From: an uncultured Sphingomonadales bacterium
GTDB lineage: Bacteria > Pseudomonadota > Alphaproteobacteria > Sphingomonadales > Sphingomonadaceae
Assembly: GCA_903839675.1 (NCBI GenBank)
Contig: CAIMDB010000007.1
Location: 1 to 64,000 of the forward strand
Direction: 5' to 3'
DNA length: 64,000 nt
In this document: positions 1-64,000 of the stretch, in pieces
Position numbering within the stretch: the stretch's first letter is position 1
Layout of the letters: every line of letters begins with the position of its first letter
The notes under the pieces: model-generated
What the model was told of the DNA's origin: nothing
Database searches by the model: none
Seen by the model: the letters and a program-made list of their open reading frames with translations, nothing else
Program-made: the position numbers and the translations under genes

Positions 1-89
1 AGACCTTCAAGGACCTTGACGCCGCGCGCTGGCCCGAGGCGCTGGTCGCCGTGAACGCGAAGATCGCCGAGCTGGGGGTGATGCAATGA
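1..89 (+). CDS. 3' end of an unidentified gene, cut by the window edge
   Basis: An open frame enters from the left edge (first full codon at 3) and ends with TGA at 87-89. Only 28 residues are visible, ending AKIAELGVMQ, too few to name a family. The stop overlaps the ATG of the DUF2800 gene by four bases (ATGA), a typical coupled arrangement in phage early operons. I infer that it belongs to the same prophage remnant; its function is unknown. Confidence 0.55.
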   Translation, partial: TFKDLDAARWPEALVAVNAKIAELGVMQ

Positions 90-288
90 ACCTGGTCCCC
101 ACCGTTCTCGCGCACTCCCTCTGGAGCGCGTCTGGGTTTGCCCAGAAGATCGCTTGCCCCGGCAGCCACGTCCTGCAGGCAGGCAAGCCCAACACCAGCA
201 GCATCTATGCAGCCGAGGGTACGGCTGCCCACCAGGTGCTCACCTGGGCGCTGCAGTTCAACACGCAGGCATCGGCATTCATCGGCTG

Positions 289-522
289 CTACATCGGTGT
301 CGACGGCTTCACCGTAGACGCGGCAATGGCCACCGGGGAAAACTCCCCGGGAGAGACGCTTAAGCCACGTTCAACAGCACTTTGGGTAATCGCATTGTGC
401 CATTTTGCGGGAATTGTTCCCGTCTTTGCCCAGTGCTGGACAGTGCTTTGTTTTGTACCGAGAGCGTCGGCTAGGGCTGACTGCCCACCGAATTTGGCGA
501 TAACATTCTGCGCAGCATTCAT
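289..522 (-). CDS. Small Cro/CI- or YdaS-like HTH regulator of phage type
   Basis: This 77-aa protein has a helix-turn-helix pattern in residues 5-45: FGGQSALADALGTKQSTVQHWAKTG. The following IPAKWH is the usual sequence in alphaproteobacterial phage regulators of the Cro/YdaS kind. A strong ribosome site (AGGAGG, complement of 531-536) lies 8 nt before the ATG. The natural domain seems to end around SVSPGEF; the last 16 residues read into the neighbouring DUF2800 fragment, so the C-terminus is probably altered. It presumably represses its own promoter through the TAACGAA repeats just upstream. Family assignment is by motif reading only. Confidence 0.75.
   Translation of the reverse strand: MNAAQNVIAKFGGQSALADALGTKQSTVQHWAKTGTIPAKWHNAITQSAVERGLSVSPGEFSPVAIAASTVKPSTPM
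333..350. repeat. Perfect inverted repeat at the prophage-remnant junction
   Basis: CCGGGGA (333-339) and TCCCCGG (344-350) pair perfectly around the loop AAAC. The hairpin lies where DUF2800 similarity stops and where the C-terminal tail of the oppositely oriented HTH gene begins. It could act as a terminator-like structure, or mark a fold-back that promoted the rearrangement. No U-tract follows on either strand. Confidence 0.5.
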
Positions 523-535
523 GAGTTGAGCCTCC

Positions 536-589
536 TAACGAATATCAAATTAACGAAAATATTGGTTATTGCAATATATTTTTTCGTTA
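536..589. promoter_or_regulatory. Operator cluster upstream of the HTH regulator
   Basis: This very AT-rich stretch holds three TAACGAA copies: direct at 536 and 551, inverted at 583-589. The arms TAACGAAAATATTG (551-564) and CAATATATTTTTTCGTTA (572-589) form an imperfect palindrome interrupted by 4 extra bases. The first copy touches the ribosome site of the HTH gene. This is the layout of a phage-repressor operator, so autoregulation is the simplest reading. Confidence 0.55.
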
Positions 590-689
590 GTTTGCTCATA
601 TCGCTGAATTTTGCTCCAAAAGCTGGAAAGCATCCCGGCCTCGGACAGGCACGGCAATGTGCTTTAACGCTCGCATTTGCGTGGGTTAC

Positions 690-935
690 TTAAGCTCCGT
701 CCGCCTCACGACGCTCAAGCAGTGTCCGAAGATTGTTTTGAGCTGTACCATGACCACTTGCCAGAAATTCGTCGATGGATTGGCGATTAGGCTTCGTTAT
801 TTCGCCTGAACCTCGCCCGGGACCGGCTGAGTACTCCGTTTCAACAAACATCTCGCCGGCTTCCTCCACACAAAGGTAATGCCACGTTTCATCATGGTTG
901 CCTTTCTCGTGGTAAAAGAACTGAACTCGTTCCAT
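690..935 (-). CDS. Hypothetical protein, 81 aa
   Basis: I chose the second of two adjacent ATGs (933-935) because GGAGG on the complement of 943-947 is 7 nt upstream; a start at 938 is equally possible in frame. The product begins MERVQFFYHEKGNHDETWHYLCVE and is acidic, with no signal peptide or membrane segment. The pattern FFYHEKGNHDETWHYLCVEEAGEMFVETE looks like a small compact beta-rich domain, but I do not recognise a family. It sits between the phage regulator and mutM and may be part of the prophage remnant or the first chromosomal gene. Confidence 0.5.
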   Translation of the reverse strand: MERVQFFYHEKGNHDETWHYLCVEEAGEMFVETEYSAGPGRGSGEITKPNRQSIDEFLASGHGTAQNNLRTLLERREADGA

Positions 936-1072
936 CATATCGCCTCCATTTTGCTTTTCGCCTTGTAGACTTCCGAGCCAAGTTGCGAAAGGCGAGGGCG
1001 CTCCATTCTTTGTCGCGAATATCCCAGCCCCCCCCACTGGCCATTCCCCCAACCCTCAGCTAACGCCGCCCC

Positions 1073-1885
1073 ATGCCAGAACTCCCCGAAGTTGAAACCA
1101 CCGTCCGTGGTCTGCGCCAAGTCCTTGACGGGCAGCGGCTGACGCATGTTGAGGCGCGGCGGGCGGATTTGCGGTGGCCGTTTCCGGTGGACCTGCGGCA
1201 GCGGATGCAAGGCGCGACCGTCACGAGTCTCGGTCGGCGGGCGAAATACGGGCTGATCCATACCGACCGAGGCGACACGATGGTGTTCCACCTCGGCATG
1301 TCGGGGCGCTGGCGGATTGATCCGGACGAGATCGGCAAGCACGGGCATCTTGTCGTCGAGACGGCGGGTGGAAACCGGCTTGTGCTGGATGACCCACGAC
1401 GCTTTGGCTCGGTGGATCTGGTGCGGACCGATGCGGTAGGCCTCTATCGCGGCTTCGTCCGCATGGGGCCGGAGCCGCTTGACGATCAGTTTACGGCCCG
1501 TGTTCTCGCCAAGGCGCTGGAAGGGCGGGCGGCGCCCATCAAGGCGATGCTGCTCGATCAGCGCATCGTGGCGGGGCTTGGCAATATCTATGTGTGTGAG
1601 GCGCTCAACATGGCGGGCATCGCCCCGGGACGGGCCGGGGGGCAGATTGCAACGGCGCGGCTGGAGAAGCTGGTGGTGGCGATCAAAGAAGTGCTGGCGG
1701 CGGCGATTGAGGCGGGGGGCTCTACCCTGCGCGATTATGCGCGGCCCGATGGGGAACTGGGCTATTTCTTCAAGCAATGGCGCGTTTATGGGCGCGAGGG
1801 CGAGGCGTGCGTCTGCGGTTCGGTCGTCCAGCGGCGGGTGGATAGTGGCCGATCGACCTTTTACTGCGCGAAATGCCAGCGCTGA
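1073..1885 (+). CDS. mutM: Formamidopyrimidine-DNA glycosylase (Fpg/MutM)
   Basis: This base-excision repair enzyme removes 8-oxoguanine and formamidopyrimidines and nicks the abasic site. The 270 aa match the usual family length. The N-terminus MPELPEVET gives the catalytic Pro2 and Glu3, and Lys58 (RRAKY) is the DNA-contacting lysine. The helix-two-turn-helix region holds LDQRIVAGLGNIYVCEAL (about 160-180). The C-terminal zinc finger is unusual: the first pair reads CVC instead of CxxC, followed by a normal YCAKCQ. It is followed by rpsT and dnaA, an order common in Sphingomonadales. Confidence 0.97.
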   Translation: MPELPEVETTVRGLRQVLDGQRLTHVEARRADLRWPFPVDLRQRMQGATVTSLGRRAKYGLIHTDRGDTMVFHLGMSGRWRIDPDEIGKHGHLVVETAGGNRLVLDDPRRFGSVDLVRTDAVGLYRGFVRMGPEPLDDQFTARVLAKALEGRAAPIKAMLLDQRIVAGLGNIYVCEALNMAGIAPGRAGGQIATARLEKLVVAIKEVLAAAIEAGGSTLRDYARPDGELGYFFKQWRVYGREGEACVCGSVVQRRVDSGRSTFYCAKCQR

Positions 1886-1888
1886 TGG

Positions 1889-1916
1889 TTGACCTGCCCG
1901 ACAGACCCCGATAAAG
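1889..1916 (+). promoter_or_regulatory. Candidate sigma-70 promoter of rpsT
   Basis: TTGACC (1889-1894) and a GATAAA/ATAAAG hexamer (1910-1916) are separated by 15-16 bp, about 70 nt before the rpsT ATG. This is the best -35/-10 pair between mutM and rpsT. It was assigned by eye; no start site is known. Confidence 0.35.
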
Positions 1917-1985
1917 GGCCGCCTTCACGCAGGTGCGGATGATTCCGCGCCGCTTTTGTTTCGGACAGATTTGAGGTCATACGAT

Positions 1986-2249
1986 ATGGCGAATACGCCG
2001 CAAGCCAAGAAGCGCATCCGTCGCAACGCTCGTCGTGCGGTGGTCAACCATAACCGTATCAGCCGCATTCGCACCTTCGTAAAGAAGGTTGAAGCTGCGA
2101 TCGAAGCTGGCGACAAGACCGAAGCTGCAACCGCGCTTCAGGCCGCCCAGCCGGAAATGGCACGTGGCATTGCAACGGGTGTTCTCCACAAGAATACGGT
2201 CGCGCGGAAGTTTTCGCGCTTGACCAAGAAGGTTGCAGAGCTGGCCTAA
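1986..2249 (+). CDS. rpsT: 30S ribosomal protein S20
   Basis: The 87-aa basic protein [23 protein letters not shown] is a classic S20, which binds 16S rRNA in the body of the small subunit. The start at 1986 gives the canonical [15 protein letters not shown]-terminus; the upstream in-frame ATG at 1956 would add a non-conserved decapeptide. Length and the C-terminal [17 protein letters not shown] are typical. It is a single-gene unit with its own terminator, between mutM and dnaA. Confidence 0.98.
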
Positions 2250-2272
2250 GCCTTCAACCTCGATCGAATTTG

Positions 2273-2304
2273 AGCCTGTCGGAACCATTTCGGCAGGCTT
2301 TTTT
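2273..2304 (+). terminator. Rho-independent terminator of rpsT
   Basis: AGCCTGTCG (2273-2281) pairs with CGGCAGGCT (2291-2299) with one G-U pair, followed by a run of six T. It lies 23 nt after the rpsT stop. Confidence 0.85.
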
Positions 2305-2663
2305 CGTTGTGCGGTGCGGCAATTGCCAAGACCGGCCTGTAACCACGATTCGTTCATTGCCGATGTGGATTGTTTCAAATTAAGTCATTTTAAAACAATA
2401 ACTTAGGCTAAATATTACGAATTTCAGCGCGTTGCTGAGTCAACTACATTTATTTCATTTTTTTTACGCCTCTGCCCCTTGATCGAATCCGGTGCGTGCC
2501 ACACAAACCCACTTCGGATGCGGGCGAATCAGTCTGCATCTGATCAATTGAAACAGGCTCTGCCGGCCGGAATGGGGCGATTCCGGATAGAGGCGACCTG
2601 TGTCGATTGATGGGGGATCAACATTCATGTGCGGCGGAAGCGGGCCGGGGAGATTTTTGTCGC
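2305..2663 (+). promoter_or_regulatory. dnaA leader/promoter region without a gene
   Basis: No convincing coding frame is present in these 359 bp. The segment 2380-2465 is AT-rich, with ATTTTAAAACAATAA and TATTTCATTTTTT tracts suited to a promoter. The nearest match to a DnaA box is TGTGGATTG at 2363-2371, which differs from TGTGGATAA at two positions. One weak box is not enough to call a replication origin. The ribosome site GGGGAGA at 2647-2653 precedes the chosen GTG start of dnaA. Confidence 0.45.
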
Positions 2664-4049
2664 GTGTCTTCAAATTTGAACACCATCAGCTTTGCACAGC
2701 CGGAACCCGATCAGTTCCAGATCGCCTGGGCTGCGATCCGCGCCGGCCTGCGTGCGGATGTTGGCGCGCGCACATTTGACCATTGGCTGAAGCCTGTTGA
2801 TCTTGTTGGCTATCATGAGGCTGATCAGGCCATCCGCCTGTCGCTCCCGTCGGACTTCATGGCGAGCTGGGTCTCTTCCCATTATACCGACCGTCTGACC
2901 CTCGCTTGGCGCGCGATGCTGCCGCAGGTGCGCAGCGTCCGGATTGAAACATCCTCGGGCAAGCCTGTGGAACGCTACACCGTCGAAGCGCCGGTGGACG
3001 AAACGCCTGTGGAAAGCGTCTCGCCGCTCTCCAGCCAGTTTGACCGCAAGCTGACTTTTTCGACTTTCGTGACGGGCGCGCCCAATATGGTCGCCTATAA
3101 TGCCGCGCAGGCACTGGCCGCAGGCGACCGAACCTCATTCAGCCCGCTGTACGTCCATTCGCAGACGGGATTGGGCAAAACCCATCTTCTCCATGCCATC
3201 GGGCATGAAGTGCTGCGGCTGAACAAGGATGCGCGCATCCTGTACATGTCGGCGGAACGCTTCATGTTCGACTTTGTGACCGCAATGCGTGCGCGCGACA
3301 CCTTCTCGTTCAAGGCGCGGCTGCGGTCTGCCGATGTGCTGATGATCGACGACGTTCAGTTCATCGCGGGCAAAGAATCGACGCAGGAGGAATTTCTGCA
3401 CACGGTCGATGAGTTGATGACCGGCGGCCGCCGCCTTGTCATCAGCGCGGACCGTGCGCCTCATGCCCTTGATGGCGTGGAAGGCCGTATCCTCTCCCGT
3501 CTGACGCAGGGCCTTGTGGCGGATATTGGCGCGCCGGACTTTACGCTTCGCCGCGCAATCCTGACCGCCAAAGTCGCTGGCCTCGGACTCGATTTGCCCG
3601 GGGACGTTGTGGATTTGCTCGCCACGCGGATTGTTAGCAACATTCGGGAACTGGAAGGCGGTCTTAACCGTCTGGTCGCTTACTCACAGCTACACAGCCG
3701 CCCGATTGACGAAGCGTTTGCCGAAGAAGTTCTGGCGGAAATGTTCCGCGCAAGCCGCAGGCGCATCACGATCGACGAAATCCAGCGTCGTGTGTCAGAG
3801 CATTACCGTATCCGTCAGGCAGAAATGGTGTCGGCCCGTCGTGCGCGTGAAGTCGCGCGGCCACGCCAGGTCGCCATGTATCTCGCCAAGCAACTAACGC
3901 CGCGCTCCTTGCCGGAGATTGGTCGTAAGTTTGGCGGGCGGGATCACACCACGGTCATCCATGCCATCCGCCAGATCGAGCGCCTACGCGGCATTGATAC
4001 CGACATTGATGCTGACGTCCGCACCCTGATGCGCGATTTGGAAGGCTAA
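2664..4049 (+). CDS. dnaA: Chromosomal replication initiator DnaA
   Basis: DnaA binds origin boxes and opens the duplex. The GTG at 2664 is preferred because GGGGAGA lies 10 nt upstream and the product then starts SSNLNTISF; the longer frame from 2607 adds a Cys/Gly-rich stretch unlike DnaA. Visible parts are domain I ([24 protein letters not shown]), an AAA+ core with [11 protein letters not shown] and [12 protein letters not shown], and the domain IV signature [19 protein letters not shown] that reads the DnaA box. The P-loop is odd: the usual GGxGLGKT reads SQTGLGKT. At 461 aa the length is normal. Confidence 0.97.
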
Positions 4050-4152
4050 ATTTCCGGCGCTTTCCGGCGTTTACGTCAACTTTGGCTTTACCCTTTTCCG
4101 CTACAGCCAAATTGTATTGGCCGAAGGAAAAGGGCGTCTCTTGCCAGACTCC

Positions 4153-4548
4153 ATGGAAAACACTGTCGACTGGACTGCCTTTGCGCAGGCACGCCGTGAT
4201 CTTGGTGACGGTTTTGTGCGCCTGTTCGGCTATTTCCGGGAAGACGGGGCCAAAGCCATTGCGGCCATCGAAGGCGCTGTGCGGCAGGGACAGGCAGCGC
4301 CTATCGTCCTTCCGGCGCACAAGCTGAAATCCGAAGCGCGTGAATTTGGCGCCGAGGCCTTGGCCGCGCTCGCCGAGGACATCGAGCTGAGCGCGCGCGA
4401 CTGTGTCGAATGGCGCCAGAACCCGGCAGATCTCGTTGAACAGGTCGTGGCCCTACGCCCGCTTTATGAAGCGACGGTGCAGGCCATTGATGAAGCGACC
4501 AATCCGCTCAAATCGCGCCGCCCTGCTTTTGGGGCCGCCAGCCGCTAA
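4153..4548 (+). CDS. HPt (histidine phosphotransfer) domain protein
   Basis: A stand-alone 131-aa phosphotransfer domain that would pass phosphate between a hybrid kinase and a response regulator. The helical segment LPAHKLKSEAREFGAEALAALAEDIE carries the HxLKS core with the phospho-accepting histidine. I start at ATG 4153 (MENTVDWTAF); an in-frame TTG at 4141 has a better-placed AAGG upstream and cannot be excluded. No kinase or regulator is adjacent, so its partner is elsewhere. Spacing from dnaA is about 100 bp with no clear terminator. Confidence 0.8.
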   Translation: MENTVDWTAFAQARRDLGDGFVRLFGYFREDGAKAIAAIEGAVRQGQAAPIVLPAHKLKSEAREFGAEALAALAEDIELSARDCVEWRQNPADLVEQVVALRPLYEATVQAIDEATNPLKSRRPAFGAASR

Positions 4549-4567
4549 CGCCTGACGGGGCGGCCGA

Positions 4568-5047
4568 TCAGTCCTCCGCCGCTTGAGATTGAAGCTGGAT
4601 GTAATTGTGAAGCCCCATCTGGCGGATCATTTCGAACTGCGTTTCCAGCACGTCGACGTGATGTTCTTCATTTTCCAGAATATGCGCAAACAGATCACGG
4701 CTCACATAGTCACGCACCGCTTCACAATGCTGGATGGCGTCACGCAGCAGGGGAAGGGCTTCCTCTTCCAGCTCCAGATCGGCCTTCAGCACCTCTTCTA
4801 CATTCTCACCGATGCGCAGGCGGCCGAGCGACTGGAAATTGGGCAGCCCGTCAAGAAAGAGGATGCGCTCCGCCAGCTTGTCGGCGTGCTTCATCTCATC
4901 GATGGATTCCCCATATTCAAACTTGGCAAGCTTGGTCATGCCCCAGTTGTCCAGCATCCGATAATGGAGAAAATACTGATTGATGGCCGTCAGCTCATTT
5001 TTGAGCGCCTCATTCAGAAATTCAATGACCTTCTTGTCGCCGCGCAC
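4568..5047 (-). CDS. bfr: Bacterioferritin
   Basis: This 159-aa subunit belongs to the 24-mer haem-containing iron-storage shell. All di-iron ferroxidase ligands are at canonical positions: Glu18, Glu51, His54, Glu94, Glu127 and His130. Met52, the haem ligand, is also present. The start is a GTG at 5045-5047 giving MRGDKKVIEFLNEAL, the usual MKGDKKVI N-terminus, with AGGAG 8 nt upstream. It follows bfd on the same strand, 62 nt downstream, a standard pairing for iron storage and release. Confidence 0.97.
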   Translation of the reverse strand: MRGDKKVIEFLNEALKNELTAINQYFLHYRMLDNWGMTKLAKFEYGESIDEMKHADKLAERILFLDGLPNFQSLGRLRIGENVEEVLKADLELEEEALPLLRDAIQHCEAVRDYVSRDLFAHILENEEHHVDVLETQFEMIRQMGLHNYIQLQSQAAED

Positions 5048-5109
5048 GTACGTGTCTCCTCGGGTGATGGAGGTGTGATGCTATCAATGAAAAAACGGAT
5101 GAGCCAGCC

Positions 5110-5283
5110 TCAGCAGGCAGCAGAACGTTCCGTGCGGATGATTTCATGTGCAAAAGGGATGCAGGCGCCACATTTGACCTGGCAGCCCAGCGACCGATAA
5201 GCGCGGGCGGGGCTTTTGGCACCGGTGCGCGCGGCTTCGCGGACATCTTTTTCACGTAAAGCGTTACAGACGCAAACGACCAT
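5110..5283 (-). CDS. bfd: Bacterioferritin-associated [2Fe-2S] ferredoxin
   Basis: Bfd docks on bacterioferritin and passes electrons to its haem so that stored iron is released. The 57-aa product starts MVVCVCNALREKDV, and Cys4, Cys6, Cys38 and Cys41 give the C-x-C...C-x2-C cluster ligands. Start 5283 has GGAG 6 nt upstream; the in-frame start at 5295 would only add MEQV. It is the first gene of the bfd-bfr pair and follows the Slam gene 5355-6728 on the same strand. A perfect inverted repeat and a Fur-like sequence lie just upstream. Confidence 0.93.
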   Translation of the reverse strand: MVVCVCNALREKDVREAARTGAKSPARAYRSLGCQVKCGACIPFAHEIIRTERSAAC

Positions 5284-5292
5284 CACTTGCTC

Positions 5293-5342
5293 CACTATTG
5301 CGACTCATTCTCTACAATAGATGCAAATGCTTCGCAATAGTG
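5293..5342. promoter_or_regulatory. Inverted repeat and Fur-like sequence upstream of bfd
   Basis: CACTATTGCGA (5293-5303) and TCGCAATAGTG (5332-5342) are perfect 11-bp inverted copies, 28 bp apart. The left arm runs into TGCGACTCATTCTC (5299-5312), which resembles the TGAGAATCATTCTCA type of Fur box, and a second TGCAAATGCTTCGCA lies at 5322-5336. The position between the Slam gene and bfd suits an iron-responsive operator for bfd-bfr. The repeat could instead be a hairpin ending the Slam transcript, although no T-run is seen. Confidence 0.45.
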
Positions 5343-5354
5343 AGTTTCAGCAGA

Positions 5355-6728
5355 TCAGAAGTAGCGGACAAACCCAAAGCGGACGCGGTGCCGGTCGCTC
5401 TTGTACAGCGTCAGCGAGCTGTCCGTCCGGTTGAAATCATACGTCACAGACGGGGAGAAGCCCCAGAGCCGCAGCGACCGGAGCCCGACCTGAGCGCGGG
5501 CGTTGAAGCGCCAGTCCTTGCGCGGGTCAGCCGAAAAGAGCGGCAAAGGCGCGTCATAAACGGCGCGGGACATGCCGCCCGAAAGGCCGACGGAGATGCC
5601 CATGGGCAGCTCCCCGATGATGCCCAGGTTCGAGCCGATTTCATGGCCCGAGTAAGATTTGGAATTCAAAAGCTCGCGGCGACCAAAGACAGCGACATAG
5701 CCGATCATCGATGAGGCAATAACGCGCTCATAGGCGGCCTGCGCCGAGAGGCTCCAGCCGGTATAGGCAGAGGCAAAGCCAGACTTTGCGTAGCGCGCAT
5801 CAATGTTGAGGCCGAGGCGGTGTCCGCTGGTAAAGTCGTGCTGGAAGCCGAGGCGCGCGCCACCGCCAGTGCTGGCGCTCTTGCCGCCATACCAGCGCTG
5901 AAGGCCAAGTGCTTGGACCGTCACGCGGTTGTTCTCGCTCAATTGGATTTCGGGGCCGGCGGCGAATTGAAGCGCGAAATCATCCGCAGCTTTGCCTTCG
6001 TAATTCATCGCCTGGCCGTCGGTTTCAATCAGCAGCTTGGTGTTGGCTGACAGGCGCGTGCGATAGGAACTGCTGACGACCATGCTTTGCCCGATGCCAG
6101 AACGCTGCCGCGCGGTGGTGTTGAGGGTGAGCGGGATCATGAACCCGCCAAAGTTGACGTCCACGGACTCGGCATTGGTGCCATTATTGATGTTGCTGTC
6201 CGGCGCCAGGCCAACGTCCACCGTCAAATCAAAGCTGCGACGATCCCGCAGCAAGCCCCGCGTCGTGCGGATGGAGCGGAGGACTTCGTCTGGCAGATTT
6301 TTGTCTTCTTGGGCCAGCCGGAAGTGATGATCGGCGCTGCCATATTTGCCCTTCATCTGAAGCGCGCGGGCGAGCTCCAGACGGACGCGGGTCTGTTCGG
6401 GGTGGTCGACAAGGACGGCGCGGAAAAGCCCGATGGCTTCGTCCAGCTGGCCTTGTTCAATGGCCGAATAGCCTTGCAGGAACCGGCGTTCCATGGCGAA
6501 TTTGGGTGTGGCTTCCAGCGCCTTCAGCAGCGGCGCCGCATCGGCGAACAGATGCAGCGAGACCAAGCGATCGGCTTCGGTCAGCAACTGTTCCGCCGTC
6601 ACCCGATAGGTGCACTGGGTTGCGCCGCACGCCGGTGCGTGTGTGTCGGTGGTGTCGGCGATGGCGGGCGATGCGAACATCGCGACCGCCACGCCGATAA
6701 GGCCGGCCAGCTTCGGCATAAGGCGCAT
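5355..6728 (-). CDS. Slam-type surface lipoprotein assembly modifier (DUF560)
   Basis: Slam proteins are outer-membrane proteins that move lipoproteins from the inner leaflet to the cell surface. The 457-aa product has a signal peptide ending around SPAIA, then TPR-like helices (about 45-165, including EQGQLDEAIGLFRAVLVDHPEQTRVRLELARAL). From about 175 there are alternating beta strands to a terminal aromatic (FGFVRYF), as in the 14-strand Slam barrel. It starts 5 nt after the lipoprotein gene 6734-7879, the usual substrate-transporter pairing. Its substrate is probably that lipoprotein. Family call is by architecture and context; a generic TPR-barrel protein is the alternative. Confidence 0.8.
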   Translation of the reverse strand: MRLMPKLAGLIGVAVAMFASPAIADTTDTHAPACGATQCTYRVTAEQLLTEADRLVSLHLFADAAPLLKALEATPKFAMERRFLQGYSAIEQGQLDEAIGLFRAVLVDHPEQTRVRLELARALQMKGKYGSADHHFRLAQEDKNLPDEVLRSIRTTRGLLRDRRSFDLTVDVGLAPDSNINNGTNAESVDVNFGGFMIPLTLNTTARQRSGIGQSMVVSSSYRTRLSANTKLLIETDGQAMNYEGKAADDFALQFAAGPEIQLSENNRVTVQALGLQRWYGGKSASTGGGARLGFQHDFTSGHRLGLNIDARYAKSGFASAYTGWSLSAQAAYERVIASSMIGYVAVFGRRELLNSKSYSGHEIGSNLGIIGELPMGISVGLSGGMSRAVYDAPLPLFSADPRKDWRFNARAQVGLRSLRLWGFSPSVTYDFNRTDSSLTLYKSDRHRVRFGFVRYF

Positions 6729-6733
6729 CCTGA

Positions 6734-7879
6734 TCAGCGCGCGCCGGTGAAGGCGCCGAGAATGTCGATCCGCTCGTCCGGCGTGCCGCCCACAATGCGG
6801 AAGCCGCCACCCACTTCTTGCGCTGTCGGGCCGTAGAAAGCGCCGTCGATGCTGGAGCCTGCAATCACAAGATCGTCGCGGACGCCGCCATTGGTGAAAT
6901 AGGCGCTCGTGATTTGGCCGAGGAAGCCGCCCGATTTGATCAGGTCCAATTGGCCGCTGCCATTGGCCGTGAAGATGGCGCCAGCCGGCATCGAGACAAA
7001 CTGGCTCGAATGAAGATCAAAGCCCGCCGGACCGACCGTTGCGGACAGGTTGAGCGTGAATTTGTTGGTCGCAAAGTCGACAACGGTCGTCGACGTGCCG
7101 TCCATCCACTGGAAGTAAGAGGGGGTGAACGGATCAATGTCGGTCATCGGGTTGTAGATCATCGACGCGATCATCTGGCCGTTGAAGGTGCCGGTACCCG
7201 TGGTCGGGACGGCGCCGTTGCTGGACTTTTCGCCATAGACAAAGGCGGCGCGCTTGCGCTCATACTGCGTTTCGATGAACGTGCCGCCCAGGCCGTCATC
7301 CTTGGCAACTTGGTTCAGCTTGTTGCGCATATAGCCGGCATAGGTCACGTACTTCGTCGTGGTACCGGGCTTCTGGTAGAAGAAGGTCTGGAAGTTTTCG
7401 GAGTAGCCATCCTGATTGAAGATGCCGCTGCGCGAGCCGTTCTCGAAATAGAGCACGCCCTTTGATTCCAGATTGGGCGTGCCCGGCTGGGGCTGCAGAG
7501 CGCCACCAAAGGCCGTCCGATGGACGGGATCCTGAAAGCGGGTATCGAGGTCGGTGCCGGTCTTTTTCGAGACAACGGCAAGATCGAAGATGCCGTCGCG
7601 CGGGTTGTAGGTGATCTGATAGCCCGTATCGCGCACCGTATTGGCGTCGCCCGAATAGAGCTGGCTATATTGCTGGGAACCCGGCGTCGTGGCGAATGCG
7701 TAATGCTGCACGCCGCCTGTCGCCTGATATGTCTTCGGCTCCGTCGGGTTGACGAAGGTATGTGTGCTGGTGGCGCCGATAACGCCGCCTGTGACGGCCG
7801 AGCCACCAACAGTCGTCGGGCCACCGCCGCTGCAGGCGGCCAAGCTGGTGGTGCCAAGTAGGATCAGGATCTTACGCAT
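6734..7879 (-). CDS. TbpB-like surface lipoprotein, probable Slam substrate
   Basis: A 381-aa lipoprotein with lipobox SLAAC (Cys16) followed by a Ser/Gly-rich linker. The rest is beta-rich, with the features of transferrin-binding-protein-B barrel domains: a handle-like N half, then GTGTFNGQMIASMIYNP, a strand repeat ending in HSSQFVSMPAGAIF, and a C-terminal GAFYGPTAQEVGGGFRIVGG. The motif 'GAFYGP.A.E.GG.F' is characteristic of TbpB/HpuA/factor-H-binding-like C-lobes. It is coupled to the Slam gene downstream and lies two genes from bfd-bfr, suggesting a role in iron or haem capture, or another surface ligand. The actual ligand is unknown. Confidence 0.78.
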   Translation of the reverse strand: MRKILILLGTTSLAACSGGGPTTVGGSAVTGGVIGATSTHTFVNPTEPKTYQATGGVQHYAFATTPGSQQYSQLYSGDANTVRDTGYQITYNPRDGIFDLAVVSKKTGTDLDTRFQDPVHRTAFGGALQPQPGTPNLESKGVLYFENGSRSGIFNQDGYSENFQTFFYQKPGTTTKYVTYAGYMRNKLNQVAKDDGLGGTFIETQYERKRAAFVYGEKSSNGAVPTTGTGTFNGQMIASMIYNPMTDIDPFTPSYFQWMDGTSTTVVDFATNKFTLNLSATVGPAGFDLHSSQFVSMPAGAIFTANGSGQLDLIKSGGFLGQITSAYFTNGGVRDDLVIAGSSIDGAFYGPTAQEVGGGFRIVGGTPDERIDILGAFTGAR

Positions 7880-8215
7880 TGGATTCCCCTCAATTCAGTC
7901 GGGGAAGAGCTATCCAAATTAGGTTAATTTCCTGTGAAGCCGAGTTAACGGCATGGCATTTAAGTTGCCCGTCGAGCCATTCCGGTCGTTTGTCGTGCCA
8001 TTTTGGCGTTCGTTGCAGTGCGTCGTCGTCTCGTCGAGCGGCACGCGACGGGAGGCTAAAGGTTCGCCTATCCAATGACTGCGCGGCGGACCTGATGGTT
8101 CCATCCCAGCCAGAAGACGGTCCGCCCGCACTGCTTATCATCCTGATCCGGTGGGGGATCGGACGGGACGGTCGGCAGATGTGCAACCCAATGTTGATTT
8201 TTAAGGAGTCCCCCA
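7880..8215. promoter_or_regulatory. Divergent intergenic region with direct repeats
   Basis: These 336 bp separate the lipoprotein gene (minus) from urcA (plus) and contain no supported gene. Direct repeats GCCATTCCGG (7976) and GCCATTTTGG (7997) are 21 bp apart. Each is followed by a CGTTNGT core (7987 and 8007). Paired direct repeats about two helical turns apart are typical of LytTR-family sites, and a LytTR regulator is encoded at 8599-9354. A ribosome site AAGGAG (8202-8207) precedes urcA. Confidence 0.4.
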
Positions 8216-8521
8216 ATGTTCAACGCCAACAAGATCAAAACTGCCCTCATCGCCCTTGCGATCCTGTCCCCGATCCCGGCCATTGCCGAAACCGTTTCGG
8301 TCCCCGTCCACTTCGCTGATCTCGATCTGTCGAGCGCCGAAGGTCAGCGTGCCTTCAATCGCCGTATTGCAGCGGCCGGCCGCCAGATCTGCGGCAGTGT
8401 CGACAACGAACGTGATTTGTCGCGCCGTGCTTCCATCACCAAATGCCTGTCAGAAGTCCGTACGTCGGCAGAACCGGCCCGGCTGGCGGCCATCGCCAAC
8501 AAGGCGCGTGCCGTTTCCTAA
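8216..8521 (+). CDS. UrcA family secreted protein
   Basis: A 101-aa exported protein with a signal peptide (about 1-24, cleavage near PAIA|E). It carries the UrcA-type sequence VHFADLDLSSAEGQRAFNRRIAAAGRQICG; two cysteines (in QICGSV and ITKCLSE) could form a disulfide. The family is widespread in Sphingomonadales and Caulobacterales and has no established function. It has its own terminator and converges on the LytTR regulator gene. Confidence 0.88.
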   Translation: MFNANKIKTALIALAILSPIPAIAETVSVPVHFADLDLSSAEGQRAFNRRIAAAGRQICGSVDNERDLSRRASITKCLSEVRTSAEPARLAAIANKARAVS

Positions 8522-8541
8522 CCAGACCCTCCCCAAGAGGC

Positions 8542-8578
8542 GAGGCGGCTGTCCCATCCCGGCAGCCGCCTCTTTTTT
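8542..8578 (+). terminator. Rho-independent terminator of urcA
   Basis: GAGGCGGCTG (8542-8551) pairs perfectly with CAGCCGCCTC (8563-8572), followed by six T. It is 20 nt past the urcA stop and lacks a T-run on the minus strand, so it serves urcA only. Confidence 0.9.
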
Positions 8579-8598
8579 GCGTTGAATGGGGCGCGCGC

Positions 8599-9354
8599 TC
8601 AGCGGCGCAGCATATCCTTGGCGGATTGCAGATAGGTGCGGCCAATCCGGACCGCATCGCCATCGACCAGTTCGGCATGCCAAGCCCCTGCACGATCATG
8701 GCCCAAGCTGCGGATGCGATCCCGCCGGACTATGACCGAGCGGTGCAGGCGGATGAACATCTCCGGGTCGAGCCGGGTGTCCAGTCCAGCCATTGTGTGG
8801 TGGAGTAGAAAATTCCGTCCGCTGCTATGCAGGCGCACATAATCCCGCTCGGCATCAATCCGTTCAATGTCGGAGGCGGCAACGCGGACCATCTCGCTGC
8901 GGTGAGGAACCCAGAATTCCTTCACGTAATCAGTGACCGGTGTCGGCGGAGCCGCATAGACCGCGCGCCTTTCCCGCGCGCGGTCTACTGCGCGGGCGAG
9001 CCGTTCGGGGGCGACAGGCTTTAGAAGATAGTCGACAGCGGACAGGTCAAACGCTTCCACGGCAAATCCGTCAAAGGCCGTCACAAAGATGATGGCCGGG
9101 GGAGGGCCTTTTGCCTTGTCCCACTCCCCGGCGATGCGCCGGGCGACGGAAATGCCGTCGCCATCGGGCATGGCAATGTCGAGCAGGATGAGATCGGGGC
9201 ATAAGGCCTGCGCCATCCTTATGGCGGCACCGCCATCGCTGGCCGTGCCGGCAAGCACCAGGCCCGGAATTTCCGAACAGAGCAGCTGGATGCGCTCCAC
9301 CGCCAATGGTTCATCATCGGCGATTAAGGTGCGCAGCGTCGCGGGATCAGGCAT
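8599..9354 (-). CDS. LytTR-family response regulator
   Basis: A 251-aa regulator. The receiver domain (about 8-125) has acidic Asp13-Asp14, phospho-acceptor Asp59 in LILLDIAMPDGDG, and Lys in LLKPVAP. The C-terminal LytTR DNA-binding domain (about 145-250) includes RVAASDIERIDAERDYVRLHSSG and FIRLHRSVIVRRDRI. LytTR domains bind paired direct repeats. It overlaps the end of the sensor kinase gene by 8 bp, so the two form a coupled two-component pair. Candidate target repeats lie at 7976-8013, upstream of urcA. Confidence 0.93.
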   Translation of the reverse strand: MPDPATLRTLIADDEPLAVERIQLLCSEIPGLVLAGTASDGGAAIRMAQALCPDLILLDIAMPDGDGISVARRIAGEWDKAKGPPPAIIFVTAFDGFAVEAFDLSAVDYLLKPVAPERLARAVDRARERRAVYAAPPTPVTDYVKEFWVPHRSEMVRVAASDIERIDAERDYVRLHSSGRNFLLHHTMAGLDTRLDPEMFIRLHRSVIVRRDRIRSLGHDRAGAWHAELVDGDAVRIGRTYLQSAKDMLRR

Positions 9355-10459
9355 GGCTCCCCCTCGGCAATGTTAGGGTCACGCGGAACTGGGCGTCATC
9401 GGGGCGATCCACGATCATGGTTGCGGCCGCGCCAAAGCGGGCGGCAAGGCGGCTACGGACGTTCGACAGGCCAATGCCAGACCCATTCCCGTCGGGTGTG
9501 GTGCCTGTCGCGCCGTCGTTGATGATCGTGATGACCAATTGGTCGCCCATGGCCTGTGCATCAATGGTAACTGTCACCTTGTCCGTCGACCGCGCCACGC
9601 CATGTTTGATCGCATTTTCAACAATGGGTTGAAGAATGAGGCCTGGCACCGGCCAGTCCCGCAAGGCGGCAGGCAGATTGATCTGCACCTCCAGCCGTTT
9701 GGGGAAGCGGATGGCCTCAATGTCGAGGTACAGGCGCTGCAGGGCAATTTCATCTTCCAACGGCACATCAACCGTCGGATCGCCGGATAGGCTGCTGCGG
9801 AAGAAGGTCGACAGGTTCATGATCATCGCTTCGGCCTCCTTATTGCGGCCTGTGATGACGAGTGAGCTCAGAGAATTGAGCGTGTTGAACAGGAAGTGCG
9901 GATTGACCTGATAGCGCAGCGCCCGAAGCTCCGCCTGTTGGGCGGCAAGGGCGAATGCGGCAGCACGGCGCTCACTTGCGCCCACATCCTTGGCGAAGGT
10001 CAATGCCAGATAGAAGGATGACCAGGCGACGAGGAAGAAGTAGCGCGCAATCGACAGTTCGGCGATTTCCTTCAAATAATGAAGGCGCGACGGGTCTTTC
10101 GGCATCTTCTCGTCCAGAAGGTCGATCGGTTCGTAGACGTTGAAAAAATAATAGTTGATGGCGGCAATGCTGATTGCCGCCGGCACTGCGATCAACATGG
10201 CCGCCGCGATTCGCGTGCCAAGCGGGTGCCTGTCCAAAAGTCGGACGAGCTGCCATAACAGGATCGTCACCAGCACCCCGATGCCAGACACGATCAGCCG
10301 TCGCGTCAGCAGTTCGCCCTGCATCGGGAAGTCGAGGATGGCGGCACGGGCTGTAACGATGCCAACGTAAAACAGCCAGAAGCCCAAGATGGAGGCGAAA
10401 ACGACGATATTGTCGAGCCTGCGTTCGGCCTCAGGCGTGCGCTCCATCGGGAAGTCCAT
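9347..10459 (-). CDS. LytS/YehU-type membrane sensor histidine kinase
   Basis: About four hydrophobic segments fill the N-terminal half. The His_kinase core follows: NPHFLFNTLNSLSSL with the phospho-accepting histidine (near residue 188) and an ATPase domain with IVENAIKHGV and GSGIGLSNVRSRLA. This is the usual partner of LytTR regulators, and its stop overlaps the regulator's start. The start is uncertain. I chose ATG at 10457-10459 (MDFPMERTPEAE); the longest frame begins with TTG at 10537 without a ribosome site, and ATG 10447 is also possible. The signal sensed is unknown. Confidence 0.88.
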   Translation of the reverse strand: MDFPMERTPEAERRLDNIVVFASILGFWLFYVGIVTARAAILDFPMQGELLTRRLIVSGIGVLVTILLWQLVRLLDRHPLGTRIAAAMLIAVPAAISIAAINYYFFNVYEPIDLLDEKMPKDPSRLHYLKEIAELSIARYFFLVAWSSFYLALTFAKDVGASERRAAAFALAAQQAELRALRYQVNPHFLFNTLNSLSSLVITGRNKEAEAMIMNLSTFFRSSLSGDPTVDVPLEDEIALQRLYLDIEAIRFPKRLEVQINLPAALRDWPVPGLILQPIVENAIKHGVARSTDKVTVTIDAQAMGDQLVITIINDGATGTTPDGNGSGIGLSNVRSRLAARFGAAATMIVDRPDDAQFRVTLTLPRGSHA

Positions 10460-10613
10460 CGGGTCACCATAAACGACCAAAGCCACAATTCCATGGATTT
10501 GGTCGAAATGGACCAGACGCTCGTCGATGCGGATCAAGTGGTTTCATGGGATTAACCAACTGATAACCAGCCGCAGTCCATCCTCTGTCCCACAATCACA
10601 GGGGATTTGCCTC

Positions 10614-11159
10614 ATGGCTTCAAGGTCACGACATAGCGCCGGCGCACGGGCACTTGATGAAATGAAGGAGTTCGCCGCCTTTCCAGCGGCGGCCCAGCGT
10701 TACATTCGTCGGTCTTTGGATGTGGCCTTTCACCGCACCGAGGCGATGGAGGTTTGGTCCCGGGAAGCTGAAGAACGTGTAAGCATTCAAAAGCAATCGG
10801 TCTGTTATGCGGCGCTTGCCGAGGTTCGCGCCAATGTGCCGGAAGATCTGGGGCTGGGCGCCGACCCAATCTTCTTTGGCGCGCTGGTCCGGCTCAGCGA
10901 GTTTGACCTCGCACAGGGTCGGCTGACGTCTTATGCGACTTACCGTTTCCTCTATGAGCGGTTGCTTGGCGCGACGATCCGGCCCTGGCTGTCCGCTGCC
11001 TTTTGCGCCGCTGCCAGCCTGCCGAGCCTCCATCCGAGCCTCCGTCGGATGCTGCTCAAATCGATGAGCGAGGCAGATGCAACGTCCTCTGCCTGGTCCG
11101 CGCGGGAGCCGAGCTTCTATCCCGAATGGGTGGAGAAGGATGAATTGACGGTCAAATGA
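10614..11159 (+). CDS. Conserved-looking hypothetical protein, 181 aa
   Basis: ATG 10614 is preceded by AGGGGA at a workable distance. The product has no signal peptide or membrane span and is largely helical, with EVWSREAEERVSIQKQSVCYAALAEVRANVPEDLGL and FFGALVRLSEFDLAQGRL. Codon use resembles the neighbours, so I take it as real. It is divergent from the sensor kinase and converges on the LplT-like transporter. No family recognised. Confidence 0.65.
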   Translation: MASRSRHSAGARALDEMKEFAAFPAAAQRYIRRSLDVAFHRTEAMEVWSREAEERVSIQKQSVCYAALAEVRANVPEDLGLGADPIFFGALVRLSEFDLAQGRLTSYATYRFLYERLLGATIRPWLSAAFCAAASLPSLHPSLRRMLLKSMSEADATSSAWSAREPSFYPEWVEKDELTVK

Positions 11160-11164
11160 CCGCT

Positions 11165-12436
11165 CTAGTCGCAGAGTTTGTGCAGCTTCCAGGCGATCCA
11201 TGCTGAAACGACGCAAGAGGCGGCAATCAGGACCAACGTGTCTTCGATGGTCACCCCAATGGACGTCATGACCCCAAGCGAGAGCACGGCCACAACCATC
11301 GCGCCTGAATTGACGATGTTGTTGGCAGCGACGGTCTTGGCCGTGTCGGCTTTGGACACGGTGGTGGTCAGGAAAGCGTAAAGCGGTACGACAAACATGC
11401 CGCCGAACACCGAAATGCCCAGCAGATCGACCATCAAATGATCTGCGCGGCCGATGGCGAGGAACTCTTTCCAGTCATAAAGCCCGACATGAGAATGATT
11501 CCAGCCCTTGATGGTCCACCAGAAATCAAGGACGAACAGGCCCATCACAAGGACGGCGGCAGGCGAATAGCGGGCCGACACATCTTCCTTCAGCAGCCGG
11601 TTGATCGCCACCGAACCAATGGCGATGCCGATTGAAAACACGGCCATGAAAAGCGTCGCGACCGACTGGTCTGCGCCAAGCGCGTTTTTCACGAGCGGCG
11701 GGAATTGTGCGGCGAGGATAGCGCCAATACCCCAGAAAAAGCTGATCGCGACAATCGCCATGAAGAGGCGTGGAATGTGCATCGTGTCGCGCACAAGGCG
11801 CCAGGACGCGCGGAAAACATTATAGTCGAGTTTGACGTCCTTATTGGCAAGTTCGGGGGGCGCCGGCGGAACGAATTGTCCGCTGATACGACCGATAAGG
11901 GCAACGCCGAGAACAGCGGGCCCCGCCCAGCTTGAAGGCATAAGCCCCCCGGCGATGGTGCCAAGCAGAATGGCAATGTACGTGCCTGCTTCGACAAGCC
12001 CTGTGCCACCAAGCACGTGCTTCATATCGAGATGCTGCGGCAGAATGGCGTATTTGATCGGCCCGAAAAAGGCTGAATGCACGCCCATAGCGAAAAGCGC
12101 GACGAGCAGAAGCGGGATTGAATGGGTGTAAAGACCAATGCCGCCGCCAATCATGATCACGATTTCGGCGGTCTTGATGACGCGGATCATCTTCGCTTTG
12201 TCCATCGCATCAGCCAGCTGGCCGGAAATTGCGGAGAACAGGAAGAAGGGCAGAATGAACACGCCGCTGGCCAGCGCGCTGAAATTGGCTTCCTGCGTTG
12301 GATCGCTCAAGATGGTGTAGGTAACGAGCACCACCATGCTCATCTTGTACAGGTTGTCGTTGAACGCACCGAGAAACAGTGTGATGAACAGCGGCAGAAA
12401 GCGCCGCTGGCCGAGTAGCCTGAAGGAAGTTTGCAT
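11165..12436 (-). CDS. MFS transporter of the LplT (lysophospholipid) type
   Basis: About 12 membrane segments. The N-terminus FLPLFITLFLGAFNDNLYKMSMVVLVTY matches the LplT/Aas transporter family, which flips lysophospholipids across the inner membrane for re-acylation. The start at 12436 (MQTSFRLLGQRR) gives a normal MFS N-terminus; the frame upstream to 12505 is Arg/Cys-rich and lacks a ribosome site. In many proteobacteria this module is fused or adjacent to an acyltransferase and an acyl-ACP synthetase; neither is here. The divergent neighbour pgsA also makes phospholipids. Substrate is an inference from family. Confidence 0.8.
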   Translation of the reverse strand: MQTSFRLLGQRRFLPLFITLFLGAFNDNLYKMSMVVLVTYTILSDPTQEANFSALASGVFILPFFLFSAISGQLADAMDKAKMIRVIKTAEIVIMIGGGIGLYTHSIPLLLVALFAMGVHSAFFGPIKYAILPQHLDMKHVLGGTGLVEAGTYIAILLGTIAGGLMPSSWAGPAVLGVALIGRISGQFVPPAPPELANKDVKLDYNVFRASWRLVRDTMHIPRLFMAIVAISFFWGIGAILAAQFPPLVKNALGADQSVATLFMAVFSIGIAIGSVAINRLLKEDVSARYSPAAVLVMGLFVLDFWWTIKGWNHSHVGLYDWKEFLAIGRADHLMVDLLGISVFGGMFVVPLYAFLTTTVSKADTAKTVAANNIVNSGAMVVAVLSLGVMTSIGVTIEDTLVLIAASCVVSAWIAWKLHKLCD

Positions 12437-12523
12437 AGGTGAAAGGCCAACCCGACAGTGGAAATGTCGGTTTGGCGCATAGACCAGCTTTTCCCCGCCA
12501 CGCAAACGCTTTAAGGGGGTCGG

Positions 12524-13078
12524 GTGTTAAACAGTCTTCCAAACATCCTGACGCTGTCACGGATCTTCGCTGTGCCCATCCTCGTTGCCCTTTTGTGGTA
12601 TCCGGGTTGGGAACTTGGTTATGGCCTTGCGTTCGGGCTTTATTGCCTGATGGGCATCACCGATTATTTTGATGGCTACCTTGCCCGCGCGCAGGGAACT
12701 GTTTCAAAAATGGGAATTTTCCTAGACCCGATCGCCGATAAGATCATGATCGCGGCGGTCATCCTGATGCTGGTGGCCACCCGAGATATTGCCGGCTGGC
12801 ACGTCATTGCAGCGATTGTCATCCTGCTTCGGGAGATTGCGGTTTCCGGTCTGCGGGAATTTCTGGCCGAACTGCGCGTCTCCATGCCGGTGACTCGATT
12901 GGCCAAGTGGAAGACAACATTCCAGTTGGTTTCGCTGGGCGCCTTGATTCTTGCCGGCGCCTTTCCGGCGGAAGAATGGATCAAGCTGACCGGTCTCGTC
13001 TCGCTTTGGGCAGCAGCGGCGCTGACGGCCATTACAGGCTGGGATTATCTGCGCGTCGGCATCAAGCATATGGATTGA
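12524..13078 (+). CDS. pgsA: CDP-diacylglycerol-glycerol-3-phosphate 3-phosphatidyltransferase
   Basis: PgsA makes phosphatidylglycerol phosphate, the committed step to phosphatidylglycerol and cardiolipin, at the inner membrane. The 184-aa product has the full CDP-alcohol phosphotransferase signature D-x2-DG-x2-AR-x8-G-x3-D-x3-D (DYFDGYLAR...GIFLDPIADK) and several membrane helices. The start is GTG 12524 with AAGGGGG upstream. It leads an operon with moaD (3 nt gap) and moaE. Confidence 0.95.
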   Translation: MLNSLPNILTLSRIFAVPILVALLWYPGWELGYGLAFGLYCLMGITDYFDGYLARAQGTVSKMGIFLDPIADKIMIAAVILMLVATRDIAGWHVIAAIVILLREIAVSGLREFLAELRVSMPVTRLAKWKTTFQLVSLGALILAGAFPAEEWIKLTGLVSLWAAAALTAITGWDYLRVGIKHMD

Positions 13079-13081
13079 GCG

Positions 13082-13339
13082 GTGGCGCTCGACATCCTCT
13101 ATTTTGCGTGGGTTCGTGAACGTGTCGGTGTCGGCGCGGAGCGGATCGACTTGCCTGCCGGAATTGCGACCCCGCTTGATCTTGCCCTTTGGCTGGCAGC
13201 GCGTGGTGGCGGCTATGCCGAGGCTTTTGGGGATCCCAGTCGGCTGCGCTGTGCGCTCGATCAGGATATCGTGCCGTTAACGGCTGATTTGGCGAATGCC
13301 GCCGAAATCGCCTTCTTCCCGCCTGTGACCGGCGGATGA
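13082..13339 (+). CDS. moaD: Molybdopterin synthase small subunit MoaD
   Basis: A beta-grasp sulfur carrier of 85 aa ending in PPVTGG; its C-terminal Gly-Gly is thiocarboxylated and donates sulfur to form molybdopterin. The start is GTG 13082, 3 nt after the pgsA stop. The stop overlaps moaE by four bases (ATGA), so the two subunits are coupled. Confidence 0.93.
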   Translation: MALDILYFAWVRERVGVGAERIDLPAGIATPLDLALWLAARGGGYAEAFGDPSRLRCALDQDIVPLTADLANAAEIAFFPPVTGG

Positions 13340-13788
13340 TCTCTGTTCGCGTCCAGCCGGAGGATTTCGACGTCGGCGCCGAACTGGCGGCTCTGGAAGG
13401 CCAAGGCGGCGGGGCTGTTGCGTCCTTTACAGGCATCGTCCGGGCAGATGATGGCGTCGAGGCCATGACCCTGGAACATTATCCGGGGATGACGGAGAAG
13501 GCGCTCACGGCCCTTGCCAACGAAGCGAAAGTCAGGTGGCCGCTTTGCGGTGTCACTTTGCTTCACCGTGTCGGCGCGTTGCGGGCGGGCGACCGCATTG
13601 TTTTTGTGGGAACAGCCAGCGACCATCGTGCGGCAGCGCTGGAGGCATGCGCCTTCCTGATCGACCGTCTAAAAACCGACGCTCCCTTCTGGAAAAAGGA
13701 ACATCGCAGCAATGGTGATAGCTGGGTAGAGGCGCGGGCCACAGACGACGCGGCGGCCAGAAGCTGGGAAAAGGGAAAGGCGCTTTAA
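13336..13788 (+). CDS. moaE: Molybdopterin synthase catalytic subunit MoaE
   Basis: The large subunit of the MoaD2-MoaE2 complex, which converts precursor Z to molybdopterin. At 150 aa it is typical. Recognisable segments are GAVASFTGIVRADDG, LEHYPGMTEKAL, VGTASDHRAAALEACAFLIDRLK and the active-site FWKKEH. It is the last gene of the pgsA-moaD-moaE operon and converges on oxyR. Confidence 0.96.
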   Translation: MISVRVQPEDFDVGAELAALEGQGGGAVASFTGIVRADDGVEAMTLEHYPGMTEKALTALANEAKVRWPLCGVTLLHRVGALRAGDRIVFVGTASDHRAAALEACAFLIDRLKTDAPFWKKEHRSNGDSWVEARATDDAAARSWEKGKAL

Positions 13789-13804
13789 AAACTGGCCCGA
13801 CGGC

Positions 13805-13855
13805 GAGACCAGATACCGCCGGACCAGCTGGTGCGACCCAAGGCCCCCTGGTCTC
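13805..13855. repeat. Nested inverted repeats between moaE and oxyR
   Basis: GAGACCAG (13805-13812) and CTGGTCTC (13848-13855) are perfect inverted copies enclosing the palindrome ACCAGCTGGT (13823-13832). The structure sits between two convergent genes, so it may act as a bidirectional terminator-like fold, although no T-run follows on either strand. Confidence 0.45.
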
Positions 13856-13897
13856 AACTTAGGTGGGGATGCTGCTGGGATTTACGAGGTTTAATCG

Positions 13898-14812
13898 TCA
13901 GTCCGGTGCGCGGGCGCGCTCATTTGCAGTCCGCAGCACATTGGCCAACATTTGGAACTCTTTTCCACGCGGACTGGCCTTGCGCCAGACGAGCGCAATC
14001 GTGCGCGTGGGGTGTGCGGCCTCAAGCGGACGGGCGACCACGTCGGTCCCGTTCAGGATGCCCGCATCAATCGCCATTTGCGGCAGGATCGTAAGCCCCA
14101 ATCCATTGTCGACCATCTGCACCAGCGTATGCAGCGACGTGCCGAGCATGCGGGCTTCGGCCCGCAGCTCGGGGCGATTACACGCCGAAAGCGCATGGTC
14201 CTTCAGGCAGTGCCCGTCCTCCAGCAGCAGCAGGCGTTGCTCGTCAATTTGCTCCGGCCGGATGCTTGCCGGTGGATTGTCGCCCGCCGGATAAGCAATG
14301 TGCAGGCGGTCTTCCAAAATGATCTCGCTCTCCACATCCCCACAGCCGAACGGCAAGGCGAGTAGGACGCAATCAAGAAGCCCCCGGTTGAGAGATTCGC
14401 AGGCAGCGGCGCTTGTTTCTTCCCGAAGGAAGAGCTTGAGGTCCGGCCAGTCTTGCCGGACGGGGCGGAGCAAGCGTGGCAAAAGAAAGGGCGCAATGGT
14501 CGGGATGACGCCCAAGCGCAGTTCCCCGGATAGTGGCTTGCCTTCGGCCTTGACCAGATCGCCCAGTTCCTCTGCCTCGCGCATCACGCGGCGGGCCTTG
14601 TCTACGACCCGCAGGCCAAGTGCTGTAAAGCGCACGACGCGTCGGGTGCGCTCAACCAGCGTGACGCCGATCAGCGACTCCAGTTCGCGCAAACCGGCAG
14701 ACAGCGTCGATTGCGTCACGAAGCAGGCTTCGGCCGCTTTGCCAAAATGGCCATGGTCATGCAGCGCGACCAGATATTGAAGCTGCTTCAAGGTGGGCAG
14801 GAATACGCTCAT
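13898..14812 (-). CDS. oxyR: Hydrogen peroxide-inducible activator OxyR (LysR family)
   Basis: A 304-aa LysR-type regulator with an N-terminal winged HTH (LKQLQYLVALHDHGHFGKAAEACFVTQSTLS). The sensor domain has LLLLEDGHCLKDHALSAC: Cys202 and Cys211 keep the 9-residue spacing of E. coli Cys199/Cys208. OxyR forms this disulfide on peroxide exposure and activates catalase and related genes. It is divergent from cysE; the AT-rich 14813-14870 region would hold its promoter and own site. Confidence 0.93.
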   Translation of the reverse strand: MSVFLPTLKQLQYLVALHDHGHFGKAAEACFVTQSTLSAGLRELESLIGVTLVERTRRVVRFTALGLRVVDKARRVMREAEELGDLVKAEGKPLSGELRLGVIPTIAPFLLPRLLRPVRQDWPDLKLFLREETSAAACESLNRGLLDCVLLALPFGCGDVESEIILEDRLHIAYPAGDNPPASIRPEQIDEQRLLLLEDGHCLKDHALSACNRPELRAEARMLGTSLHTLVQMVDNGLGLTILPQMAIDAGILNGTDVVARPLEAAHPTRTIALVWRKASPRGKEFQMLANVLRTANERARAPD

Positions 14813-14978
14813 TTTATTGTCTCACTCTATAAGTGCATCTAATTTAAGTGATTGAGCCGATCATACAAGCGCCATGAAAGCGTGCAAATCGTGCAACGCG
14901 GGCCCTTTACGGATGCAGGGTCTGGAATTGGCGGACCTTGCGGCCTAAGGAATGTCAAACAAAAGGAAGGGCGCAAGG

Positions 14979-15665
14979 GTGTTTGACGGCATCATCGCAT
15001 ATCTGGATTCGATCAAAGCGCGTGATCCCGCGCCGCGGTCCCGCTGGGAAATCCTTACTTATCCGGGCGTCTGGGCTTTGGCGATGCACCGCGCCGCGCA
15101 TTGGCTTTTCGAAGCCGACATGTACTTCCTTGCACGGCTTGTGAACCATTTTTCTCGCTTCCTGACCGCGATCGACATTCACCCCGGCGCCAAGATTGGC
15201 CGCTTTTTCTTTATCGATCACGGTTTTGTGGTGATCGGCGAGACGGCGGAAATTGGCGACAATGTGACGATCTATCAGGGCGCAACGCTGGGCGGCACCA
15301 ATCCGACAAGCGGGCAGGGCGGCAAACGCCACCCGACGATTGAAGATGATGCCATCATCAGCCTTGGCGCTGCGGTCCTTGGCCCGATCACCGTTGGCAA
15401 GCGCGCGCGCATTGCGGCCAATGCCGTTGTCACCAAGGACGTGCCGGAAGGCGCGACGATGGTCGGCATTCCGGCGCGCCCGCTGCTGGTGGATGCCACC
15501 GACTATCAAAAGCCCTTCATGCCTTATGGTACGCCCTGCAATGAGCGGTTTGATCCAGCGACGCAGCAGTTGGAAATCCTGAAATGCGAAGTCGAGCAGT
15601 TGCAAAAGCGCATTGCCGAGCTTGTTGAGACCAAGCAGGCGAAGGCGCCGAGGAAGAGCGCCTGA
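14979..15665 (+). CDS. cysE: Serine O-acetyltransferase (short CysE/EpsC form)
   Basis: Makes O-acetylserine, the acceptor for sulfide in cysteine synthesis. The GTG at 14979 is chosen because AGGAAGGG lies 7 nt upstream and the product then begins MFDGIIAYLDSIKARDPAPRSRWE, the usual N-terminus; an ATG at 14952 would add a basic tail. The left-handed beta-helix hexapeptides run from about 60 to 175, with catalytic His in FIDHGFVVIGETAEIG and the GGTNPTSGQGGKRHP loop. It overlaps the DUF2794 gene by 1 bp. A short Cys-containing frame precedes it (14874-14948). Confidence 0.95.
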   Translation: MFDGIIAYLDSIKARDPAPRSRWEILTYPGVWALAMHRAAHWLFEADMYFLARLVNHFSRFLTAIDIHPGAKIGRFFFIDHGFVVIGETAEIGDNVTIYQGATLGGTNPTSGQGGKRHPTIEDDAIISLGAAVLGPITVGKRARIAANAVVTKDVPEGATMVGIPARPLLVDATDYQKPFMPYGTPCNERFDPATQQLEILKCEVEQLQKRIAELVETKQAKAPRKSA

Positions 15666-16000
15666 TGGGCATCGTTGCGCCGTTTCCCCTTAAGGGCGGC
15701 CAAGTTGCTTTTGAACGGTCTGAACTCACCCGTATTTTAGATCTTTACGGGCGCATGGTCGCTGCGGGCCATTGGAAAGATTATGCCATGGACATGGGCC
15801 GCGATGCGGCTGTGTTCAGTGCGTTTCGCCGCGCGACCGAACGGCCGGAATTCCGCATCGAAAAGCGCCCCGCCTTGCGCAACCGGCAAGGGCAATGGGC
15901 GCTGGTCGGGGAACAGGGTGTCGTCCTCCGGCGCGGGCATGAGCTTGGGCCCGTGCTCGCGCCGGTCGAACGACGTCTTATGAAGCTGGTTGCGGAGTAG
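15665..16000 (+). CDS. DUF2794 family protein
   Basis: A 111-aa protein with the DUF2794 pattern: VAFERSELTRILDLYGRMVAAGHWKDYAMDMGRDAAVFSAFRR, then FRIEKRPAL and VVLRRGHELGPVL. The family is common in Alphaproteobacteria and has no assigned function. Its ATG overlaps the cysE stop (TGATG), so it is translated with cysE. Its last 23 bp overlap the end of the convergent membrane-protein gene. Confidence 0.9.
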   Translation: MGIVAPFPLKGGQVAFERSELTRILDLYGRMVAAGHWKDYAMDMGRDAAVFSAFRRATERPEFRIEKRPALRNRQGQWALVGEQGVVLRRGHELGPVLAPVERRLMKLVAE

Positions 16001-17024
16001 CTGTCTGAGTGACCGGAAGGCGGGTTTGAACGCCTTCGGGCAGCATCTGCACCAACCAAGCCCGCACATCATGCCAGAAGGCCGAGAGCAGCAGCAGGGC
16101 TGAACCAATGACCAAAGCGGTGATGGCGACGTTGAGGCTCACAGCGCCGAATTCCTTGAACAGTGCGCCCATCGCCGCCAGCACATAGGCAAGGGCAGAC
16201 ACCATCAGCGCCCGACGGTCGATGATGAGGGCCACAGCGCCAAGTGCGAGGTAGATGGCAAGGACAACGCCCGCCACGCCGGCGGAGGCGTCGCCCGCAG
16301 TCAGGCCGAGCATGACGAAGACCGGGTGCACAATCATCGGGGCGGCCAAGAGATGGAGCCAGAAGGCGACATCCGAACGGCGCGTTATCCGTTCCCGGTC
16401 GCTCATGTCCCACCGCATCGCGAAGACGAAAATGCCAAGGCCTGCGGCGAGGATGATCGGCATCATGATCTTTTCCGCGTCGGGGTTGGCGACGAGCAGA
16501 AGAAGGAAGAGCATCCCAGCCGCCGCGGCCGCACCTGCCGCTATGGTGATCGGCACCATGAAGCGCCGCCAGTGCAGCCAAGCGCCGCCGACCGCGATGG
16601 CGGCGGACAATGCGAGTAGAGCGGCCCCCCCACGGTCATTCTCACCCACGGCACCATCGGGCACAAGGAAGGTACCGAACGCCGCAAAGATGCCGCCGAC
16701 AAAGGCGAGCAGGAAGATGATGCTGGGAAGGGCCATGCGGCGCTTGGCAGTGAAGTATTCAGCCATCCCCCAAGAGGAGACGGCGACCAGCGCTGCGCCA
16801 AGCCAAGGCGTCACACTGCCACCGGCCCAGGCACATCCGGTCAAAAACAGGATGCCTGCGATGGATACGAAGATATCGTTGAAGCCGGTAATCAGGCGGA
16901 ACTGCTCTTCATCCACCATCGGAGATTGGCGCGCGCGGCTTACATAAGCGCGCAAGGCCGCAGCAGATGCGGGCGTCAATGCGCCTGCGGCAACAGCTGC
17001 GTCGAGATCTGAGTCACTGTACAT
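15978..17024 (-). CDS. Multi-pass membrane protein, DUF2157-like
   Basis: The start at 17024 (MYSDSDLDAAVAAGALTPASAAALRAYV) has GGAGG 8 nt upstream; the longer frame reads through the promoter. A soluble N-terminal helical segment of about 70 residues is followed by roughly ten hydrophobic helices rich in Ala/Gly/Leu. This layout resembles DUF2157/DUF4401-type membrane proteins of unknown role. No catalytic motif seen. A near-perfect palindrome lies 36 nt upstream of the start and probably binds a regulator. Confidence 0.75.
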   Translation of the reverse strand: MYSDSDLDAAVAAGALTPASAAALRAYVSRARQSPMVDEEQFRLITGFNDIFVSIAGILFLTGCAWAGGSVTPWLGAALVAVSSWGMAEYFTAKRRMALPSIIFLLAFVGGIFAAFGTFLVPDGAVGENDRGGAALLALSAAIAVGGAWLHWRRFMVPITIAAGAAAAAGMLFLLLLVANPDAEKIMMPIILAAGLGIFVFAMRWDMSDRERITRRSDVAFWLHLLAAPMIVHPVFVMLGLTAGDASAGVAGVVLAIYLALGAVALIIDRRALMVSALAYVLAAMGALFKEFGAVSLNVAITALVIGSALLLLSAFWHDVRAWLVQMLPEGVQTRLPVTQTATPQPAS

Positions 17025-17059
17025 CGGGCTTTCCTCCCTTGTGTGTTGGGAGGGTAATA

Positions 17060-17093
17060 CACCGACTGTATTGTGAATGCAATACAGCCGGTG
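17060..17093. promoter_or_regulatory. Large palindrome upstream of the DUF2157-like gene
   Basis: CACCGACTGTATTG (17060-17073) and CAATACAGCCGGTG (17080-17093) are 14-bp inverted arms with one mismatch around TGAATG. It lies between the stop of the SDR gene 17113-18012 and the start at 17024, both on the minus strand. No T-run follows, so an operator is more likely than a terminator. The core CTGTATTG-N6-CAATACAG has the symmetry expected for a dimeric regulator such as a GntR/YtrA type; no such regulator is adjacent. Confidence 0.6.
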
Positions 17094-17112
17094 CTTGGAG
17101 CTCGATTGGGTT

Positions 17113-18012
17113 TTAGTTGCCCTGAAGGCGCTGGATGGCCGCCATAGACTGTTCAGCGCCCGACTGCGGCACAGTTTCACCCGTCCGGTCGATGATTTCT
17201 GCCCAGCGTGCGGCGACCGCTTCCGGCGTCCGTTCGCCAGCGGGAAGGGCAACGCCGCGCGTCATCGTGACGTTGGCGGCGTGAACAAAGCCACCGCCCG
17301 CACCAATGATGGTGTTGGTCGGCGCGTCTTCAGACACGAGGAAGAGGGCGGCCGGAACAACATTCACGGGATCAAACGCCTTAAAGGCTTCTTCCGGCAT
17401 GATGTCTTCGGTCATGCGCGTACCGGCCAGCGGGGCGAGCGAATTGACCTTGATGTTGTTCTTCGCACCTTCAAGGTAGAGCGACTTGGTGAACCCGGCG
17501 AGGCCGAGCTTGGCCGCACCATAGTTGGTCTGACCGAAGTTGCCGTAGAGGCCGGTCGACGATGCGGTCATCAGGATGCGGCCATAATTCTGTTCGCGCA
17601 TCGTTTCCCACACGGCCTTGGTTGCATAGGCCGACCCGAGCAGATGGACCTTCACGACCAGATCAAAGTCGGCCATTTCCATCTTGGTGAAGCTCTTATC
17701 CCGCAGGATACCGGCATTGTTGATCAGAATGTGGACGCCGCCCCAAGCTTCCTTGGCCTTGGCGACCATTTCCTGCATCTGATCAAATTCAGTCACGCTG
17801 CCGCCGTTCGACATGGCGTCGCCACCGGCGGCTTTGATTTCTTCAACAACCTTGAGTGCGGCGTCCGAATGGCCTGTGCCATCGCGCGAACCGCCGAGAT
17901 CGTTGACGACAACCTTTGCCCCGCGACGGGCGAGCTCAAGCGCATACTCACGGCCAAGTCCGCCACCGGCACCGGTGACGATGGCAACCTTGCCGGAAAA
18001 ATCGATGGTCAT
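17113..18012 (-). CDS. SDR dehydrogenase, MFE-2 3-hydroxyacyl-CoA dehydrogenase-like
   Basis: A 299-aa short-chain dehydrogenase with NAD-binding TGAGGGLGREYALELARRGAKVVVNDLGG and catalytic Ser-Tyr-Lys in TASSTGLYGNFGQTNYGAAK. The VVVNDLGGSRDGTG segment and C-terminal ERTPEAVAARWAEIID extension match the dehydrogenase half of multifunctional enzyme type 2, which oxidises 3-hydroxyacyl-CoA in beta-oxidation. A strong AAGGAG lies before the ATG. It appears to be transcribed alone. Exact substrate not deducible. Confidence 0.88.
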   Translation of the reverse strand: MTIDFSGKVAIVTGAGGGLGREYALELARRGAKVVVNDLGGSRDGTGHSDAALKVVEEIKAAGGDAMSNGGSVTEFDQMQEMVAKAKEAWGGVHILINNAGILRDKSFTKMEMADFDLVVKVHLLGSAYATKAVWETMREQNYGRILMTASSTGLYGNFGQTNYGAAKLGLAGFTKSLYLEGAKNNIKVNSLAPLAGTRMTEDIMPEEAFKAFDPVNVVPAALFLVSEDAPTNTIIGAGGGFVHAANVTMTRGVALPAGERTPEAVAARWAEIIDRTGETVPQSGAEQSMAAIQRLQGN

Positions 18013-18206
18013 TTCCCTGCTCCTTAAAAGAAAGATGGCCGCTGCTTAGCGCGCGCTACAGTCTTGGCAAGCGGCTGATGGCCGACGCTACGGCAGGCAT
18101 ATGACGAACATGGGACGCAAAAGAGCGTTAACGTGTCCGCTTTAGTTGGACTTTTACCGATTCGGAGCAATAAGCTCCCCAAAGTGAAGCGTATCCGGGT
18201 GATCCC

Positions 18207-18602
18207 ATGACTGAGCAGAAGACCGAAAAAGGACAGCCCGATCTGTCGCGCCGCCGCGCGCTGCAGCTGGGTGCCATTGGCGCTGCGACCGTCGTTTCGA
18301 TCCGTCCCGCACTTGCTCAGACGGCTGGGTCGATCCTCAATTGCGAAATTCCTGTCCCCGGCCCGCAGGGTGCGGGGCAGAGCATCGCGGCGGATGGCCG
18401 CCTTGTGCCCACCGGCACGGCAGGGTCGTACCCGGGTTCTTACCGTCCTTTCAAGGGTGAAGATGTGAAGCGGGCGCTTCGTGGCGGCACGTTGCCGGGC
18501 ACGAGCTATGATCAGTCGCAGGCCTATGTGAAGTATATTCGCCGCCTGCAGCAGGGGCAGAGCGGATTTACCTGCTACGCCTCGCTCCAGATGCCGCGCT
18601 AA
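18207..18602 (+). CDS. Tat-exported small protein of the HPr-rel-A cluster
   Basis: A 131-aa protein with a twin-arginine signal: SRRRALQLG (RR at 15-16), a hydrophobic stretch, and cleavage near RPALA|Q (37). The mature part of about 94 residues has two cysteines (46 and 123) that could pair. It is rich in Gly, Pro, Tyr and Arg (GTAGSYPGSYRPFKGEDVKRALRGG). I recognise no domain. Only 3 nt separate it from the PqqD-like gene, and all four genes 18207-20757 are tightly packed. Its role as substrate of the cluster's modifying enzymes is an inference from position. Confidence 0.8.
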   Translation: MTEQKTEKGQPDLSRRRALQLGAIGAATVVSIRPALAQTAGSILNCEIPVPGPQGAGQSIAADGRLVPTGTAGSYPGSYRPFKGEDVKRALRGGTLPGTSYDQSQAYVKYIRRLQQGQSGFTCYASLQMPR

Positions 18603-18605
18603 GGC

Positions 18606-18872
18606 GTGACGCTGCTTTTCTCGGCCGATCCCGCTGATGGGTTCAAGATTATTCCGCTCGATGGCCTGACGGCGCTCTACCACCGCCGGTCCGGCATGAC
18701 GCATGTTCTGGCGGAACCTGCCCCTGAAATCATCCGCGCCTTGGCCGGACAGCAGCTGGATGTGGCAGGGTTGGCTTCAGCTCTTGGGGTCGATTGTTCC
18801 CCCGACAATGCATCTGCACTTGCGGCACGCCTTGACGAGCTTTGCGAAGCGGGGTTGGTATCGCGCGCATGA
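18606..18872 (+). CDS. PqqD-like protein of the HPr-rel-A system
   Basis: An 88-aa protein starting with GTG. The pattern GLTALYHRRSGMTHVLAEPAPEIIRALAGQQLDVAGLASALG resembles the PqqD winged-helix fold, which serves as a peptide-recognition element for modifying enzymes in ribosomally made peptide pathways. Its TGA overlaps the ATG of the kinase gene (ATGA). The combination with an HprK-related kinase is the arrangement known as the HPr-rel-A system, whose product is not established. Confidence 0.82.
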   Translation: MTLLFSADPADGFKIIPLDGLTALYHRRSGMTHVLAEPAPEIIRALAGQQLDVAGLASALGVDCSPDNASALAARLDELCEAGLVSRA

Positions 18873-19732
18873 TGCGCGCCTTTACGGTTCAGGTTGGCCC
18901 TGTGGGGTTTCGTGTAGGATCTGCCTGGTCCGGGCCGATCCGCGCGCTGGATTGGCTTTACGCCGATTATCCAAAGCCCGCAGACGGCATTCCAGATTTC
19001 ACGGTCCGGCTGGAGCCGGTGAGCGCGCTGCGCCGCTGGGTGCGCCCCTCTGTCGCGATCCGGGGCGATTTTATGCTGCCCGATGCCGTCCCGACGTCGC
19101 TCGCCCACGGACTGCTCGCGGCGGAAATGGCAATGAACCTGCAAGTCGCGATGGGCGAACGCCGCTTTCTGCTGCTCCATGCCTCCAGCGTGGAACGCGA
19201 TGGCAAGGTGCTGCTGATGACGGGCGAGTCAGGCTCCGGCAAATCCACGCTGTCGGCGCTGCTGGGTGAGAAGGGTTGGCGCTTCATGGGCGATGAGTTT
19301 GCCCTGATTGAGCCGGAGACGGGCTTGGCCTTTCCCTTTCCGCGACCTGTCAGCCTGAAGAACGAGGCGGTGGCGGAGATGCTGCGTCATGTGGCAGCGG
19401 AGCGGCTTGGCCCCGAAATGGTCGGCACACCCAAAGGCGATATCCGGCATCTGAAGCCACCCACCGAGGCCATCCGGCGCATGGGGGAGAGCGGGAAACC
19501 GGCCTTGCTGCTGTTCCCGCGCTTCGGCTTGGCGCGTGATGTTCGCCCCGTGCCTCCAAGCGAAGTCTTTGTGCGGCTCACCCAAGCCTCCACCAACTAT
19601 ACGATGCTGGGCGAGCGAGGCTTTGAGGCGCTGACCAATCTTGTGCAGCGCATCCCCGCCTGTGCGATCGATTATCCCGATACAGAAACCGCGCTGGCAC
19701 TGGTCGATGAGCTGTGGGCAGAGCTTACATGA
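18869..19732 (+). CDS. HprK-related kinase A
   Basis: A 287-aa kinase-like protein. The P-loop GESGSGKS (119-126) is preceded by LLHASSVERDGKVLL with His104, and followed by GWRFMGDEFALIEP, the layout of the HprK C-terminal kinase domain. The N-terminal part (FTVQVGPVGFRVGSAWSGPI) is specific to the HprK-related group rather than true HprK, and no HPr or PTS gene is nearby. HprK-like enzymes in lasso-peptide clusters phosphorylate a precursor; here the target could be the Tat protein or an unseen peptide. Start 18869 gives a 4-bp overlap with the PqqD-like gene. Confidence 0.87.
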   Translation: MMRAFTVQVGPVGFRVGSAWSGPIRALDWLYADYPKPADGIPDFTVRLEPVSALRRWVRPSVAIRGDFMLPDAVPTSLAHGLLAAEMAMNLQVAMGERRFLLLHASSVERDGKVLLMTGESGSGKSTLSALLGEKGWRFMGDEFALIEPETGLAFPFPRPVSLKNEAVAEMLRHVAAERLGPEMVGTPKGDIRHLKPPTEAIRRMGESGKPALLLFPRFGLARDVRPVPPSEVFVRLTQASTNYTMLGERGFEALTNLVQRIPACAIDYPDTETALALVDELWAELT

Positions 19733-20757
19733 GGGATGCCCGCATCCTTGCCTGGGTGCTGGCGGACCCGTCCCGCGCGGCGCAGCTGCGCCCCCATCAG
19801 TGGACGGCGATGCTGACCATCGCGCAGGCCGAGCGCCTCTTGGGCACGCTTGCGCATCGCTTGGCGGGGCTCGATGTGCCGGAGACGGCGGCGCGCGTGC
19901 TCGACCGGGCTCGACGTGCAGCGGAAACCGACCGGCGACAGGCGCTTTGGGAGGCGGAGATGGCGCGTCAGGCGCTGGCGCCCCTTGGGCTGCCTGTGCT
20001 CTTGTTGAAGGGCACAGCTTACCTCGCGGCCGGCATGGACGCAGGCCGGGGGCGTCTCGTGGGGGATCTCGATATTCTCGTGCCGCACGATCGCATGGAC
20101 GATGCTGAAGCGGCGCTCCTTGCGGCCGGTTGGGAATGGGTGAAGCAGGACGATTATGACGACGCCTATTACCGCGACCATATGCATGAGCTGCCGCCGC
20201 TGATCCACAAAGCGCGCGACCGGATGATCGACGTGCATCACACGATCCTGCCGCTCACCGCCCGCGCACGACCGGATGCGGCAGCGCTGATCGGCGATGC
20301 GGTTGATCTAGGCAACGGGCTGTCCACGCTCTGCCCGGAAGACATGGTCATCCATGCCGTGCTGCATCTCTTTGCCGATGGGGATTTGTCAGGGGGCTTG
20401 CGCAATCTGTGGGATATTGATCGGATGCTGCGCGAATTTGCCGAAAGCGACGGCTTTTGGGACCGGCTCTTGGCGCGGTCTCGGCATCACAAAGTCACAC
20501 GCTATGTCTCGCGCGCGCTGCGGCTGTCGCATCACATCTTTGAAACGCCGGTGGATCCTTATCTCGCCTGGCAGGGGCGGCGGGGAGATTTGTTCTACAC
20601 AGGGCGGCTATTGGCTCGCAACGGCTGGGGGCAAGACACCGCCAAGCTGCTACGATTCGCCTTTTACCTCCGTTCCCATTGGATCAGGATGCCGCCGCTC
20701 ATGCTCGCCCGCCACTTGTTCACCAAATGGCGCAAGGGGCATCAGCCGATCCGCTGA
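19729..20757 (+). CDS. Nucleotidyltransferase family protein of the HPr-rel-A cluster
   Basis: A 342-aa protein. The segment LPVLLLKGTAYLAAGMDAGRGRLVGDLDILVPHDR contains the GDxD metal-binding motif of the nucleotidyltransferase fold and matches the NTP_transf_5 type found in peptide-modification clusters. A helical C-terminal half follows (CPEDMVIHAVLHLFADGDL, RNLWDIDRML). Start 19729 overlaps the kinase stop by ATGA; an in-frame GTG at 19714 is less likely. It could nucleotidylate a peptide or protein. Its end overlaps the convergent gph gene by 16 bp. Confidence 0.85.
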   Translation: MRDARILAWVLADPSRAAQLRPHQWTAMLTIAQAERLLGTLAHRLAGLDVPETAARVLDRARRAAETDRRQALWEAEMARQALAPLGLPVLLLKGTAYLAAGMDAGRGRLVGDLDILVPHDRMDDAEAALLAAGWEWVKQDDYDDAYYRDHMHELPPLIHKARDRMIDVHHTILPLTARARPDAAALIGDAVDLGNGLSTLCPEDMVIHAVLHLFADGDLSGGLRNLWDIDRMLREFAESDGFWDRLLARSRHHKVTRYVSRALRLSHHIFETPVDPYLAWQGRRGDLFYTGRLLARNGWGQDTAKLLRFAFYLRSHWIRMPPLMLARHLFTKWRKGHQPIR

Positions 20758-21413
20758 AGCGTTGGGATCAGATCGTCATAATGGTCGATTATGGCGGTAG
20801 CGCCGAGCTCTTCAACCGGCTGGTGCAGAAACCCAAAGCTGACAGCGATGCTGGGGATGCCTGCTGCGGTCGCGGCGCTGGTATCGTGGATGCTGTCTCC
20901 GACGAATACAGCGGAACCGCCGCCGCAGCGTGCCATCATTTCAACAATCGGGTCAGCCATCGGCTTGCCGCGGCCCGGCCCCATCGTGTCCCCGCCGATG
21001 ACCGTCGCAAAGCGGTCAAGCATCCCAACATTGCGGAGCAGTTTGACGGCAAGGTTTTCAAATTTGTTGGTGACGACCGCCAGTGTTGTGCCGGTGCCCG
21101 CCAGTTGGTCGAGCGTATTGATCAGCCCCGGAAAGGGCGGACAGTTGCTGCCTAAATTGGCCTCATAATGGTCAATCAAGACCGGCATCAGGCGGCGGAC
21201 CTCATCGCGGTCCACTTCGCCCTGCTGCGCGAGTGCCATTTCCAGCATATGCCGCGCGCCCATGCCGACCAAGTGTTTGACCGAGCCTGTAATCTCCGGT
21301 CGCCCGCCAAAGTTGAGCGCGTGATTGAGCGACTCCGCCAGCTCAAAACTGGAATCGAGCAAGGTGCCGTCCAGATCAAAGCCGACAATGTTGAACGGAA
21401 TTTTCCCTGTCAT
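20742..21413 (-). CDS. gph: HAD hydrolase, phosphoglycolate phosphatase-like
   Basis: A 223-aa HAD-family phosphatase. Motif I is FDLDGTLLDS, motif II VVTNK, and the motif IV region is VFVGDSIHDTSAATAAGI. Length and cap position fit phosphoglycolate phosphatase (Gph), which clears 2-phosphoglycolate from DNA end repair. I start at ATG 21413 (MTGKIPFNIVGF), divergent from glmU with a 58-bp gap. Related sugar phosphatases cannot be excluded. Confidence 0.85.
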   Translation of the reverse strand: MTGKIPFNIVGFDLDGTLLDSSFELAESLNHALNFGGRPEITGSVKHLVGMGARHMLEMALAQQGEVDRDEVRRLMPVLIDHYEANLGSNCPPFPGLINTLDQLAGTGTTLAVVTNKFENLAVKLLRNVGMLDRFATVIGGDTMGPGRGKPMADPIVEMMARCGGGSAVFVGDSIHDTSAATAAGIPSIAVSFGFLHQPVEELGATAIIDHYDDLIPTLQRIG

Positions 21414-21471
21414 CCTGTTCTCTTGGCGTCCCGCTATGGAAACGGCAAGAATTTGGTGGCAAGTGCCGCTT

Positions 21472-22815
21472 ATGACAGACGTAGCCGCCATCATCCTTGC
21501 TGCGGGCAAGGGCACCCGCATGAAATCTGACCTGCACAAGGTGCTCCACCCGATCGCCGGGCGGCCGATGCTGATGCATCTGCTCGACGCAGTCGAAGCG
21601 CTGAAGCCCGCCAAGAAGGTTGTCATTGTCGGTTCCGGCAAGCAGCAGCTTGAAGCCGCGCTGACGGGCACGGCGGAACTGGCTTTGCAGGAGCCGCAGC
21701 TGGGCACAGGCCATGCGGTCCAGCAGGCGGAAGCGGCGCTCAGCGGCTTCGCCGGTGATGTCCTCATCCTCTACGGTGACGTGCCATTCGTGCCGACCTC
21801 CACGATGCAGACGATGATCGACCGACTCCATGGCGACGATGCGCCTGCGGTGGTCGTCCTTGCCTTCGAACCCGAAGACCCGACCGGCTATGGACGTGTG
21901 ATCGTTGAGGGCGGCAAGATCGTGAAGATGGTCGAACAGAAGGACGCGACGGACCTAGAAAAGGCCGTCAAATTGTCCAACTCCGGCCTGATGGCGGTGA
22001 AGGCGGCGGACTTGTTCGCGTTGCTCGCCCGGGTGACCGACGATAATGCGCAAAAGGAATATTACCTCACCGATATCGTGAACATCGCCAATGCCGATGG
22101 AAGGGCCTGCGTCGCGGTGACGACGGATCCGTTCGACGTTGCCGGCATCAACAGCCGTGCGCAACTGGCGGAAATGGAAGGCGAATGGCAGAAGCGTCGT
22201 CGCCTCAAGGCGATGGACGATGGCGTCTCGCTCATCGCGCCGGACACCGTCTGGTTCGCGTACGACACGGTCATCGGTCGCGATGTGACGATTGAACCCA
22301 ACGTCTTTTTCGGCCCTGGTGTGTCGATTGCGGACAATGTTGTGATTCATGCCTTCTCGCATATCGAAGGCGCGACGATCGCCAGCGGCGCGGAAGTCGG
22401 CCCTTATGCCCGTCTGCGTCCCGGCGCGGTGCTGGAAGAAAAGTCAAAGATTGGCAATTTCGTCGAGATGAAGAAGGCCCGGCTCGGCAAGGGCGCGAAG
22501 GCCAATCACCTGAGCTATCTGGGCGATGCGGAGATCGGCGCGGGCGCGAACATCGGCGCAGGGACCATCACCTGTAATTATGATGGCTTCTTCAAATATA
22601 AGACCGTGATCGGTGAGGGAGCGTTCATTGGCTCCAACTCCGCGCTCGTCGCCCCGGTGTCGATCGGCGCTGGCGCGATCGTCGGCGCAGGCAGCACGGT
22701 GACGGCGGATGTGTCTTCCGATGCGCTCGCACTGATCCGCCCGGAGCAGAAGGAAAAGCCCGGCTGGGCGAAGCGGTTTCGGGAGGCGATGACGGCGAAG
22801 AAGGCGGGGAAGTAA
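21472..22815 (+). CDS. glmU: Bifunctional GlcNAc-1-P uridyltransferase/GlcN-1-P acetyltransferase
   Basis: Makes UDP-GlcNAc for peptidoglycan and lipid A. The 447-aa product has the pyrophosphorylase signature AAIILAAGKGTRMKS, then QLGTGHAVQQAE and LYGDVPF. The C-terminal left-handed beta helix has KKARLGKGAKANHLSYLGDAEIGAGANIGAGTITCNYDG. ATG 21472 gives the usual MTDVAAIILAAG. In many relatives glmS follows directly; here 2.2 kb with a peroxidase gene and vapBC lie in between. Confidence 0.97.
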   Translation: MTDVAAIILAAGKGTRMKSDLHKVLHPIAGRPMLMHLLDAVEALKPAKKVVIVGSGKQQLEAALTGTAELALQEPQLGTGHAVQQAEAALSGFAGDVLILYGDVPFVPTSTMQTMIDRLHGDDAPAVVVLAFEPEDPTGYGRVIVEGGKIVKMVEQKDATDLEKAVKLSNSGLMAVKAADLFALLARVTDDNAQKEYYLTDIVNIANADGRACVAVTTDPFDVAGINSRAQLAEMEGEWQKRRRLKAMDDGVSLIAPDTVWFAYDTVIGRDVTIEPNVFFGPGVSIADNVVIHAFSHIEGATIASGAEVGPYARLRPGAVLEEKSKIGNFVEMKKARLGKGAKANHLSYLGDAEIGAGANIGAGTITCNYDGFFKYKTVIGEGAFIGSNSALVAPVSIGAGAIVGAGSTVTADVSSDALALIRPEQKEKPGWAKRFREAMTAKKAGK

Positions 22816-23081
22816 AGCGCAGGTCTGGCTGGCTGTCGCAATCTTCGTGCCGCTGTTCGCGAGGGGCCGTTGTTTTCAGATTGGCGAAACAACCGAATGC
22901 GCGTCCAAAGGCGGAGCTATCACCTCCTTTGCTAGGACTGGATTTTGCATAAAGCCTGACTTGATTTCATGACTCCGAACCTCGTCGAGATGCGAGCAAG
23001 ATGGCCTTATTATTTGGTGAAATCTATTGGTAGTGAATCTCGTCTAACCACCTATAAAGTAAGAAAATATGGGGTGGATAA
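22816..23081 (+). other. glmU to peroxidase intergenic region
   Basis: No supported gene is present. GTTGTTT (about 22869) and AAACAAC (22888-22894) form a small hairpin that may end the glmU transcript, although no T-run follows. The AT-rich stretch 23000-23070 probably holds the peroxidase promoter. A 43-codon frame starting at 22969 overlaps the next gene and has no ribosome site. Confidence 0.4.
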
Positions 23082-24329
23082 ATGGCGATTGAAAAGGTGA
23101 GTTTGCACAGCTTGGCTAAGGCGAGCTCGGCCTGGGCCATAGGTCTGAGCTTGGGTTTAAGCCTTGCGGCATGCGGCGGTGGGAGCACGACAGCCGGCCA
23201 GTCAGTGACAAGCGCAACCACGACGACGACACCACCTCCATCGCCTCCCCCTCCTCCGCCGCCGTCTTCCGCTGTCGCCTCGGTGACGACGATCGATGTC
23301 AACGCATTGGCGAATTATGCGGCACCAACCTTACCCGCTTATTATGACGGGTCCGTCCGGGCGCTCGACAGTTTGCCAGCCGGGTCCAGCATAACTGATC
23401 GCGGAGCGACACTTGGCCGGGTACTTTTTTACGATAAGCAGCTGAGTATTAACGGGGCTGTTTCCTGCGCTTCCTGCCACCGCCAAGCATTTGGCTTTGA
23501 TGATGCTGTGCGGTTTAGCACTGGCTTTGCCGGAACGGCTTTTACGACGGCCCACGCCATGCGATTAGGCAACATACGTTATTGGCAGCCCGGCACGATG
23601 TTTTGGGACCGTCGTGCAGCCTCGGTTGAGGCACAGGCGAGCCAGCCGATTATCCACCCCGTTGAAATGGGGTGGGACGCTGAGGCGGGCGGTATCCCCG
23701 CGCTGATCACCCGATTGCAGGGGCTGGCCTATTATCAAGAGCTGTTTACGCTCGTATTTGGCAGTGCGACCGTCACAGAAGCGCGTATCCAGGACGCCTT
23801 GGGGCAGTTTGAACGCAGTATGATTTCCTCATCGAGCCGGTGGGACACAGCCTATGCTCAGGTGTTCAGCGCTACTGGCCCCAATCGTAACCTAAATGTC
23901 ACGCTGCCCGGGTTCACGGCGCAAGAGGATCGGGGTCGACAACTGTTTATGACGGGTCCTGCGGGCGGTGGGGCTGGATGTGCCGCCTGCCATGTGCCGC
24001 CGACCTTTGCCTTGGCGGCGGGTTCGCGGAGCAATGGCCTAGATGCGGGGGAAAGGACGCTGTTTAAATCTCCTTCCCTCAAAAATGTCGGTCTGTCGAA
24101 GGCCTTCATGCATGATGGGCGCTTCTCGACTTTGGCGGACGTGGTGGAACATTATAATAGCGGTGTCCAGGATGGTCCGGCGCTCGACAACCGTGTGCGT
24201 GGGCCGGGTGGCGTGCCTCAGCGATTGGGACTTTCTGTCGCAGATAAGGCGGCTCTTGTTGCGTTCATGCTGACGTTGAATGATGCAACCTTTGTCAGTG
24301 ATCCGCGGTTTTCAAATCCCTTCCGTTAA
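23082..24329 (+). CDS. Di-haem cytochrome c peroxidase-family lipoprotein (CcpA/MauG-like)
   Basis: A 415-aa periplasmic lipoprotein. The signal ends in lipobox SLAAC (Cys31), followed by a Gly/Thr linker and a long proline tract (about residues 49-63). Two haem c sites are visible, CASCH and CAACH, with the di-haem peroxidase features PSLKNVGLSKAFMHDGRFSTLADVVEHY. Such proteins reduce H2O2 or oxidise other substrates using c-type electron donors. It stands between glmU and vapBC and is not needed for amino-sugar synthesis, so it looks inserted. Substrate unknown. Confidence 0.9.
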   Translation: MAIEKVSLHSLAKASSAWAIGLSLGLSLAACGGGSTTAGQSVTSATTTTTPPPSPPPPPPPSSAVASVTTIDVNALANYAAPTLPAYYDGSVRALDSLPAGSSITDRGATLGRVLFYDKQLSINGAVSCASCHRQAFGFDDAVRFSTGFAGTAFTTAHAMRLGNIRYWQPGTMFWDRRAASVEAQASQPIIHPVEMGWDAEAGGIPALITRLQGLAYYQELFTLVFGSATVTEARIQDALGQFERSMISSSSRWDTAYAQVFSATGPNRNLNVTLPGFTAQEDRGRQLFMTGPAGGGAGCAACHVPPTFALAAGSRSNGLDAGERTLFKSPSLKNVGLSKAFMHDGRFSTLADVVEHYNSGVQDGPALDNRVRGPGGVPQRLGLSVADKAALVAFMLTLNDATFVSDPRFSNPFR

Positions 24330-24376
24330 GGGATTGCAAAGTAAGTCGTGCAATGTGCGATCTGATGGGGCTGATC

Positions 24377-24410
24377 TTGACATGATATCATGATATGATA
24401 TCAGTATATC
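24377..24410 (+). promoter_or_regulatory. vapBC promoter/operator
   Basis: A TTGACA hexamer (24377-24382) is followed by two TGATATCA palindromes (24383-24390 and 24396-24403) and a further TATATCA half site running into the vapB start codon. Paired palindromes over the promoter are typical of toxin-antitoxin autoregulation. No ribosome site precedes the ATG, so the vapB mRNA may be leaderless. Confidence 0.6.
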
Positions 24411-24683
24411 ATGGGTAGATTCCTCGTTGATGTCCCTGCCGAAGATGTTCGGAAACTGGATGAGATCGCCAAGCGTGAAGGCAAGTCGCGTGCGGCCGTG
24501 CTGCGCGAGGCTGTGTCCAGCTATTTGGAGACAAGCGGCAAGCAGGGTTTCGAGAAGTATTTCGGCCTTTGGGAGCGGCATGGCTCCACTGTGGACGGCC
24601 TTGAATATGAACGTAATCTTCGAGGGGAATGGCCGGATGTCAGCGATCTGACGCCGCCTAAGAAGAAATCAAAAGCCGCGTGA
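24411..24683 (+). CDS. Ribbon-helix-helix antitoxin (VapB-like)
   Basis: A 90-aa protein. The N-terminal ribbon-helix-helix (GRFLVDVPAEDVRKLDEIAKREGKSRAAVLREAVSSYL, about 2-40) would bind the palindromes just upstream. The C-terminal part (YFGLWERHG...LRGEWPDVS) should wrap the toxin. The stop overlaps the toxin's GTG start by four bases. The pair is a type II toxin-antitoxin module of the VapBC class. Confidence 0.88.
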   Translation: MGRFLVDVPAEDVRKLDEIAKREGKSRAAVLREAVSSYLETSGKQGFEKYFGLWERHGSTVDGLEYERNLRGEWPDVSDLTPPKKKSKAA

Positions 24684-25063
24684 GCGAACGCTTTTTCGAT
24701 ACCAACATCGTCATCGACATGTTGCACAACCGGCCTGCTGCATGGTCCGAAGTGCGCAGTGTGACGCGGGCGTGGATTAGCCGCATGACATGGATCGAAG
24801 TGATGTCCGGCGTCCCCGACGATGCCGCGAAGGAAACTGAGGAGTTCCTTCGGCTGTTTGCCATGTGCGAGATTGACGAGGAAATCGGACGGCGGGCAGC
24901 TGCCATCCGGCATCAGCGCAAATCTTTGAAATCGCCCGATGCGATTATCCTGGCATCGGCCCAGGTGTCGGGTCGCATCTTGGTCACCAGAAATACGAAG
25001 GACTTCCCGGCCGAGATGCCGGGTATCCGCGTGCCTTACAAAGCTCCGAAGGAAACAAAATAA
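24680..25063 (+). CDS. vapC: PIN-domain ribonuclease toxin VapC
   Basis: A 127-aa PIN domain with all four acidic metal ligands: Asp7 (FFDTN), Glu40 (WIEV), Asp87 (SPDAIILA) and Asp108 (TKDF). VapC toxins cut tRNA or rRNA when freed from VapB. Start is GTG 24680, coupled to the antitoxin. Its TAA ends at 25063 and the glmS ATG begins at 25064, with no spacer, so glmS is probably cotranscribed and coupled. Confidence 0.92.
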   Translation: MSERFFDTNIVIDMLHNRPAAWSEVRSVTRAWISRMTWIEVMSGVPDDAAKETEEFLRLFAMCEIDEEIGRRAAAIRHQRKSLKSPDAIILASAQVSGRILVTRNTKDFPAEMPGIRVPYKAPKETK

Positions 25064-26887
25064 ATGTGCGGAATCATCGGTATTGTCGGGAAAGAAGAAG
25101 TTGCGGATCGCCTCGTCGAAGGGCTGCGACGGATGGAATATCGCGGCTATGATAGCGCCGGGGTCTGCACTGTTCTCGACGGGCAGCTGATCCGCAGGCG
25201 GGCCGAGGGCAAACTCAACAATCTGGTGAAGGAGCTCGCCGGAAATCCGGCACCCGGCAAGGTCGGCATCGCGCACACCCGATGGGCAACGCATGGCGCA
25301 CCGACCACGAACAACGCGCACCCGCATGCGACGGGCGAGATCGCGCTCGTGCACAACGGGATCATCGAGAATTTCAAGCAACTCCGCGACGCCCTCATGG
25401 CGCGCGGACGTGTTTTTGAAAGTGAGACCGACACTGAAGTTGTCGCGCATCTGGTGTCTGAAGAGGTCGAAGCAGGCAAGTCTCCGGTCGATGCGGTCAA
25501 GGCTGTGTTGCCGAAGCTGCGCGGTGCATTTGCGCTCGCCATCGCTTTCCGCCAGCATCCGGACATGCTGATCGGGGCTCGCCTCGGATCGCCATTGGTT
25601 GTCGGTTATGGGGAGGGGGAAACCTATCTCGGCTCCGACGCGCTGGCGCTGGCGCCGCTGACGCAGAAGATTGCCTATCTTGATGAAGGCGATTGGGTGA
25701 TCGTGACGCGCGGTGGGGCAGAAGTCTTCGACAAGGACAATAAGCCGGTCACCCGCGAAATCACGACCTCTGGCGTGACGGCGGCGGCTGTTGAGAAGGG
25801 GCCGTATCGCCACTTCATGCAGAAGGAAATCTTTGAGCAGCCGACAGTCGTCGCGCAGACGCTGCAAAGCTATATCCGCCCGGTTGAACAGCAGGTCGCC
25901 CTGCCGCAGATGGATTTTGACCTGTCCACCATCAAGCGCATCACCATTGTCGCGTGCGGCACGAGCTATTATGCCGGGATGGTCGCCAAATATTGGTTTG
26001 AACAGTTTGCCCGCGTGCCGGTCGATTTGGATTTCGCGTCGGAGTTTCGATACCGCGATCCGGTGCTGGAGGCGGGCGGCCTTGCACTGTTCATTTCACA
26101 ATCGGGAGAAACAGCAGACACACTCGCCGCGCTCCGCCACAGCAAGGCGCAGGGGCAGAAGATTGCCGTCGTCGTCAATGTGCCGACCAGTTCCATGGCG
26201 CGCGAAGCAGACTTGCTGCTGCCCACCCACGCAGGCCCTGAAATTGGCGTTGCCTCGACCAAGGCGTTCACCTGCCAGTTGGCCGTGCTGGCCGCACTCG
26301 CCGCGCATCTGGCGGTTGTGAAGGGCCGGATGAGCAGGGCGGAAGAGCAGGAGGTCGTCCATCACCTGACCGAAGTACCTGCCGCGCTCAATGCAGCCTT
26401 GGCCCATGATGCCGAAATCGCCGAGCTTGCCCCGCTGATCGCCCCCGCGCGCGACGTCCTCTATCTGGGACGCGGGCCGGACTATCCGCTCGCGCTGGAA
26501 GGGGCACTCAAACTCAAGGAAATCAGCTACATCCACGCCGAAGGCTATGCCTCAGGCGAAATGAAGCATGGCCCCATCGCGCTGATTGATGAGGCGGTGC
26601 CCGTCATCGTCCTCGCGCCTTCCGGTCCGCTGTTCGAAAAGACCGTCAGCAACATGCAGGAAGTCCGTGCACGTGGCGGCAAGATCATCCTCGTCTCCGA
26701 CGCCGAAGGCTTGGCCGAAGCGGGCGAGGGGTGTCTTGCGACCATCGAGATGCCCAAGGTCCACCCGCTCATCGCGCCGCTCGTCTATGCGGTGCCTGTG
26801 CAGCTGATCGCATACCATGTGGCGGTGGCCAAGGGGACGGATGTGGATCAGCCGCGAAATCTCGCGAAGTCGGTGACAGTGGAGTGA
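25064..26887 (+). CDS. glmS: Glutamine-fructose-6-phosphate aminotransferase (isomerizing)
   Basis: Makes glucosamine-6-P, the first step of the UDP-GlcNAc pathway. The 607-aa protein begins MCGIIGIVG, so Cys becomes the N-terminal glutaminase nucleophile. The N-terminal glutamine amidotransferase half has RWATHGAPTTNNAHPH. Two SIS domains follow (CGTSYYAG, SQSGETADT, GRGPDYPLALEGALKLKE) with the C-terminal tail AKSVTVE. The ribosome site GAAGGAAA lies inside vapC, which is unusual for this essential gene. Confidence 0.97.
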   Translation: MCGIIGIVGKEEVADRLVEGLRRMEYRGYDSAGVCTVLDGQLIRRRAEGKLNNLVKELAGNPAPGKVGIAHTRWATHGAPTTNNAHPHATGEIALVHNGIIENFKQLRDALMARGRVFESETDTEVVAHLVSEEVEAGKSPVDAVKAVLPKLRGAFALAIAFRQHPDMLIGARLGSPLVVGYGEGETYLGSDALALAPLTQKIAYLDEGDWVIVTRGGAEVFDKDNKPVTREITTSGVTAAAVEKGPYRHFMQKEIFEQPTVVAQTLQSYIRPVEQQVALPQMDFDLSTIKRITIVACGTSYYAGMVAKYWFEQFARVPVDLDFASEFRYRDPVLEAGGLALFISQSGETADTLAALRHSKAQGQKIAVVVNVPTSSMAREADLLLPTHAGPEIGVASTKAFTCQLAVLAALAAHLAVVKGRMSRAEEQEVVHHLTEVPAALNAALAHDAEIAELAPLIAPARDVLYLGRGPDYPLALEGALKLKEISYIHAEGYASGEMKHGPIALIDEAVPVIVLAPSGPLFEKTVSNMQEVRARGGKIILVSDAEGLAEAGEGCLATIEMPKVHPLIAPLVYAVPVQLIAYHVAVAKGTDVDQPRNLAKSVTVE

Positions 26888-26928
26888 TGGCGTTGGACAA
26901 GTGGGGACGGGGTGACTAGCCTGTCCTT

Positions 26929-28023
26929 ATGAAGCCTGTAGTTCACTTTGCTGTGGCATTGGCATGTGCGTCTGTTGCTATGCCAGCGCCAGTTTTTTCC
27001 GAACCCACTCATGAGGGTCTGGCGCTTGCGAACCGATTGGACGCACAAGTCCCCGGTGTGCTGCGCGCGGCAGACGTTCCCAGCCTCTCCATTGTTATCC
27101 TGCGCAAGGGTAAGCCGATCCTCACCCGCGCTTGGGGCGAGCAAAGCCCAGGCGTTCCGGCCTCGACACGCACGCTTTACAATACCGCTTCGCTGGCCAA
27201 GCCGATCACTGCGACTGTGATTCTGACCATGATCAGCAAGGGCAAACTGGGTCTTGATGACCGGATGGCAGACGCGTGGGTTGATCCTGACATTGCCAGT
27301 GATCCGCGCATCAGTTTGCTCACGCCGCGTCTATCAATGAGCCACCAGACTGGGTTCCCCAACTGGCGCGATGGCAAGTTGGTGTTCAAGTTCGATCCCG
27401 GCACGAATTACGGCTATTCGGGCGAGGGGATAGAGTATCTCGTTGCCTATGCGCAGAAGATCACAGGCAAGCGCCTTGACGTGCTGGCGCAAAAATATGT
27501 GCTGAAGCCGCTGGGCATGACAAGCACGGCCTATACCGAGCAGCCTTGGTTTGCAGGCCCTGTCGCGCAGCCCTTTGCCAATGGCAAATACATCCAGCCC
27601 AGCATCCAGAAAGAGCCGCTGGGATCTGACGACGTTTACACCACGCCGACTGACTATGCGCGGTTCTTGCAGGCGGCCATGTCCGGCAAAGGGCTCACAA
27701 AGGGGGTGCTCGCTGAGCAGCGCCATATCCAGACGGGAGACAAGGGCACACAATGTCCGCCAGCCATCAAGGCCGTTTGCCCGACACGATCAGGCTTCGG
27801 CCTTGGCTGGCAGCTGTTCGAATTCGGCGCGAAGACCGTCATGATGCATACGGGCAATGACGAAGGCGAGTTTACCATTGCTTATGCCATCCCCTCCACG
27901 GGCGAGGCCGCTGTTTTAATGACCAACGCAGGGCATGGCGTACGCGCTATCGTGCCGCTCATCGACACGCTCGGCATGGACCCGGAGTTTTCGGCCTATC
28001 TGAAGGGGCTGGCTAGTCAGTGA
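26929..28023 (+). CDS. Secreted serine hydrolase, class C beta-lactamase fold
   Basis: A 364-aa exported protein (signal about 1-24). The S-x-x-K motif is Ser88-Leu-Ala-Lys91, and the Tyr motif appears as NYGYSGEG, as in esterase-type members rather than true beta-lactamases (YxN). The family includes esterases, D-amino peptidases and penicillin-binding-like enzymes. It overlaps the GFA gene by 4 bp (GTGA). Substrate cannot be told from sequence. Confidence 0.88.
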   Translation: MKPVVHFAVALACASVAMPAPVFSEPTHEGLALANRLDAQVPGVLRAADVPSLSIVILRKGKPILTRAWGEQSPGVPASTRTLYNTASLAKPITATVILTMISKGKLGLDDRMADAWVDPDIASDPRISLLTPRLSMSHQTGFPNWRDGKLVFKFDPGTNYGYSGEGIEYLVAYAQKITGKRLDVLAQKYVLKPLGMTSTAYTEQPWFAGPVAQPFANGKYIQPSIQKEPLGSDDVYTTPTDYARFLQAAMSGKGLTKGVLAEQRHIQTGDKGTQCPPAIKAVCPTRSGFGLGWQLFEFGAKTVMMHTGNDEGEFTIAYAIPSTGEAAVLMTNAGHGVRAIVPLIDTLGMDPEFSAYLKGLASQ

Positions 28024-28403
28024 CAGTTTGGCGCGCGACCGGCAGCTGCCATTGCGGCGCGGTGAAGTTTCGCCTTTCCATGCCCATGCCCGATATCGAG
28101 CTGCTCGATTGCAACTGCTCAATCTGTGCGAAAACAGGTTTTCTACACCTGATCGTGCCACATGCGGACTTTGAGCTGCTGTCGGGAGAAGAAGCACTTA
28201 CCTCCTATCGCTTCGGCAGCGGCGCGGCGGAGCATCTGTTTTGCAAGACCTGCGGGATTAAGAGTTTCTATCAGCCGCGCTCGCATCCCGAGGCGTGGAG
28301 CGTCAACTTTCGCTGTGTTGACGAAGGACATGGCCTGACGCCGACGATCAGGGCGTTTGATGGGCGCAATTGGGAAGCCTCACGCGCGGCTTTGGAGGAC
28401 TGA
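28020..28403 (+). CDS. GFA (glutathione-dependent formaldehyde-activating)-like protein
   Basis: A 127-aa zinc protein with GSCHCGAVKF, DCNCSICAKTGFLHL and FCKTCGIKSFY, the cysteine pattern of the GFA/CENP-V domain. Family members bind zinc and, in some cases, glutathione; few have a proven reaction. The GTG start overlaps the hydrolase stop. A 48-codon membrane-protein gene follows by 3 nt. Confidence 0.9.
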   Translation: MTVWRATGSCHCGAVKFRLSMPMPDIELLDCNCSICAKTGFLHLIVPHADFELLSGEEALTSYRFGSGAAEHLFCKTCGIKSFYQPRSHPEAWSVNFRCVDEGHGLTPTIRAFDGRNWEASRAALED

Positions 28404-28406
28404 GGC

Positions 28407-28553
28407 ATGAGCCCCGAACGCATCATCCTGATTGTCGTGCTGCTGATCGTCGGTGCGCATCTGATGCTGTTCGGCTGGCTCAGGCGACATATTGCCCAAG
28501 CCAGCCGTGAACAGGCCAATCGCGAACAGGAAGAGCGAGACCGGCAGGACTAG
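28407..28553 (+). CDS. Small single-span membrane protein, 48 aa
   Basis: An ATG at 28407 with GGAGG (28394-28398) about 8 nt upstream opens a 48-codon frame. It has one hydrophobic helix (IILIVVLLIVGAHLMLFGWL) and then a charged Arg/Glu/Gln-rich tail likely to form a cytoplasmic coil. It follows the GFA gene by 3 nt and overlaps the convergent aldo/keto reductase stop by 4 bp. Function unknown; likely the third gene of the hydrolase-GFA unit. Confidence 0.7.
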   Translation: MSPERIILIVVLLIVGAHLMLFGWLRRHIAQASREQANREQEERDRQD

Positions 28554-29566
28554 CCCATCGGGTACATGATTTCCCGGCTAACCTTGTAGATCGCCTTCAT
28601 CAGATCATCCGGCAGAACAAGGTCTGCCGCCGCGAGGATGGCAGCAACCTGCTCCTCCGTCGTCACGCCAACAATCGTCGACGCTACGAAGTCATGCTGC
28701 TTGGACCAGGCGGTCGCCATCGTCACGATATCCATGCCCGCCTGATCAGCGAGCGCCATATAGCGTTCGGTCGAGGCCAGTGCCTTTTCGTTGACGAAGC
28801 GGTTGGCCATGGTCGCCTGTCGTCCGCCCAACTGGATATAGCGGGAGAAACGCGCGCCTTCCGGCGTTGCGCCCTTCTGATATTTGCCGGAGAGCACGCC
28901 GCCTGCGAGCGGGGAATAGGGGATGAGGCTGACGCCTTCTTCACGGCAGACCTGCGCCAGCTCATCTTCGAAGCGGCGGTTGTTCATGCTGAAATTGTTC
29001 TGGATGGTCTGATAGCGCGCGGCCCCCACGCGTTCGGAAGCCTGGATAGACTTCATCAGGCCCCAGCTGGTTTCGTTGGAACAGCCGAGGATGCGCACCT
29101 TGCCTGCGCGGACGAGCTCATCGAGCGTTTCCATCGTCTCTTCATAGGGCGTGCCATGGTCCGGCCAATGCGTCTGATACAGGTCGATATAATCGGTCTG
29201 GAGGCGGCGCAGGCTGTCTTCAACGGCCTTGGTGATGTTGTGCCGGTCCAGCGTGGTCATCCCTGCGCGCTTGGGGGATTTGAACCATGTGTGGCTCGGC
29301 CCTGACACCTTGGTCGCCATGATGATGGCATCGCGGTCCTTGGTCTTCATCCAGCGGCCGACAAATTCTTCCGTACGGCCCACCCATTTCGCATCGGGCG
29401 GCACGGGATAGCCCTCGGCCGTGTCGAAGAAGTTGATGCCCGCATCAAGGCACTGGTCCAATATGCGGAAGGCCGTGGGTTCGTCAGTCTGACTGCCGAA
29501 GGTCATCGTGCCCATGCAGATGTCGGACACGTAGATGGCGCTCTTGCCAAGGCGGCGGTGCTGCAT
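28550..29566 (-). CDS. Aldo/keto reductase
   Basis: A 338-aa NADPH-dependent reductase with the TIM-barrel AKR pattern: MGTMTFG, INFFDTAEGY (catalytic Asp and Tyr), Lys in IMATKVSG, and DYIDLYQTHWPDH (His). It resembles the Tas/YajO group. The start at 29566 (MQHRRLGKSAIYVSD) has AGGAGA 6 nt upstream; the longer frame is not plausible. The physiological substrate is unknown. Confidence 0.9.
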   Translation of the reverse strand: MQHRRLGKSAIYVSDICMGTMTFGSQTDEPTAFRILDQCLDAGINFFDTAEGYPVPPDAKWVGRTEEFVGRWMKTKDRDAIIMATKVSGPSHTWFKSPKRAGMTTLDRHNITKAVEDSLRRLQTDYIDLYQTHWPDHGTPYEETMETLDELVRAGKVRILGCSNETSWGLMKSIQASERVGAARYQTIQNNFSMNNRRFEDELAQVCREEGVSLIPYSPLAGGVLSGKYQKGATPEGARFSRYIQLGGRQATMANRFVNEKALASTERYMALADQAGMDIVTMATAWSKQHDFVASTIVGVTTEEQVAAILAAADLVLPDDLMKAIYKVSREIMYPMG

Positions 29567-29576
29567 GGGGTCTCTC

Positions 29577-30047
29577 CTAAGGATTCTGTGAGATGGGTTT
29601 GAAGGGCAATATGGACCGGTACTGATCAATCGGCGGCGCGCCTGCAAGCGGGAAACCGGATTTCAGCATGAAATAATGGCGTATGATTTCAGCTTGTTGT
29701 TCAATGCCATAGCGATGGAGCGGCCAGCCGGGCCGCAGCACATAGTCATAGCGGCAAAAGGGGTGACGCCGCAGCAGCAGGTTGATGCCGGATTGATGCT
29801 GCCAGACATGCGTCATCTCGTGGATAAACAGGCCCTGCTCAGATAGGTCCGTTGCGCAGAAATCATCGCAATAATGCTGGCCGTGCGGGTGGAAATGGAT
29901 GCGCCCGCGCGGCGCCATGACGATGCGACGCGGCTGGAACCACCACCATTTGCCTTGGACAAGACGGACAGCATCATAATTTATGGCAGCGCCGAAGACA
30001 CCCTCTGCCAATCGACATTCAGCACGGGTTAGGCCGCGTCCGATCAA
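29577..30047 (-). CDS. Vgr-related protein with an HExxH motif
   Basis: A 156-aa protein with LFIHEMTHVWQHQSG, a zinc-metalloprotease-type HExxH helix, in the setting often annotated as 'vgr related protein' or DUF4157-like in sphingomonads. There is no signal peptide. It starts with TTG (30045-30047) overlapping the PCuAC gene's stop by four bases, so it is coupled to that copper protein gene. No Vgr/type VI secretion genes are nearby, so that name should not be taken literally. Confidence 0.75.
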   Translation of the reverse strand: MIGRGLTRAECRLAEGVFGAAINYDAVRLVQGKWWWFQPRRIVMAPRGRIHFHPHGQHYCDDFCATDLSEQGLFIHEMTHVWQHQSGINLLLRRHPFCRYDYVLRPGWPLHRYGIEQQAEIIRHYFMLKSGFPLAGAPPIDQYRSILPFKPISQNP

Positions 30048-30493
30048 TGGCTGTGCTCACCCTCTCCACCTGCCGCGATGGCCTTTGCGGATGCGGTTTC
30101 CTTTGATCCGTCGGCGAACTCAAACGTCAGCGCGATGGCGTCACCCGCTTTCAAATCCGGCTTCAGATCATACAGCATCACATGCTTGCCGCCGCTCTGA
30201 AAGGAGATGGTGGCGCCCTTCGGCACGGGCAGGCCGCCTTCGATGGGCACCATCATGGCCATCCCGTTTTCGGTTTTCATGTCATGCATTTCCGCGCTGC
30301 CGACAACGGGGCTGGTGATTTTCACCAGCGTCCGATCTTTTTCGCCGCCGTGGAGCGTGAAATAGGCCGCGCCGGGATTTCCTTTCACAGCCGGCAGGCG
30401 GACGCTCGCGTCGGTCACCGCCGCGTCGGGGGCCGCGTTGCAACTGGCCAATAGTGAAAAAGCCGCAAGAACTGGCGAAAATTGGCGCATCAA
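30044..30493 (-). CDS. Periplasmic copper chaperone PCu(A)C-like lipoprotein
   Basis: A 149-aa exported protein with a possible lipobox LLASC (Cys18). The copper site is recognisable: EMHDMKTENGMAMM followed by GGKHVMLYDL, i.e. the H-M-x10-M...H-x-M pattern, plus a His-rich end (GEHSH). These proteins carry Cu(I) to cytochrome oxidase CuA sites. It is first in a two-gene unit with 29577-30047 and divergent from dnaK. Confidence 0.9.
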   Translation of the reverse strand: MMRQFSPVLAAFSLLASCNAAPDAAVTDASVRLPAVKGNPGAAYFTLHGGEKDRTLVKITSPVVGSAEMHDMKTENGMAMMVPIEGGLPVPKGATISFQSGGKHVMLYDLKPDLKAGDAIALTFEFADGSKETASAKAIAAGGEGEHSH

Positions 30494-30582
30494 ACATCTC
30501 CCTCAGGCGCATCGGGCGCGCTGGAACATGCCGCTTATGGGGGGGGCAGCACACCGCTTGTCAAGAAGCATGCGATCAGAAC

Positions 30583-30610
30583 CTTGTAGCCCGGAAATCG
30601 CTTCCTATAT
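30583..30610 (+). promoter_or_regulatory. Candidate heat-shock (RpoH) promoter of dnaK
   Basis: CTTGTA (30583-30588) and CCTATAT (30604-30610) are spaced 15-16 bp, about 80 nt before dnaK. The CTTG -35 core and the CxxATxT-like -10 fit alphaproteobacterial RpoH promoters. Read by eye only. Confidence 0.4.
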
Positions 30611-30688
30611 CGCGTCTCGAACCAACTGGCCGTTTCGATCTGAGGGGAGAGACACGGCCTCAATTCCATACCGGGGTGAAGCAAGACT

Positions 30689-32584
30689 ATGGGTAAAGTT
30701 ATTGGGATCGATTTGGGTACCACCAACAGCTGCGTTTCTGTCATGGAAGGCGGCACGCCAAAGGTAATCGAAAACGCGGAAGGTGCACGCACCACGCCGT
30801 CGATCGTCGCCTTTGCAAAGGATGGCGAGCGCCTCATCGGCCAGCCAGCAAAGCGTCAGGCAGTCACCAATCCAGAAAACACCATTTTCGCTGTGAAGCG
30901 TCTCATCGGTCGTCGTTTTGATGACGCGATGACCAAGAAGGACATGGGGCTCGTCCCCTACACCATTGCCAAGGGCAAGAATGGCGATGCGTGGGTGACA
31001 GCGGGCGGCAGCGATTATTCGCCGTCGCAGATTTCGGCCTTCACGCTCCAGAAGATGAAGGAAACCGCAGAAGCCTATCTGGGTGAAACGGTCACGCAGG
31101 CGGTCATCACCGTTCCGGCTTACTTCAACGATGCCCAGCGTCAGGCGACCAAGGATGCCGGCCAGATTGCCGGCCTTGAAGTGCTGCGCATCATCAACGA
31201 GCCGACGGCGGCGGCACTTGCCTATGGCCTCGACAAGAATGACGGCAAGACCATTGCTGTTTATGACCTTGGCGGCGGCACGTTTGACATTTCGGTCCTC
31301 GAAATCGGCGACGGTGTGTTTGAAGTGAAGTCGACCAATGGCGACACCTTCCTGGGCGGTGAAGACTTTGACTCCAAGATTGTCGAGTTCCTCGCGGACG
31401 ACTTCAAGAAGGCCGAAGGCATTGACCTGCGCAACGATAAGCTTGCGCTGCAGCGTCTGAAGGAAGCTGCGGAAAAGGCGAAGATCGAGCTGTCCTCGGC
31501 GCAGACGACCGAAGTGAACCTGCCGTTCATCACGGCAGACCAGTCGGGCCCGAAGCACCTCGTCAAGTCGATCACACGTGCTGATCTGGAGCGTCTGGTT
31601 GAAGACCTCATCAAGCGGACGCTGGAACCCTGCAAGAAGGCGATGGCCGACGCAGGCGTGAAGTCGAGCGAGATTGATGAAGTCGTGCTCGTCGGCGGGA
31701 TGACCCGTATGCCGCGCGTCCGTGAAGTCGTGAAGGACTTCTTCGGCAAGGAACCGCACACCGGCGTCAATCCGGACGAAGTCGTGGCCATGGGCGCGGC
31801 CATTCAGGCCGGTGTTCTGCAGGGCGACGTCAAGGACGTGCTGCTGCTCGACGTGACGCCGCTGTCACTCGGCATTGAAACGCTGGGTGGCGTGTTCACG
31901 CGTATGATTGACCGCAACACGACGATCCCGACCAAGAAGTCGCAGGTTTACTCGACTGCTGAAGACAATCAGCAGGCCGTGACGATCCGTGTCTTCCAGG
32001 GCGAGCGTGAAATGGCGGCCGACAACAAGGCGCTGGGCCAGTTCGATCTCGTCGGCATTCCACCCGCACCGCGCGGTGTGCCGCAGATTGAAGTGACGTT
32101 CGACATCGACGCCAACGGCATCGTTTCTGTCCACGCCAAGGATAAGGGCACGGGTAAGGAACAGCAGATCAAGATCCAGGCATCGGGCGGTCTTACCGAT
32201 AACGATATCGATCAGATGGTCCGCGATGCCGAGCAGTTTGCCGAAGAAGATAAGAAGCGTCGTGAAGCGGCTGAAGCGAAGAACAATGCGGAAAGCCTCA
32301 TCCACACGACGGAGCGTCAGCTTGCCGACAATGGCGACAAGGTGGACGACGCGCTGAAGTCTGAAATCGAAGCGGCCATCGCCGAAACCAAGGCTGCCGT
32401 CGAAGGCGGTGATCCCACCGCGATGACGTACAAAGCTCAGGCGCTGGCGCAAGTTGCCATGAAGCTTGGTCAGGCGATTTACGAGAAGGAGCAGGCCAAC
32501 TCTGCATCCCCAAGTGCTGATGCGCCGAAGGATGATGATGTGGTCGATGCCGAATTCTCGGAAGTGGACGAAAACAAGGGCTAA
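30689..32584 (+). CDS. dnaK: Chaperone DnaK (Hsp70)
   Basis: A 631-aa Hsp70. The ATPase domain begins [16 protein letters not shown] and holds [18 protein letters not shown] and [14 protein letters not shown]. The substrate domain follows from about 390 ([17 protein letters not shown]). The end is acidic ([17 protein letters not shown]). It acts with DnaJ, encoded 124 bp downstream, and GrpE (not here). A palindromic repeat fills most of the gap to dnaJ. Confidence 0.98.
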
Positions 32585-32597
32585 GGCCCACCAAACA

Positions 32598-32688
32598 CCG
32601 CTCGTGCTGAGCGTGTCGAAGCACTGCCCTTTCTAAAGGGCGGTCGCGCAAAGGGAAAAAAGCCCTTCGACAGGCTCAGGGCGAGCGG
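32598..32688. repeat. REP-like palindromic element between dnaK and dnaJ
   Basis: The left arm (from 32598, CCGCTCGTGCTGAGCGTGTC...) and right arm (to 32688, ...GACAGGCTCAGGGCGAGCGG) are long imperfect inverted copies of a GCTGAG-x-x-TGTCGAAG unit. A smaller perfect hairpin, GCCCTTT/AAAGGGC, lies at 32626-32641. The same GAGC..GTCGAAG palindrome is familiar as a dispersed repeat in sphingomonad genomes. It may stabilise the upstream dnaK mRNA or attenuate dnaJ. Only one copy is in this window. Confidence 0.7.
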
Positions 32689-32708
32689 GGACTTTGGCCG
32701 GGGGTGGC

Positions 32709-33824
32709 ATGTCCGACGACTATTACGAACTTCTTGAAGTTGAGCGTACCGCGGACGACGGGACGATTAAGTCCTCTTATCGCAAGCTCGCCATGCGTTT
32801 TCACCCGGACAAAAATCCGGGCTGTGCTGAATCTGAAGCCAAATTCAAGGCGATCAGTGAGGCCTATGATGTCCTGAAAGACCCGCAAAAGCGTGCGGCT
32901 TATGATCAGTACGGCAAGGCGGCCTTCCAGAATGGCGGCGGCGGTGGCCCACAGGATTTTGGTGGCTTCACCGATATTTTCGAGAATATCTTCGGGGAAT
33001 TCATGGGCGGTGGCCGTGGTCGCCAGCGCGGGCCACAGCGTGGCGCCGATCTGCGCTATGATCTCGAGATCACTCTGGAAGAAGCCTTTAACGGTAAGCA
33101 GACTGAGGTTTCGGTCGAAGTTTCTGCCCTTTGTGATCCCTGTGGCGGATCAGGCGCAAAGCCCGGCACGTCGGCCTCGACCTGCGGCACGTGCGGTGGC
33201 CATGGTCAGGTCAGGGCACAACAGGGCTTCTTCGTCGTTGAGCGGACATGCCCGAAATGCCAGGGGGCGGGCCGGGTTATTGCCGATCCCTGCAACAGCT
33301 GCCGTGGCGAAGGCCGCGTGGAAAAGCCCAAGACGCTCTCCGTCAACATTCCAAAAGGCGTCGATGACGGCACCCGCATCCGCCTGTCAGGCGAGGGGGA
33401 GGCCGGCGCGCGTGGCGCCCCTGCCGGTGATCTCTATATCTTCCTGCATTTGAAGCGCCATTCCGTGTTTCAGCGGGATGGCTCAACCTTGTTCTGTAAG
33501 GTGCCGATCAGCTTCACGACGGCGGCACTTGGCGGCAGCATCACCGTGCCGGGGCTGGACCGCGTTGAACATGAAATCCGCATTCCCGTCGGTATCCAGT
33601 CCGGCAAGCAACTGCGCCAGCGCGGGGCAGGGATGCCGGTGCTGAACAGCCGGGGCATGGGCGATCTTGTCGTTCAGATTGAAGTCGAGACACCGACGAA
33701 GTTGACCGCAAAGCAGAAGGACCTTCTGGAAGCTTTCCGTGAGACCGAGACAGGCGATGAGTGCCCGCAAAGCACAGGCTTCTTTGCAAAGCTGAAGGAC
33801 ATGTGGGACGATCTTAGGGAGTAA
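32709..33824 (+). CDS. dnaJ: Chaperone DnaJ (Hsp40)
   Basis: A 371-aa co-chaperone. The J domain ([35 protein letters not shown]) has the HPD tripeptide, followed by a Gly-rich linker. Four CxxCxGxG zinc repeats ([32 protein letters not shown]) and the C-terminal substrate domains complete it. ATG 32709 is preceded by GGGGGTGGC. It pairs with dnaK upstream. Confidence 0.97.
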
Positions 33825-33851
33825 AGGGCGCTTCTGTAGGATCCAAAAGGA

Positions 33852-33881
33852 AAGGCCCGCCGGAGCGATCCGGCGGGCCTT
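33852..33881. terminator. Strong GC hairpin after dnaJ, possibly bidirectional
   Basis: AAGGCCCGCCGG (33852-33863) and CCGGCGGGCCTT (33870-33881) pair perfectly around AGCGAT. It lies 27 nt after the dnaJ stop. T-rich bases follow on both strands (TTCCTGTCTG on plus, TTTCCTTTT on minus), so it may also end the small-peptide transcript from the other side. Confidence 0.75.
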
Positions 33882-33908
33882 CCTGTCTGTGGAAATATAG
33901 CGAGCCTG

Positions 33909-33992
33909 TTAGGCGCCTGTGATAATTCCGTAGGTGATACCTTGGATCATCAAAGCAATGGCAACGCTCGCTACGCGTGTTACGTAGGTCAT
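33909..33992 (-). CDS. 27-aa hydrophobic small protein
   Basis: The ATG at 33990-33992 has an AAAGGAA ribosome site about 7 nt upstream. The frame encodes MTYVTRVASVAIALMIQGIT and then YGIITGA before TAA, a single hydrophobic helix with a short basic start. It is an isolated gene between dnaJ and purB, with a structured upstream region rich in TTGCA motifs and a strong hairpin downstream. I do not know a family. The good ribosome site and isolated promoter-like context make a real peptide likely. Confidence 0.6.
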   Translation of the reverse strand: MTYVTRVASVAIALMIQGITYGIITGA

Positions 33993-34041
33993 TGCTAGTT
34001 TCCTTTGTTGCAGACGATGGCGATGTGCCGCCGTCACGGAT

Positions 34042-34122
34042 TGCATTTGTGCGCTGCAACAAAGATTTTCAAACGCAACTTAAACAACCACGATTGCAGT
34101 AAATGCAATCAAAGGTTGCAAA
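34042..34122 (-). promoter_or_regulatory. Upstream region of the 27-aa peptide gene with TTGCA repeats
   Basis: A perfect inverted repeat, GATTGCA (34092-34098) and TGCAATC (34104-34110), is followed toward the gene by further TTGCA/TGCAA copies, including a second GATTGCATTT at 34043-34052 and GGTTGCAAATGG near 34114. The spacing over an AT-rich stretch suggests an operator array or a structured leader for the small gene. The same segment lies 30 nt past the purB stop. Confidence 0.4.
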
Positions 34123-34139
34123 TGGATTAATTTGAGAAA

Positions 34140-35450
34140 CTAACCGAACACGCGTGAGAAGATCGTATCAACGTGCTTCAGGTGATAACCGAGGTCGAAT
34201 TTGTCCTCGATCTCCTGCACGGAAAGCGCTGCTGTCACCTCTGGATCCGCCTTCAAAAGCTCCATGAGCGAGAGCTGCCCATCAGACTCCCAGACCTTCA
34301 TCGCGTTGCGCTGCACAAGACGATAGGAGTCTTCGCGGCTGACGCCAGCCTGGGTGAGGGCGAGCAGAACGCGCTGGGAGTGGACAAGGCCGCCCATCTT
34401 ATCGAGGTTCTTCTGCATCCGCTCCGGATAGACGAGCAGCTTGTCGATGACGCCGGTCAGCCGCGCGAGCGCAAAGTCGAGCGTGATGGTTGCATCCGGG
34501 CCGATATAGCGTTCCACCGAAGAGTGGCTGATATCGCGCTCATGCCAGAGCGCCACGTTTTCCATCGCCGGAAGGGCATAGCTGCGGACCATGCGGGCAA
34601 GGCCCGTCAGGTTTTCAGTCAGCACCGGATTGCGCTTATGCGGCATGGCCGATGAGCCCTTCTGGCCGGGCGAGAAATATTCTTCCGCTTCCAGAACTTC
34701 AGTGCGCTGCAAATGGCGGATTTCGACCGACAGACGCTCAATCGACGAGGCAATGACGCCCAAAGTCGCAAAGAACATGGCGTGGCGGTCGCGCGGGATG
34801 ACCTGTGTGGAGACAGGTTCAACCGCGAGGCCCAGCTTGGCCGCGACATGTTCTTCAACCTGCGGATCGATATTGGCGAATGTGCCAACCGCGCCGGAAA
34901 TCGCGCAGGTCGCAATGTCCTTGCGCGCGGCAACCAGCCGTTCCCGGTTGCGTGAGAATTCGGCATAGGCTTCCGCCATCTTCAGGCCGAAGGTGACGGG
35001 TTCTGCGTGAATGCCGTGGCTGCGGCCGATGCTGGGCGTCATCTTATGTTCAAAGGCGCGGCGCTTGATCGCCTCCAGCAATGCGTCGAGATCGGCGAGC
35101 AAAATATCGGAGGCACGCGTCATCTGCACGGACAGGCATGTGTCAAGCACGTCGGAGCTCGTCATGCCCTGGTGCATGAAGCGGGCTTCTTCGCCCACAT
35201 TTTCTGCAACCCATGTGAGGAAGGCGATCACATCATGTTTGGTGACGGCTTCGATGGCATCAATGGCGGCGACGTCGATCGTCGGGTTGGTCGCCCACCA
35301 GTCCCACAGCGCCTTGGCGGCGGACTTTGGCACAACGCCCAGCTCTGCCAACGCATCGGTCGCGTGCGCCTCAATTTCGAACCAGATTTTGAAGCGGGTC
35401 TCGGGCTCCCAGATTTTGACCATCTCGGGGCGGGCATAGCGGGGAATCAT
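34140..35450 (-). CDS. purB: Adenylosuccinate lyase
   Basis: Cleaves SAICAR and adenylosuccinate in purine synthesis. The 436-aa product begins MIPRYARPEMVKIWEPETRFKIW, has the TSSDVLDT segment, SIGRSHGIHAEP, and the fumarase/lyase signature GSSAMPHKRNP. ATG 35450 gives this normal N-terminus; the frame continues upstream to 35783 through the divergent promoter region but is not plausible coding. Confidence 0.97.
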   Translation of the reverse strand: MIPRYARPEMVKIWEPETRFKIWFEIEAHATDALAELGVVPKSAAKALWDWWATNPTIDVAAIDAIEAVTKHDVIAFLTWVAENVGEEARFMHQGMTSSDVLDTCLSVQMTRASDILLADLDALLEAIKRRAFEHKMTPSIGRSHGIHAEPVTFGLKMAEAYAEFSRNRERLVAARKDIATCAISGAVGTFANIDPQVEEHVAAKLGLAVEPVSTQVIPRDRHAMFFATLGVIASSIERLSVEIRHLQRTEVLEAEEYFSPGQKGSSAMPHKRNPVLTENLTGLARMVRSYALPAMENVALWHERDISHSSVERYIGPDATITLDFALARLTGVIDKLLVYPERMQKNLDKMGGLVHSQRVLLALTQAGVSREDSYRLVQRNAMKVWESDGQLSLMELLKADPEVTAALSVQEIEDKFDLGYHLKHVDTIFSRVFG

Positions 35451-35526
35451 GGGCAGTCCTGTGGCTTGATGTTTCGACGTGCCGCTAGCAGGAAGGGGCA
35501 GGGGCGGCAATCGGAAGGGACGCAGG

Positions 35527-36627
35527 ATGCGTATTGGGATTCTGACAGGCGGTGGCGATGTGCCGGGGCTTAATGCCTGTATCCGTTCCATCACGCTGTC
35601 CGCGCTGGATTTGGGTTGGCAAGTGACGGGGATCCGCCGCGGCTGGCAGGGGTTGTTGGATGTCGATCCCACAAGCGCATTGAGCCGCACTGAGAATCTG
35701 ATCGAGCTTGGTCGGGAGACGGTGCGCGGGGTGGATCGGGTCGGCGGCACGATGCTGCACAGCTCTCGCCTTGATCCGCGCACGCGACCCGAAGGGGATC
35801 GCAGTCAAGAGGTGCTTGAAAAGCTCACCGCGCTTGGCATCGATGCGGTCTGCGCGATGGGCGGGGATGGAACGCTGCGCTTCGCGGCACATCTGTCCTG
35901 CTTGGGCGTGCCTGTTATCTCCATCCCAAAGACGATGGACAATGATGTGTTCGGCACCGATTACTGCATTGGCTTTTCAACTGCGATCAGCCGCTCGGTC
36001 GAGGCGATCAATGCCCTGCGCACGACGGCGGCCAGCCATGAACGCATTGCAATTGTGGAACTCTTCGGGCGGCGCTCAGGCGAGACGGCGCTGATGTCCG
36101 GCTTTTTGGCACAGGTGGACCGGACGATGATTTCGGAAGTGCCAATCGATCTGGACGTGCTGATCCCGCTGTTAGAAGCGGATAAGCGCTCTAACCCTGA
36201 AAGTTATTCCATGTGCGTCGTCTCCGAAGGCGCGACAATCAAGGGCGATGAAGGCCTTGGCGAAGAGATTGGCAAGTCCGCCAGTGACCGCACACAGGAA
36301 GGCATCGGCCAGCGACTGGCCCACGAAGTGTCTAGCCGGACGGGGCAGGGCACTATCGTTCAGGAACTGGCTTATCTGATGCGGTCCGGCGCTCCGGATG
36401 CCGTCGACCGCATGGTGGGCTTTGCCTTTGGGGCGCTGGCCGTCCAGTTGCTTCACAGCGGGCAGGCAGGGCGGATGGTGGCCCTGAAAGGTGGCAACTA
36501 CACTCATGTGCCGATTGCGACGTTGCTGGAGCAGCGCAAGTCGGTCGACGTGTCCGCCCTTTATGATCCCCGGACCTATCGTGCCTCATTGGTTGGCATA
36601 GAGGGTATGCCGATGTTGCTTTACTAA
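35527..36627 (+). CDS. 6-phosphofructokinase (PfkA family, group III-like)
   Basis: A 366-aa phosphofructokinase with LTGGGDVPGLNACIRSI, CAMGGDGTLRFA, PKTMDNDVFGTDYCIGF and VELFGRRSGETAL. The Gly in GGDGT is the ATP-type residue, while the Lys in PKTMDND is common in PPi-type or mixed group III enzymes, so the phosphoryl donor cannot be decided by eye. Many sphingomonads lack an ATP-Pfk and use the Entner-Doudoroff route, so a PPi enzyme working in either direction is plausible. It is divergent from purB. Confidence 0.88.
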   Translation: MRIGILTGGGDVPGLNACIRSITLSALDLGWQVTGIRRGWQGLLDVDPTSALSRTENLIELGRETVRGVDRVGGTMLHSSRLDPRTRPEGDRSQEVLEKLTALGIDAVCAMGGDGTLRFAAHLSCLGVPVISIPKTMDNDVFGTDYCIGFSTAISRSVEAINALRTTAASHERIAIVELFGRRSGETALMSGFLAQVDRTMISEVPIDLDVLIPLLEADKRSNPESYSMCVVSEGATIKGDEGLGEEIGKSASDRTQEGIGQRLAHEVSSRTGQGTIVQELAYLMRSGAPDAVDRMVGFAFGALAVQLLHSGQAGRMVALKGGNYTHVPIATLLEQRKSVDVSALYDPRTYRASLVGIEGMPMLLY

Positions 36628-36658
36628 ACCGCCGCATTTCAGCCGACGGCAGGTCAGT

Positions 36659-37342
36659 TCAGATCAATCCAGCCGCGCGCAGGGACGTGTGCTTGTCTGC
36701 GCCGATGATGATATGGTCGTGGACGACGATGCCCAGCCGCCTTCCGGCTTCGGCAATATCCTTGGTCAGCTGGATGTCGGCGCGGCTGGGGGATGGATCG
36801 CCCGACGGGTGATTGTGGACCAGAATGATCGCCACAGAGCCAAGGTCGATCGCGCGCCGGATGACCTCGCGGACATAGACCGCCGCCTGATCGATGGAGC
36901 CTTCAGACATCACCTCATCGCGGATCAGCATGTTCCGCGAATTGAGGTGCAGCACGCGGACCCGCTCTATGGTGAGCGCGGCCATGTCGACGCGCAGATA
37001 GTCCAGAAGCGCCTGCCAGTTGCTCAGGATCGGTTGGTTGCGGATGGGGTCACTCAACATGCGCAGGGTCGCGGCCTGAACAATCTTGAGGGCAGCGACC
37101 GCCGTCTCACTCAAGCCACCACTGCGCGCGAGTGATTCTCCATCCGCTGTCAGAAGCCCGCCAATGCCGCCAAATTCATGCAGCAGCTTTTTCGCCAGCG
37201 GCTTTGTGTCGCGCCTTGGAATGGCCAAAGCCAGAAGATATTCAATGAGTTCGTGATCCAACAGGGCATCGCCGCCGCCTTCAATCAACCGCTTACGCAG
37301 ACGCGCGCGGTGGCCTGTGCCATCGGTTGTTTCCCCGTTCAT
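36659..37342 (-). CDS. radC: RadC/YicR-family JAB domain protein
   Basis: A 227-aa protein with an N-terminal HhH-like half (LLDHELIEYLLALAIPRRDTKPLAKKLL) and a C-terminal JAMM/MPN+ metal site, HNHPSGDPSPSRAD. Despite the name, a DNA-repair role for RadC is not established. The start at 37342 (MNGETTDGTGHRARLRKRL) gives the family's usual length; ATG 37399 is a longer alternative. It is divergent from ydbH. Confidence 0.9.
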   Translation of the reverse strand: MNGETTDGTGHRARLRKRLIEGGGDALLDHELIEYLLALAIPRRDTKPLAKKLLHEFGGIGGLLTADGESLARSGGLSETAVAALKIVQAATLRMLSDPIRNQPILSNWQALLDYLRVDMAALTIERVRVLHLNSRNMLIRDEVMSEGSIDQAAVYVREVIRRAIDLGSVAIILVHNHPSGDPSPSRADIQLTKDIAEAGRRLGIVVHDHIIIGADKHTSLRAAGLI

Positions 37343-37419
37343 CAGCGATAGGCTAACTTGGGAGCTGAAGTTGCGCAATTGCGCTTGATCACGGCCCATA
37401 AAGCGGCTTGGTAGGAGTT

Positions 37420-40400
37420 ATGGCGGTTCGACCCGGCGTCAAATATGCATCGCTCGCACTGGCGGGCGGCGGAGCTGCGGCTGTCGTTGCGGTATGGAGT
37501 TACCGTGAGCCGATCGCGCGCGACGCGATTGACGGGTATCTGCAAGAGCGCGGCGTTACTGCCGACTATGACATCCGCGCGATTGAGACGCGACGCCAGC
37601 GGCTTGAAAACATCCGCATTGGAGATCCCAAGAACCCAGACCTGACAGCCGATTGGGCGGAAATTGATGTGGGGCCAAGCCTGTCAGGCCTAACCGTGCG
37701 CGCGGTGCGGGCAGGTGGTATCCGGCTTCATGGTCGCCTTGTCGATGGAGCCCTCTCGCTCGGCGCGATGGATCGGCTGCTGCCAAAGTCCGCGGGCGCT
37801 CCGTTTCGCTTGCCCGATATTGACCTGTCTTTGGAGGATGCGCGCCTGCGCTTCGATACGCCCTTTGGCCAATTGGCGGGCAAGCTGGACGGGCAGGGTG
37901 ATTTACAGGGCGGATTTGAGGGGAAGCTTGCCCTTGTTGCGCCGCGCCTTGCCCGCGACGCGACCTGCGGTGCAACGAATGTAACTGTTTATGGCGATTT
38001 GTCGGTGGTTGGTCGCCGCCCGACCTTCAAAGGACCTGTTCGCTTCGCCGACTTGGCCTGTGGCAAGATGTCGGGAAAAACGGCGGATATCTCGCTGGAT
38101 GCCAGTATCGCCGAGGATATGGCGGATTGGCGGGGTAAAGGAGCCGTTCGCTTACTGTCATCCGCGATGCCGGGTGTGAAGATCGGCGGCACCGAGGCGC
38201 AAGTGGACTTTCGTGGAGACGCCCGGAAGACCGACGCCGATGTCGATATCCTTTTAGGTTCGCTGGCGGCGGCAGACATGACAGCCTCACGCGTACGGCT
38301 CTCCGGCAAGACGACATTGGGTGCGCGTGGCACGATCTTTTCAGGGCAGGTGCGTGCCGCCCGGATCTTTACTGGTGGCTTGACCAAGAAAGCTGCGGCG
38401 CAATTGGGCGCGCTGCCGGATGGAACGCCCATCACCCCGGCCGCACGGCAATTGGCCGCAGCGATCTCAGCTTTGGGCAAAGGCATTGGCGGGCATGGGG
38501 ATGTCGAGGCGAGCTATGTCGATGGCGTGGGTGCACTCGCACTGTCGGACGTCGCGTTGGCCAGTGCCAGCGGCGCGAGCCTGCTGCTACCCGGCGAAAA
38601 GAGCGTCGTTCTCGATGAAGGCGGGCTCCGGCTGTCAGGCCTTGCGCGGTTCGGCGGCGGCGGCCTTCCGGGCGGGACCGCGCTGCTCAACGGGCGGGGC
38701 GGCACCATCACCTTCCGGCCCTATGTCGCAAAGGGCTCACGCCTGACGCTGGCACCGGCCCGCTTTGGCATTGCGCCCAAAAGCATCTCCTTCGATACAG
38801 TCGCCACAGTTGACGGCCCCTTGGGAAGCGGCCGGATAAGCGGGCTGGTCGTGCCGGTGCGCATACGTGCAGGGCAGGCATTGCCCATAGGGTGTCAGTC
38901 GGTTTCGTTCCGCGCCCTCACGCTTGACGCGCTGCGTCTGGGGCAAACCCGCTTCAACGCCTGTCTAACAGCGACGTCGCTCGATATCCCCAAACTGCGT
39001 CTGAAAGGTGCGCTTGGCACCTCTCCGATGAGCCTCACCGCAAGCCGCGCGCATTATGGGCTTAGAGACGGCAACTTTAGCCTGACGGGGGTGACGGCGC
39101 AGGTGGGGGATGCTTCGCGTCGAAGCCTGCTTTCGGCTGAGGCGATTTCGGGACGCAGCACGCAGGCGGGGGTGTCCGGCAATTTTGAAGGGGCAGGCGG
39201 GCAAATTGGCAATGTGCCGTTGCGCCTTTCATCTGCCTCCGGGCCTTGGCGCTTTGCGCGTGGGGTGCTGAACCTTGGCGGGCAGGCGACGGTTTCTGAT
39301 ACCGACCCGGATCGCCGCTTCCTGCCGCTTTTGGCCGATACCATCGCGCTGAGATTGGTCAACGGAAAGGTCGATGGAACCGCCGTGCTGCGCGAACCCA
39401 AGAGTGGGGCGGGCATTGCCGGCGTGACCTTCCGCCACAATTTGTCCTCGGGCATTGGCGTGGCCGACCTTAACGTTGCCAACCTCACTTTTGGAGACCG
39501 CCTTCAGCCGGAGGCGATCACCCCCAGGACATTGGGTGTCGTCGCCAATGTCTTTGGCAGCGTCAACGGGACGGGCCATATCGACTGGTCCGGCGATGCG
39601 GTGACAAGCACTGGGCGCTTCCGGACGGCCGGGCTGAATTTCGCGGCGGCCTTTGGCCCGGTTGAGGGGCTCAAGGGAGAGATCGCCTTTGTTGATCTGC
39701 TGGGGCTTGTGACGGCACCCGACCAGAAGGTCGTAATCGCCAACGTCAATCCGGGCATCTCCGTGACAGACGGGGCGATCACTTACCGCCTGTTGCCGGG
39801 ATATCGCGTCCAAGTGGATGGCGGGCGTTGGCCCTTTGCGGGCGGGTCTCTGGTTTTGGACCCGACAACGCTCGACATGTCGACGGCCTCCGCACGGCAC
39901 CTGACCTTCCGGGTGGAGGGGCTGGATGCCGCGCGGTTCATTGCGGCTATGGAGTTTGAGAATGTCGCAGCCACCGGTCGCTTCGATGGCGCGTTGCCGA
40001 TGGTGTTTGATGATCAGGGCGGCCGCATCGAAGGCGGCCGCATCGTTGCGCGAGGGGGCGGCACGCTGTCTTATGTCGGCCAGGTGTCGAACGAGAATAT
40101 TGGCCTGATGGGCCGCTTCGCCTTTGATGCGCTGAAGTCGATGAAATATGATCGGCTGGCCATCGACCTGAACGGCGCGATTGACGGGGATGTTGTCACG
40201 CGCATCAGTTTTGCCGGGGTCAATCAAGCGCCGATTGACGGCGGGCGCACAAAGCTGCCCATCAAGATTTTGGGTGCGACAAATCTGCCCTTCATTTTCA
40301 ACGTGACGATTACCGCCAAATTCCGACAGCTTTTTGATATGACGCGCAGCTTTAACGACCCGTCGATCCTTATAAATCGCATGGTTCCGCGGTTAGAACC

Positions 40401-40467
40401 GCTGCCACAAGATGAACGTAAACCCACCAATCCCGTTCAGGCCCCCGAAAGCGGGCCGAAGCAATAA
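37420..40467 (+). CDS. ydbH: YdbH family AsmA-like envelope protein
   Basis: A 1015-aa protein with a single N-terminal membrane anchor (ASLALAGGGAAAVVAVWSY) and then a very long periplasmic beta-rich region. The C-terminal part (EGLKGEIAFVDLLGLVTAPDQ, GGRWPFAGGSLVLDP, YDRLAIDLNGAIDGDV) matches the YdbH domain. YdbH is an AsmA-like bridge that helps carry phospholipids from the inner to the outer membrane, redundantly with TamB and YhdP in E. coli. ynbE and ydbL follow, as in E. coli. Start is ATG 37420; TTG 37408 is possible. Divergent from radC. Confidence 0.93.
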   Translation: MAVRPGVKYASLALAGGGAAAVVAVWSYREPIARDAIDGYLQERGVTADYDIRAIETRRQRLENIRIGDPKNPDLTADWAEIDVGPSLSGLTVRAVRAGGIRLHGRLVDGALSLGAMDRLLPKSAGAPFRLPDIDLSLEDARLRFDTPFGQLAGKLDGQGDLQGGFEGKLALVAPRLARDATCGATNVTVYGDLSVVGRRPTFKGPVRFADLACGKMSGKTADISLDASIAEDMADWRGKGAVRLLSSAMPGVKIGGTEAQVDFRGDARKTDADVDILLGSLAAADMTASRVRLSGKTTLGARGTIFSGQVRAARIFTGGLTKKAAAQLGALPDGTPITPAARQLAAAISALGKGIGGHGDVEASYVDGVGALALSDVALASASGASLLLPGEKSVVLDEGGLRLSGLARFGGGGLPGGTALLNGRGGTITFRPYVAKGSRLTLAPARFGIAPKSISFDTVATVDGPLGSGRISGLVVPVRIRAGQALPIGCQSVSFRALTLDALRLGQTRFNACLTATSLDIPKLRLKGALGTSPMSLTASRAHYGLRDGNFSLTGVTAQVGDASRRSLLSAEAISGRSTQAGVSGNFEGAGGQIGNVPLRLSSASGPWRFARGVLNLGGQATVSDTDPDRRFLPLLADTIALRLVNGKVDGTAVLREPKSGAGIAGVTFRHNLSSGIGVADLNVANLTFGDRLQPEAITPRTLGVVANVFGSVNGTGHIDWSGDAVTSTGRFRTAGLNFAAAFGPVEGLKGEIAFVDLLGLVTAPDQKVVIANVNPGISVTDGAITYRLLPGYRVQVDGGRWPFAGGSLVLDPTTLDMSTASARHLTFRVEGLDAARFIAAMEFENVAATGRFDGALPMVFDDQGGRIEGGRIVARGGGTLSYVGQVSNENIGLMGRFAFDALKSMKYDRLAIDLNGAIDGDVVTRISFAGVNQAPIDGGRTKLPIKILGATNLPFIFNVTITAKFRQLFDMTRSFNDPSILINRMVPRLEPLPQDERKPTNPVQAPESGPKQ

Positions 40468-40514
40468 GGAAGACGTTGTTGACGCACAGACGATCAGATG
40501 CGAACCCGGGGATT

Positions 40515-40703
40515 ATGAAAAAGGCTTCCCTCCTTCTGGCTCTCGCCGCTTCCGCTCTTTTGGCCGGATGCGTGCAGATTCAGGCTCCGGACAAACCGAT
40601 CGAGATCAACCTGAACGTCAACATCAAGCAAGAGGTCGTCCTCACCCTGAAGAAGGATGCAGAAGACCTTGTGAACAACAATCCGGAGCTGTTTCCGCAA
40701 TGA
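40515..40703 (+). CDS. ynbE: YnbE-like lipoprotein
   Basis: A 62-aa lipoprotein with lipobox LLAGC followed by VQIQAPDKPIEINLNVNIKQEVVLTLKKD, the YnbE signature. In E. coli YnbE docks the outer-membrane end of YdbH. ATG 40515 is preceded by GGGGA. It overlaps ydbL by four bases (ATGA). Confidence 0.93.
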   Translation: MKKASLLLALAASALLAGCVQIQAPDKPIEINLNVNIKQEVVLTLKKDAEDLVNNNPELFPQ

Positions 40704-41092
40704 CGCTTTCTCGTAAAACTCTCGCGCTCGCAGGGGCCGCCGTCCTTGTCGTGGGTGCCGCTGGCATCGCCTACGCCCAGTCTGCCGGAGCGGTCAGCGC
40801 CGCGCTGTCTAGTGGTGAGGTTGGTGAACAGGCGGATGGCTATCTCGGCTTTCGCAGCACGCCATCTGGTGAGCTTCGTGACGAAGTTGACGCGATCAAC
40901 ATCAAGCGGCGTGACGTCTATACCAAACTCGCGACGCAGCGCGGTGTGACCGTGCGGGATGTTGCTGTAACCGTCGGTTGCGAAACGCTCCAAAAGCGCG
41001 TGGCGATTGGCCGTTCCTATCTGCTGACGGATGGCGAGTGGCGCACCAAAGGTGAGGACCCTATCGTACTCCCAGCCTATTGCGGGCAGTGA
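40700..41092 (+). CDS. ydbL: YdbL family periplasmic protein (DUF1318)
   Basis: A 130-aa protein with a signal peptide (cleavage near IAYA|Q) and the DUF1318 pattern: GEVGEQADGYLGF, VDAINIKRRDVYTKLATQRGVTVRDVA. YdbL acts with YdbH and YnbE, probably as a periplasmic chaperone of their assembly. It ends the three-gene operon and converges on the TauE gene with a 6-bp gap. Confidence 0.93.
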   Translation: MTLSRKTLALAGAAVLVVGAAGIAYAQSAGAVSAALSSGEVGEQADGYLGFRSTPSGELRDEVDAINIKRRDVYTKLATQRGVTVRDVAVTVGCETLQKRVAIGRSYLLTDGEWRTKGEDPIVLPAYCGQ

Positions 41093-41098
41093 GGCGTC

Positions 41099-41872
41099 CT
41101 AGCTGAGCGCTTTGTAAAGGCTGAACAGGCTCGTCGCGGTCAGGATCGTTCCAACCATATACATCAGCCGCTTGGCCGGAATGCGCTTGGCAAGAACGGC
41201 GCCCAGTGGCGCTGCGAGCAGACCGCCAATGGTGAGGCCGACAGCGGCGACCGTGAAGGCTTCCAATCCGATGGTCGCGATGAACGTCAGTGAGATCACC
41301 GTCGTCAGGAAGAATTCGGCGGTGTTCACGGTGCCGATGGTCTGGCGGGGTTCGGTGCCCTGAACGAGCAGGTTGGATGTCACAACCGGACCCCAACCGC
41401 CGCCGCCTGCAGCATCAAGGAATCCGCCGATAAGGCCCAGCGGCTCAACGACTTTCGCGGCTTTATGAACGTGGTTATGGCTCATCTGCCAGGCGCGCCA
41501 CAGCAGATAAACGCCGATGCAGGCGAGATAGGCCATGACGAACGGGCGCGCGGCTTTTGCGTCGATGTTCGACAGTATGTAAGCCCCTGTGATCCCGCCG
41601 ATCATGCCCGGAATGACAAGGCGCGCGAAGAGGGTCCAGTTCACATTCTTGTGAAGTGTGTGGCTGATCGCCGACGCTGCCGTCGTGAACGTTTCGACGA
41701 GGTGAACGCTGGCAGACGCGCGCGCGGGTGGAACACCCATGACGCTGACCAACAGGGTGTTGGTGATGACACCAAATGCCATGCCGAGCGCGCCATCAAT
41801 CAGCTGCGCAAAAAAGCCGACTGCGATGAAAGGGAGGATCGCCTGAATATGTTCCATGCTGAGCTCGGGCAT
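41099..41872 (-). CDS. TauE/SafE family sulfite or organosulfur exporter
   Basis: A 257-aa membrane protein with about eight helices. Family features are FFAQLIDGALGMAFGVITNTLL, LGLIGGFLDAAGGGGWGPVVTSNLL and the final VGTILTATSLFSLYKAL. TauE/SafE carriers export sulfite or sulfoacetate. It lies downstream of a TonB-dependent receptor and a YezD-like gene on the same strand, so I infer a sulfur-acquisition unit in which it removes excess sulfite. A structured leader (41879-41934) lies immediately upstream. Confidence 0.88.
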   Translation of the reverse strand: MPELSMEHIQAILPFIAVGFFAQLIDGALGMAFGVITNTLLVSVMGVPPARASASVHLVETFTTAASAISHTLHKNVNWTLFARLVIPGMIGGITGAYILSNIDAKAARPFVMAYLACIGVYLLWRAWQMSHNHVHKAAKVVEPLGLIGGFLDAAGGGGWGPVVTSNLLVQGTEPRQTIGTVNTAEFFLTTVISLTFIATIGLEAFTVAAVGLTIGGLLAAPLGAVLAKRIPAKRLMYMVGTILTATSLFSLYKALS

Positions 41873-41878
41873 TCCTTT

Positions 41879-41934
41879 GACCCCCCCTTTGGGTCCTCAA
41901 AACAAATAAGCGCCGTTTGTTTCTAACGAACGGC
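41879..41934 (-). promoter_or_regulatory. Structured 5' leader of the TauE gene (two hairpins)
   Basis: On the minus strand a 10-bp stem with one mismatch (complement of 41912-41921 and 41925-41934) is followed by a second hairpin, GACCCAAAGGGGGGGTC (41879-41895). The second hairpin ends 6 nt before the start codon and contains or masks the G-rich ribosome site. This resembles an on/off translational switch. I cannot match it to a known riboswitch by eye. Confidence 0.45.
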
Positions 41935-42066
41935 ACGACCCCGCGGTTCCACGGCGTCATCGCGTGATTAATCTTGGCGCCCATGCCCATCCGGGGTGGC
42001 TGTCCGCAAATGAGATAAACTATGCAGCGCTAAAGCCAACCCGAATGGGCTTGAGAAACGTGCGCC

Positions 42067-44490
<2,424 letters not shown>

Positions 44491-44578
44491 GGATGCTGGC
44501 CCTATTTCTATATTTCTATGAAAAAGGGGGGCCTCCGGTGGTCCGGTCAGCACCCTAAAGTCTGGGAGTGATAATGTC

Positions 44579-44598
44579 GCAGCTCAGGTTAGAGCTGC
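44579..44598 (-). repeat. Hairpin between the YezD-like gene and the receptor gene
   Basis: GCAGCTC (44579-44585) and GAGCTGC (44592-44598) pair perfectly around AGGTTA, 7 nt past the YezD-like stop. No T-run follows in the direction of transcription. It may stabilise the short upstream message or partly terminate it. The remaining leader (44491-44578) contains CCGG-ACCA-CCGG near 44535 and no gene. Confidence 0.5.
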
Positions 44599-44605
44599 TC
44601 TGCCT

Positions 44606-44779
44606 TCATGTTTGGAATCGCTTGCGTTCTGTTACGTCGACTTGAACGAGCTTTCCCTCATGAACCGTGAGATTGATGGCACCGAAACGCAACTTACCCA
44701 GCGCTTCAACGATGAACGCTATTGCGTCGTCGCGGATTGTATCTGTGCGTTTTGTTCCTGCAGGATCGATGTTGGTCAC
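44606..44779 (-). CDS. YezD-like small protein (DUF2292), 57 aa
   Basis: A GTG start at 44777-44779 has AAAGGA about 9 nt upstream and opens a 57-codon frame ending with TGA at 44606. The core AFIVEALGKLRFGAINLTVH followed by EGKLVQVDVTERKR is the YezD/DUF2292 signature (LxxLRFGxVxLTVHxGKxVQI). These tiny proteins often accompany sulfate and organosulfur uptake genes. It precedes the TonB-dependent receptor and TauE genes on the same strand, likely as the first gene of that unit. Function is unproven. The plus-strand frame over this region is only its shadow. Confidence 0.8.
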   Translation of the reverse strand: MTNIDPAGTKRTDTIRDDAIAFIVEALGKLRFGAINLTVHEGKLVQVDVTERKRFQT

Positions 44780-44808
44780 CTTGCGTCATCCTTTGCCAAT
44801 CAATGGAT

Positions 44809-44855
44809 TTCATACTCCATCAAAATAGTAGTATATGAACAGATAGATTTTCTAT
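44809..44855 (-). promoter_or_regulatory. AT-rich promoter/operator region of the YezD-receptor unit
   Basis: TTCATACT (44809-44816) and AGTATATGAA (44830-44839) are inverted copies with a 2-bp insertion, and ATAGA-TTT-TCTAT (44843-44855) is a second perfect small palindrome. This AT-rich stretch starts 30 nt upstream of the YezD-like start codon. It most likely holds the operator of a sulfur-responsive regulator. The same gap also carries the promoter of the divergent atp operon, probably nearer 44880-44960. Confidence 0.45.
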
Positions 44856-45000
44856 GGTGGCTGTTAGCCAAGCCATTCCGACTAAATGGTGTCGGACAGC
44901 GGTTGACTTGATCAACACCGCTTCCTAAGGGGAGCGCGCCTTGGCGGGGTTGCCCGTGGTCATGGTGGTTTTCCCTTCCCTAAAGAAAGGAGGACTCGGC

Positions 45001-45321
45001 ATGAACTCAGAAGATCCCGCGCAGGACGGTCAAAGCTCGTCAGACCCTCGGCTCGATTCGTTAGACATGCAGCTGAAAAAGGTAAGACAGGCGGAGAAAA
45101 TCCGTTCGGGAAACAAGGACCAGGAGCCCGCCAAAGGAATGCGGCAGGGCAACCGGGTTCTGACCGAATTGATTGCCGGACCTGCGGGTGGCGCTTTGTT
45201 GGGTTGGTTTTTGGACCGCCTGCTGGGCACATCCCCTGCGATCCTGCTTGTCGCCATGTTCCTTGGGATCGTGGTGGCCTTCAGGAATATCATAAGGATT
45301 TCAAACGAGCGTCCAGAATAG
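45001..45321 (+). CDS. atpI: AtpI/AtpZ-type ATP synthase accessory protein
   Basis: A 106-aa protein. A hydrophilic Gln/Lys-rich N-terminus is followed by two membrane helices (ELIAGPAGGALLGWFLDRLLG and PAILLVAMFLGIVVAFRNI), the AtpI/AtpZ layout. It helps assemble the c-ring. ATG 45001 has AAAGGAGG upstream. First gene of the F0 operon. Confidence 0.92.
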   Translation: MNSEDPAQDGQSSSDPRLDSLDMQLKKVRQAEKIRSGNKDQEPAKGMRQGNRVLTELIAGPAGGALLGWFLDRLLGTSPAILLVAMFLGIVVAFRNIIRISNERPE

Positions 45322-45359
45322 TCTGGGCGCTTTGTGTGCATAAACGGGGTTGGAATTAC

Positions 45360-46145
45360 GTGGCTTCCGAAGGCGGCAAGATCGATCCGATGCACCAGTT
45401 CATGATTGAGCCGATTGTTCCGCTCAATCTCGCTGGTTATGACATCTCGTTCACCAATTCCTCGCTGTTCATGATCTTGGTCATGGCGACAATCTGGGTG
45501 TTCATGCTGGGTGGCATGAAGCGTCAAATGGTGCCCGGCCGCTGGCAGGCAGCAGTCGAGGGCGTGAATGGCTTCGTCAACGATATGGTCTCCACCAGCG
45601 TTGGGCCGGAAGGCAAGAAGTACGTTCCGCTCGTCTTCTCGCTGTTCATGTTCATCCTGGTCGCGAACTTCATGGGCATGATGCCTTTCGGTATCGTCCC
45701 GGGCGGCCACGCCTTCACAGTCACCAGCCATTTGACGGTCACCGCGGTTCTCGCGATCCTCAGCTTCGGCACGGTGCTGGTTGTCGGTTTCTGGAAGCAT
45801 AAGCTGCACTTTTTCAGCCTGTTCGTGCCGCACGGCACGCCTTGGTGGCTGATGTGGCTCATCCCGTTCATCGAGCTGTTCTCGTTCCTCATCCGCCCGT
45901 TCAGCCTTGCGCTGCGACTGTTCGTCGCCATGACCGCAGGCCATGTGCTGATGAAGGTGCTGGCTGGCTTTGTGATCAACGGTCTGAACGCAGATGCGGC
46001 ATGGGTCGCCCCGGTCGTCAGCCTTCCTGCCTTTATCCTGATGATCGGCATCACCATGCTGGAACTGCTGGTGTGCGCCATTCAGGCCTATGTCTTTGCG
46101 CTTCTCACGTCGCTGTACATCAACGACGCGGTGAATTTGCACTGA
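45360..46145 (+). CDS. atpB: ATP synthase F0 subunit a
   Basis: The proton-channel subunit of F0. The GTG at 45360 gives MASEGGKIDPMHQFMIEPIVPL, the N-terminus shared by alphaproteobacterial AtpB; there is no better start. The 261-aa product has the functional Arg in RPFSLALRLFVAMTAGHVLMK and the C-terminal helix LELLVCAIQAYVFALLTSLYINDA. It lies between atpI and atpE. Confidence 0.96.
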   Translation: MASEGGKIDPMHQFMIEPIVPLNLAGYDISFTNSSLFMILVMATIWVFMLGGMKRQMVPGRWQAAVEGVNGFVNDMVSTSVGPEGKKYVPLVFSLFMFILVANFMGMMPFGIVPGGHAFTVTSHLTVTAVLAILSFGTVLVVGFWKHKLHFFSLFVPHGTPWWLMWLIPFIELFSFLIRPFSLALRLFVAMTAGHVLMKVLAGFVINGLNADAAWVAPVVSLPAFILMIGITMLELLVCAIQAYVFALLTSLYINDAVNLH

Positions 46146-46211
46146 GTTTTTCGACAACCACCTGGTCAAAATTTCGACTGACCAAATCTATTTTTTAAAG
46201 GGAGTTTTATC

Positions 46212-46439
46212 ATGGACGCAGAAGCAGCAAAGTTGATCGGTGCCGGTCTCGCAGCCATCGGTGCAGGCCTCGCAGCCGGCGGCGTGGGTAACGTCTTCGG
46301 TTCGTTCCTTCAGGGCGCACTTCGCAACCCGGCAGCCGCTGATGGCCAGCAGGGCCGTCTGTTCATCGGCTTCGCCGCAGCCGAACTTCTCGGCCTGCTG
46401 GCGTTCGTCGTCGCGATGATCCTGATCTTCGTCGCGTAA
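46212..46439 (+). CDS. atpE: ATP synthase F0 subunit c
   Basis: A 75-aa hairpin of two helices that forms the rotor ring. It has the Gly-rich first helix (IGAGLAAIGAGLAAGGVGNVFG), the polar loop RNP, and the proton-carrying Glu58 in FAAAELLGLLAF. The ribosome site AAAGGGAG is well placed. Confidence 0.98.
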   Translation: MDAEAAKLIGAGLAAIGAGLAAGGVGNVFGSFLQGALRNPAAADGQQGRLFIGFAAAELLGLLAFVVAMILIFVA

Positions 46440-46470
46440 CGAACACACGAATTAAGGACGGCTCTCCGCC

Positions 46471-46965
46471 ATGCCCCAGATTTCCCAGATCCTTGCGACC
46501 TATGCGTCCCAATTCTTCTGGCTGCTGATTGTCTTTGCGCTGATCTATTTTCTGATCGGCAAGGGCATCCTGCCAAAGGTTGACGCTGCGGTTGATGCCC
46601 GTGATGCAAAAATCGCGAGCGACCTTGCTGCCGCCGAAAAGGTGCGTGGTGAGGCTGAAGGTCTGGAAGGGGCATGGCAGGCCGAACTGACGCAGACCCG
46701 CAATGCGGCTCAGGCAGAGGCCCAGAAGGCCAAAGCCAAGGCGCAGAAGGACGCAGAAGTGCGTCTGGCTAAGGCAGATGCGGAAATCGCAGCCAAGACC
46801 AGCGAAGCCGAAGCGGCCATTGCCAAGGCCCGTGCCTCGGCTCTGTCGGGTCTGGAAGCTGTCGCTGCAGATGCAGCACAGGATATTGTGGCCAAGGTCT
46901 CCGGAATTAAGGTGACCCCGGCACAGGCTACTCAGGCAGTGAAGGCCGCTTTGATCAATGGCTGA
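46471..46965 (+). CDS. atpG: ATP synthase F0 subunit b'
   Basis: A 164-aa stator subunit with one N-terminal helix (SQFFWLLIVFALIYFLIGKGILPKV) and a long Ala/Lys/Glu coiled coil. Being first of two b-type genes, and with the HxxFWLLIxFxxIYF pattern, it is the b' form found in photosynthetic and alpha-proteobacteria. Overlaps the b gene by 8 bp. Confidence 0.93.
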   Translation: MPQISQILATYASQFFWLLIVFALIYFLIGKGILPKVDAAVDARDAKIASDLAAAEKVRGEAEGLEGAWQAELTQTRNAAQAEAQKAKAKAQKDAEVRLAKADAEIAAKTSEAEAAIAKARASALSGLEAVAADAAQDIVAKVSGIKVTPAQATQAVKAALING

Positions 46966-47566
46966 GACATCCCATCCCACCGTCGTTGCGGCTGAAAAGA
47001 CCGTGATTGAAGGCACCACCCTCGACGGTGCGCCGGTTCATGCTGGAACAGAAGCCCATGGTGGCGCTGTAGAACATGCAGCGCCGGCGGCACTCGGCAT
47101 GGATGCGACCATGTGGGTTGCTCTGGCCATGATCGTCGTCATTGGCATCGCCCTTTGGCAGCGTGTGCCCGCGATGATCGCAGGCGCGCTCGACAAGAAG
47201 ATTGCCGGCATCAAGGAACAACTGGATGCCGCCTCTGATCTGCGCAAGCAGGCCGAAGCGATCAAGGCGGACTATGAGGCCAAGTCCAAGGAAGCCGCCA
47301 AGGACGCTGAAGCCATGAAGGCGGCAGCAGCTGAGGAAGCCAAGCTGATCGTGTCCAAGGCGAAGGAAGATGCGACAGCGCTTATCGCGCGCCGCACCAA
47401 GACTGCCGAAGAAAAGATTGCAGCTGCTGAACGCGCCGCGATTGCGGATGTCCGCGCACAGGCAGCGGCGGCTGCAACGGCGGCGGCGGCCGCTCTCATC
47501 GCCAAGGGCCATGACGGCAAGGCGGACAAGTCGCTCGTCGACCAGACGATCTCGACGCTGAACTGA
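46958..47566 (+). CDS. atpF: ATP synthase F0 subunit b
   Basis: A 202-aa stator subunit. It has an unusually long hydrophilic N-terminus (about 45 residues, Ala/His/Glu-rich), a single helix (MWVALAMIVVIGIALWQRVP), and then a coiled coil (DKKIAGIKEQLDAASDLRKQAEAI...) that reaches to F1. With b' it forms a heterodimeric stalk. The F1 genes (atpHAGDC) are not in this window, as expected for the split operons of Alphaproteobacteria. Confidence 0.94.
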   Translation: MAETSHPTVVAAEKTVIEGTTLDGAPVHAGTEAHGGAVEHAAPAALGMDATMWVALAMIVVIGIALWQRVPAMIAGALDKKIAGIKEQLDAASDLRKQAEAIKADYEAKSKEAAKDAEAMKAAAAEEAKLIVSKAKEDATALIARRTKTAEEKIAAAERAAIADVRAQAAAAATAAAAALIAKGHDGKADKSLVDQTISTLN

Positions 47567-47572
47567 TCTGGC

Positions 47573-48106
47573 ATGGCCGGACTAGTCCTCCGGCCTGCCA
47601 CTCCTGCAGATTGTGATGCTATCCGTGCGTTGATGACGCGCGCGATTGAGGAATTGCAGCAGGGCTATCTCACTCCGGAGCAGGTTGCCGCGTCCCATGC
47701 CGGCATGGGTCTCGACACGCAGCTGATCGAGGATGGGACTTACTTTACCGTTTGGGATGAAGACCAACTCGCCGGGTGTGGCGGCTGGTCGTTCCGGTCT
47801 ACCTTATACGGCGGCAATCACAGCGCGGGCCGGAGTGCGCGCCTGCTGGACCCCGGCACGGAACGCGCCCGCATAAGGGCGATGTATACTCACCCTGATC
47901 ATGTGAAGCGCGGCATCGGGCGGATGGTCCTCGATGCCGGTGAAGACGCCGCGCGCGCCGCCGGTTTCAAGGCCCTCGAAATGGCCGCGACAATGGCAGG
48001 CAAACCCTTCTACCTGCGCTGTGGCTATGTGGTGGAATCGGAATGGTTTGACACCAACGGCGCGGTGCCTGTGCCGCTGGCGACAATGGTGAAGGCGCTC
48101 ATTTAG
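47573..48106 (+). CDS. GNAT family N-acetyltransferase
   Basis: A 177-aa acetyl-CoA-dependent acetyltransferase. The GNAT core appears as ARIRAMYTHPDHVKRGIGRMVLDAGEDAARAAGF, with the acetyl-CoA loop RGIGR. It starts 6 nt after the atpF stop, so it may be cotranscribed with the F0 operon, though a functional tie is unlikely. Substrate unknown. Confidence 0.9.
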   Translation: MAGLVLRPATPADCDAIRALMTRAIEELQQGYLTPEQVAASHAGMGLDTQLIEDGTYFTVWDEDQLAGCGGWSFRSTLYGGNHSAGRSARLLDPGTERARIRAMYTHPDHVKRGIGRMVLDAGEDAARAAGFKALEMAATMAGKPFYLRCGYVVESEWFDTNGAVPVPLATMVKALI

Positions 48107-48112
48107 CCCCTT

Positions 48113-48835
48113 TTAGAATCGCAGCATGATCTTGCGTGCAAGGGCGGGTGACATGCTGTGCACAAGCTGCAGTAGTTTGACCAAACCGACATTGGCTTCG
48201 TCCGCATTGCGCTCCATCGCCACAACGATCTGACGGGCGCATTCGGCTGGCGCCATTTTCTTGTTGCCGCGCCCGGCGGTCAGCTTTGTTTCCACAACCG
48301 GGGGCAGCGCCTCCAGCACATGGACCTTCGTTCCCGCCAATTGCACTCGCAGCGCTTGCGAATAGCTGCGCAAGGCGGCTTTGGTGGCGCAATAGACCGG
48401 CCCGCCCGCGCGTGGCGCGATGGCAAGACCCGATGTCACATTGACGATCATCGCCTCTGGCCGCGCGCGAAGCGACGGGAGTAAACGCGCAATCAGGTGG
48501 ATGGGGGCGTTGAGGTTAAGGAAAATGCAGCTGTCATTGTCTGCCAGATCAGGAGCTTTCTCGCGGAAATCATGGTCGCTGCCAGCCCCTGCATTGTTGA
48601 TGAGGATGTCGGGTGCGCGACTGCCAATCCCGTCGATCACGGCGTCCACGCCTTTGGGCAGAGAGAGGTCTGCTGCGATCACCTCAAAACCATCGGCTTG
48701 CATTGCCGCGATGCGGTCCGCATTGCGACCCGTCACGATGACGGTCGCCCCCTTGGCGCGCAGCTGGTGCGCGAGTTCCTTCCCAATTCCGTCTGTTCCG
48801 CCCGTCAACAATATGGTCTTGCCAGCCAGTTGCAT
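48113..48835 (-). CDS. Short-chain dehydrogenase (DltE-like)
   Basis: A 240-aa SDR with TGGTDGIGKELAHQLRAKGATVIVTGR, NNAG and the catalytic Ser-Tyr-Lys (NVTSG..., PVYCATKAAL). It has the arrangement of uncharacterised DltE-type oxidoreductases. It is convergent with the GNAT gene and divergent from uvrC. Substrate not deducible. Confidence 0.87.
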   Translation of the reverse strand: MQLAGKTILLTGGTDGIGKELAHQLRAKGATVIVTGRNADRIAAMQADGFEVIAADLSLPKGVDAVIDGIGSRAPDILINNAGAGSDHDFREKAPDLADNDSCIFLNLNAPIHLIARLLPSLRARPEAMIVNVTSGLAIAPRAGGPVYCATKAALRSYSQALRVQLAGTKVHVLEALPPVVETKLTAGRGNKKMAPAECARQIVVAMERNADEANVGLVKLLQLVHSMSPALARKIMLRF

Positions 48836-48891
48836 CTATTGTCCCCCCAATTGCTTCTTATTCCAACACAAGTTGATCTTAGTCGCCTGAT

Positions 48892-50823
48892 ATGTCCACG
48901 CCCAATTCTCCGGATCGCTTCAATGAGGAGCGCGCAGCCTATACAGTGCGCGGGGCCGCCAATCAGCCTGATCTAGAGGCGGGCGTTGCGGCTATCCGCA
49001 ATGTGCTCAAGACGCTGCCGTCCAAGCCGGGCGTCTATCGCATGTATGATGCGCGCGGCGATGTGCTCTATGTCGGCAAGGCAAAGGCGCTCAAGAACCG
49101 GGTGACGAACTACACGCAGGTGGAGCGGCTGCCTAACCGCCTGCGCCGCATGGTCGCGCAGACGCGCAGCATGACCATCGTCACGACCAATAGCGAGGCA
49201 GAGGCTCTGCTGCTCGAGGCGCAACTTATCAAGCGCTACAGGCCAGCGTACAACGTGCTGCTGCGTGACGACAAAAGCTTCCCGTTCATTCTCCTGCGGT
49301 CTGATCACGCTTATCCGCGCATCCAGAAGCATCGCGGCGCGCGTCGGGCCAAGGGGAATTACTATGGTCCCTTTGCCAGTGCCGGTTCGGTCAACACCAC
49401 GCTCAACGCGCTGCAAAAGCTGTTCCTGCTGCGGTCCTGCACGGACAGCTTCTTCAACAATCGGGACCGGCCTTGTCTGCTCTATCAAATCAAGCGTTGT
49501 TCAGCGCCCTGTGTCGGGCGGGTTGATGAGAAGCGCTACGATGATCTGGTCTCTGATGCGAAGGCGTTTCTGGGCGGGAAGTCCACTGAGGTGCAGGTCA
49601 AGCTGGCGAAAGAGATGGAGGGTGCGGCCGAAGCTCTGGACTTCGAACAGGCGGCTGTCCTTCGAGACCGGTTAAAGGCGCTGACCTTCATTCAGGGTAG
49701 CCAAGCGATCAATGCCGAGGGGTTGGGCGATGCTGACATCTTCGCGCTGGCGTCGAAGTCCGGCCAGGTGGGCATTCAGGCGTTCTTCATTCGTGGCGGT
49801 CAGAATTGGGGGCACCGCGCCTTCTTCCCCACACACACCAGCGAACTGGAAGAAGCAGAAGTCTTCTCCAGCTTCCTCGCTCAGTTCTATGAGGATGTGC
49901 CTCCGGCGCGAACGGTCCTGCTCGACCGCGTTTTGCCGGATAGCGAACTTCTGGCCGAGGCTTTTTCCGAGAAGGCGGGCCGCAAGGTGGAATTGCAGAT
50001 GCCGCAGCGTGGAGATCGCAAGCGGCTTGTCGATCAGGCGACGCGCAATGCGGTCGAGGCACTGGACAGGCGCCTTGCCGAGAGCACCACCCAAGGCAAG
50101 CTGCTGCGCGAAGTCGCCGATCTGTTCGACTTGGCTGAGCCGCCGCAGCGCATTGAAATCTACGATAACAGCCACATTCAGGGCACCAATGCTCTGGGCG
50201 CGATGGTTGTGGCGGGGCCGGAAGGATTCCAGAAGGGGCAATTCCGCAAGTTCAACATCAAGCGCGCTGAAACCGCGCCCGGCGATGATTTCGCCATGAT
50301 GCGAGAAGTGATGGAGCGGCGCTTCGGTCGTGCGCTGGAAGAGGACCCGGATCGTGATAAGGGTCTGTGGCCCGATCTTGTCCTGATTGACGGCGGCAAG
50401 GGGCAGGTGAGCGCGGTCAAGGCTGTTCTGGACGAACTGGGCATTGAAGACCTGACCTATGTCGGTGTCTCTAAGGGGCCGGACCGGCATGCGGGCCGCG
50501 AAATCTTCCATTTCCCCGATGGGCGGGAGATGACCTTGCCGATCAACGCGCCGGTGCTGTTCTATCTACAGCGGCTGCGCGATGAGGCGCATCGCTTCGC
50601 TATCGGCGCACACCGGGCCAAGCGGGCCAAGGCGATCACCTCCAGCCCGCTGGACGAGGTCCCAGGCATCGGCCCTTCGCGCAAAAAGGCATTGCTGATG
50701 CACTTTGGCACGGCCCGGGCCGTCCGCGCGGCGAGCTTGGAGGATCTGCAACGCGCGCCGGGTGTGTCGGCGACGGTTGCCCAAGCGGTGCATGATTTTT
50801 ATCACGGCACTGCGAGTGAATAA
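48892..50823 (+). CDS. uvrC: Excinuclease ABC subunit C
   Basis: The dual-incision nuclease of nucleotide-excision repair. The 643-aa product has a GIY-YIG domain (LPSKPGVYRMYDARGDVLYVGKAKALKNRV, about 45-75), a Cys cluster (CLLYQIKRCSAPCVG), the UVR motif (EGAAEALDFEQAAVLRDRLKAL), an RNase H-like nuclease domain (EIYDNSHIQGTNALGAMVV, DLVLIDGGKGQV) and C-terminal helix-hairpin-helix motifs (VPGIGPSRKKALL). ATG 48892 includes an N-terminal extension of about 30 residues that precedes the conserved part. Confidence 0.97.
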   Translation: MSTPNSPDRFNEERAAYTVRGAANQPDLEAGVAAIRNVLKTLPSKPGVYRMYDARGDVLYVGKAKALKNRVTNYTQVERLPNRLRRMVAQTRSMTIVTTNSEAEALLLEAQLIKRYRPAYNVLLRDDKSFPFILLRSDHAYPRIQKHRGARRAKGNYYGPFASAGSVNTTLNALQKLFLLRSCTDSFFNNRDRPCLLYQIKRCSAPCVGRVDEKRYDDLVSDAKAFLGGKSTEVQVKLAKEMEGAAEALDFEQAAVLRDRLKALTFIQGSQAINAEGLGDADIFALASKSGQVGIQAFFIRGGQNWGHRAFFPTHTSELEEAEVFSSFLAQFYEDVPPARTVLLDRVLPDSELLAEAFSEKAGRKVELQMPQRGDRKRLVDQATRNAVEALDRRLAESTTQGKLLREVADLFDLAEPPQRIEIYDNSHIQGTNALGAMVVAGPEGFQKGQFRKFNIKRAETAPGDDFAMMREVMERRFGRALEEDPDRDKGLWPDLVLIDGGKGQVSAVKAVLDELGIEDLTYVGVSKGPDRHAGREIFHFPDGREMTLPINAPVLFYLQRLRDEAHRFAIGAHRAKRAKAITSSPLDEVPGIGPSRKKALLMHFGTARAVRAASLEDLQRAPGVSATVAQAVHDFYHGTASE

Positions 50824-50904
50824 TGCATCAACAATAACGACCTTGCGGCGCAGCGCTCCCCTGCTTAGTGATATAGGCGGCTACCACAGTCAGCGCGGGT
50901 GAAT

Positions 50905-51960
50905 ATGGACCAGTTTCAACAACGGGTATTTCTAGGCTTTGTGGCGGTTGCGACCGTCGCAATGGCTTGGATTGCCTCGCCTTTTTATGGCGCCATCCTT
51001 TGGGCGCTGACAGCGGCGATTGTTTTTGCCCCGGCCAATGCGGCGCTTGCCAAGGCCTTGAATGGCCACCGCAACACAGCCGCTGGGCTGACGCTGGTTG
51101 GCATCATCGCCATTGTTATCGTGCCCTCGGTGGTCATCGGTTCTCTGCTGGTTGAAGAAGCCATTGGAACCTATCAGGCCCTGCAGACGCAACCGCTGGA
51201 TATCGGCGTGATACTCGAAGCGCTGCGCCGCGTCGTGCCGGAGCCAGCACTCGCGGCATTCGACAAATATGCGCTGGCCGACATCGATAAGCTGGAAGAG
51301 CGTATCTCCGCCTTCCTGACAAGCGGCCTGCGTGTGGTCGCTGAGCAGGCTGTGAACATCGGGCAGAGCGCTTTCAGTTTTGTCGTTGGGCTGAGCATCA
51401 TGCTTTACCTGACCTACTTCTTGTTGCGTGATGGGCGGACCATTGCGCACACTGTCAGCAGCCGCATTCCCATGGCGCCGGCGAAGCGTCGGGCTTTGTT
51501 TGAAAAGTTCATCACGGTCATCCGCGCGACCATCAAGGGCAGCATTGTTGTTGCGATTGTGCAGGGGTTGGTCGGCGGCCTGACCTTCTATTTCCTTGAT
51601 ATCCGCGCCCCGCTTCTCTGGGGTGTGGTGATGGGCATGCTTTCGCTCGTCCCCGCCATTGGCACCGGTCTCGTCTGGGTTCCGGTCGCCATTTACCTGC
51701 TGGCCACGGGCGATGTGACCCGCGGGGTTGTGCTTCTTCTGGTTGGCTTCTTCATCATCTCCATGATCGACAACATCCTCCGGCCGATCCTTGTCGGCAA
51801 GGATACGCGGATGCCCGACTATGTCGTGCTGATCTCCACCTTGGGCGGCATCGGAGTGATGGGCATCAACGGCTTCATCACAGGGCCCGTCATCGCCGCT
51901 ATGTTTATGGCTGCGTGGGAAATTTTTTCGGAAGATCAGTATTTGGCGAAAGCCACCTGA
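50905..51960 (+). CDS. AI-2E family transporter (PerM-like permease)
   Basis: A 351-aa membrane protein with about eight helices and the family pattern FVVGLSIMLYLTYFLLRDG, IKGSIVVAIVQGLVGGLTFYFLDI and ISMIDNILRPILVGK. Some relatives export AI-2 or act as ion antiporters, so the substrate is unclear. The start could be ATG 50905 or GTG 50899 (MNMDQFQQRV). Its stop is 1 bp from the convergent next gene. Confidence 0.88.
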   Translation: MDQFQQRVFLGFVAVATVAMAWIASPFYGAILWALTAAIVFAPANAALAKALNGHRNTAAGLTLVGIIAIVIVPSVVIGSLLVEEAIGTYQALQTQPLDIGVILEALRRVVPEPALAAFDKYALADIDKLEERISAFLTSGLRVVAEQAVNIGQSAFSFVVGLSIMLYLTYFLLRDGRTIAHTVSSRIPMAPAKRRALFEKFITVIRATIKGSIVVAIVQGLVGGLTFYFLDIRAPLLWGVVMGMLSLVPAIGTGLVWVPVAIYLLATGDVTRGVVLLLVGFFIISMIDNILRPILVGKDTRMPDYVVLISTLGGIGVMGINGFITGPVIAAMFMAAWEIFSEDQYLAKAT

Positions 51961-51961
51961 T

Positions 51962-52921
51962 TTAGAGCTTCAGGCGTTCCCGCGCGGCGAGATATTCGCG
52001 CTCCATCCGGTCGACCCGGTCGGCGACCGTTTCCACCTTATGGACAGCGCCTATGCCTTGGCCGGAACCCCAGATGTCGCGCCAGGCCTTTGCTTCGCTA
52101 TTGCCGCCCGACCCGAAGTTCATCGTGCTAATGTCGCCCTGTGGCAGATTGTCGGGATCGAGCCCTGCATTGACGATCGACTGGCGCAGATAATTGCCAT
52201 GGACGCCGGTAAACAGGTCTGAATAGACGATGTCCGATGCGCGGCCTTCGACGATGCCTTCCTTATAGCCATCGTCCGCGCGCGCCTCGACCGTCGCGAT
52301 CCAAGGCGAGCCGATATAGCCAAAATCGGCGCCCATCGCTTGCGCTGCCAGAACAGCATCGCCGGTTGCGATGCAGCCGGACAGGGCAACAGGCCCGTCA
52401 AACCACTGCCTAATTTCTTGAATGAGCGCGAACGGTGATAGACGACCGGCATGGCCGCCTGCGCCGACAGCGACCGGAATGAGGCCCGTCGCGCCCTTTT
52501 CAATCGCCTTGCGGGCGAAGCGGTCATCAATAACGTCGTGCATGGTGACGCCGCCCCATTTGGTGACGGCAGCGTTCAGGTCTTCACGCGCACCGAGCGA
52601 CGTGATGATGAGGGGAACCTGCCACTTTTCGCAGGTCACCATGTCTTCTTCCCAACGGTTGTTGGACTTATGGACGATCTGGTTGACGGCGTACGGCGCG
52701 GCCGGACGATCCGGATTGTCGCGATTCCAAGCGGCCAGTTCTTCCGTGATCTGGTGGATCCACTCATCCAGCTGCGCCTGCGGGCGCGCGTTCAATGCCG
52801 GGAAGGAGCCGACAATCCCCGCTTTGCACTGGGCAATGACGAGTTCGGGACCCGAAACGATGAAAAGGGGCGAGCCGATGATCGGCAGGCGGAGGCGGTC
52901 AAAAATAGCTGGGACTGTCAT
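51962..52921 (-). CDS. Nitronate monooxygenase-family flavin oxidoreductase
   Basis: A 319-aa TIM-barrel FMN enzyme. PIIGSPLFIVSGPELVIAQCKAGIVGSFPALNAR and VGAGGHAGRLSPFALIQEI include the usual active-site Gly-Gly-His-Ala-Gly. LSGCIATGDAVLAAQAMGADFGYIGSPW forms the FMN phosphate site. Members oxidise alkyl nitronates or reduce enoyl compounds; a FabK-like role is possible but not indicated. Confidence 0.88.
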   Translation of the reverse strand: MTVPAIFDRLRLPIIGSPLFIVSGPELVIAQCKAGIVGSFPALNARPQAQLDEWIHQITEELAAWNRDNPDRPAAPYAVNQIVHKSNNRWEEDMVTCEKWQVPLIITSLGAREDLNAAVTKWGGVTMHDVIDDRFARKAIEKGATGLIPVAVGAGGHAGRLSPFALIQEIRQWFDGPVALSGCIATGDAVLAAQAMGADFGYIGSPWIATVEARADDGYKEGIVEGRASDIVYSDLFTGVHGNYLRQSIVNAGLDPDNLPQGDISTMNFGSGGNSEAKAWRDIWGSGQGIGAVHKVETVADRVDRMEREYLAARERLKL

Positions 52922-52976
52922 AAGAAGGTTTCTTAGCGCAACTTATGGCGCTGTCCAGCCTGACCTTACGTGAACG

Positions 52977-54272
52977 TCAGCCTTTGTTTTTCTCTGTGCG
53001 TAAACGATCCCAATAAGCCAGCCGTTCCTGGATCTTCGATTCAAAGCCGCGGGGAGAGGGGGCGTAGAACGTCTGCGGTGTCATTTCATCCGGCCAGTAA
53101 TTGTCACCGCTGAAGGCGCCGTCCTTGTCATGGTCATAGGCGTAGCCCTTGCCGTAGCCGAGGTCCTTCATCATTTTGGTCGGGGCGTTGACGATGTTCA
53201 TCGGCGGCATGAGGGAGCCGGTGTCGCGGGCTGACCTCCAAGCTGCCTTTTGTGACGCATAGACAGCGTTCGATTTTGGCGCGGTTGCCAGATAGAGGCA
53301 GGCCTGCACGATCGCGAGTTCGCCTTCAGGGCTGCCCAGAAAATCATAGGCGTCTTTGGCCGCAAGGCACTGGACGAGCGCCTGTGGGTCGGCAAGGCCG
53401 ATGTCTTCACTGGCGAAGCGGACAAGACGGCGCAGCACATAAAGCGGCTCTTCACCGGCCACGAGCATCCGCGCCATGTAATAGAGCGCTGCTTGCGGAT
53501 CGGACCCACGTAGGCTTTTGTGGAGGGCGGAGATAAGGTTGTAATGCCCCTCGCGGTCCTTGTCATAAACCGGCATCCGCCTGTGGAGCAGTTCGGCCAG
53601 CGCCTGCGGGTCCAGCGGGGCATCGATCTTGATGGAGAAGAGCGTTTCCGCCTGATTGAGCAAAAAGCGGCCATCCCCATCCGCCGAGGCAACAAGCGCG
53701 GCGCGGGCATCAGGCGTCAGGGGCAGGGGCCGTCCCTCAATCTCTTCGCCGCGGCTGAGTAATGTCTCAAGCGCGTCGGCGCTCAACCGGTGAAGCATCA
53801 GCACCTGAGTGCGGCTGAGCACAGCGGCGTTCAGCTCAAAGCTCGGATTTTCCGTTGTCGCGCCGACGAGCGTGACGGTACCTTTTTCCACAAAGGGCAG
53901 AAAACTGTCCTGTTGCGCGCGGTTGAACCGATGAATTTCGTCCACGAACAGCAGCGTGCCTTGGCCTGTTCGCGCATGATCTTCGGCGGCGGCGAAGGCC
54001 TTTTTCAGGTCCGCAACGCCGGAAAACACCGCCGAAAGCGGCTCAAAACGCAAGCCCACTGCATCGGCCAGCAGGCGGGCTGTGGTGGTCTTGCCCGTGC
54101 CCGGAGGGCCCCAAAGGATCATGGAGGAAAGTTTGCCCGCCGCCAGCATCCGCCCGATCGCGCCATTGGGGCCTGTCAGATGTTCTTGCCCGACGACATC
54201 GGCGATGGTTTGCGGACGAAGCCGTTCCGCCAAGGGTGGGGCAGGGCCATCCTTGCCGAACAGATCAGACAC
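52977..54272 (-). CDS. rarA: Replication-associated recombination protein RarA (MgsA)
   Basis: A 431-aa AAA+ ATPase acting at stalled forks. It has [19 protein letters not shown], Walker [18 protein letters not shown], Walker [17 protein letters not shown], sensor [12 protein letters not shown], and the C-terminal family region ([25 protein letters not shown]). It overlaps the end of the glycosyltransferase gene by 8 bp. Confidence 0.96.
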
Positions 54273-55428
54273 GCGCGGTGCCGCTCTTCTGGCGCACCAG
54301 TCGCTGATACGTCTCCAGCACCGCGTTGTTCACCTTGTCCCAATCATAAGCGCTGCTGGCTTCGGCACCGGCGGCACCGTGGCGCAGACGCAACTCGGTA
54401 TCCGTGCAATAGGTGGCCAAGGCGTCGGCAAATCCAGAGATGGAGCCGGGCGTGACGAGCCGACCCGTGACGCCATCGGCCACAAGATTTTCGCTGCCGG
54501 TGGCTCGCGCGGCGACCACAGGAATCGCACAAGCCATTGTTTCCAAAGTTACATTCCCAAACGTCTCAGTCACGGACGGATTGAAGAGCATGTCCATCGA
54601 CGCAACGGCCTGCCCAAGGTCGGCACCGGAGCGGAAGCCCACGAACACAGCATTTTGTAGCCGGCTTTCAAACCAGTCCCGTGCTGGCCCTTCACCGATC
54701 ACAAGCACTTTGTGGCGGACGCCTTTGGCGCGCAGGGCATCAATCGCGTCAGAAAAAACGTCGAGCCCCTTTTCCATGACGAGGCGGCCGAGAAAGCCGA
54801 TCACCGGCTCATCATCGGAAATGCCAAGGTCGCGGCGCCAGTCCATGTCGCGGCGCTGGGGGTTGAAAATACTGGTATCGATCCCGCGTGCCCAAATACC
54901 GATGTCGTAGCTCATGCGTTGTTCGCGCATGACCTGCGCCATGGATTCAGACGGGGCAACGACGGCATCACAACGGCGATAAAAGCGCCGCAGAAGGGCT
55001 TCAACGATCGGCTCCATAAAGGCCAGACCGTAATAGCGGGGATAGGTTTCAAAGCGGGTGTGCATGGAGGAAAGCACTGGAATTCCCCGCTTTCTTGCCC
55101 AGCTGACCGCGCGGTGCCCCAAGTAATCGGGTGCCGCCACATGAACGATATCGGGTTTGAATGCAGCGAGATCCCGCTTCGTGGCGGGCGTCACGCCGAG
55201 GGCCAAGCGATATTCGGCTCGCCCTAAAGGCAGTGGGATGGACCGCACGCTCACCAGATCACCGGTGGGCGGGAAGGCGGGCGTATCGGTCGTGGCAGAA
55301 TAAACGCGGACGTCGACGTCCTGGCGCAACAGATAGCCAACCAAACGATTGAGCGCCTGGTTTGCGCCGTCGCGCACGTAATTATAGTTGCCACTGAACA
55401 TGGCGATGCGGAGGCGCGGTGATGTCAT
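54265..55428 (-). CDS. GT4-family glycosyltransferase
   Basis: A 387-aa two-Rossmann-fold transferase. The N-terminus MFSGNYNYVRDGANQALNRLVGYL is typical, followed by VIGFLGRLVMEKGLDVF and the EX7E-type donor site PSVTETFGNVTLETMACAIP. Members of this group resemble phosphatidylinositol mannosyltransferase/MgdA-like enzymes making glycolipids; in sphingomonads a glycosphingolipid or glycolipid target is plausible but unproven. It is downstream of the EEP gene (21-bp gap) and overlaps rarA. Confidence 0.88.
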   Translation of the reverse strand: MTSPRLRIAMFSGNYNYVRDGANQALNRLVGYLLRQDVDVRVYSATTDTPAFPPTGDLVSVRSIPLPLGRAEYRLALGVTPATKRDLAAFKPDIVHVAAPDYLGHRAVSWARKRGIPVLSSMHTRFETYPRYYGLAFMEPIVEALLRRFYRRCDAVVAPSESMAQVMREQRMSYDIGIWARGIDTSIFNPQRRDMDWRRDLGISDDEPVIGFLGRLVMEKGLDVFSDAIDALRAKGVRHKVLVIGEGPARDWFESRLQNAVFVGFRSGADLGQAVASMDMLFNPSVTETFGNVTLETMACAIPVVAARATGSENLVADGVTGRLVTPGSISGFADALATYCTDTELRLRHGAAGAEASSAYDWDKVNNAVLETYQRLVRQKSGTARV

Positions 55429-55449
55429 GGCGTGCCGATAGCGGAAAGG

Positions 55450-56145
55450 TCAGTCGAACGAAAGTTCCGCCCATACGGGCAGATGATCAGAAGCACGGCG
55501 CGCCTTCAGGCTGTGGTGCGTTCCAGCTGCGTGAATGCGGATGCCATGGCTCACAAAAATGCGGTCGAGGCGCGCGACAGGCCGCTGGCTGTGAAAGCTG
55601 GGGCCGGTATGCGCATCATGATGTCGCCCGACAAATTCGCCAAGACATCCGCCTGTTCGGGACCATTCATTGAGGTCCCCCATCAAGATAGAGGGCATTT
55701 CAGGTGTACGGGCATCAATCTGGGAAAGGACGGATCGCACCTGCTGACGACGGCGCAGGCCGGACAGGTCGAGGTGCATACCTACAATCCGTAACGCTTT
55801 GTTTTTCCAGATAAGATCAGAAACGACCGCACCGCGCGGCTCGATCATTGGCAGGTGGATGATGTCGTGCCCGATGATATCGATGGAGCGTCGGACGAGG
55901 ATCGCATTGCCATGATGGCCAATGGAGTCGGGCCGCGTCTCAAACGGGACCGGCACATAGTCGGTGTGCGAAGCAATCAGATCGAGCGGTAGCGCGGAGA
56001 TGCGGTTGCCGAAACGCCGGTCGGCCTCCTGCAACGCCACGATATCGGCGCCAACTTCGTTTAACACGTCGAGCACACGCTCCGGCCGACGCAGCCGGTC
56101 CGTTCCGATGCCTTTGCGAATGTTATAGCTGGCGACTTTCAGCAT
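55450..56145 (-). CDS. Endonuclease/exonuclease/phosphatase (EEP) family protein
   Basis: A 231-aa EEP-fold protein with KVASYNIRKGIG, IVALQEADRRF (metal-binding Glu), IVGMHLDLSG and ILMGDLNEW, ending in ARRASDHLPVWAEL with the catalytic Asp-His. Members include nucleases, sphingomyelinases and lipid phosphatases. With no signal peptide it acts in the cytoplasm. It follows the giant gene by 26 bp and may share its transcript with the glycosyltransferase. Confidence 0.9.
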   Translation of the reverse strand: MLKVASYNIRKGIGTDRLRRPERVLDVLNEVGADIVALQEADRRFGNRISALPLDLIASHTDYVPVPFETRPDSIGHHGNAILVRRSIDIIGHDIIHLPMIEPRGAVVSDLIWKNKALRIVGMHLDLSGLRRRQQVRSVLSQIDARTPEMPSILMGDLNEWSRTGGCLGEFVGRHHDAHTGPSFHSQRPVARLDRIFVSHGIRIHAAGTHHSLKARRASDHLPVWAELSFD

Positions 56146-56171
56146 TCCTTGGCGGAATAGCGGTCACAAGC

Positions 56172-59100
56172 TCAGCGGCCAAGCCCCAGTCCTGCCAAAA
56201 GGCCTTGATCGAACTTCATGCGCAGCGTCACGAACGGCCCGCTGCGGGTGTAGCGCGAGGCATCATAATCTCGATCACTAAAGCCGGCTACGTTGTAACC
56301 GATTGAGACATAGCCATTCTTCATCGCGGCGATGCCAACCGTCGGGCCGCCGGACCAGCTGAAGGAGCTGCCCTTTGGATTTTGGCGCAGCGATCCGGAG
56401 AAGCCGAGGTCAATACCCTTGCCGATGTCATATTTCAGATCGGTGCCGAACAGGTTGCTGAGGCCCTTCAGGTCATCCGCGCCAAATTTGTCGAAGACGT
56501 AGCGGGTGCCCCAGAAGATCGAGACTTCGCTGCGGCTCTGATACTCGTCGCCAATCTTCGCCACGGGTGACCAGTTGAGGCTGAAGCTGTTGACGATGCG
56601 CTGCGACTTCACGTTTCCGTCGATCGTGAGGGCAACGCCGCCAATTGGGCCGGCTTCACCGAACACCGCATTGCGGGCGATGTCGTTGCGGAACTCAAGC
56701 TTGTTGAGCAGCGAGATCCGGCTTTCCTGCGGGCGGTGGGCCCAGCTGAGCGCCAGCGTCGTGGCTTCGGTCTGAACACCGCTTTGGCCCGTTGCCTTGG
56801 TCCAGGTGAACTGGCCACCCATGGCGCGTCCTTCACCAATCTGACGCAGCACAGCGGTTGTCAGGCCATAACGATTGCCCGTTTCAGCCGTCCGCATTTC
56901 TCCACGGCCCGTCCAGCTCCAGCGATCCCCACGATAGGTCGCCCCCGCTGTCATCGCCGTGAAGTCTTCGGTCAGCGTTCCGTCTACGCCGCCGATGAAT
57001 CCACCCGATGAAACCGGATGTGCCTTGTTGAGAACCTTGGATGCGTCGATCCCGCCCAGCGTCTTGTTGGCATCCACCGTAAAGTCGAGGGTGAGCGTCT
57101 TGCTGACCGGCAGCGACTGGGACAGGCCGAACGCGGCAAAGCTGCGTGCGCCATATTCCGAAATCTGCTGCTGGTTGATGCTTGAGGTAAAGCGCCCGCC
57201 CGCCCAGGGCTTGAGATCAAAGCCGATCCGCGCTGTGCGGGCGTCTACAGATTGCCCGTCCGCAATCTCATAGGTGCCAACCAACGTGATATCGTCATTG
57301 AACGCATAGCGTGCGCCAAGTTTGTGACGTGCCGGGAAGTCGATGCTGTCATTCTTATCAGCGATCGGGAATTCCGTCTGCGCGTCGAGTTCCAGCTTAT
57401 TGTCGAAGAAGCGCTTGGCCGCTCCGAGCTGGGCGATGGTTGAACTCTGCGTGCGGCCGTCCGCCAGACGGTCAGAAGCGACTGTCAGGCCCGAACGCAG
57501 GTCAACCGATTTCGTGCGAAATTCAACCAATGCCTTGGCCGCATCTCGCTTCGAAATGTCGTTCAGATATTCTTCGTGCCAAGCGCTGCCAGTCAATGTC
57601 AGCTGCTGGGTCATACGCATGCGACCATCGATGCCGAACTTGCGGGTGCCGTTTTCGCCGCCATTGGTCTGGCCAACGCCAAAGCCGGATTCCTGTTCAC
57701 GCGCATAAGCCAGCACGTCGAACTTGGAACCATGATGTTCTGCTTCAACCAACCAAGCCGTGCTGGTGCCTGCGGCCTGCATGGTGCCCAAGGCCTTGGC
57801 CTGCTGCTCACTCACCGCAACTTCTGCCCGAAGCTCAGTGGTCTCGCTGGGCTTGAAACGCACATCCACGCCGCCCACCGATGTGCGGAGGTTGTCATCC
57901 TCGTCATGAACGGCCGTGGCCGCCACCTGGAGCGATTTAGACGTATTGTTCCAGCTGACCCGGCCACCTGCATTCATCACGCGCTGCGCGACGCCGTCTA
58001 CGTCGTAATCCGCGATGATGAACTGGGGGTCGAGGCCTGAGGACCGGCTGAGGATCGGTTCACGGAAGCGCAGCGTGCCAGCCACATAGTCGATGTCGTA
58101 ATCGATATGGCGGACGAGCGTGCGGCTTTCGACGATCCGGTCCGAACGCAGGCGGTCGCGGGTTTCAATCACGATCTTTTCGCTGTTCGGCAGGATGTCG
58201 CGGGCGGCCAGTGCATATGGCCCCGTCAAGCCATTGCCCTGAATTTCCTCGCGACGGTGGCGATAGGGCGTGTCCGCCGCAAAAGCCGTAACGCCCAGAT
58301 GTTCGTTTTTGAATTCCGCCTTCACGCCGTTGAACGACCGGACATAGCGGGTCAGCTGGGCTTCCCCCAGACCCGTTTCATAGTCGCCTAACAGGGCATA
58401 GAATTGCGGACGTTCCAGCTTCAGATAGAGGCGGCGGACGCTGGCGGCGTCAAAGCGGCGCTGCGTCCGATCAGCATAAACAGTGTAATAGGCATCTGGA
58501 TCGATGATTCCGCCAAAGCGCGTATCGTCTTTGTCCTTGTCGCTGTCATACGACATGGTCATCAGCCATTTGCCCTTCACGCGGCCCTTTGCGTAGAGCG
58601 CGAGGCGAGCGTCGGTGTACCAGTTCTGGCCGTCGGCACCGAGCTTCTCCGTGCGCGTTTCCAGCGTGTTGAAACCGGTGGTGCCGGCGGCAAAGCCGAC
58701 AATCGTCCAAGGCCGCTTGCCCGGGTCCAACCAGGCATCAATCCGTGCCAGGCGAACGACGTCGCGGTCTCGCAGGGGCAGGGTGATGTTCAACGAGCCT
58801 GAGGTCGTGGTCGGTTCGAGTTCGATATAGGCAATGCCGTCATCGCCCTCGACGCGCCACACAGGCTTTGCCCGCTCTAGACCCGACAACTGACGCGCGG
58901 CCTGCGCATCGGCTTCTACGGCCGGGTAATAGGGGGCAGGAACGGCGAAATCGCCCGTCAGGCCCTGCGACACAGGCCGTCCGTCACGGTCCGTGAGCTT
59001 GAGGGCGATGACAGGACGGGTCACGCCGTCCGCCACGAGCACCGACTTGGAACGGTCAAGAACCGCGTTCATCGGGCTCGAGGAGAGGTAAACCGAGCGC

Positions 59101-61259
59101 GACAGGCGCTCAAGAACTGTGCCGTTCGCGTCCACGATCTCGGCGGTCAGCTTGGTTTCGCGGGTCGCCAGTTCAACACCACGCCACAGACTGACGGCAA
59201 TCGTGCCGCTGCCGTCCTTCTTCGTGCCGTCAGAGGCGAGGGCGGGGACAGGCGCGCCATTGGCGAAGAGCTTCACCGACTGGCCAGGCAGATGCTTGAT
59301 CGCCACGCGGACCGCCTTGGTGCGCGGGTTGTGATCTGCTTCCGGGAACAGCCATGCAACGCCGGGGTTCTGACCTGTGAACCAGTCACGCGTGGCGCCT
59401 GCTGCTTCGGCTGCCGTCGGGGCCTCAGCACGTTGTGCGCCGGCTGCCATCAGGTGTGCGGTGTTCTCGCCGGGCCGGGTGCGGAAATCCGCCCGCAGAA
59501 GCGCGCCGCCACGCCCTTCGACAAAGCGGGAGATCGCACTGCCGGCACTGCGGGCATTGACCGCACACTGCGCGGGCACTTGCCCTTCGGGAAGCGTTGA
59601 GGGGTCGATCTGGACCACGTGCAGGCCGGGAAGAACGCCTTCGAAGTGATAGCGGCCATCGCTGTCCGTCACAGCGTAGCTGCCGTCTTCCAGCATGACG
59701 CGGACATTTGGCACGCCCTTGGCTTTTGTCGGATCAACCGTGCAGCCACCGTCTGTGATCTGCCCGATGATGGTGATCCGGTCTCCCAAAGCGTCGCGCG
59801 CAATCCGCACGGTCGCGTCAGCAACCGCTGTTTGCGTGCCGCGATTGTCGGTTGCGCTCGCGAGGTTTGTTGCGTTTCCGGGCTGTGCATCGGCCCTGAT
59901 TTCAACGACATAGGTCAGGTAGCCCATCTTGCCGGCAGCAAGCGGGGGCACCGACGCGTTGAGCGTCCGGCCATCAGCAGTAATCGTGTAGTCGACCTGC
60001 GTTCCATCGAACCGCACCGTCTTGGGTTTGAGGCGCATGGCGTCGGGCAGGACGTCTGTGATCGTGATCGCGCCGGTCGCGCGCACAGCATCGCCGTTGC
60101 GCAGCTCGACACGGAACTGGAGCGCGTCTCCGGGCACAGCGACGGGTTGCGACGCTGTTTTCCGGATGGAAAGCGGGATGCCCGGCCTGTCGACCGGGAT
60201 GTCGATCCGAACCGGAGCCGGATCGCTGAGGGTGAACACCTCTCCATATGACGCGCCCGCCAATGTGAAAGGTTGCCCATCAGGCCTTCGAAGCGCAGCC
60301 AGATATTGCGGCGCTGACTTCGACGGCGATGAATAGGGTGCGGGTGGCTCAACGAGCAGGCGGTACTGGCCGGGCCGCGCGAACGGGAACCGGTAGTCGC
60401 CAGGATCGAAGCGGTACACAGCACCACTGCTGTCAGTGACGGTAGATCCCGTCACCAGGCTCGACGGAAAGCTGGAAACACCATCATCCCCAAACACTTG
60501 CGTGGGCTGGCCCGTCGCTGCGTCAACCAATGTGACGCGCGTTCCGGATACCGGCGCGCCATCTCCGCTATCGAAGACAACGCCATAGGGGTCGATGAGC
60601 ACTTCCAGTGCAGACTGCGCGATCAACGTGCCCGTCGTCGGGTCATGCGATTCAAGCGTCAGTCGTTCCCCCGGGAACAGAGAAAGCCGGCAATCGCCGG
60701 AAACGGCCGTCGGGGGGATCGAGGCCGTTGGAATAATGCCTGCAAAAACGCCGCTATTGGGCGCTGTTTCCGTGACAAGGATCGTCTCGGAATCGCCCGA
60801 TGGGGTCTCGAGACGGACGGAGATCGTCTCGGCAACATTCGGGTTCCGATTTTCCGACGGGTCGGAAATCGCGACGACGAGCGGCTCGCCGGCGCGGATT
60901 TGGTTGGACTGTTCCAGCTGGGCCGGATTGAGGTTTGTGCCTGCCCAAACGCCATCCAAGGACAGAGGCTGCAGTCCATTTGAGCCCTGACACGTCGTCG
61001 CGGGCACGTTCAGCGGCGTTCCGGGGCCTTTAGCGAGCTGATAGGTGGTCAGCGAGACAGGCGGTGGCGAGAGATCAACGACGAGATCCACGCGATTTGA
61101 CAGTGTTGAGAGCGACTGGCCCTGCGCCTGCCACTCAATCCGCGCAATGTTGGAGATCACGATCGAATCCTGCGCGAAAGCGGGTGCGGCGGCAGCCCCC
61201 ATAAGGACTACCGCCATCCCGACCATCCAGGCGAAGAGATGAAGGATCGTGTTACGCAT
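56172..61259 (-). CDS. Giant secreted DUF11/SdrD-B protein with C-terminal barrel, 1695 aa
   Basis: The signal peptide is cleaved near PAFA|Q (29). Residues 30-65 (SIVISNIARIEWQAQGQSLSTLSNRVDLVVD) are a module also present in two neighbouring proteins. DUF11-like domains follow, clearest at about 385-480 (SIRKTASQPVAVPGDALQFRVELRNG). A Cna-B/SdrD-type beta sandwich comes next (about 490-600, VRVMLEDGSYAVTDSDGRYHFEGVLPGLHVVQID). From about 900 to the end, repeated amphipathic strands end in FVTLRMKFDQGLLAGLGLGR, as in an outer-membrane barrel. The protein would sit in the outer membrane with a large exposed or periplasmic part. It is the last of four linked genes. Role unknown; assembly platform or anchor is an inference. 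Confidence 0.75.
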   Translation of the reverse strand: MRNTILHLFAWMVGMAVVLMGAAAAPAFAQDSIVISNIARIEWQAQGQSLSTLSNRVDLVVDLSPPPVSLTTYQLAKGPGTPLNVPATTCQGSNGLQPLSLDGVWAGTNLNPAQLEQSNQIRAGEPLVVAISDPSENRNPNVAETISVRLETPSGDSETILVTETAPNSGVFAGIIPTASIPPTAVSGDCRLSLFPGERLTLESHDPTTGTLIAQSALEVLIDPYGVVFDSGDGAPVSGTRVTLVDAATGQPTQVFGDDGVSSFPSSLVTGSTVTDSSGAVYRFDPGDYRFPFARPGQYRLLVEPPAPYSSPSKSAPQYLAALRRPDGQPFTLAGASYGEVFTLSDPAPVRIDIPVDRPGIPLSIRKTASQPVAVPGDALQFRVELRNGDAVRATGAITITDVLPDAMRLKPKTVRFDGTQVDYTITADGRTLNASVPPLAAGKMGYLTYVVEIRADAQPGNATNLASATDNRGTQTAVADATVRIARDALGDRITIIGQITDGGCTVDPTKAKGVPNVRVMLEDGSYAVTDSDGRYHFEGVLPGLHVVQIDPSTLPEGQVPAQCAVNARSAGSAISRFVEGRGGALLRADFRTRPGENTAHLMAAGAQRAEAPTAAEAAGATRDWFTGQNPGVAWLFPEADHNPRTKAVRVAIKHLPGQSVKLFANGAPVPALASDGTKKDGSGTIAVSLWRGVELATRETKLTAEIVDANGTVLERLSRSVYLSSSPMNAVLDRSKSVLVADGVTRPVIALKLTDRDGRPVSQGLTGDFAVPAPYYPAVEADAQAARQLSGLERAKPVWRVEGDDGIAYIELEPTTTSGSLNITLPLRDRDVVRLARIDAWLDPGKRPWTIVGFAAGTTGFNTLETRTEKLGADGQNWYTDARLALYAKGRVKGKWLMTMSYDSDKDKDDTRFGGIIDPDAYYTVYADRTQRRFDAASVRRLYLKLERPQFYALLGDYETGLGEAQLTRYVRSFNGVKAEFKNEHLGVTAFAADTPYRHRREEIQGNGLTGPYALAARDILPNSEKIVIETRDRLRSDRIVESRTLVRHIDYDIDYVAGTLRFREPILSRSSGLDPQFIIADYDVDGVAQRVMNAGGRVSWNNTSKSLQVAATAVHDEDDNLRTSVGGVDVRFKPSETTELRAEVAVSEQQAKALGTMQAAGTSTAWLVEAEHHGSKFDVLAYAREQESGFGVGQTNGGENGTRKFGIDGRMRMTQQLTLTGSAWHEEYLNDISKRDAAKALVEFRTKSVDLRSGLTVASDRLADGRTQSSTIAQLGAAKRFFDNKLELDAQTEFPIADKNDSIDFPARHKLGARYAFNDDITLVGTYEIADGQSVDARTARIGFDLKPWAGGRFTSSINQQQISEYGARSFAAFGLSQSLPVSKTLTLDFTVDANKTLGGIDASKVLNKAHPVSSGGFIGGVDGTLTEDFTAMTAGATYRGDRWSWTGRGEMRTAETGNRYGLTTAVLRQIGEGRAMGGQFTWTKATGQSGVQTEATTLALSWAHRPQESRISLLNKLEFRNDIARNAVFGEAGPIGGVALTIDGNVKSQRIVNSFSLNWSPVAKIGDEYQSRSEVSIFWGTRYVFDKFGADDLKGLSNLFGTDLKYDIGKGIDLGFSGSLRQNPKGSSFSWSGGPTVGIAAMKNGYVSIGYNVAGFSDRDYDASRYTRSGPFVTLRMKFDQGLLAGLGLGR

Positions 61260-61275
61260 AAGCGGTTGGCAGGCC

Positions 61276-61295
61276 GGGGGCTGTTGCCAGCCCCC
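61276..61295 (-). repeat. GC-rich hairpin just before the giant gene
   Basis: GGGGGCTG (61276-61283) and CAGCCCCC (61288-61295) pair perfectly around TTGC. In the transcript it lies 16 nt before the ATG at 61259 and just after the stop at 61313. There is no T-run and no clear ribosome site. It may partly end the upstream transcript or limit translation of the giant protein. Confidence 0.55.
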
Positions 61296-61312
61296 AGCTT
61301 AGCTCAATCCGA

Positions 61313-62389
61313 TCAGTTGATCGTCGCGCGGAAGTAGAGCGTCCGGGTCGTGCCGGGGTTGACTGTCCCCAGCGTGCCCGAAACGGTGCCAGCCGCAAAC
61401 GAACCGCCGGCCGCGCCATCCAAGTTGCACGTGCCGGTCGGTGCCGATCCAGTATACGTACCCGACAGGAAGATACCGTAGCCGGAATCATAAGTCGTCT
61501 GGGCTGGGAGCGGGTCAGAGATGTTGACGCTGGTCGCGGCAGCACCGCCCGAACCGTTGGACACGACGATGCAATATTCGATCGTCGCGCCCGGGATCAT
61601 CTTCGGGTTTGTGGTGCCGTTGACGGGGTCAGAAACGATGCGGCTCTGCTTGAAGACGTTCAGGATCGCGGCAGAGACGGTGAAGTCATCATCATCGCTG
61701 GACCGGCCATCATTGGCGATATCGCCTGCAACAACGCCAACAGCGTCAAACAGCACAGTGTCAACACCAGCGGTGTTGGCGCCTGCGGTCGCCGCAATGA
61801 CTGTGCCCTGCGTTGCCGCAGCGCCACCTTCGCGGGCCTGGCCCTGCAGGGTCACGCCGGCGATATCGCCATTCACGCGCGCTGCGCCGATTCCGCCAAT
61901 GACGAAAACAGTGCGGACGCCGTCTGCTGCGACTTCGTCGAGATAGGTGACGGCCGTATCGGTACCGGCATCATAGCTTCCGTTGCCGTTGGAATCGACG
62001 AAAACGCCGAGCCCAGTGACGTCGAAATTGTCCGTTCCACCGTGCGCTGCCGTGCCGCCTGCGAGCTGCGCGGCTGTCAGGCCGATGTCGATCGTGGCGT
62101 TGGTGTCGTTGGTGATTGTGAAGGTTGTCACAGCAGTCGCCTGGCCTGGGACCACCGACGTGGTTGCCGTGCCGGTTTCCTGAACGCGGATGGCAACCCT
62201 GCGATCAACCGTGATCGCGTTCGACCCCGTGCTTGCCGTCTGGGAAACGCCGCCAACCTGGAAGTTGACGGTGACCGTGTTTGTGATTGTGGAACCAGAC
62301 GTCGTGCCCACAGCCAGCGCAGGGGAGGCCCCAAATACCGCCAGTGCAAGACAACTACCTGTTGCCAGCAGTTTGATATTCTTAGTCAT
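61313..62389 (-). CDS. Secreted DUF11-type protein with a calcium-binding-like loop, 358 aa
   Basis: The signal peptide ends near SPALA|V. The mature N-terminus (GSTITNTVTVNFQVGGVSQTASTGSNAITVDRRV) is the shared module of this cluster. A DSNGNGSYDAGTD loop follows, resembling an EF-hand/dockerin-type calcium site. The C-terminal half is a DUF11-like sandwich (VFKQSRIVSDPVNG...IPGATIEYCIVVSNGSGGAAATSVNISDPLPAQTTYDSG) ending in RTLYFRATIN. It has the same architecture and ending as the 342-aa protein at 62936-63964, so the two are paralogues. No catalytic motif. Confidence 0.78.
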   Translation of the reverse strand: MTKNIKLLATGSCLALAVFGASPALAVGTTSGSTITNTVTVNFQVGGVSQTASTGSNAITVDRRVAIRVQETGTATTSVVPGQATAVTTFTITNDTNATIDIGLTAAQLAGGTAAHGGTDNFDVTGLGVFVDSNGNGSYDAGTDTAVTYLDEVAADGVRTVFVIGGIGAARVNGDIAGVTLQGQAREGGAAATQGTVIAATAGANTAGVDTVLFDAVGVVAGDIANDGRSSDDDDFTVSAAILNVFKQSRIVSDPVNGTTNPKMIPGATIEYCIVVSNGSGGAAATSVNISDPLPAQTTYDSGYGIFLSGTYTGSAPTGTCNLDGAAGGSFAAGTVSGTLGTVNPGTTRTLYFRATIN

Positions 62390-62453
62390 TTTTGGTCTCT
62401 CTTCGCTCTAAGCGACACCGAAGCCCACCCCCCGCCGGTGCCATTGCGGGTAT

Positions 62454-62915
62454 TCAGCGGACGATGCCGCGGAAACTCAGTTTGCCTTGGGCGCCTGCTG
62501 CGATCGGCTCGCGCAGGACCCAGCGGACATGCGTTACGTCTTCAGGACGGGCGGCGCGTTCAGCGCCATCCGCCTCGCGGACTTTGAGTGAGGCCAGCGG
62601 GGCAAACGTTTTTCCGCCGTCGACAGAAACCTGCGCGACAGTGTCGGACGTGCCCTGATACGCAACGGGTGCTGGCATCGGATTGGTAACGACAAAATCC
62701 TTGGCGGATTGCGTGCCGGTGTTCCGGTATTGGAGGATGAAGACCAACCGATCGCCGGGGATGACCACCTTGGGTTCCTCCAGCACCGTTTCTGTCTTGC
62801 CTCCAGCGGCCGGCACCTCGCGTTCGACAAAGACGGAACTGTCGAGCGCAATAGCGTCCGCCGCATGCCCGGAAACGGGGCTAAGCAACAGAAATAGAAG
62901 GATTAAAATACGCAT
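62454..62915 (-). CDS. Short secreted DUF11-type protein, 153 aa
   Basis: The start at 62915 (MRILILLFLLLSPVSGHA) has GGAGG 8 nt upstream, better than the longer frame to 62930. After the signal peptide comes one DUF11-like domain: VFVEREVPAAGGKTETVLEEPKVVIPGDRLVFILQYRNTGTQSAKDFVVTNPMPAPVAY, ending LSFRGIVR. It lacks the N-terminal module of its neighbours. It lies 20 bp from the 342-aa gene and 64 bp from the 358-aa gene, all on the same strand. Confidence 0.8.
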   Translation of the reverse strand: MRILILLFLLLSPVSGHAADAIALDSSVFVEREVPAAGGKTETVLEEPKVVIPGDRLVFILQYRNTGTQSAKDFVVTNPMPAPVAYQGTSDTVAQVSVDGGKTFAPLASLKVREADGAERAARPEDVTHVRWVLREPIAAGAQGKLSFRGIVR

Positions 62916-62935
62916 CTTATGTCCCTCCAAAGCCC

Positions 62936-63964
62936 CTAATTAATTCTGACATTGAAGGTCACGGTGCGGGTTTGGCCGGCTGCGACGGCGCCGAGGGTAA
63001 CCTCGATGCGTCCGGGCACGACCCCGGCAGGCGGCACAAACACACCCGCGTCCGCGTCTGTCGCATCGGTCACTGGAGCGCCCTGAAGGGTCAGTGTTCC
63101 GGCTTCATATGTGGTGTTGGCCGGGACATTGTCCGCAATGGCGACGTTCGACAGAGACCCCGAGCCGCCGACGGTTGCGGTCAATGTGTAAGTGACGATT
63201 GAGCCGGGTACGATTTTGCTCCCGCCGAACGGATCGACGACGCTGGAGGTCTTCGTAAAGCTGATATTGGCTGCCTGAACGACATAAGCGCCATTCGCGC
63301 TGCCATCGCCGCCAGAGGTGCCAACGACAGCGTCGCCGCCGCCTTGGCCCTGGCCATTCGCCGATGCGCCGGGTGCGCCGGTGATCGTTCGAGAGGCTGC
63401 GGCAAGCGATAATTGCCCACGATCACCGTTAACGGCAGTCCCAGGGATTGTCGAAAGCACAAATACGCGGATCGATGCGTCAGGTGCGAGCACCGGATCG
63501 TTCGTGCCTGCGGCATAAACGGTATCGACACCGGCATCGTAGACGCCGTTCCCATTGGTATCGAGCACGATGGACGTGGTGGTTGGATCGAATTGGTCCC
63601 CGCCCAGCGCCGTCGTGACGGCCAGACCGTAGGCTTCGGAACCATTGCCCGTGTTTGTGACGGTGAAACTGGCAACTTGATTAACGCCTGACGGAAGCGT
63701 CGGAATGTCGCCGGGATCAGCTGATGTCACTGCAACGTCGAGCAACTCGTCGACGCGGAGATTGGCCGTATTTGATGTGGCGGTCTGCGCATTCCCCCCG
63801 GAATCCGTATAGTTCGCCGTGGCCGTATTCGCGATTGTGGAGCCTGCTACAGTCCCCGCAGCTTCGGCGCGTGGCGCAAAGCTGACAGACGCTGTGGCGA
63901 CGATGAGCGGCGCAATGAGCGTGAGACGCACATTCTTGATCGCCCAGAAATTGCCTTCCAACAT
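62936..63964 (-). CDS. Secreted DUF11-type protein, 342 aa, paralogue of 61313-62389
   Basis: Signal peptide to about PRAEA (35). The shared module (TIANTATANYTDSGGNAQTATSNTANLRVDEL) is followed by a calcium-loop-like VLDTNGNGVYDAGVDT. A Gly/Gln-rich spacer (GQGQGGGDAVVG) leads to a DUF11 domain (SFTKTSSVVDPFGGSKIVPGSIVTYTLTATVGGSGSLSNVAIADNVP) ending in TVTFNVRIN. The ATG at 63964 has no obvious ribosome site; GTG 63931 is an alternative that still gives a signal peptide. First visible gene of the cluster; more could lie beyond the window edge. Confidence 0.78.
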   Translation of the reverse strand: MLEGNFWAIKNVRLTLIAPLIVATASVSFAPRAEAAGTVAGSTIANTATANYTDSGGNAQTATSNTANLRVDELLDVAVTSADPGDIPTLPSGVNQVASFTVTNTGNGSEAYGLAVTTALGGDQFDPTTTSIVLDTNGNGVYDAGVDTVYAAGTNDPVLAPDASIRVFVLSTIPGTAVNGDRGQLSLAAASRTITGAPGASANGQGQGGGDAVVGTSGGDGSANGAYVVQAANISFTKTSSVVDPFGGSKIVPGSIVTYTLTATVGGSGSLSNVAIADNVPANTTYEAGTLTLQGAPVTDATDADAGVFVPPAGVVPGRIEVTLGAVAAGQTRTVTFNVRIN

Positions 63965-64000
63965 TGGTAGATACCCAACACACAGTTTTTCCTGCGGAGG

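Follow-up and report, generated by a model that had tools for sequence, protein, structure and literature searches.

Lasso peptides and linear polyphosphorylated peptides (LPPs) both come from precursors in which an HprK-like kinase puts phosphate on a Ser, and PsmN adds a hexose to the phosphate (PMC9266682; PMC13381572). As described in a review, paeninodin, pseudomycoidin and SyanA are phosphorylated at the C-terminal Ser of the precursor; in lasso systems a nucleotidyltransferase adds hexose to the Ser phosphate, and a RiPP recognition element (RRE), the B1 protein, is present (PMC9266682). LPPs are reported from Bacillota, with phosphate shown on a Ser (Popov et al., 2026; PMC13381572). 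The HPr-rel-A system is represented by the NCBIfam families TIGR04352 and TIGR04353. The family names give no substrate, and the system name was not found in the literature searched.

The locus analysed here is situated in the window, i.e. the whole stretch of 64,000 nucleotides from an uncultured Sphingomonadales bacterium, and consists of four genes (Table 1). An earlier note on this DNA had described the genes as coupled, and this is borne out: the genes for the Tat-signal and PqqD-like proteins are separated by 3 bp, and the PqqD-like/kinase and kinase/transferase pairs overlap by 4 bp each. The GESGSGKS and GDLD motifs, Cys46 and Cys123 are all at the positions first given. Two sigma-70-like promoter sites are found between positions 18000 and 20900, both on the opposite strand and none on the coding strand.

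Table 1. Features of the four-gene cluster (positions are those of the window)
Feature	Position	Strand	Remarks
Tat-signal protein, 131 aa	18207..18602	+	Proposed substrate/precursor; co-occurs with kinase
Twin-arginine signal peptide SRRRALQLGAIGAATVVSIRPALAQ	18246..18320	+	Residues 14-38; cleavage point judged by eye
Cys46, invariant	18342..18344	+	N-terminal in mature protein; Cys in same stretch in 91/91 relatives
T-C-Y-A-S	18570..18584	+	Residues 122-126; C-terminal motif, candidate modification site; Cys123 and Ser126 invariant
PqqD-type RRE (TIGR04353), 88 aa, GTG start	18606..18872	+	
HprK-related kinase A (TIGR04352), 287 aa	18869..19732	+	Profile match
Kinase P-loop GESGSGKS, residues 119-126	19223..19246	+	
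Nucleotidyltransferase PF14907 (NTP_transf_5), 342 aa	19729..20757	+	Lys-Gly, DxD and third Asp conserved
Transferase DxD	20065-20073	+	Conserved

In profile searches, the kinase scores 222.4 bits against TIGR04352 (cut-off 200) and the PqqD-like protein 44.6 bits against TIGR04353 (cut-off 35), and both are thus above the curated cut-offs of the HPr-rel-A families. The transferase scores 181.2 bits against PF14907 (cut-off 31.2). The kinase active-site residues His, Lys, Asp and Glu are kept in all 140 aligned kinases, and both Asp residues of the transferase DxD are found in 130/130 alignment rows having a letter there. Sequence searches for solved relatives of the kinase or transferase gave none that were useful. 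Profile searches find a PqqD open reading frame at 128 of the 140 kinase loci, and all 86 aligned RRE relatives match TIGR04353 at E 0.001. The PqqD-like protein is an RRE, with a predicted fold nearest to lasso B1 and other RREs. The model has a mean pLDDT of 96.8, and the four best Foldseek matches are complexes of a lasso B1 protein with a leader (probability 1.00, with E values of only 0.006-0.03); structural comparison gives Z 8.8 and rmsd 3.2 over 83 with TbiB1, and Z 7.0 with PqqD (5sxy).

The first gene encodes a putative Tat substrate, as judged from a twin-arginine motif followed by an N-terminal hydrophobic stretch. The pattern RRx[LIVMFA] is found in 91/91 aligned relatives, these rows having been picked by a profile that itself spans the signal stretch. 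The window protein scores 13.6 against the short Tat model TIGR01409, below the cut-off of 16.7, and the signal-peptide stretch has low confidence in the predicted model. Prediction of the mature domain is confident, ten-residue means being at least 90 over residues 61-130. It has no fold match by Foldseek at E 0.001 or by VIA-align at Z 2; this does not establish a new fold.

At the amino acid sequence level, the C-terminal motif [ST]-C-x-x-S is present in 92/92 precursors (91/91 without the window protein), compared with 6/550 control open reading frames, and 85 of 91 precursors have a Gly two residues ahead of it. Cys46, Cys123 and Ser126 are invariant in a 34-row alignment. Precursors are about 110-290 aa long and the conserved Ser is trailed by 3-49 residues; it is therefore not the last residue. 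The number of Cys residues is even in 88 of 91 precursors, which makes a disulfide likelier than a modification site for the Cys46/Cys123 pair. The C-terminal motif, with its invariant Cys, could be kept for folding alone.

A Tat protein of the same family is encoded at 90 of 101 Sphingomonadales kinase loci, as found with the precursor profile. The possibility that the Tat gene is missing from most clusters, or that another short peptide gene takes its place, is thus refuted within the order. Nine of the 11 loci with no profile match are in Sphingopyxis genomes, which retain the precursor elsewhere in the genome, apart from the kinase. In a tenth (L055, genome G172) the precursor is ∼4 kb upstream, beyond the stretch first examined, and the genome of the last (L035, genome G053) has no precursor. 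Among 213 genomes of the window's taxonomic family, 68 have both proteins, two the kinase alone, none the Tat protein alone and 143 neither, counts that take no account of common descent. Within one genus (g10), both are present in three genomes and both missing in four. The RRE domain starts <300 nt from the precursor end in 88 of the 90 loci having both. When the search is reversed and starts from the precursor, RRE, kinase and transferase are found within 2.5 kb in 60 of 80 loci.

In other classes of the phylum, a Tat protein is at the same place in 34/39 loci. The motif is present in 22 of these; in 12 of the 39 there is a different kind of Tat protein, lacking [ST]CxxS. Substitution of the Tat gene is thus seen in other classes, yet again by a Tat protein. 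It also follows that [ST]CxxS cannot be the sole modification site. Six loci (L035, L176, L178, L179, L188 and L201) encode the kinase but no adjacent RRE or Tat protein, and the kinase may therefore have other uses. Among 398 genomes sampled from the phylum, 61 have a TIGR04352 kinase that scores above the cut-off. tBLASTn alone missed many RRE and Tat members outside the window's family; these were recovered by profiles.

A search for Tat-type open reading frames in which a hydrophobic stretch was demanded finds one upstream of the kinase on the coding strand in 120/137 loci when the detector is at its loosest. Controls gave 17/137 for the same stretch on the opposite strand, and 13/128 and 5/128 downstream on the two strands. 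This arrangement is more than chance. The first, strict setting of the detector gave 87/136 loci and missed signal peptides visible by eye; the four settings used gave 99, 120, 117 and 119 of 137, having been loosened after the first result was known. The proposal that the Tat protein is the substrate of the cluster is well supported by constancy and co-occurrence; the chemistry we infer.

The genomic neighbourhood differs between taxonomic groups. In the order's other families, 32 kinase/exosortase pairs were listed, of which nine are on different contigs; in all 23 same-contig pairs the exosortase is within 14.5 kb of the kinase. In the window's family, the exosortase is within 20 kb in 0/20 same-contig pairs, and 33 further pairs are on different contigs. 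A relative of an XrtA-cluster gene is near 29 of the 39 loci in other classes. The window has no exosortase neighbourhood, as exosortase A of this genome is on contig C34 and the window on C7. The genome does carry an HPr gene, outside the window's contig and ∼7 kb from exosortase A; thus the statement that there is no PTS gene holds for the cluster's own genes but not for the genome. A second, weak HprK-like match lies ∼9 kb from exosortase A. It is probably an ordinary PTS kinase, as the HPr gene is <2 kb away, and its location is probably coincidental.

In 67 of 80 precursor loci the precursor has a divergently oriented phoR-like gene as its neighbour, and glmU is present in 53. The phoR assignment at one locus (L243) is at 301.6 bits, below the cut-off of 334.2. 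At one inspected locus, pst-like genes, named by reading, follow the phoR-like gene. Pho control of the precursor was considered. Among 123 distinct precursor starts, 27 match at least 10 of 14 positions of the PhoB-box pattern, compared with 68/615 shuffles, a slight excess; yet the mean score is 8.80 at the proper gap of 4, and 8.76 and 8.92 at gaps of 3 and 5 (shuffled 8.65). As scores are much alike at the wrong spacings, Pho regulation is not claimed. Two other candidates were rejected. An asparagine-synthase-like gene at L164, a possible lasso cyclase, is the XrtA amidotransferase TIGR03108 (1017.9 bits, cut-off 816.9) and reaches only 239.5 of 525 against the lasso cyclase model. An anti-phage function has as its sole PADLOC match a P-loop stretch of JetC (E 0.0036), which is irrelevant.

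The favoured reading, with a somewhat better than even chance of being right, is that the four genes together yield a single protein that is modified and then exported. The RRE would hold the newly made Tat precursor and offer it to the HprK-related kinase, which would add at least one phosphate to a hydroxyl within the [ST]-C-x-x-S motif near the C-terminus, in the window protein most likely that of Ser126. The PF14907 transferase may then cap the phosphate with a nucleotide or sugar, a step that, like the phosphorylation, is modelled on lasso and LPP precursors. The modified protein would be exported by the Tat system, and Cys46 and Cys123 would pair as a disulfide outside the cytoplasm. Perhaps the system arose, or mostly persisted, in an accessory role to exopolysaccharide clusters of the exosortase type and is separate from these in the window's family. 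Counting against this reading are the absence of the lasso/LPP leader motif from the precursors, the Tat proteins without [ST]CxxS in other classes, the six loci where the kinase stands without RRE and Tat protein, the chance that the motif serves folding alone, and the lack of a nearby exosortase in the window's family. A more specific version, to which a low probability is given, is that the kinase and the PF14907 protein build a phosphodiester-linked sugar on the motif, and that the exported protein anchors or primes an exosortase-type surface polysaccharide. If this link were true, phosphorylated RiPP-like precursors would be a general means by which bacteria, Gram-positive and Gram-negative alike, attach or initiate their surface glycans.

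The three enzymes might instead modify another target, e.g. a small molecule, a polysaccharide precursor or another protein, with the Tat protein a downstream effector that shares expression and purpose, such as a product-binding envelope protein. The six loci that keep a kinase with no adjoining RRE and Tat protein agree with this, as do the polysaccharide genes that surround the trio or lie close to it in other families and classes, the separation of precursor from trio in Sphingopyxis and the phoR-like gene that stays beside the precursor. However, an RRE is a peptide-binding element, and the present model is similar to lasso B1 proteins whose solved structures include the leader. In other classes, too, a Tat protein goes with the trio, and within the window's family the Tat protein is missing where the kinase is missing. 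Another target is deemed unlikely, though it is the likeliest of the alternatives. That the block of phoR-like gene, Tat protein, trio, gph and glmU is simply co-inherited, with no shared function, would fit the conservation of phoR-like and glmU genes as possibly unrelated neighbours. It is hard to reconcile with the retention of both parts after their separation in nine Sphingopyxis genomes, with joint absence in 143 of 213 genomes where the precursor never occurs alone, or with Tat proteins that precede RRE and kinase amid different neighbours in other classes. Plain operon conservation is largely refuted by the co-occurrence and is given very little credence.

The mark might also be reversible, a gate that keeps the precursor from the Tat system until it has folded, such that the exported product is unmarked. 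In the PTS, HprK acts both as a kinase and as a phosphorylase, Tat exports folded proteins, and the mature domain of the precursor is confidently predicted. In addition, the RRE family is named peptide chaperone in NCBIfam. But the conserved motif sits at the mature C-terminus, outside the signal peptide, and the lasso and LPP analogues bear phosphate on the product or an intermediate (PMC9266682; PMC13381572). Such a gate is judged improbable.

To the HPr-rel-A system the present analysis adds a family of Tat precursors, the motif that they carry and a link to exosortases. With modification of an exported protein as the favoured reading, an enzyme trio with no known target gains a probable one, a Tat-exported protein family, and this candidate comes with a motif, a probable site and an export route, so that it is testable by deletion and mass spectrometry.

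Matches to two other known systems are weak. The kinase matches SynChlorMet ScmC at 28 bits (cut-off 125), and ScmD is weakly matched by two of 86 RREs; the SynChlorMet cassette contains radical SAM enzymes. The match to the PTS HPr kinase/phosphorylase (TIGR00679) is 18.7 bits, far under the cut-off of 240, and the PTS differs also in that the HPr gene of the window genome is on a separate contig. Compared with lasso systems, the four-gene unit has no macrolactam cyclase; the earlier note had seen none, and none is present in the four genes or among the seven neighbouring window genes that were scanned. The present precursor, which is exported, is above the size of lasso peptides, and the Ser is not its last residue. 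The kinase has His-Lys-Asp-Glu where the review gives His-Lys-Asp-Asp (PMC9266682).

The LPP clusters are the nearest analogue. Their publication in May 2026 calls for a correction to the earlier note, which knew of no described product (PMC13381572). As described there, they share with the window cluster a separate RRE, an HprK-like kinase, an NTP transferase, a ribosomal precursor and the lack of a cyclase (PMC13381572); the PF14907 assignment applies to the window transferase. LPP clusters have one to three precursor open reading frames of 35-200 aa, compared with one here, or two in a few loci, and a dedicated SpI-type leader peptidase and MsbA-like exporter where the present precursor has its own Tat signal (PMC13381572). 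Neither a SpI-type peptidase nor an MsbA-like transporter is among the four genes or the seven flanking genes (13.9-26.9 kb), which belong to other families. In LPP precursors an N-terminal leader with YxxP is conserved (PMC13381572), and in the present precursors the Tat signal and the C-terminus; the lasso/LPP leader motif [YW]xxPx[LVIFA] is found in 0/91 precursors of the order and not in the window protein. The main text of the LPP paper has no mention of Tat, Proteobacteria or Pseudomonadota (PMC13381572). If the favoured reading is true, RRE-guided phosphorylation would extend past Bacillota peptides to exported, folded, disulfide-type proteins of Proteobacteria. Both LPPs and the present system lean to polysaccharide loci (PMC13381572), and this shared leaning would make a surface role of phosphopeptides directly testable.

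The four genes that the earlier note described as a coupled cluster do form one translationally coupled unit (see the table): a Tat-signal protein, here termed the precursor as it is the proposed substrate, is followed by a trio of a PqqD-type RRE (TIGR04353), an HprK-related kinase A (TIGR04352) and a PF14907 transferase. By the curated cut-offs of NCBIfam, both the kinase and the RRE of the window belong to the HPr-rel-A families. The flanks are ordinary. An SDR gene and gph, the latter scoring below the cut-off of its own model, are encoded on the opposite strand, and glmU and glmS lie further out. From a reading of the sequence, the ORF pair next to glmS looks like a VapBC-type toxin-antitoxin.

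Features of the window and of one comparison locus
Feature	Position	Strand	Remarks
Tat-signal protein (131 aa), PqqD-type RRE, HprK-related kinase A, PF14907 nucleotidyltransferase	18207-20757	+	translationally coupled
Di-heme enzyme, MbnH/MauG-like	23082-24329		TIGR04039 172 bits, below cut-off 362.85
RHH-like (ribbon-helix-helix) ORF and PIN-domain-like ORF	24411-25063		4-bp overlap; directly ahead of glmS
Locus L243: pst-like genes after the divergent phoR-like gene	L243:1-6282		

Of 296 genomes sampled in the order, 126 have a TIGR04352 match above the cut-off. One hundred kinase loci were taken from these genomes, 98 of them above the cut-off, and 27 kinase-positive genomes were left out. 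Absence of the Tat gene from most such clusters, which by the earlier note would count against its proposal, was not seen: a Tat-protein profile built by iteration matches 90 of 101 loci (the 100 and the window), and in 88 of these 90 less than 300 nt separate the start of the RRE domain from the end of a precursor. The 11 misses are nine loci of Sphingopyxis (genus g6), L055 and L035. Certain distant matches align with the profile at the signal peptide only, and the C-terminal motif is nonetheless present in them. Two precursor copies are found in L104 and L119, both ahead of the RRE gene, and in L036, one on either side, as if several substrates were served by one enzyme set.

A profile of the mature part of the precursor alone, built from the window's family (Sphingomonadaceae) and run over the 296 genomes, gives 69 matches, all in kinase-positive genomes. 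Within the family, 68 genomes have both genes, two the kinase only (G053 and G287), none the precursor only and 143 neither (Fisher 5e-54, with genomes treated without correction for descent). In G287 (locus L112) a divergent precursor adjoins the kinase; none was found in the G053 genome. One genus (g10) has three genomes with both genes and four with neither. In G172 (L055) the precursor lies ∼4 kb upstream of the kinase, beyond the stretch first examined. All nine Sphingopyxis genomes keep the precursor, on another contig or distant from the kinase; retention of both parts despite their separation argues for a shared function.

The test was also run in reverse, from the precursor. A precursor relative is encoded in 364 stretches of a collection of named genomes, and among the best 80 the trio is found within 2.5 kb downstream in 60. 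It is not downstream in 18 despite 6 kb of sequence, 15 of these being Sphingopyxis, and two contigs are too short. A phoR-like gene is divergent to the precursor in 67 of the same best 80, at the place where the window has the SDR gene. No convincing Pho box was found at precursor loci.

With the loosest setting, a Tat-type ORF is present upstream of the kinase on the coding strand in 120 of 137 loci. The corresponding control counts are 17 of 137 for the opposite strand of this stretch and, downstream of the kinase, 13 and 5 of 128 for the two strands. All 91 precursors have the C-terminal motif [ST]-C-x-x-S; among other coding-like ORFs from the 100 loci of the order, 6 of 550 have it. The first count is partly due to selection, because the search profile contained the motif, although rows matched at the signal peptide only escape this.

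In the mature part, Ser42 and Cys46 are kept in every one of 28 precursors from the window's family, and so is the block G-F-T-C-x-A-S at residues 120-126. A 34-row alignment with other families has R16, L19, G22, C46, C123 and S126 invariant. A Gly precedes the motif by two residues in 85 of 91 precursors. Cysteine counts are even in 88 of 91, and the cysteines are therefore read as probable disulfides made after export. The middle region is variable; it is long and Asp-, Ser- or His-rich in some members (L043, L077, L117, L122 and L123), which is suggestive of metal binding. AlphaFold predicts a confident small domain at about residues 60 to 128 of the window precursor, for which no match was found among solved structures.

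The active sites of the enzymes are conserved. The kinase His, P-loop Lys, Asp and Glu are kept in 140 of 140 loci, and the transferase Lys-Gly, DxD and third Asp are all kept. The predicted RRE model (mean pLDDT 96.8) has as its top four Foldseek matches lasso B1 proteins in complex with leaders, and TigE, MibB and TbiB1 lead the VIA-align list; in TigE and MibB it is an RRE that aligns.

In a sample of 398 genomes of the phylum, TIGR04352 is above the cut-off in 61. Of these, 48 are in other classes, which we infer to be beta- or gamma-proteobacteria, and none is in the window's class outside its own order. Loci of 39 of the 48 were examined, with Tat ORFs called by a scan and row-by-row reading. 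A Tat-type ORF is immediately upstream of the RRE position in 34 of the 39, and none was found there in five (L176, L178, L179, L188 and L201). The motif [ST]-C-W-x-S-[FLI] is close to the C-terminus in 22. The remaining 12 have a Tat protein of a different kind, so that the replacement envisaged in the earlier note, not seen in the order, does occur here, again by Tat proteins. In five of the 12 (L165, L166, L177, L193 and L195) the signal peptide is followed by a common C-[ST]-x-S-G stretch, and four of these five also have an SPG stretch. Of the 12, all lacking [ST]CxxS, eight have an S1C-type serine protease relative nearby.

The trio varies more than the window suggests: of all 140 loci, 128 are matched by the RRE profile and 132 by the transferase profile. 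The 12 loci not matched for the RRE fall into two halves, six also without a Tat ORF and six with one; three of the latter (L193, L195 and L199) contain a small RRE-like ORF that can be recognized by eye. In the five loci lacking a Tat ORF and in L035, a kinase of this family stands without an adjoining RRE or Tat protein.

Kinase-exosortase pairs were drawn from genomes with a listed exosortase, one exosortase per genome. For the order's other families the list has 32 pairs, of which nine are split between contigs; the other 23 share a contig and are never more than 14.5 kb apart. The window's family has 33 split pairs, and in its 20 same-contig pairs kinase and exosortase are always more than 20 kb apart. 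Of the 39 loci from other classes, 29 have within ∼5 kb a relative of a gene of the XrtA cluster, an exosortase-type exopolysaccharide cluster (tBLASTn E 1e-25); three more loci, which have an S1C-type protease relative only, are left out of this count. Nineteen of the 29 have an stp1 or stp2 glycosyltransferase and three PrsT; four have an amidotransferase only and three a response regulator without any of these, and these last seven could be generic relatives rather than XrtA-cluster genes. For L164 and L165, five XrtA-cluster families score above their cut-offs (TIGR03087, TIGR03088, TIGR03108, TIGR02917 and TIGR02915).

By analogy with phosphorylated lasso peptides and the linear polyphosphorylated peptides (LPPs) of Bacillota, the RRE would dock the precursor, the kinase would phosphorylate its C-terminal motif, the transferase would cap the phosphate and the Tat system would export the product. 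A C-terminal Ser of the lasso precursor is the kinase target and PsmN places a hexose on the phosphate (PMC9266682), and in LPPs one Ser receives several phosphates from LppK (PMC13381572). Unlike lasso and LPP precursors, none of 91 precursors here has the leader motif [YW]xxPx[LVIFA]; the docking site is thus not given by that motif, and the C-terminal block is the first candidate as the place where docking and modification would both occur.

A search of open-access papers, with subscription papers outside its scope, found no mention of 'HPr-rel-A' or of its family accessions; nor was exosortase found there together with HprK or PqqD, and the papers that join RiPP, twin-arginine and precursor peptide are, by their titles, on other subjects. 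A ribosomal precursor acted on by an RRE, an HprK-like kinase and an NTP transferase is already known. What is new, to our reading, is that in Proteobacteria the precursor is a disulfide-type protein exported by Tat, with [ST]CxxS as its C-terminal motif. The two systems are alike in leaning to polysaccharide loci: exosortase-type ones here, outside the window's family, and capsular ones for the LPPs of Bacilli, whose role is termed unknown in that paper (PMC13381572).
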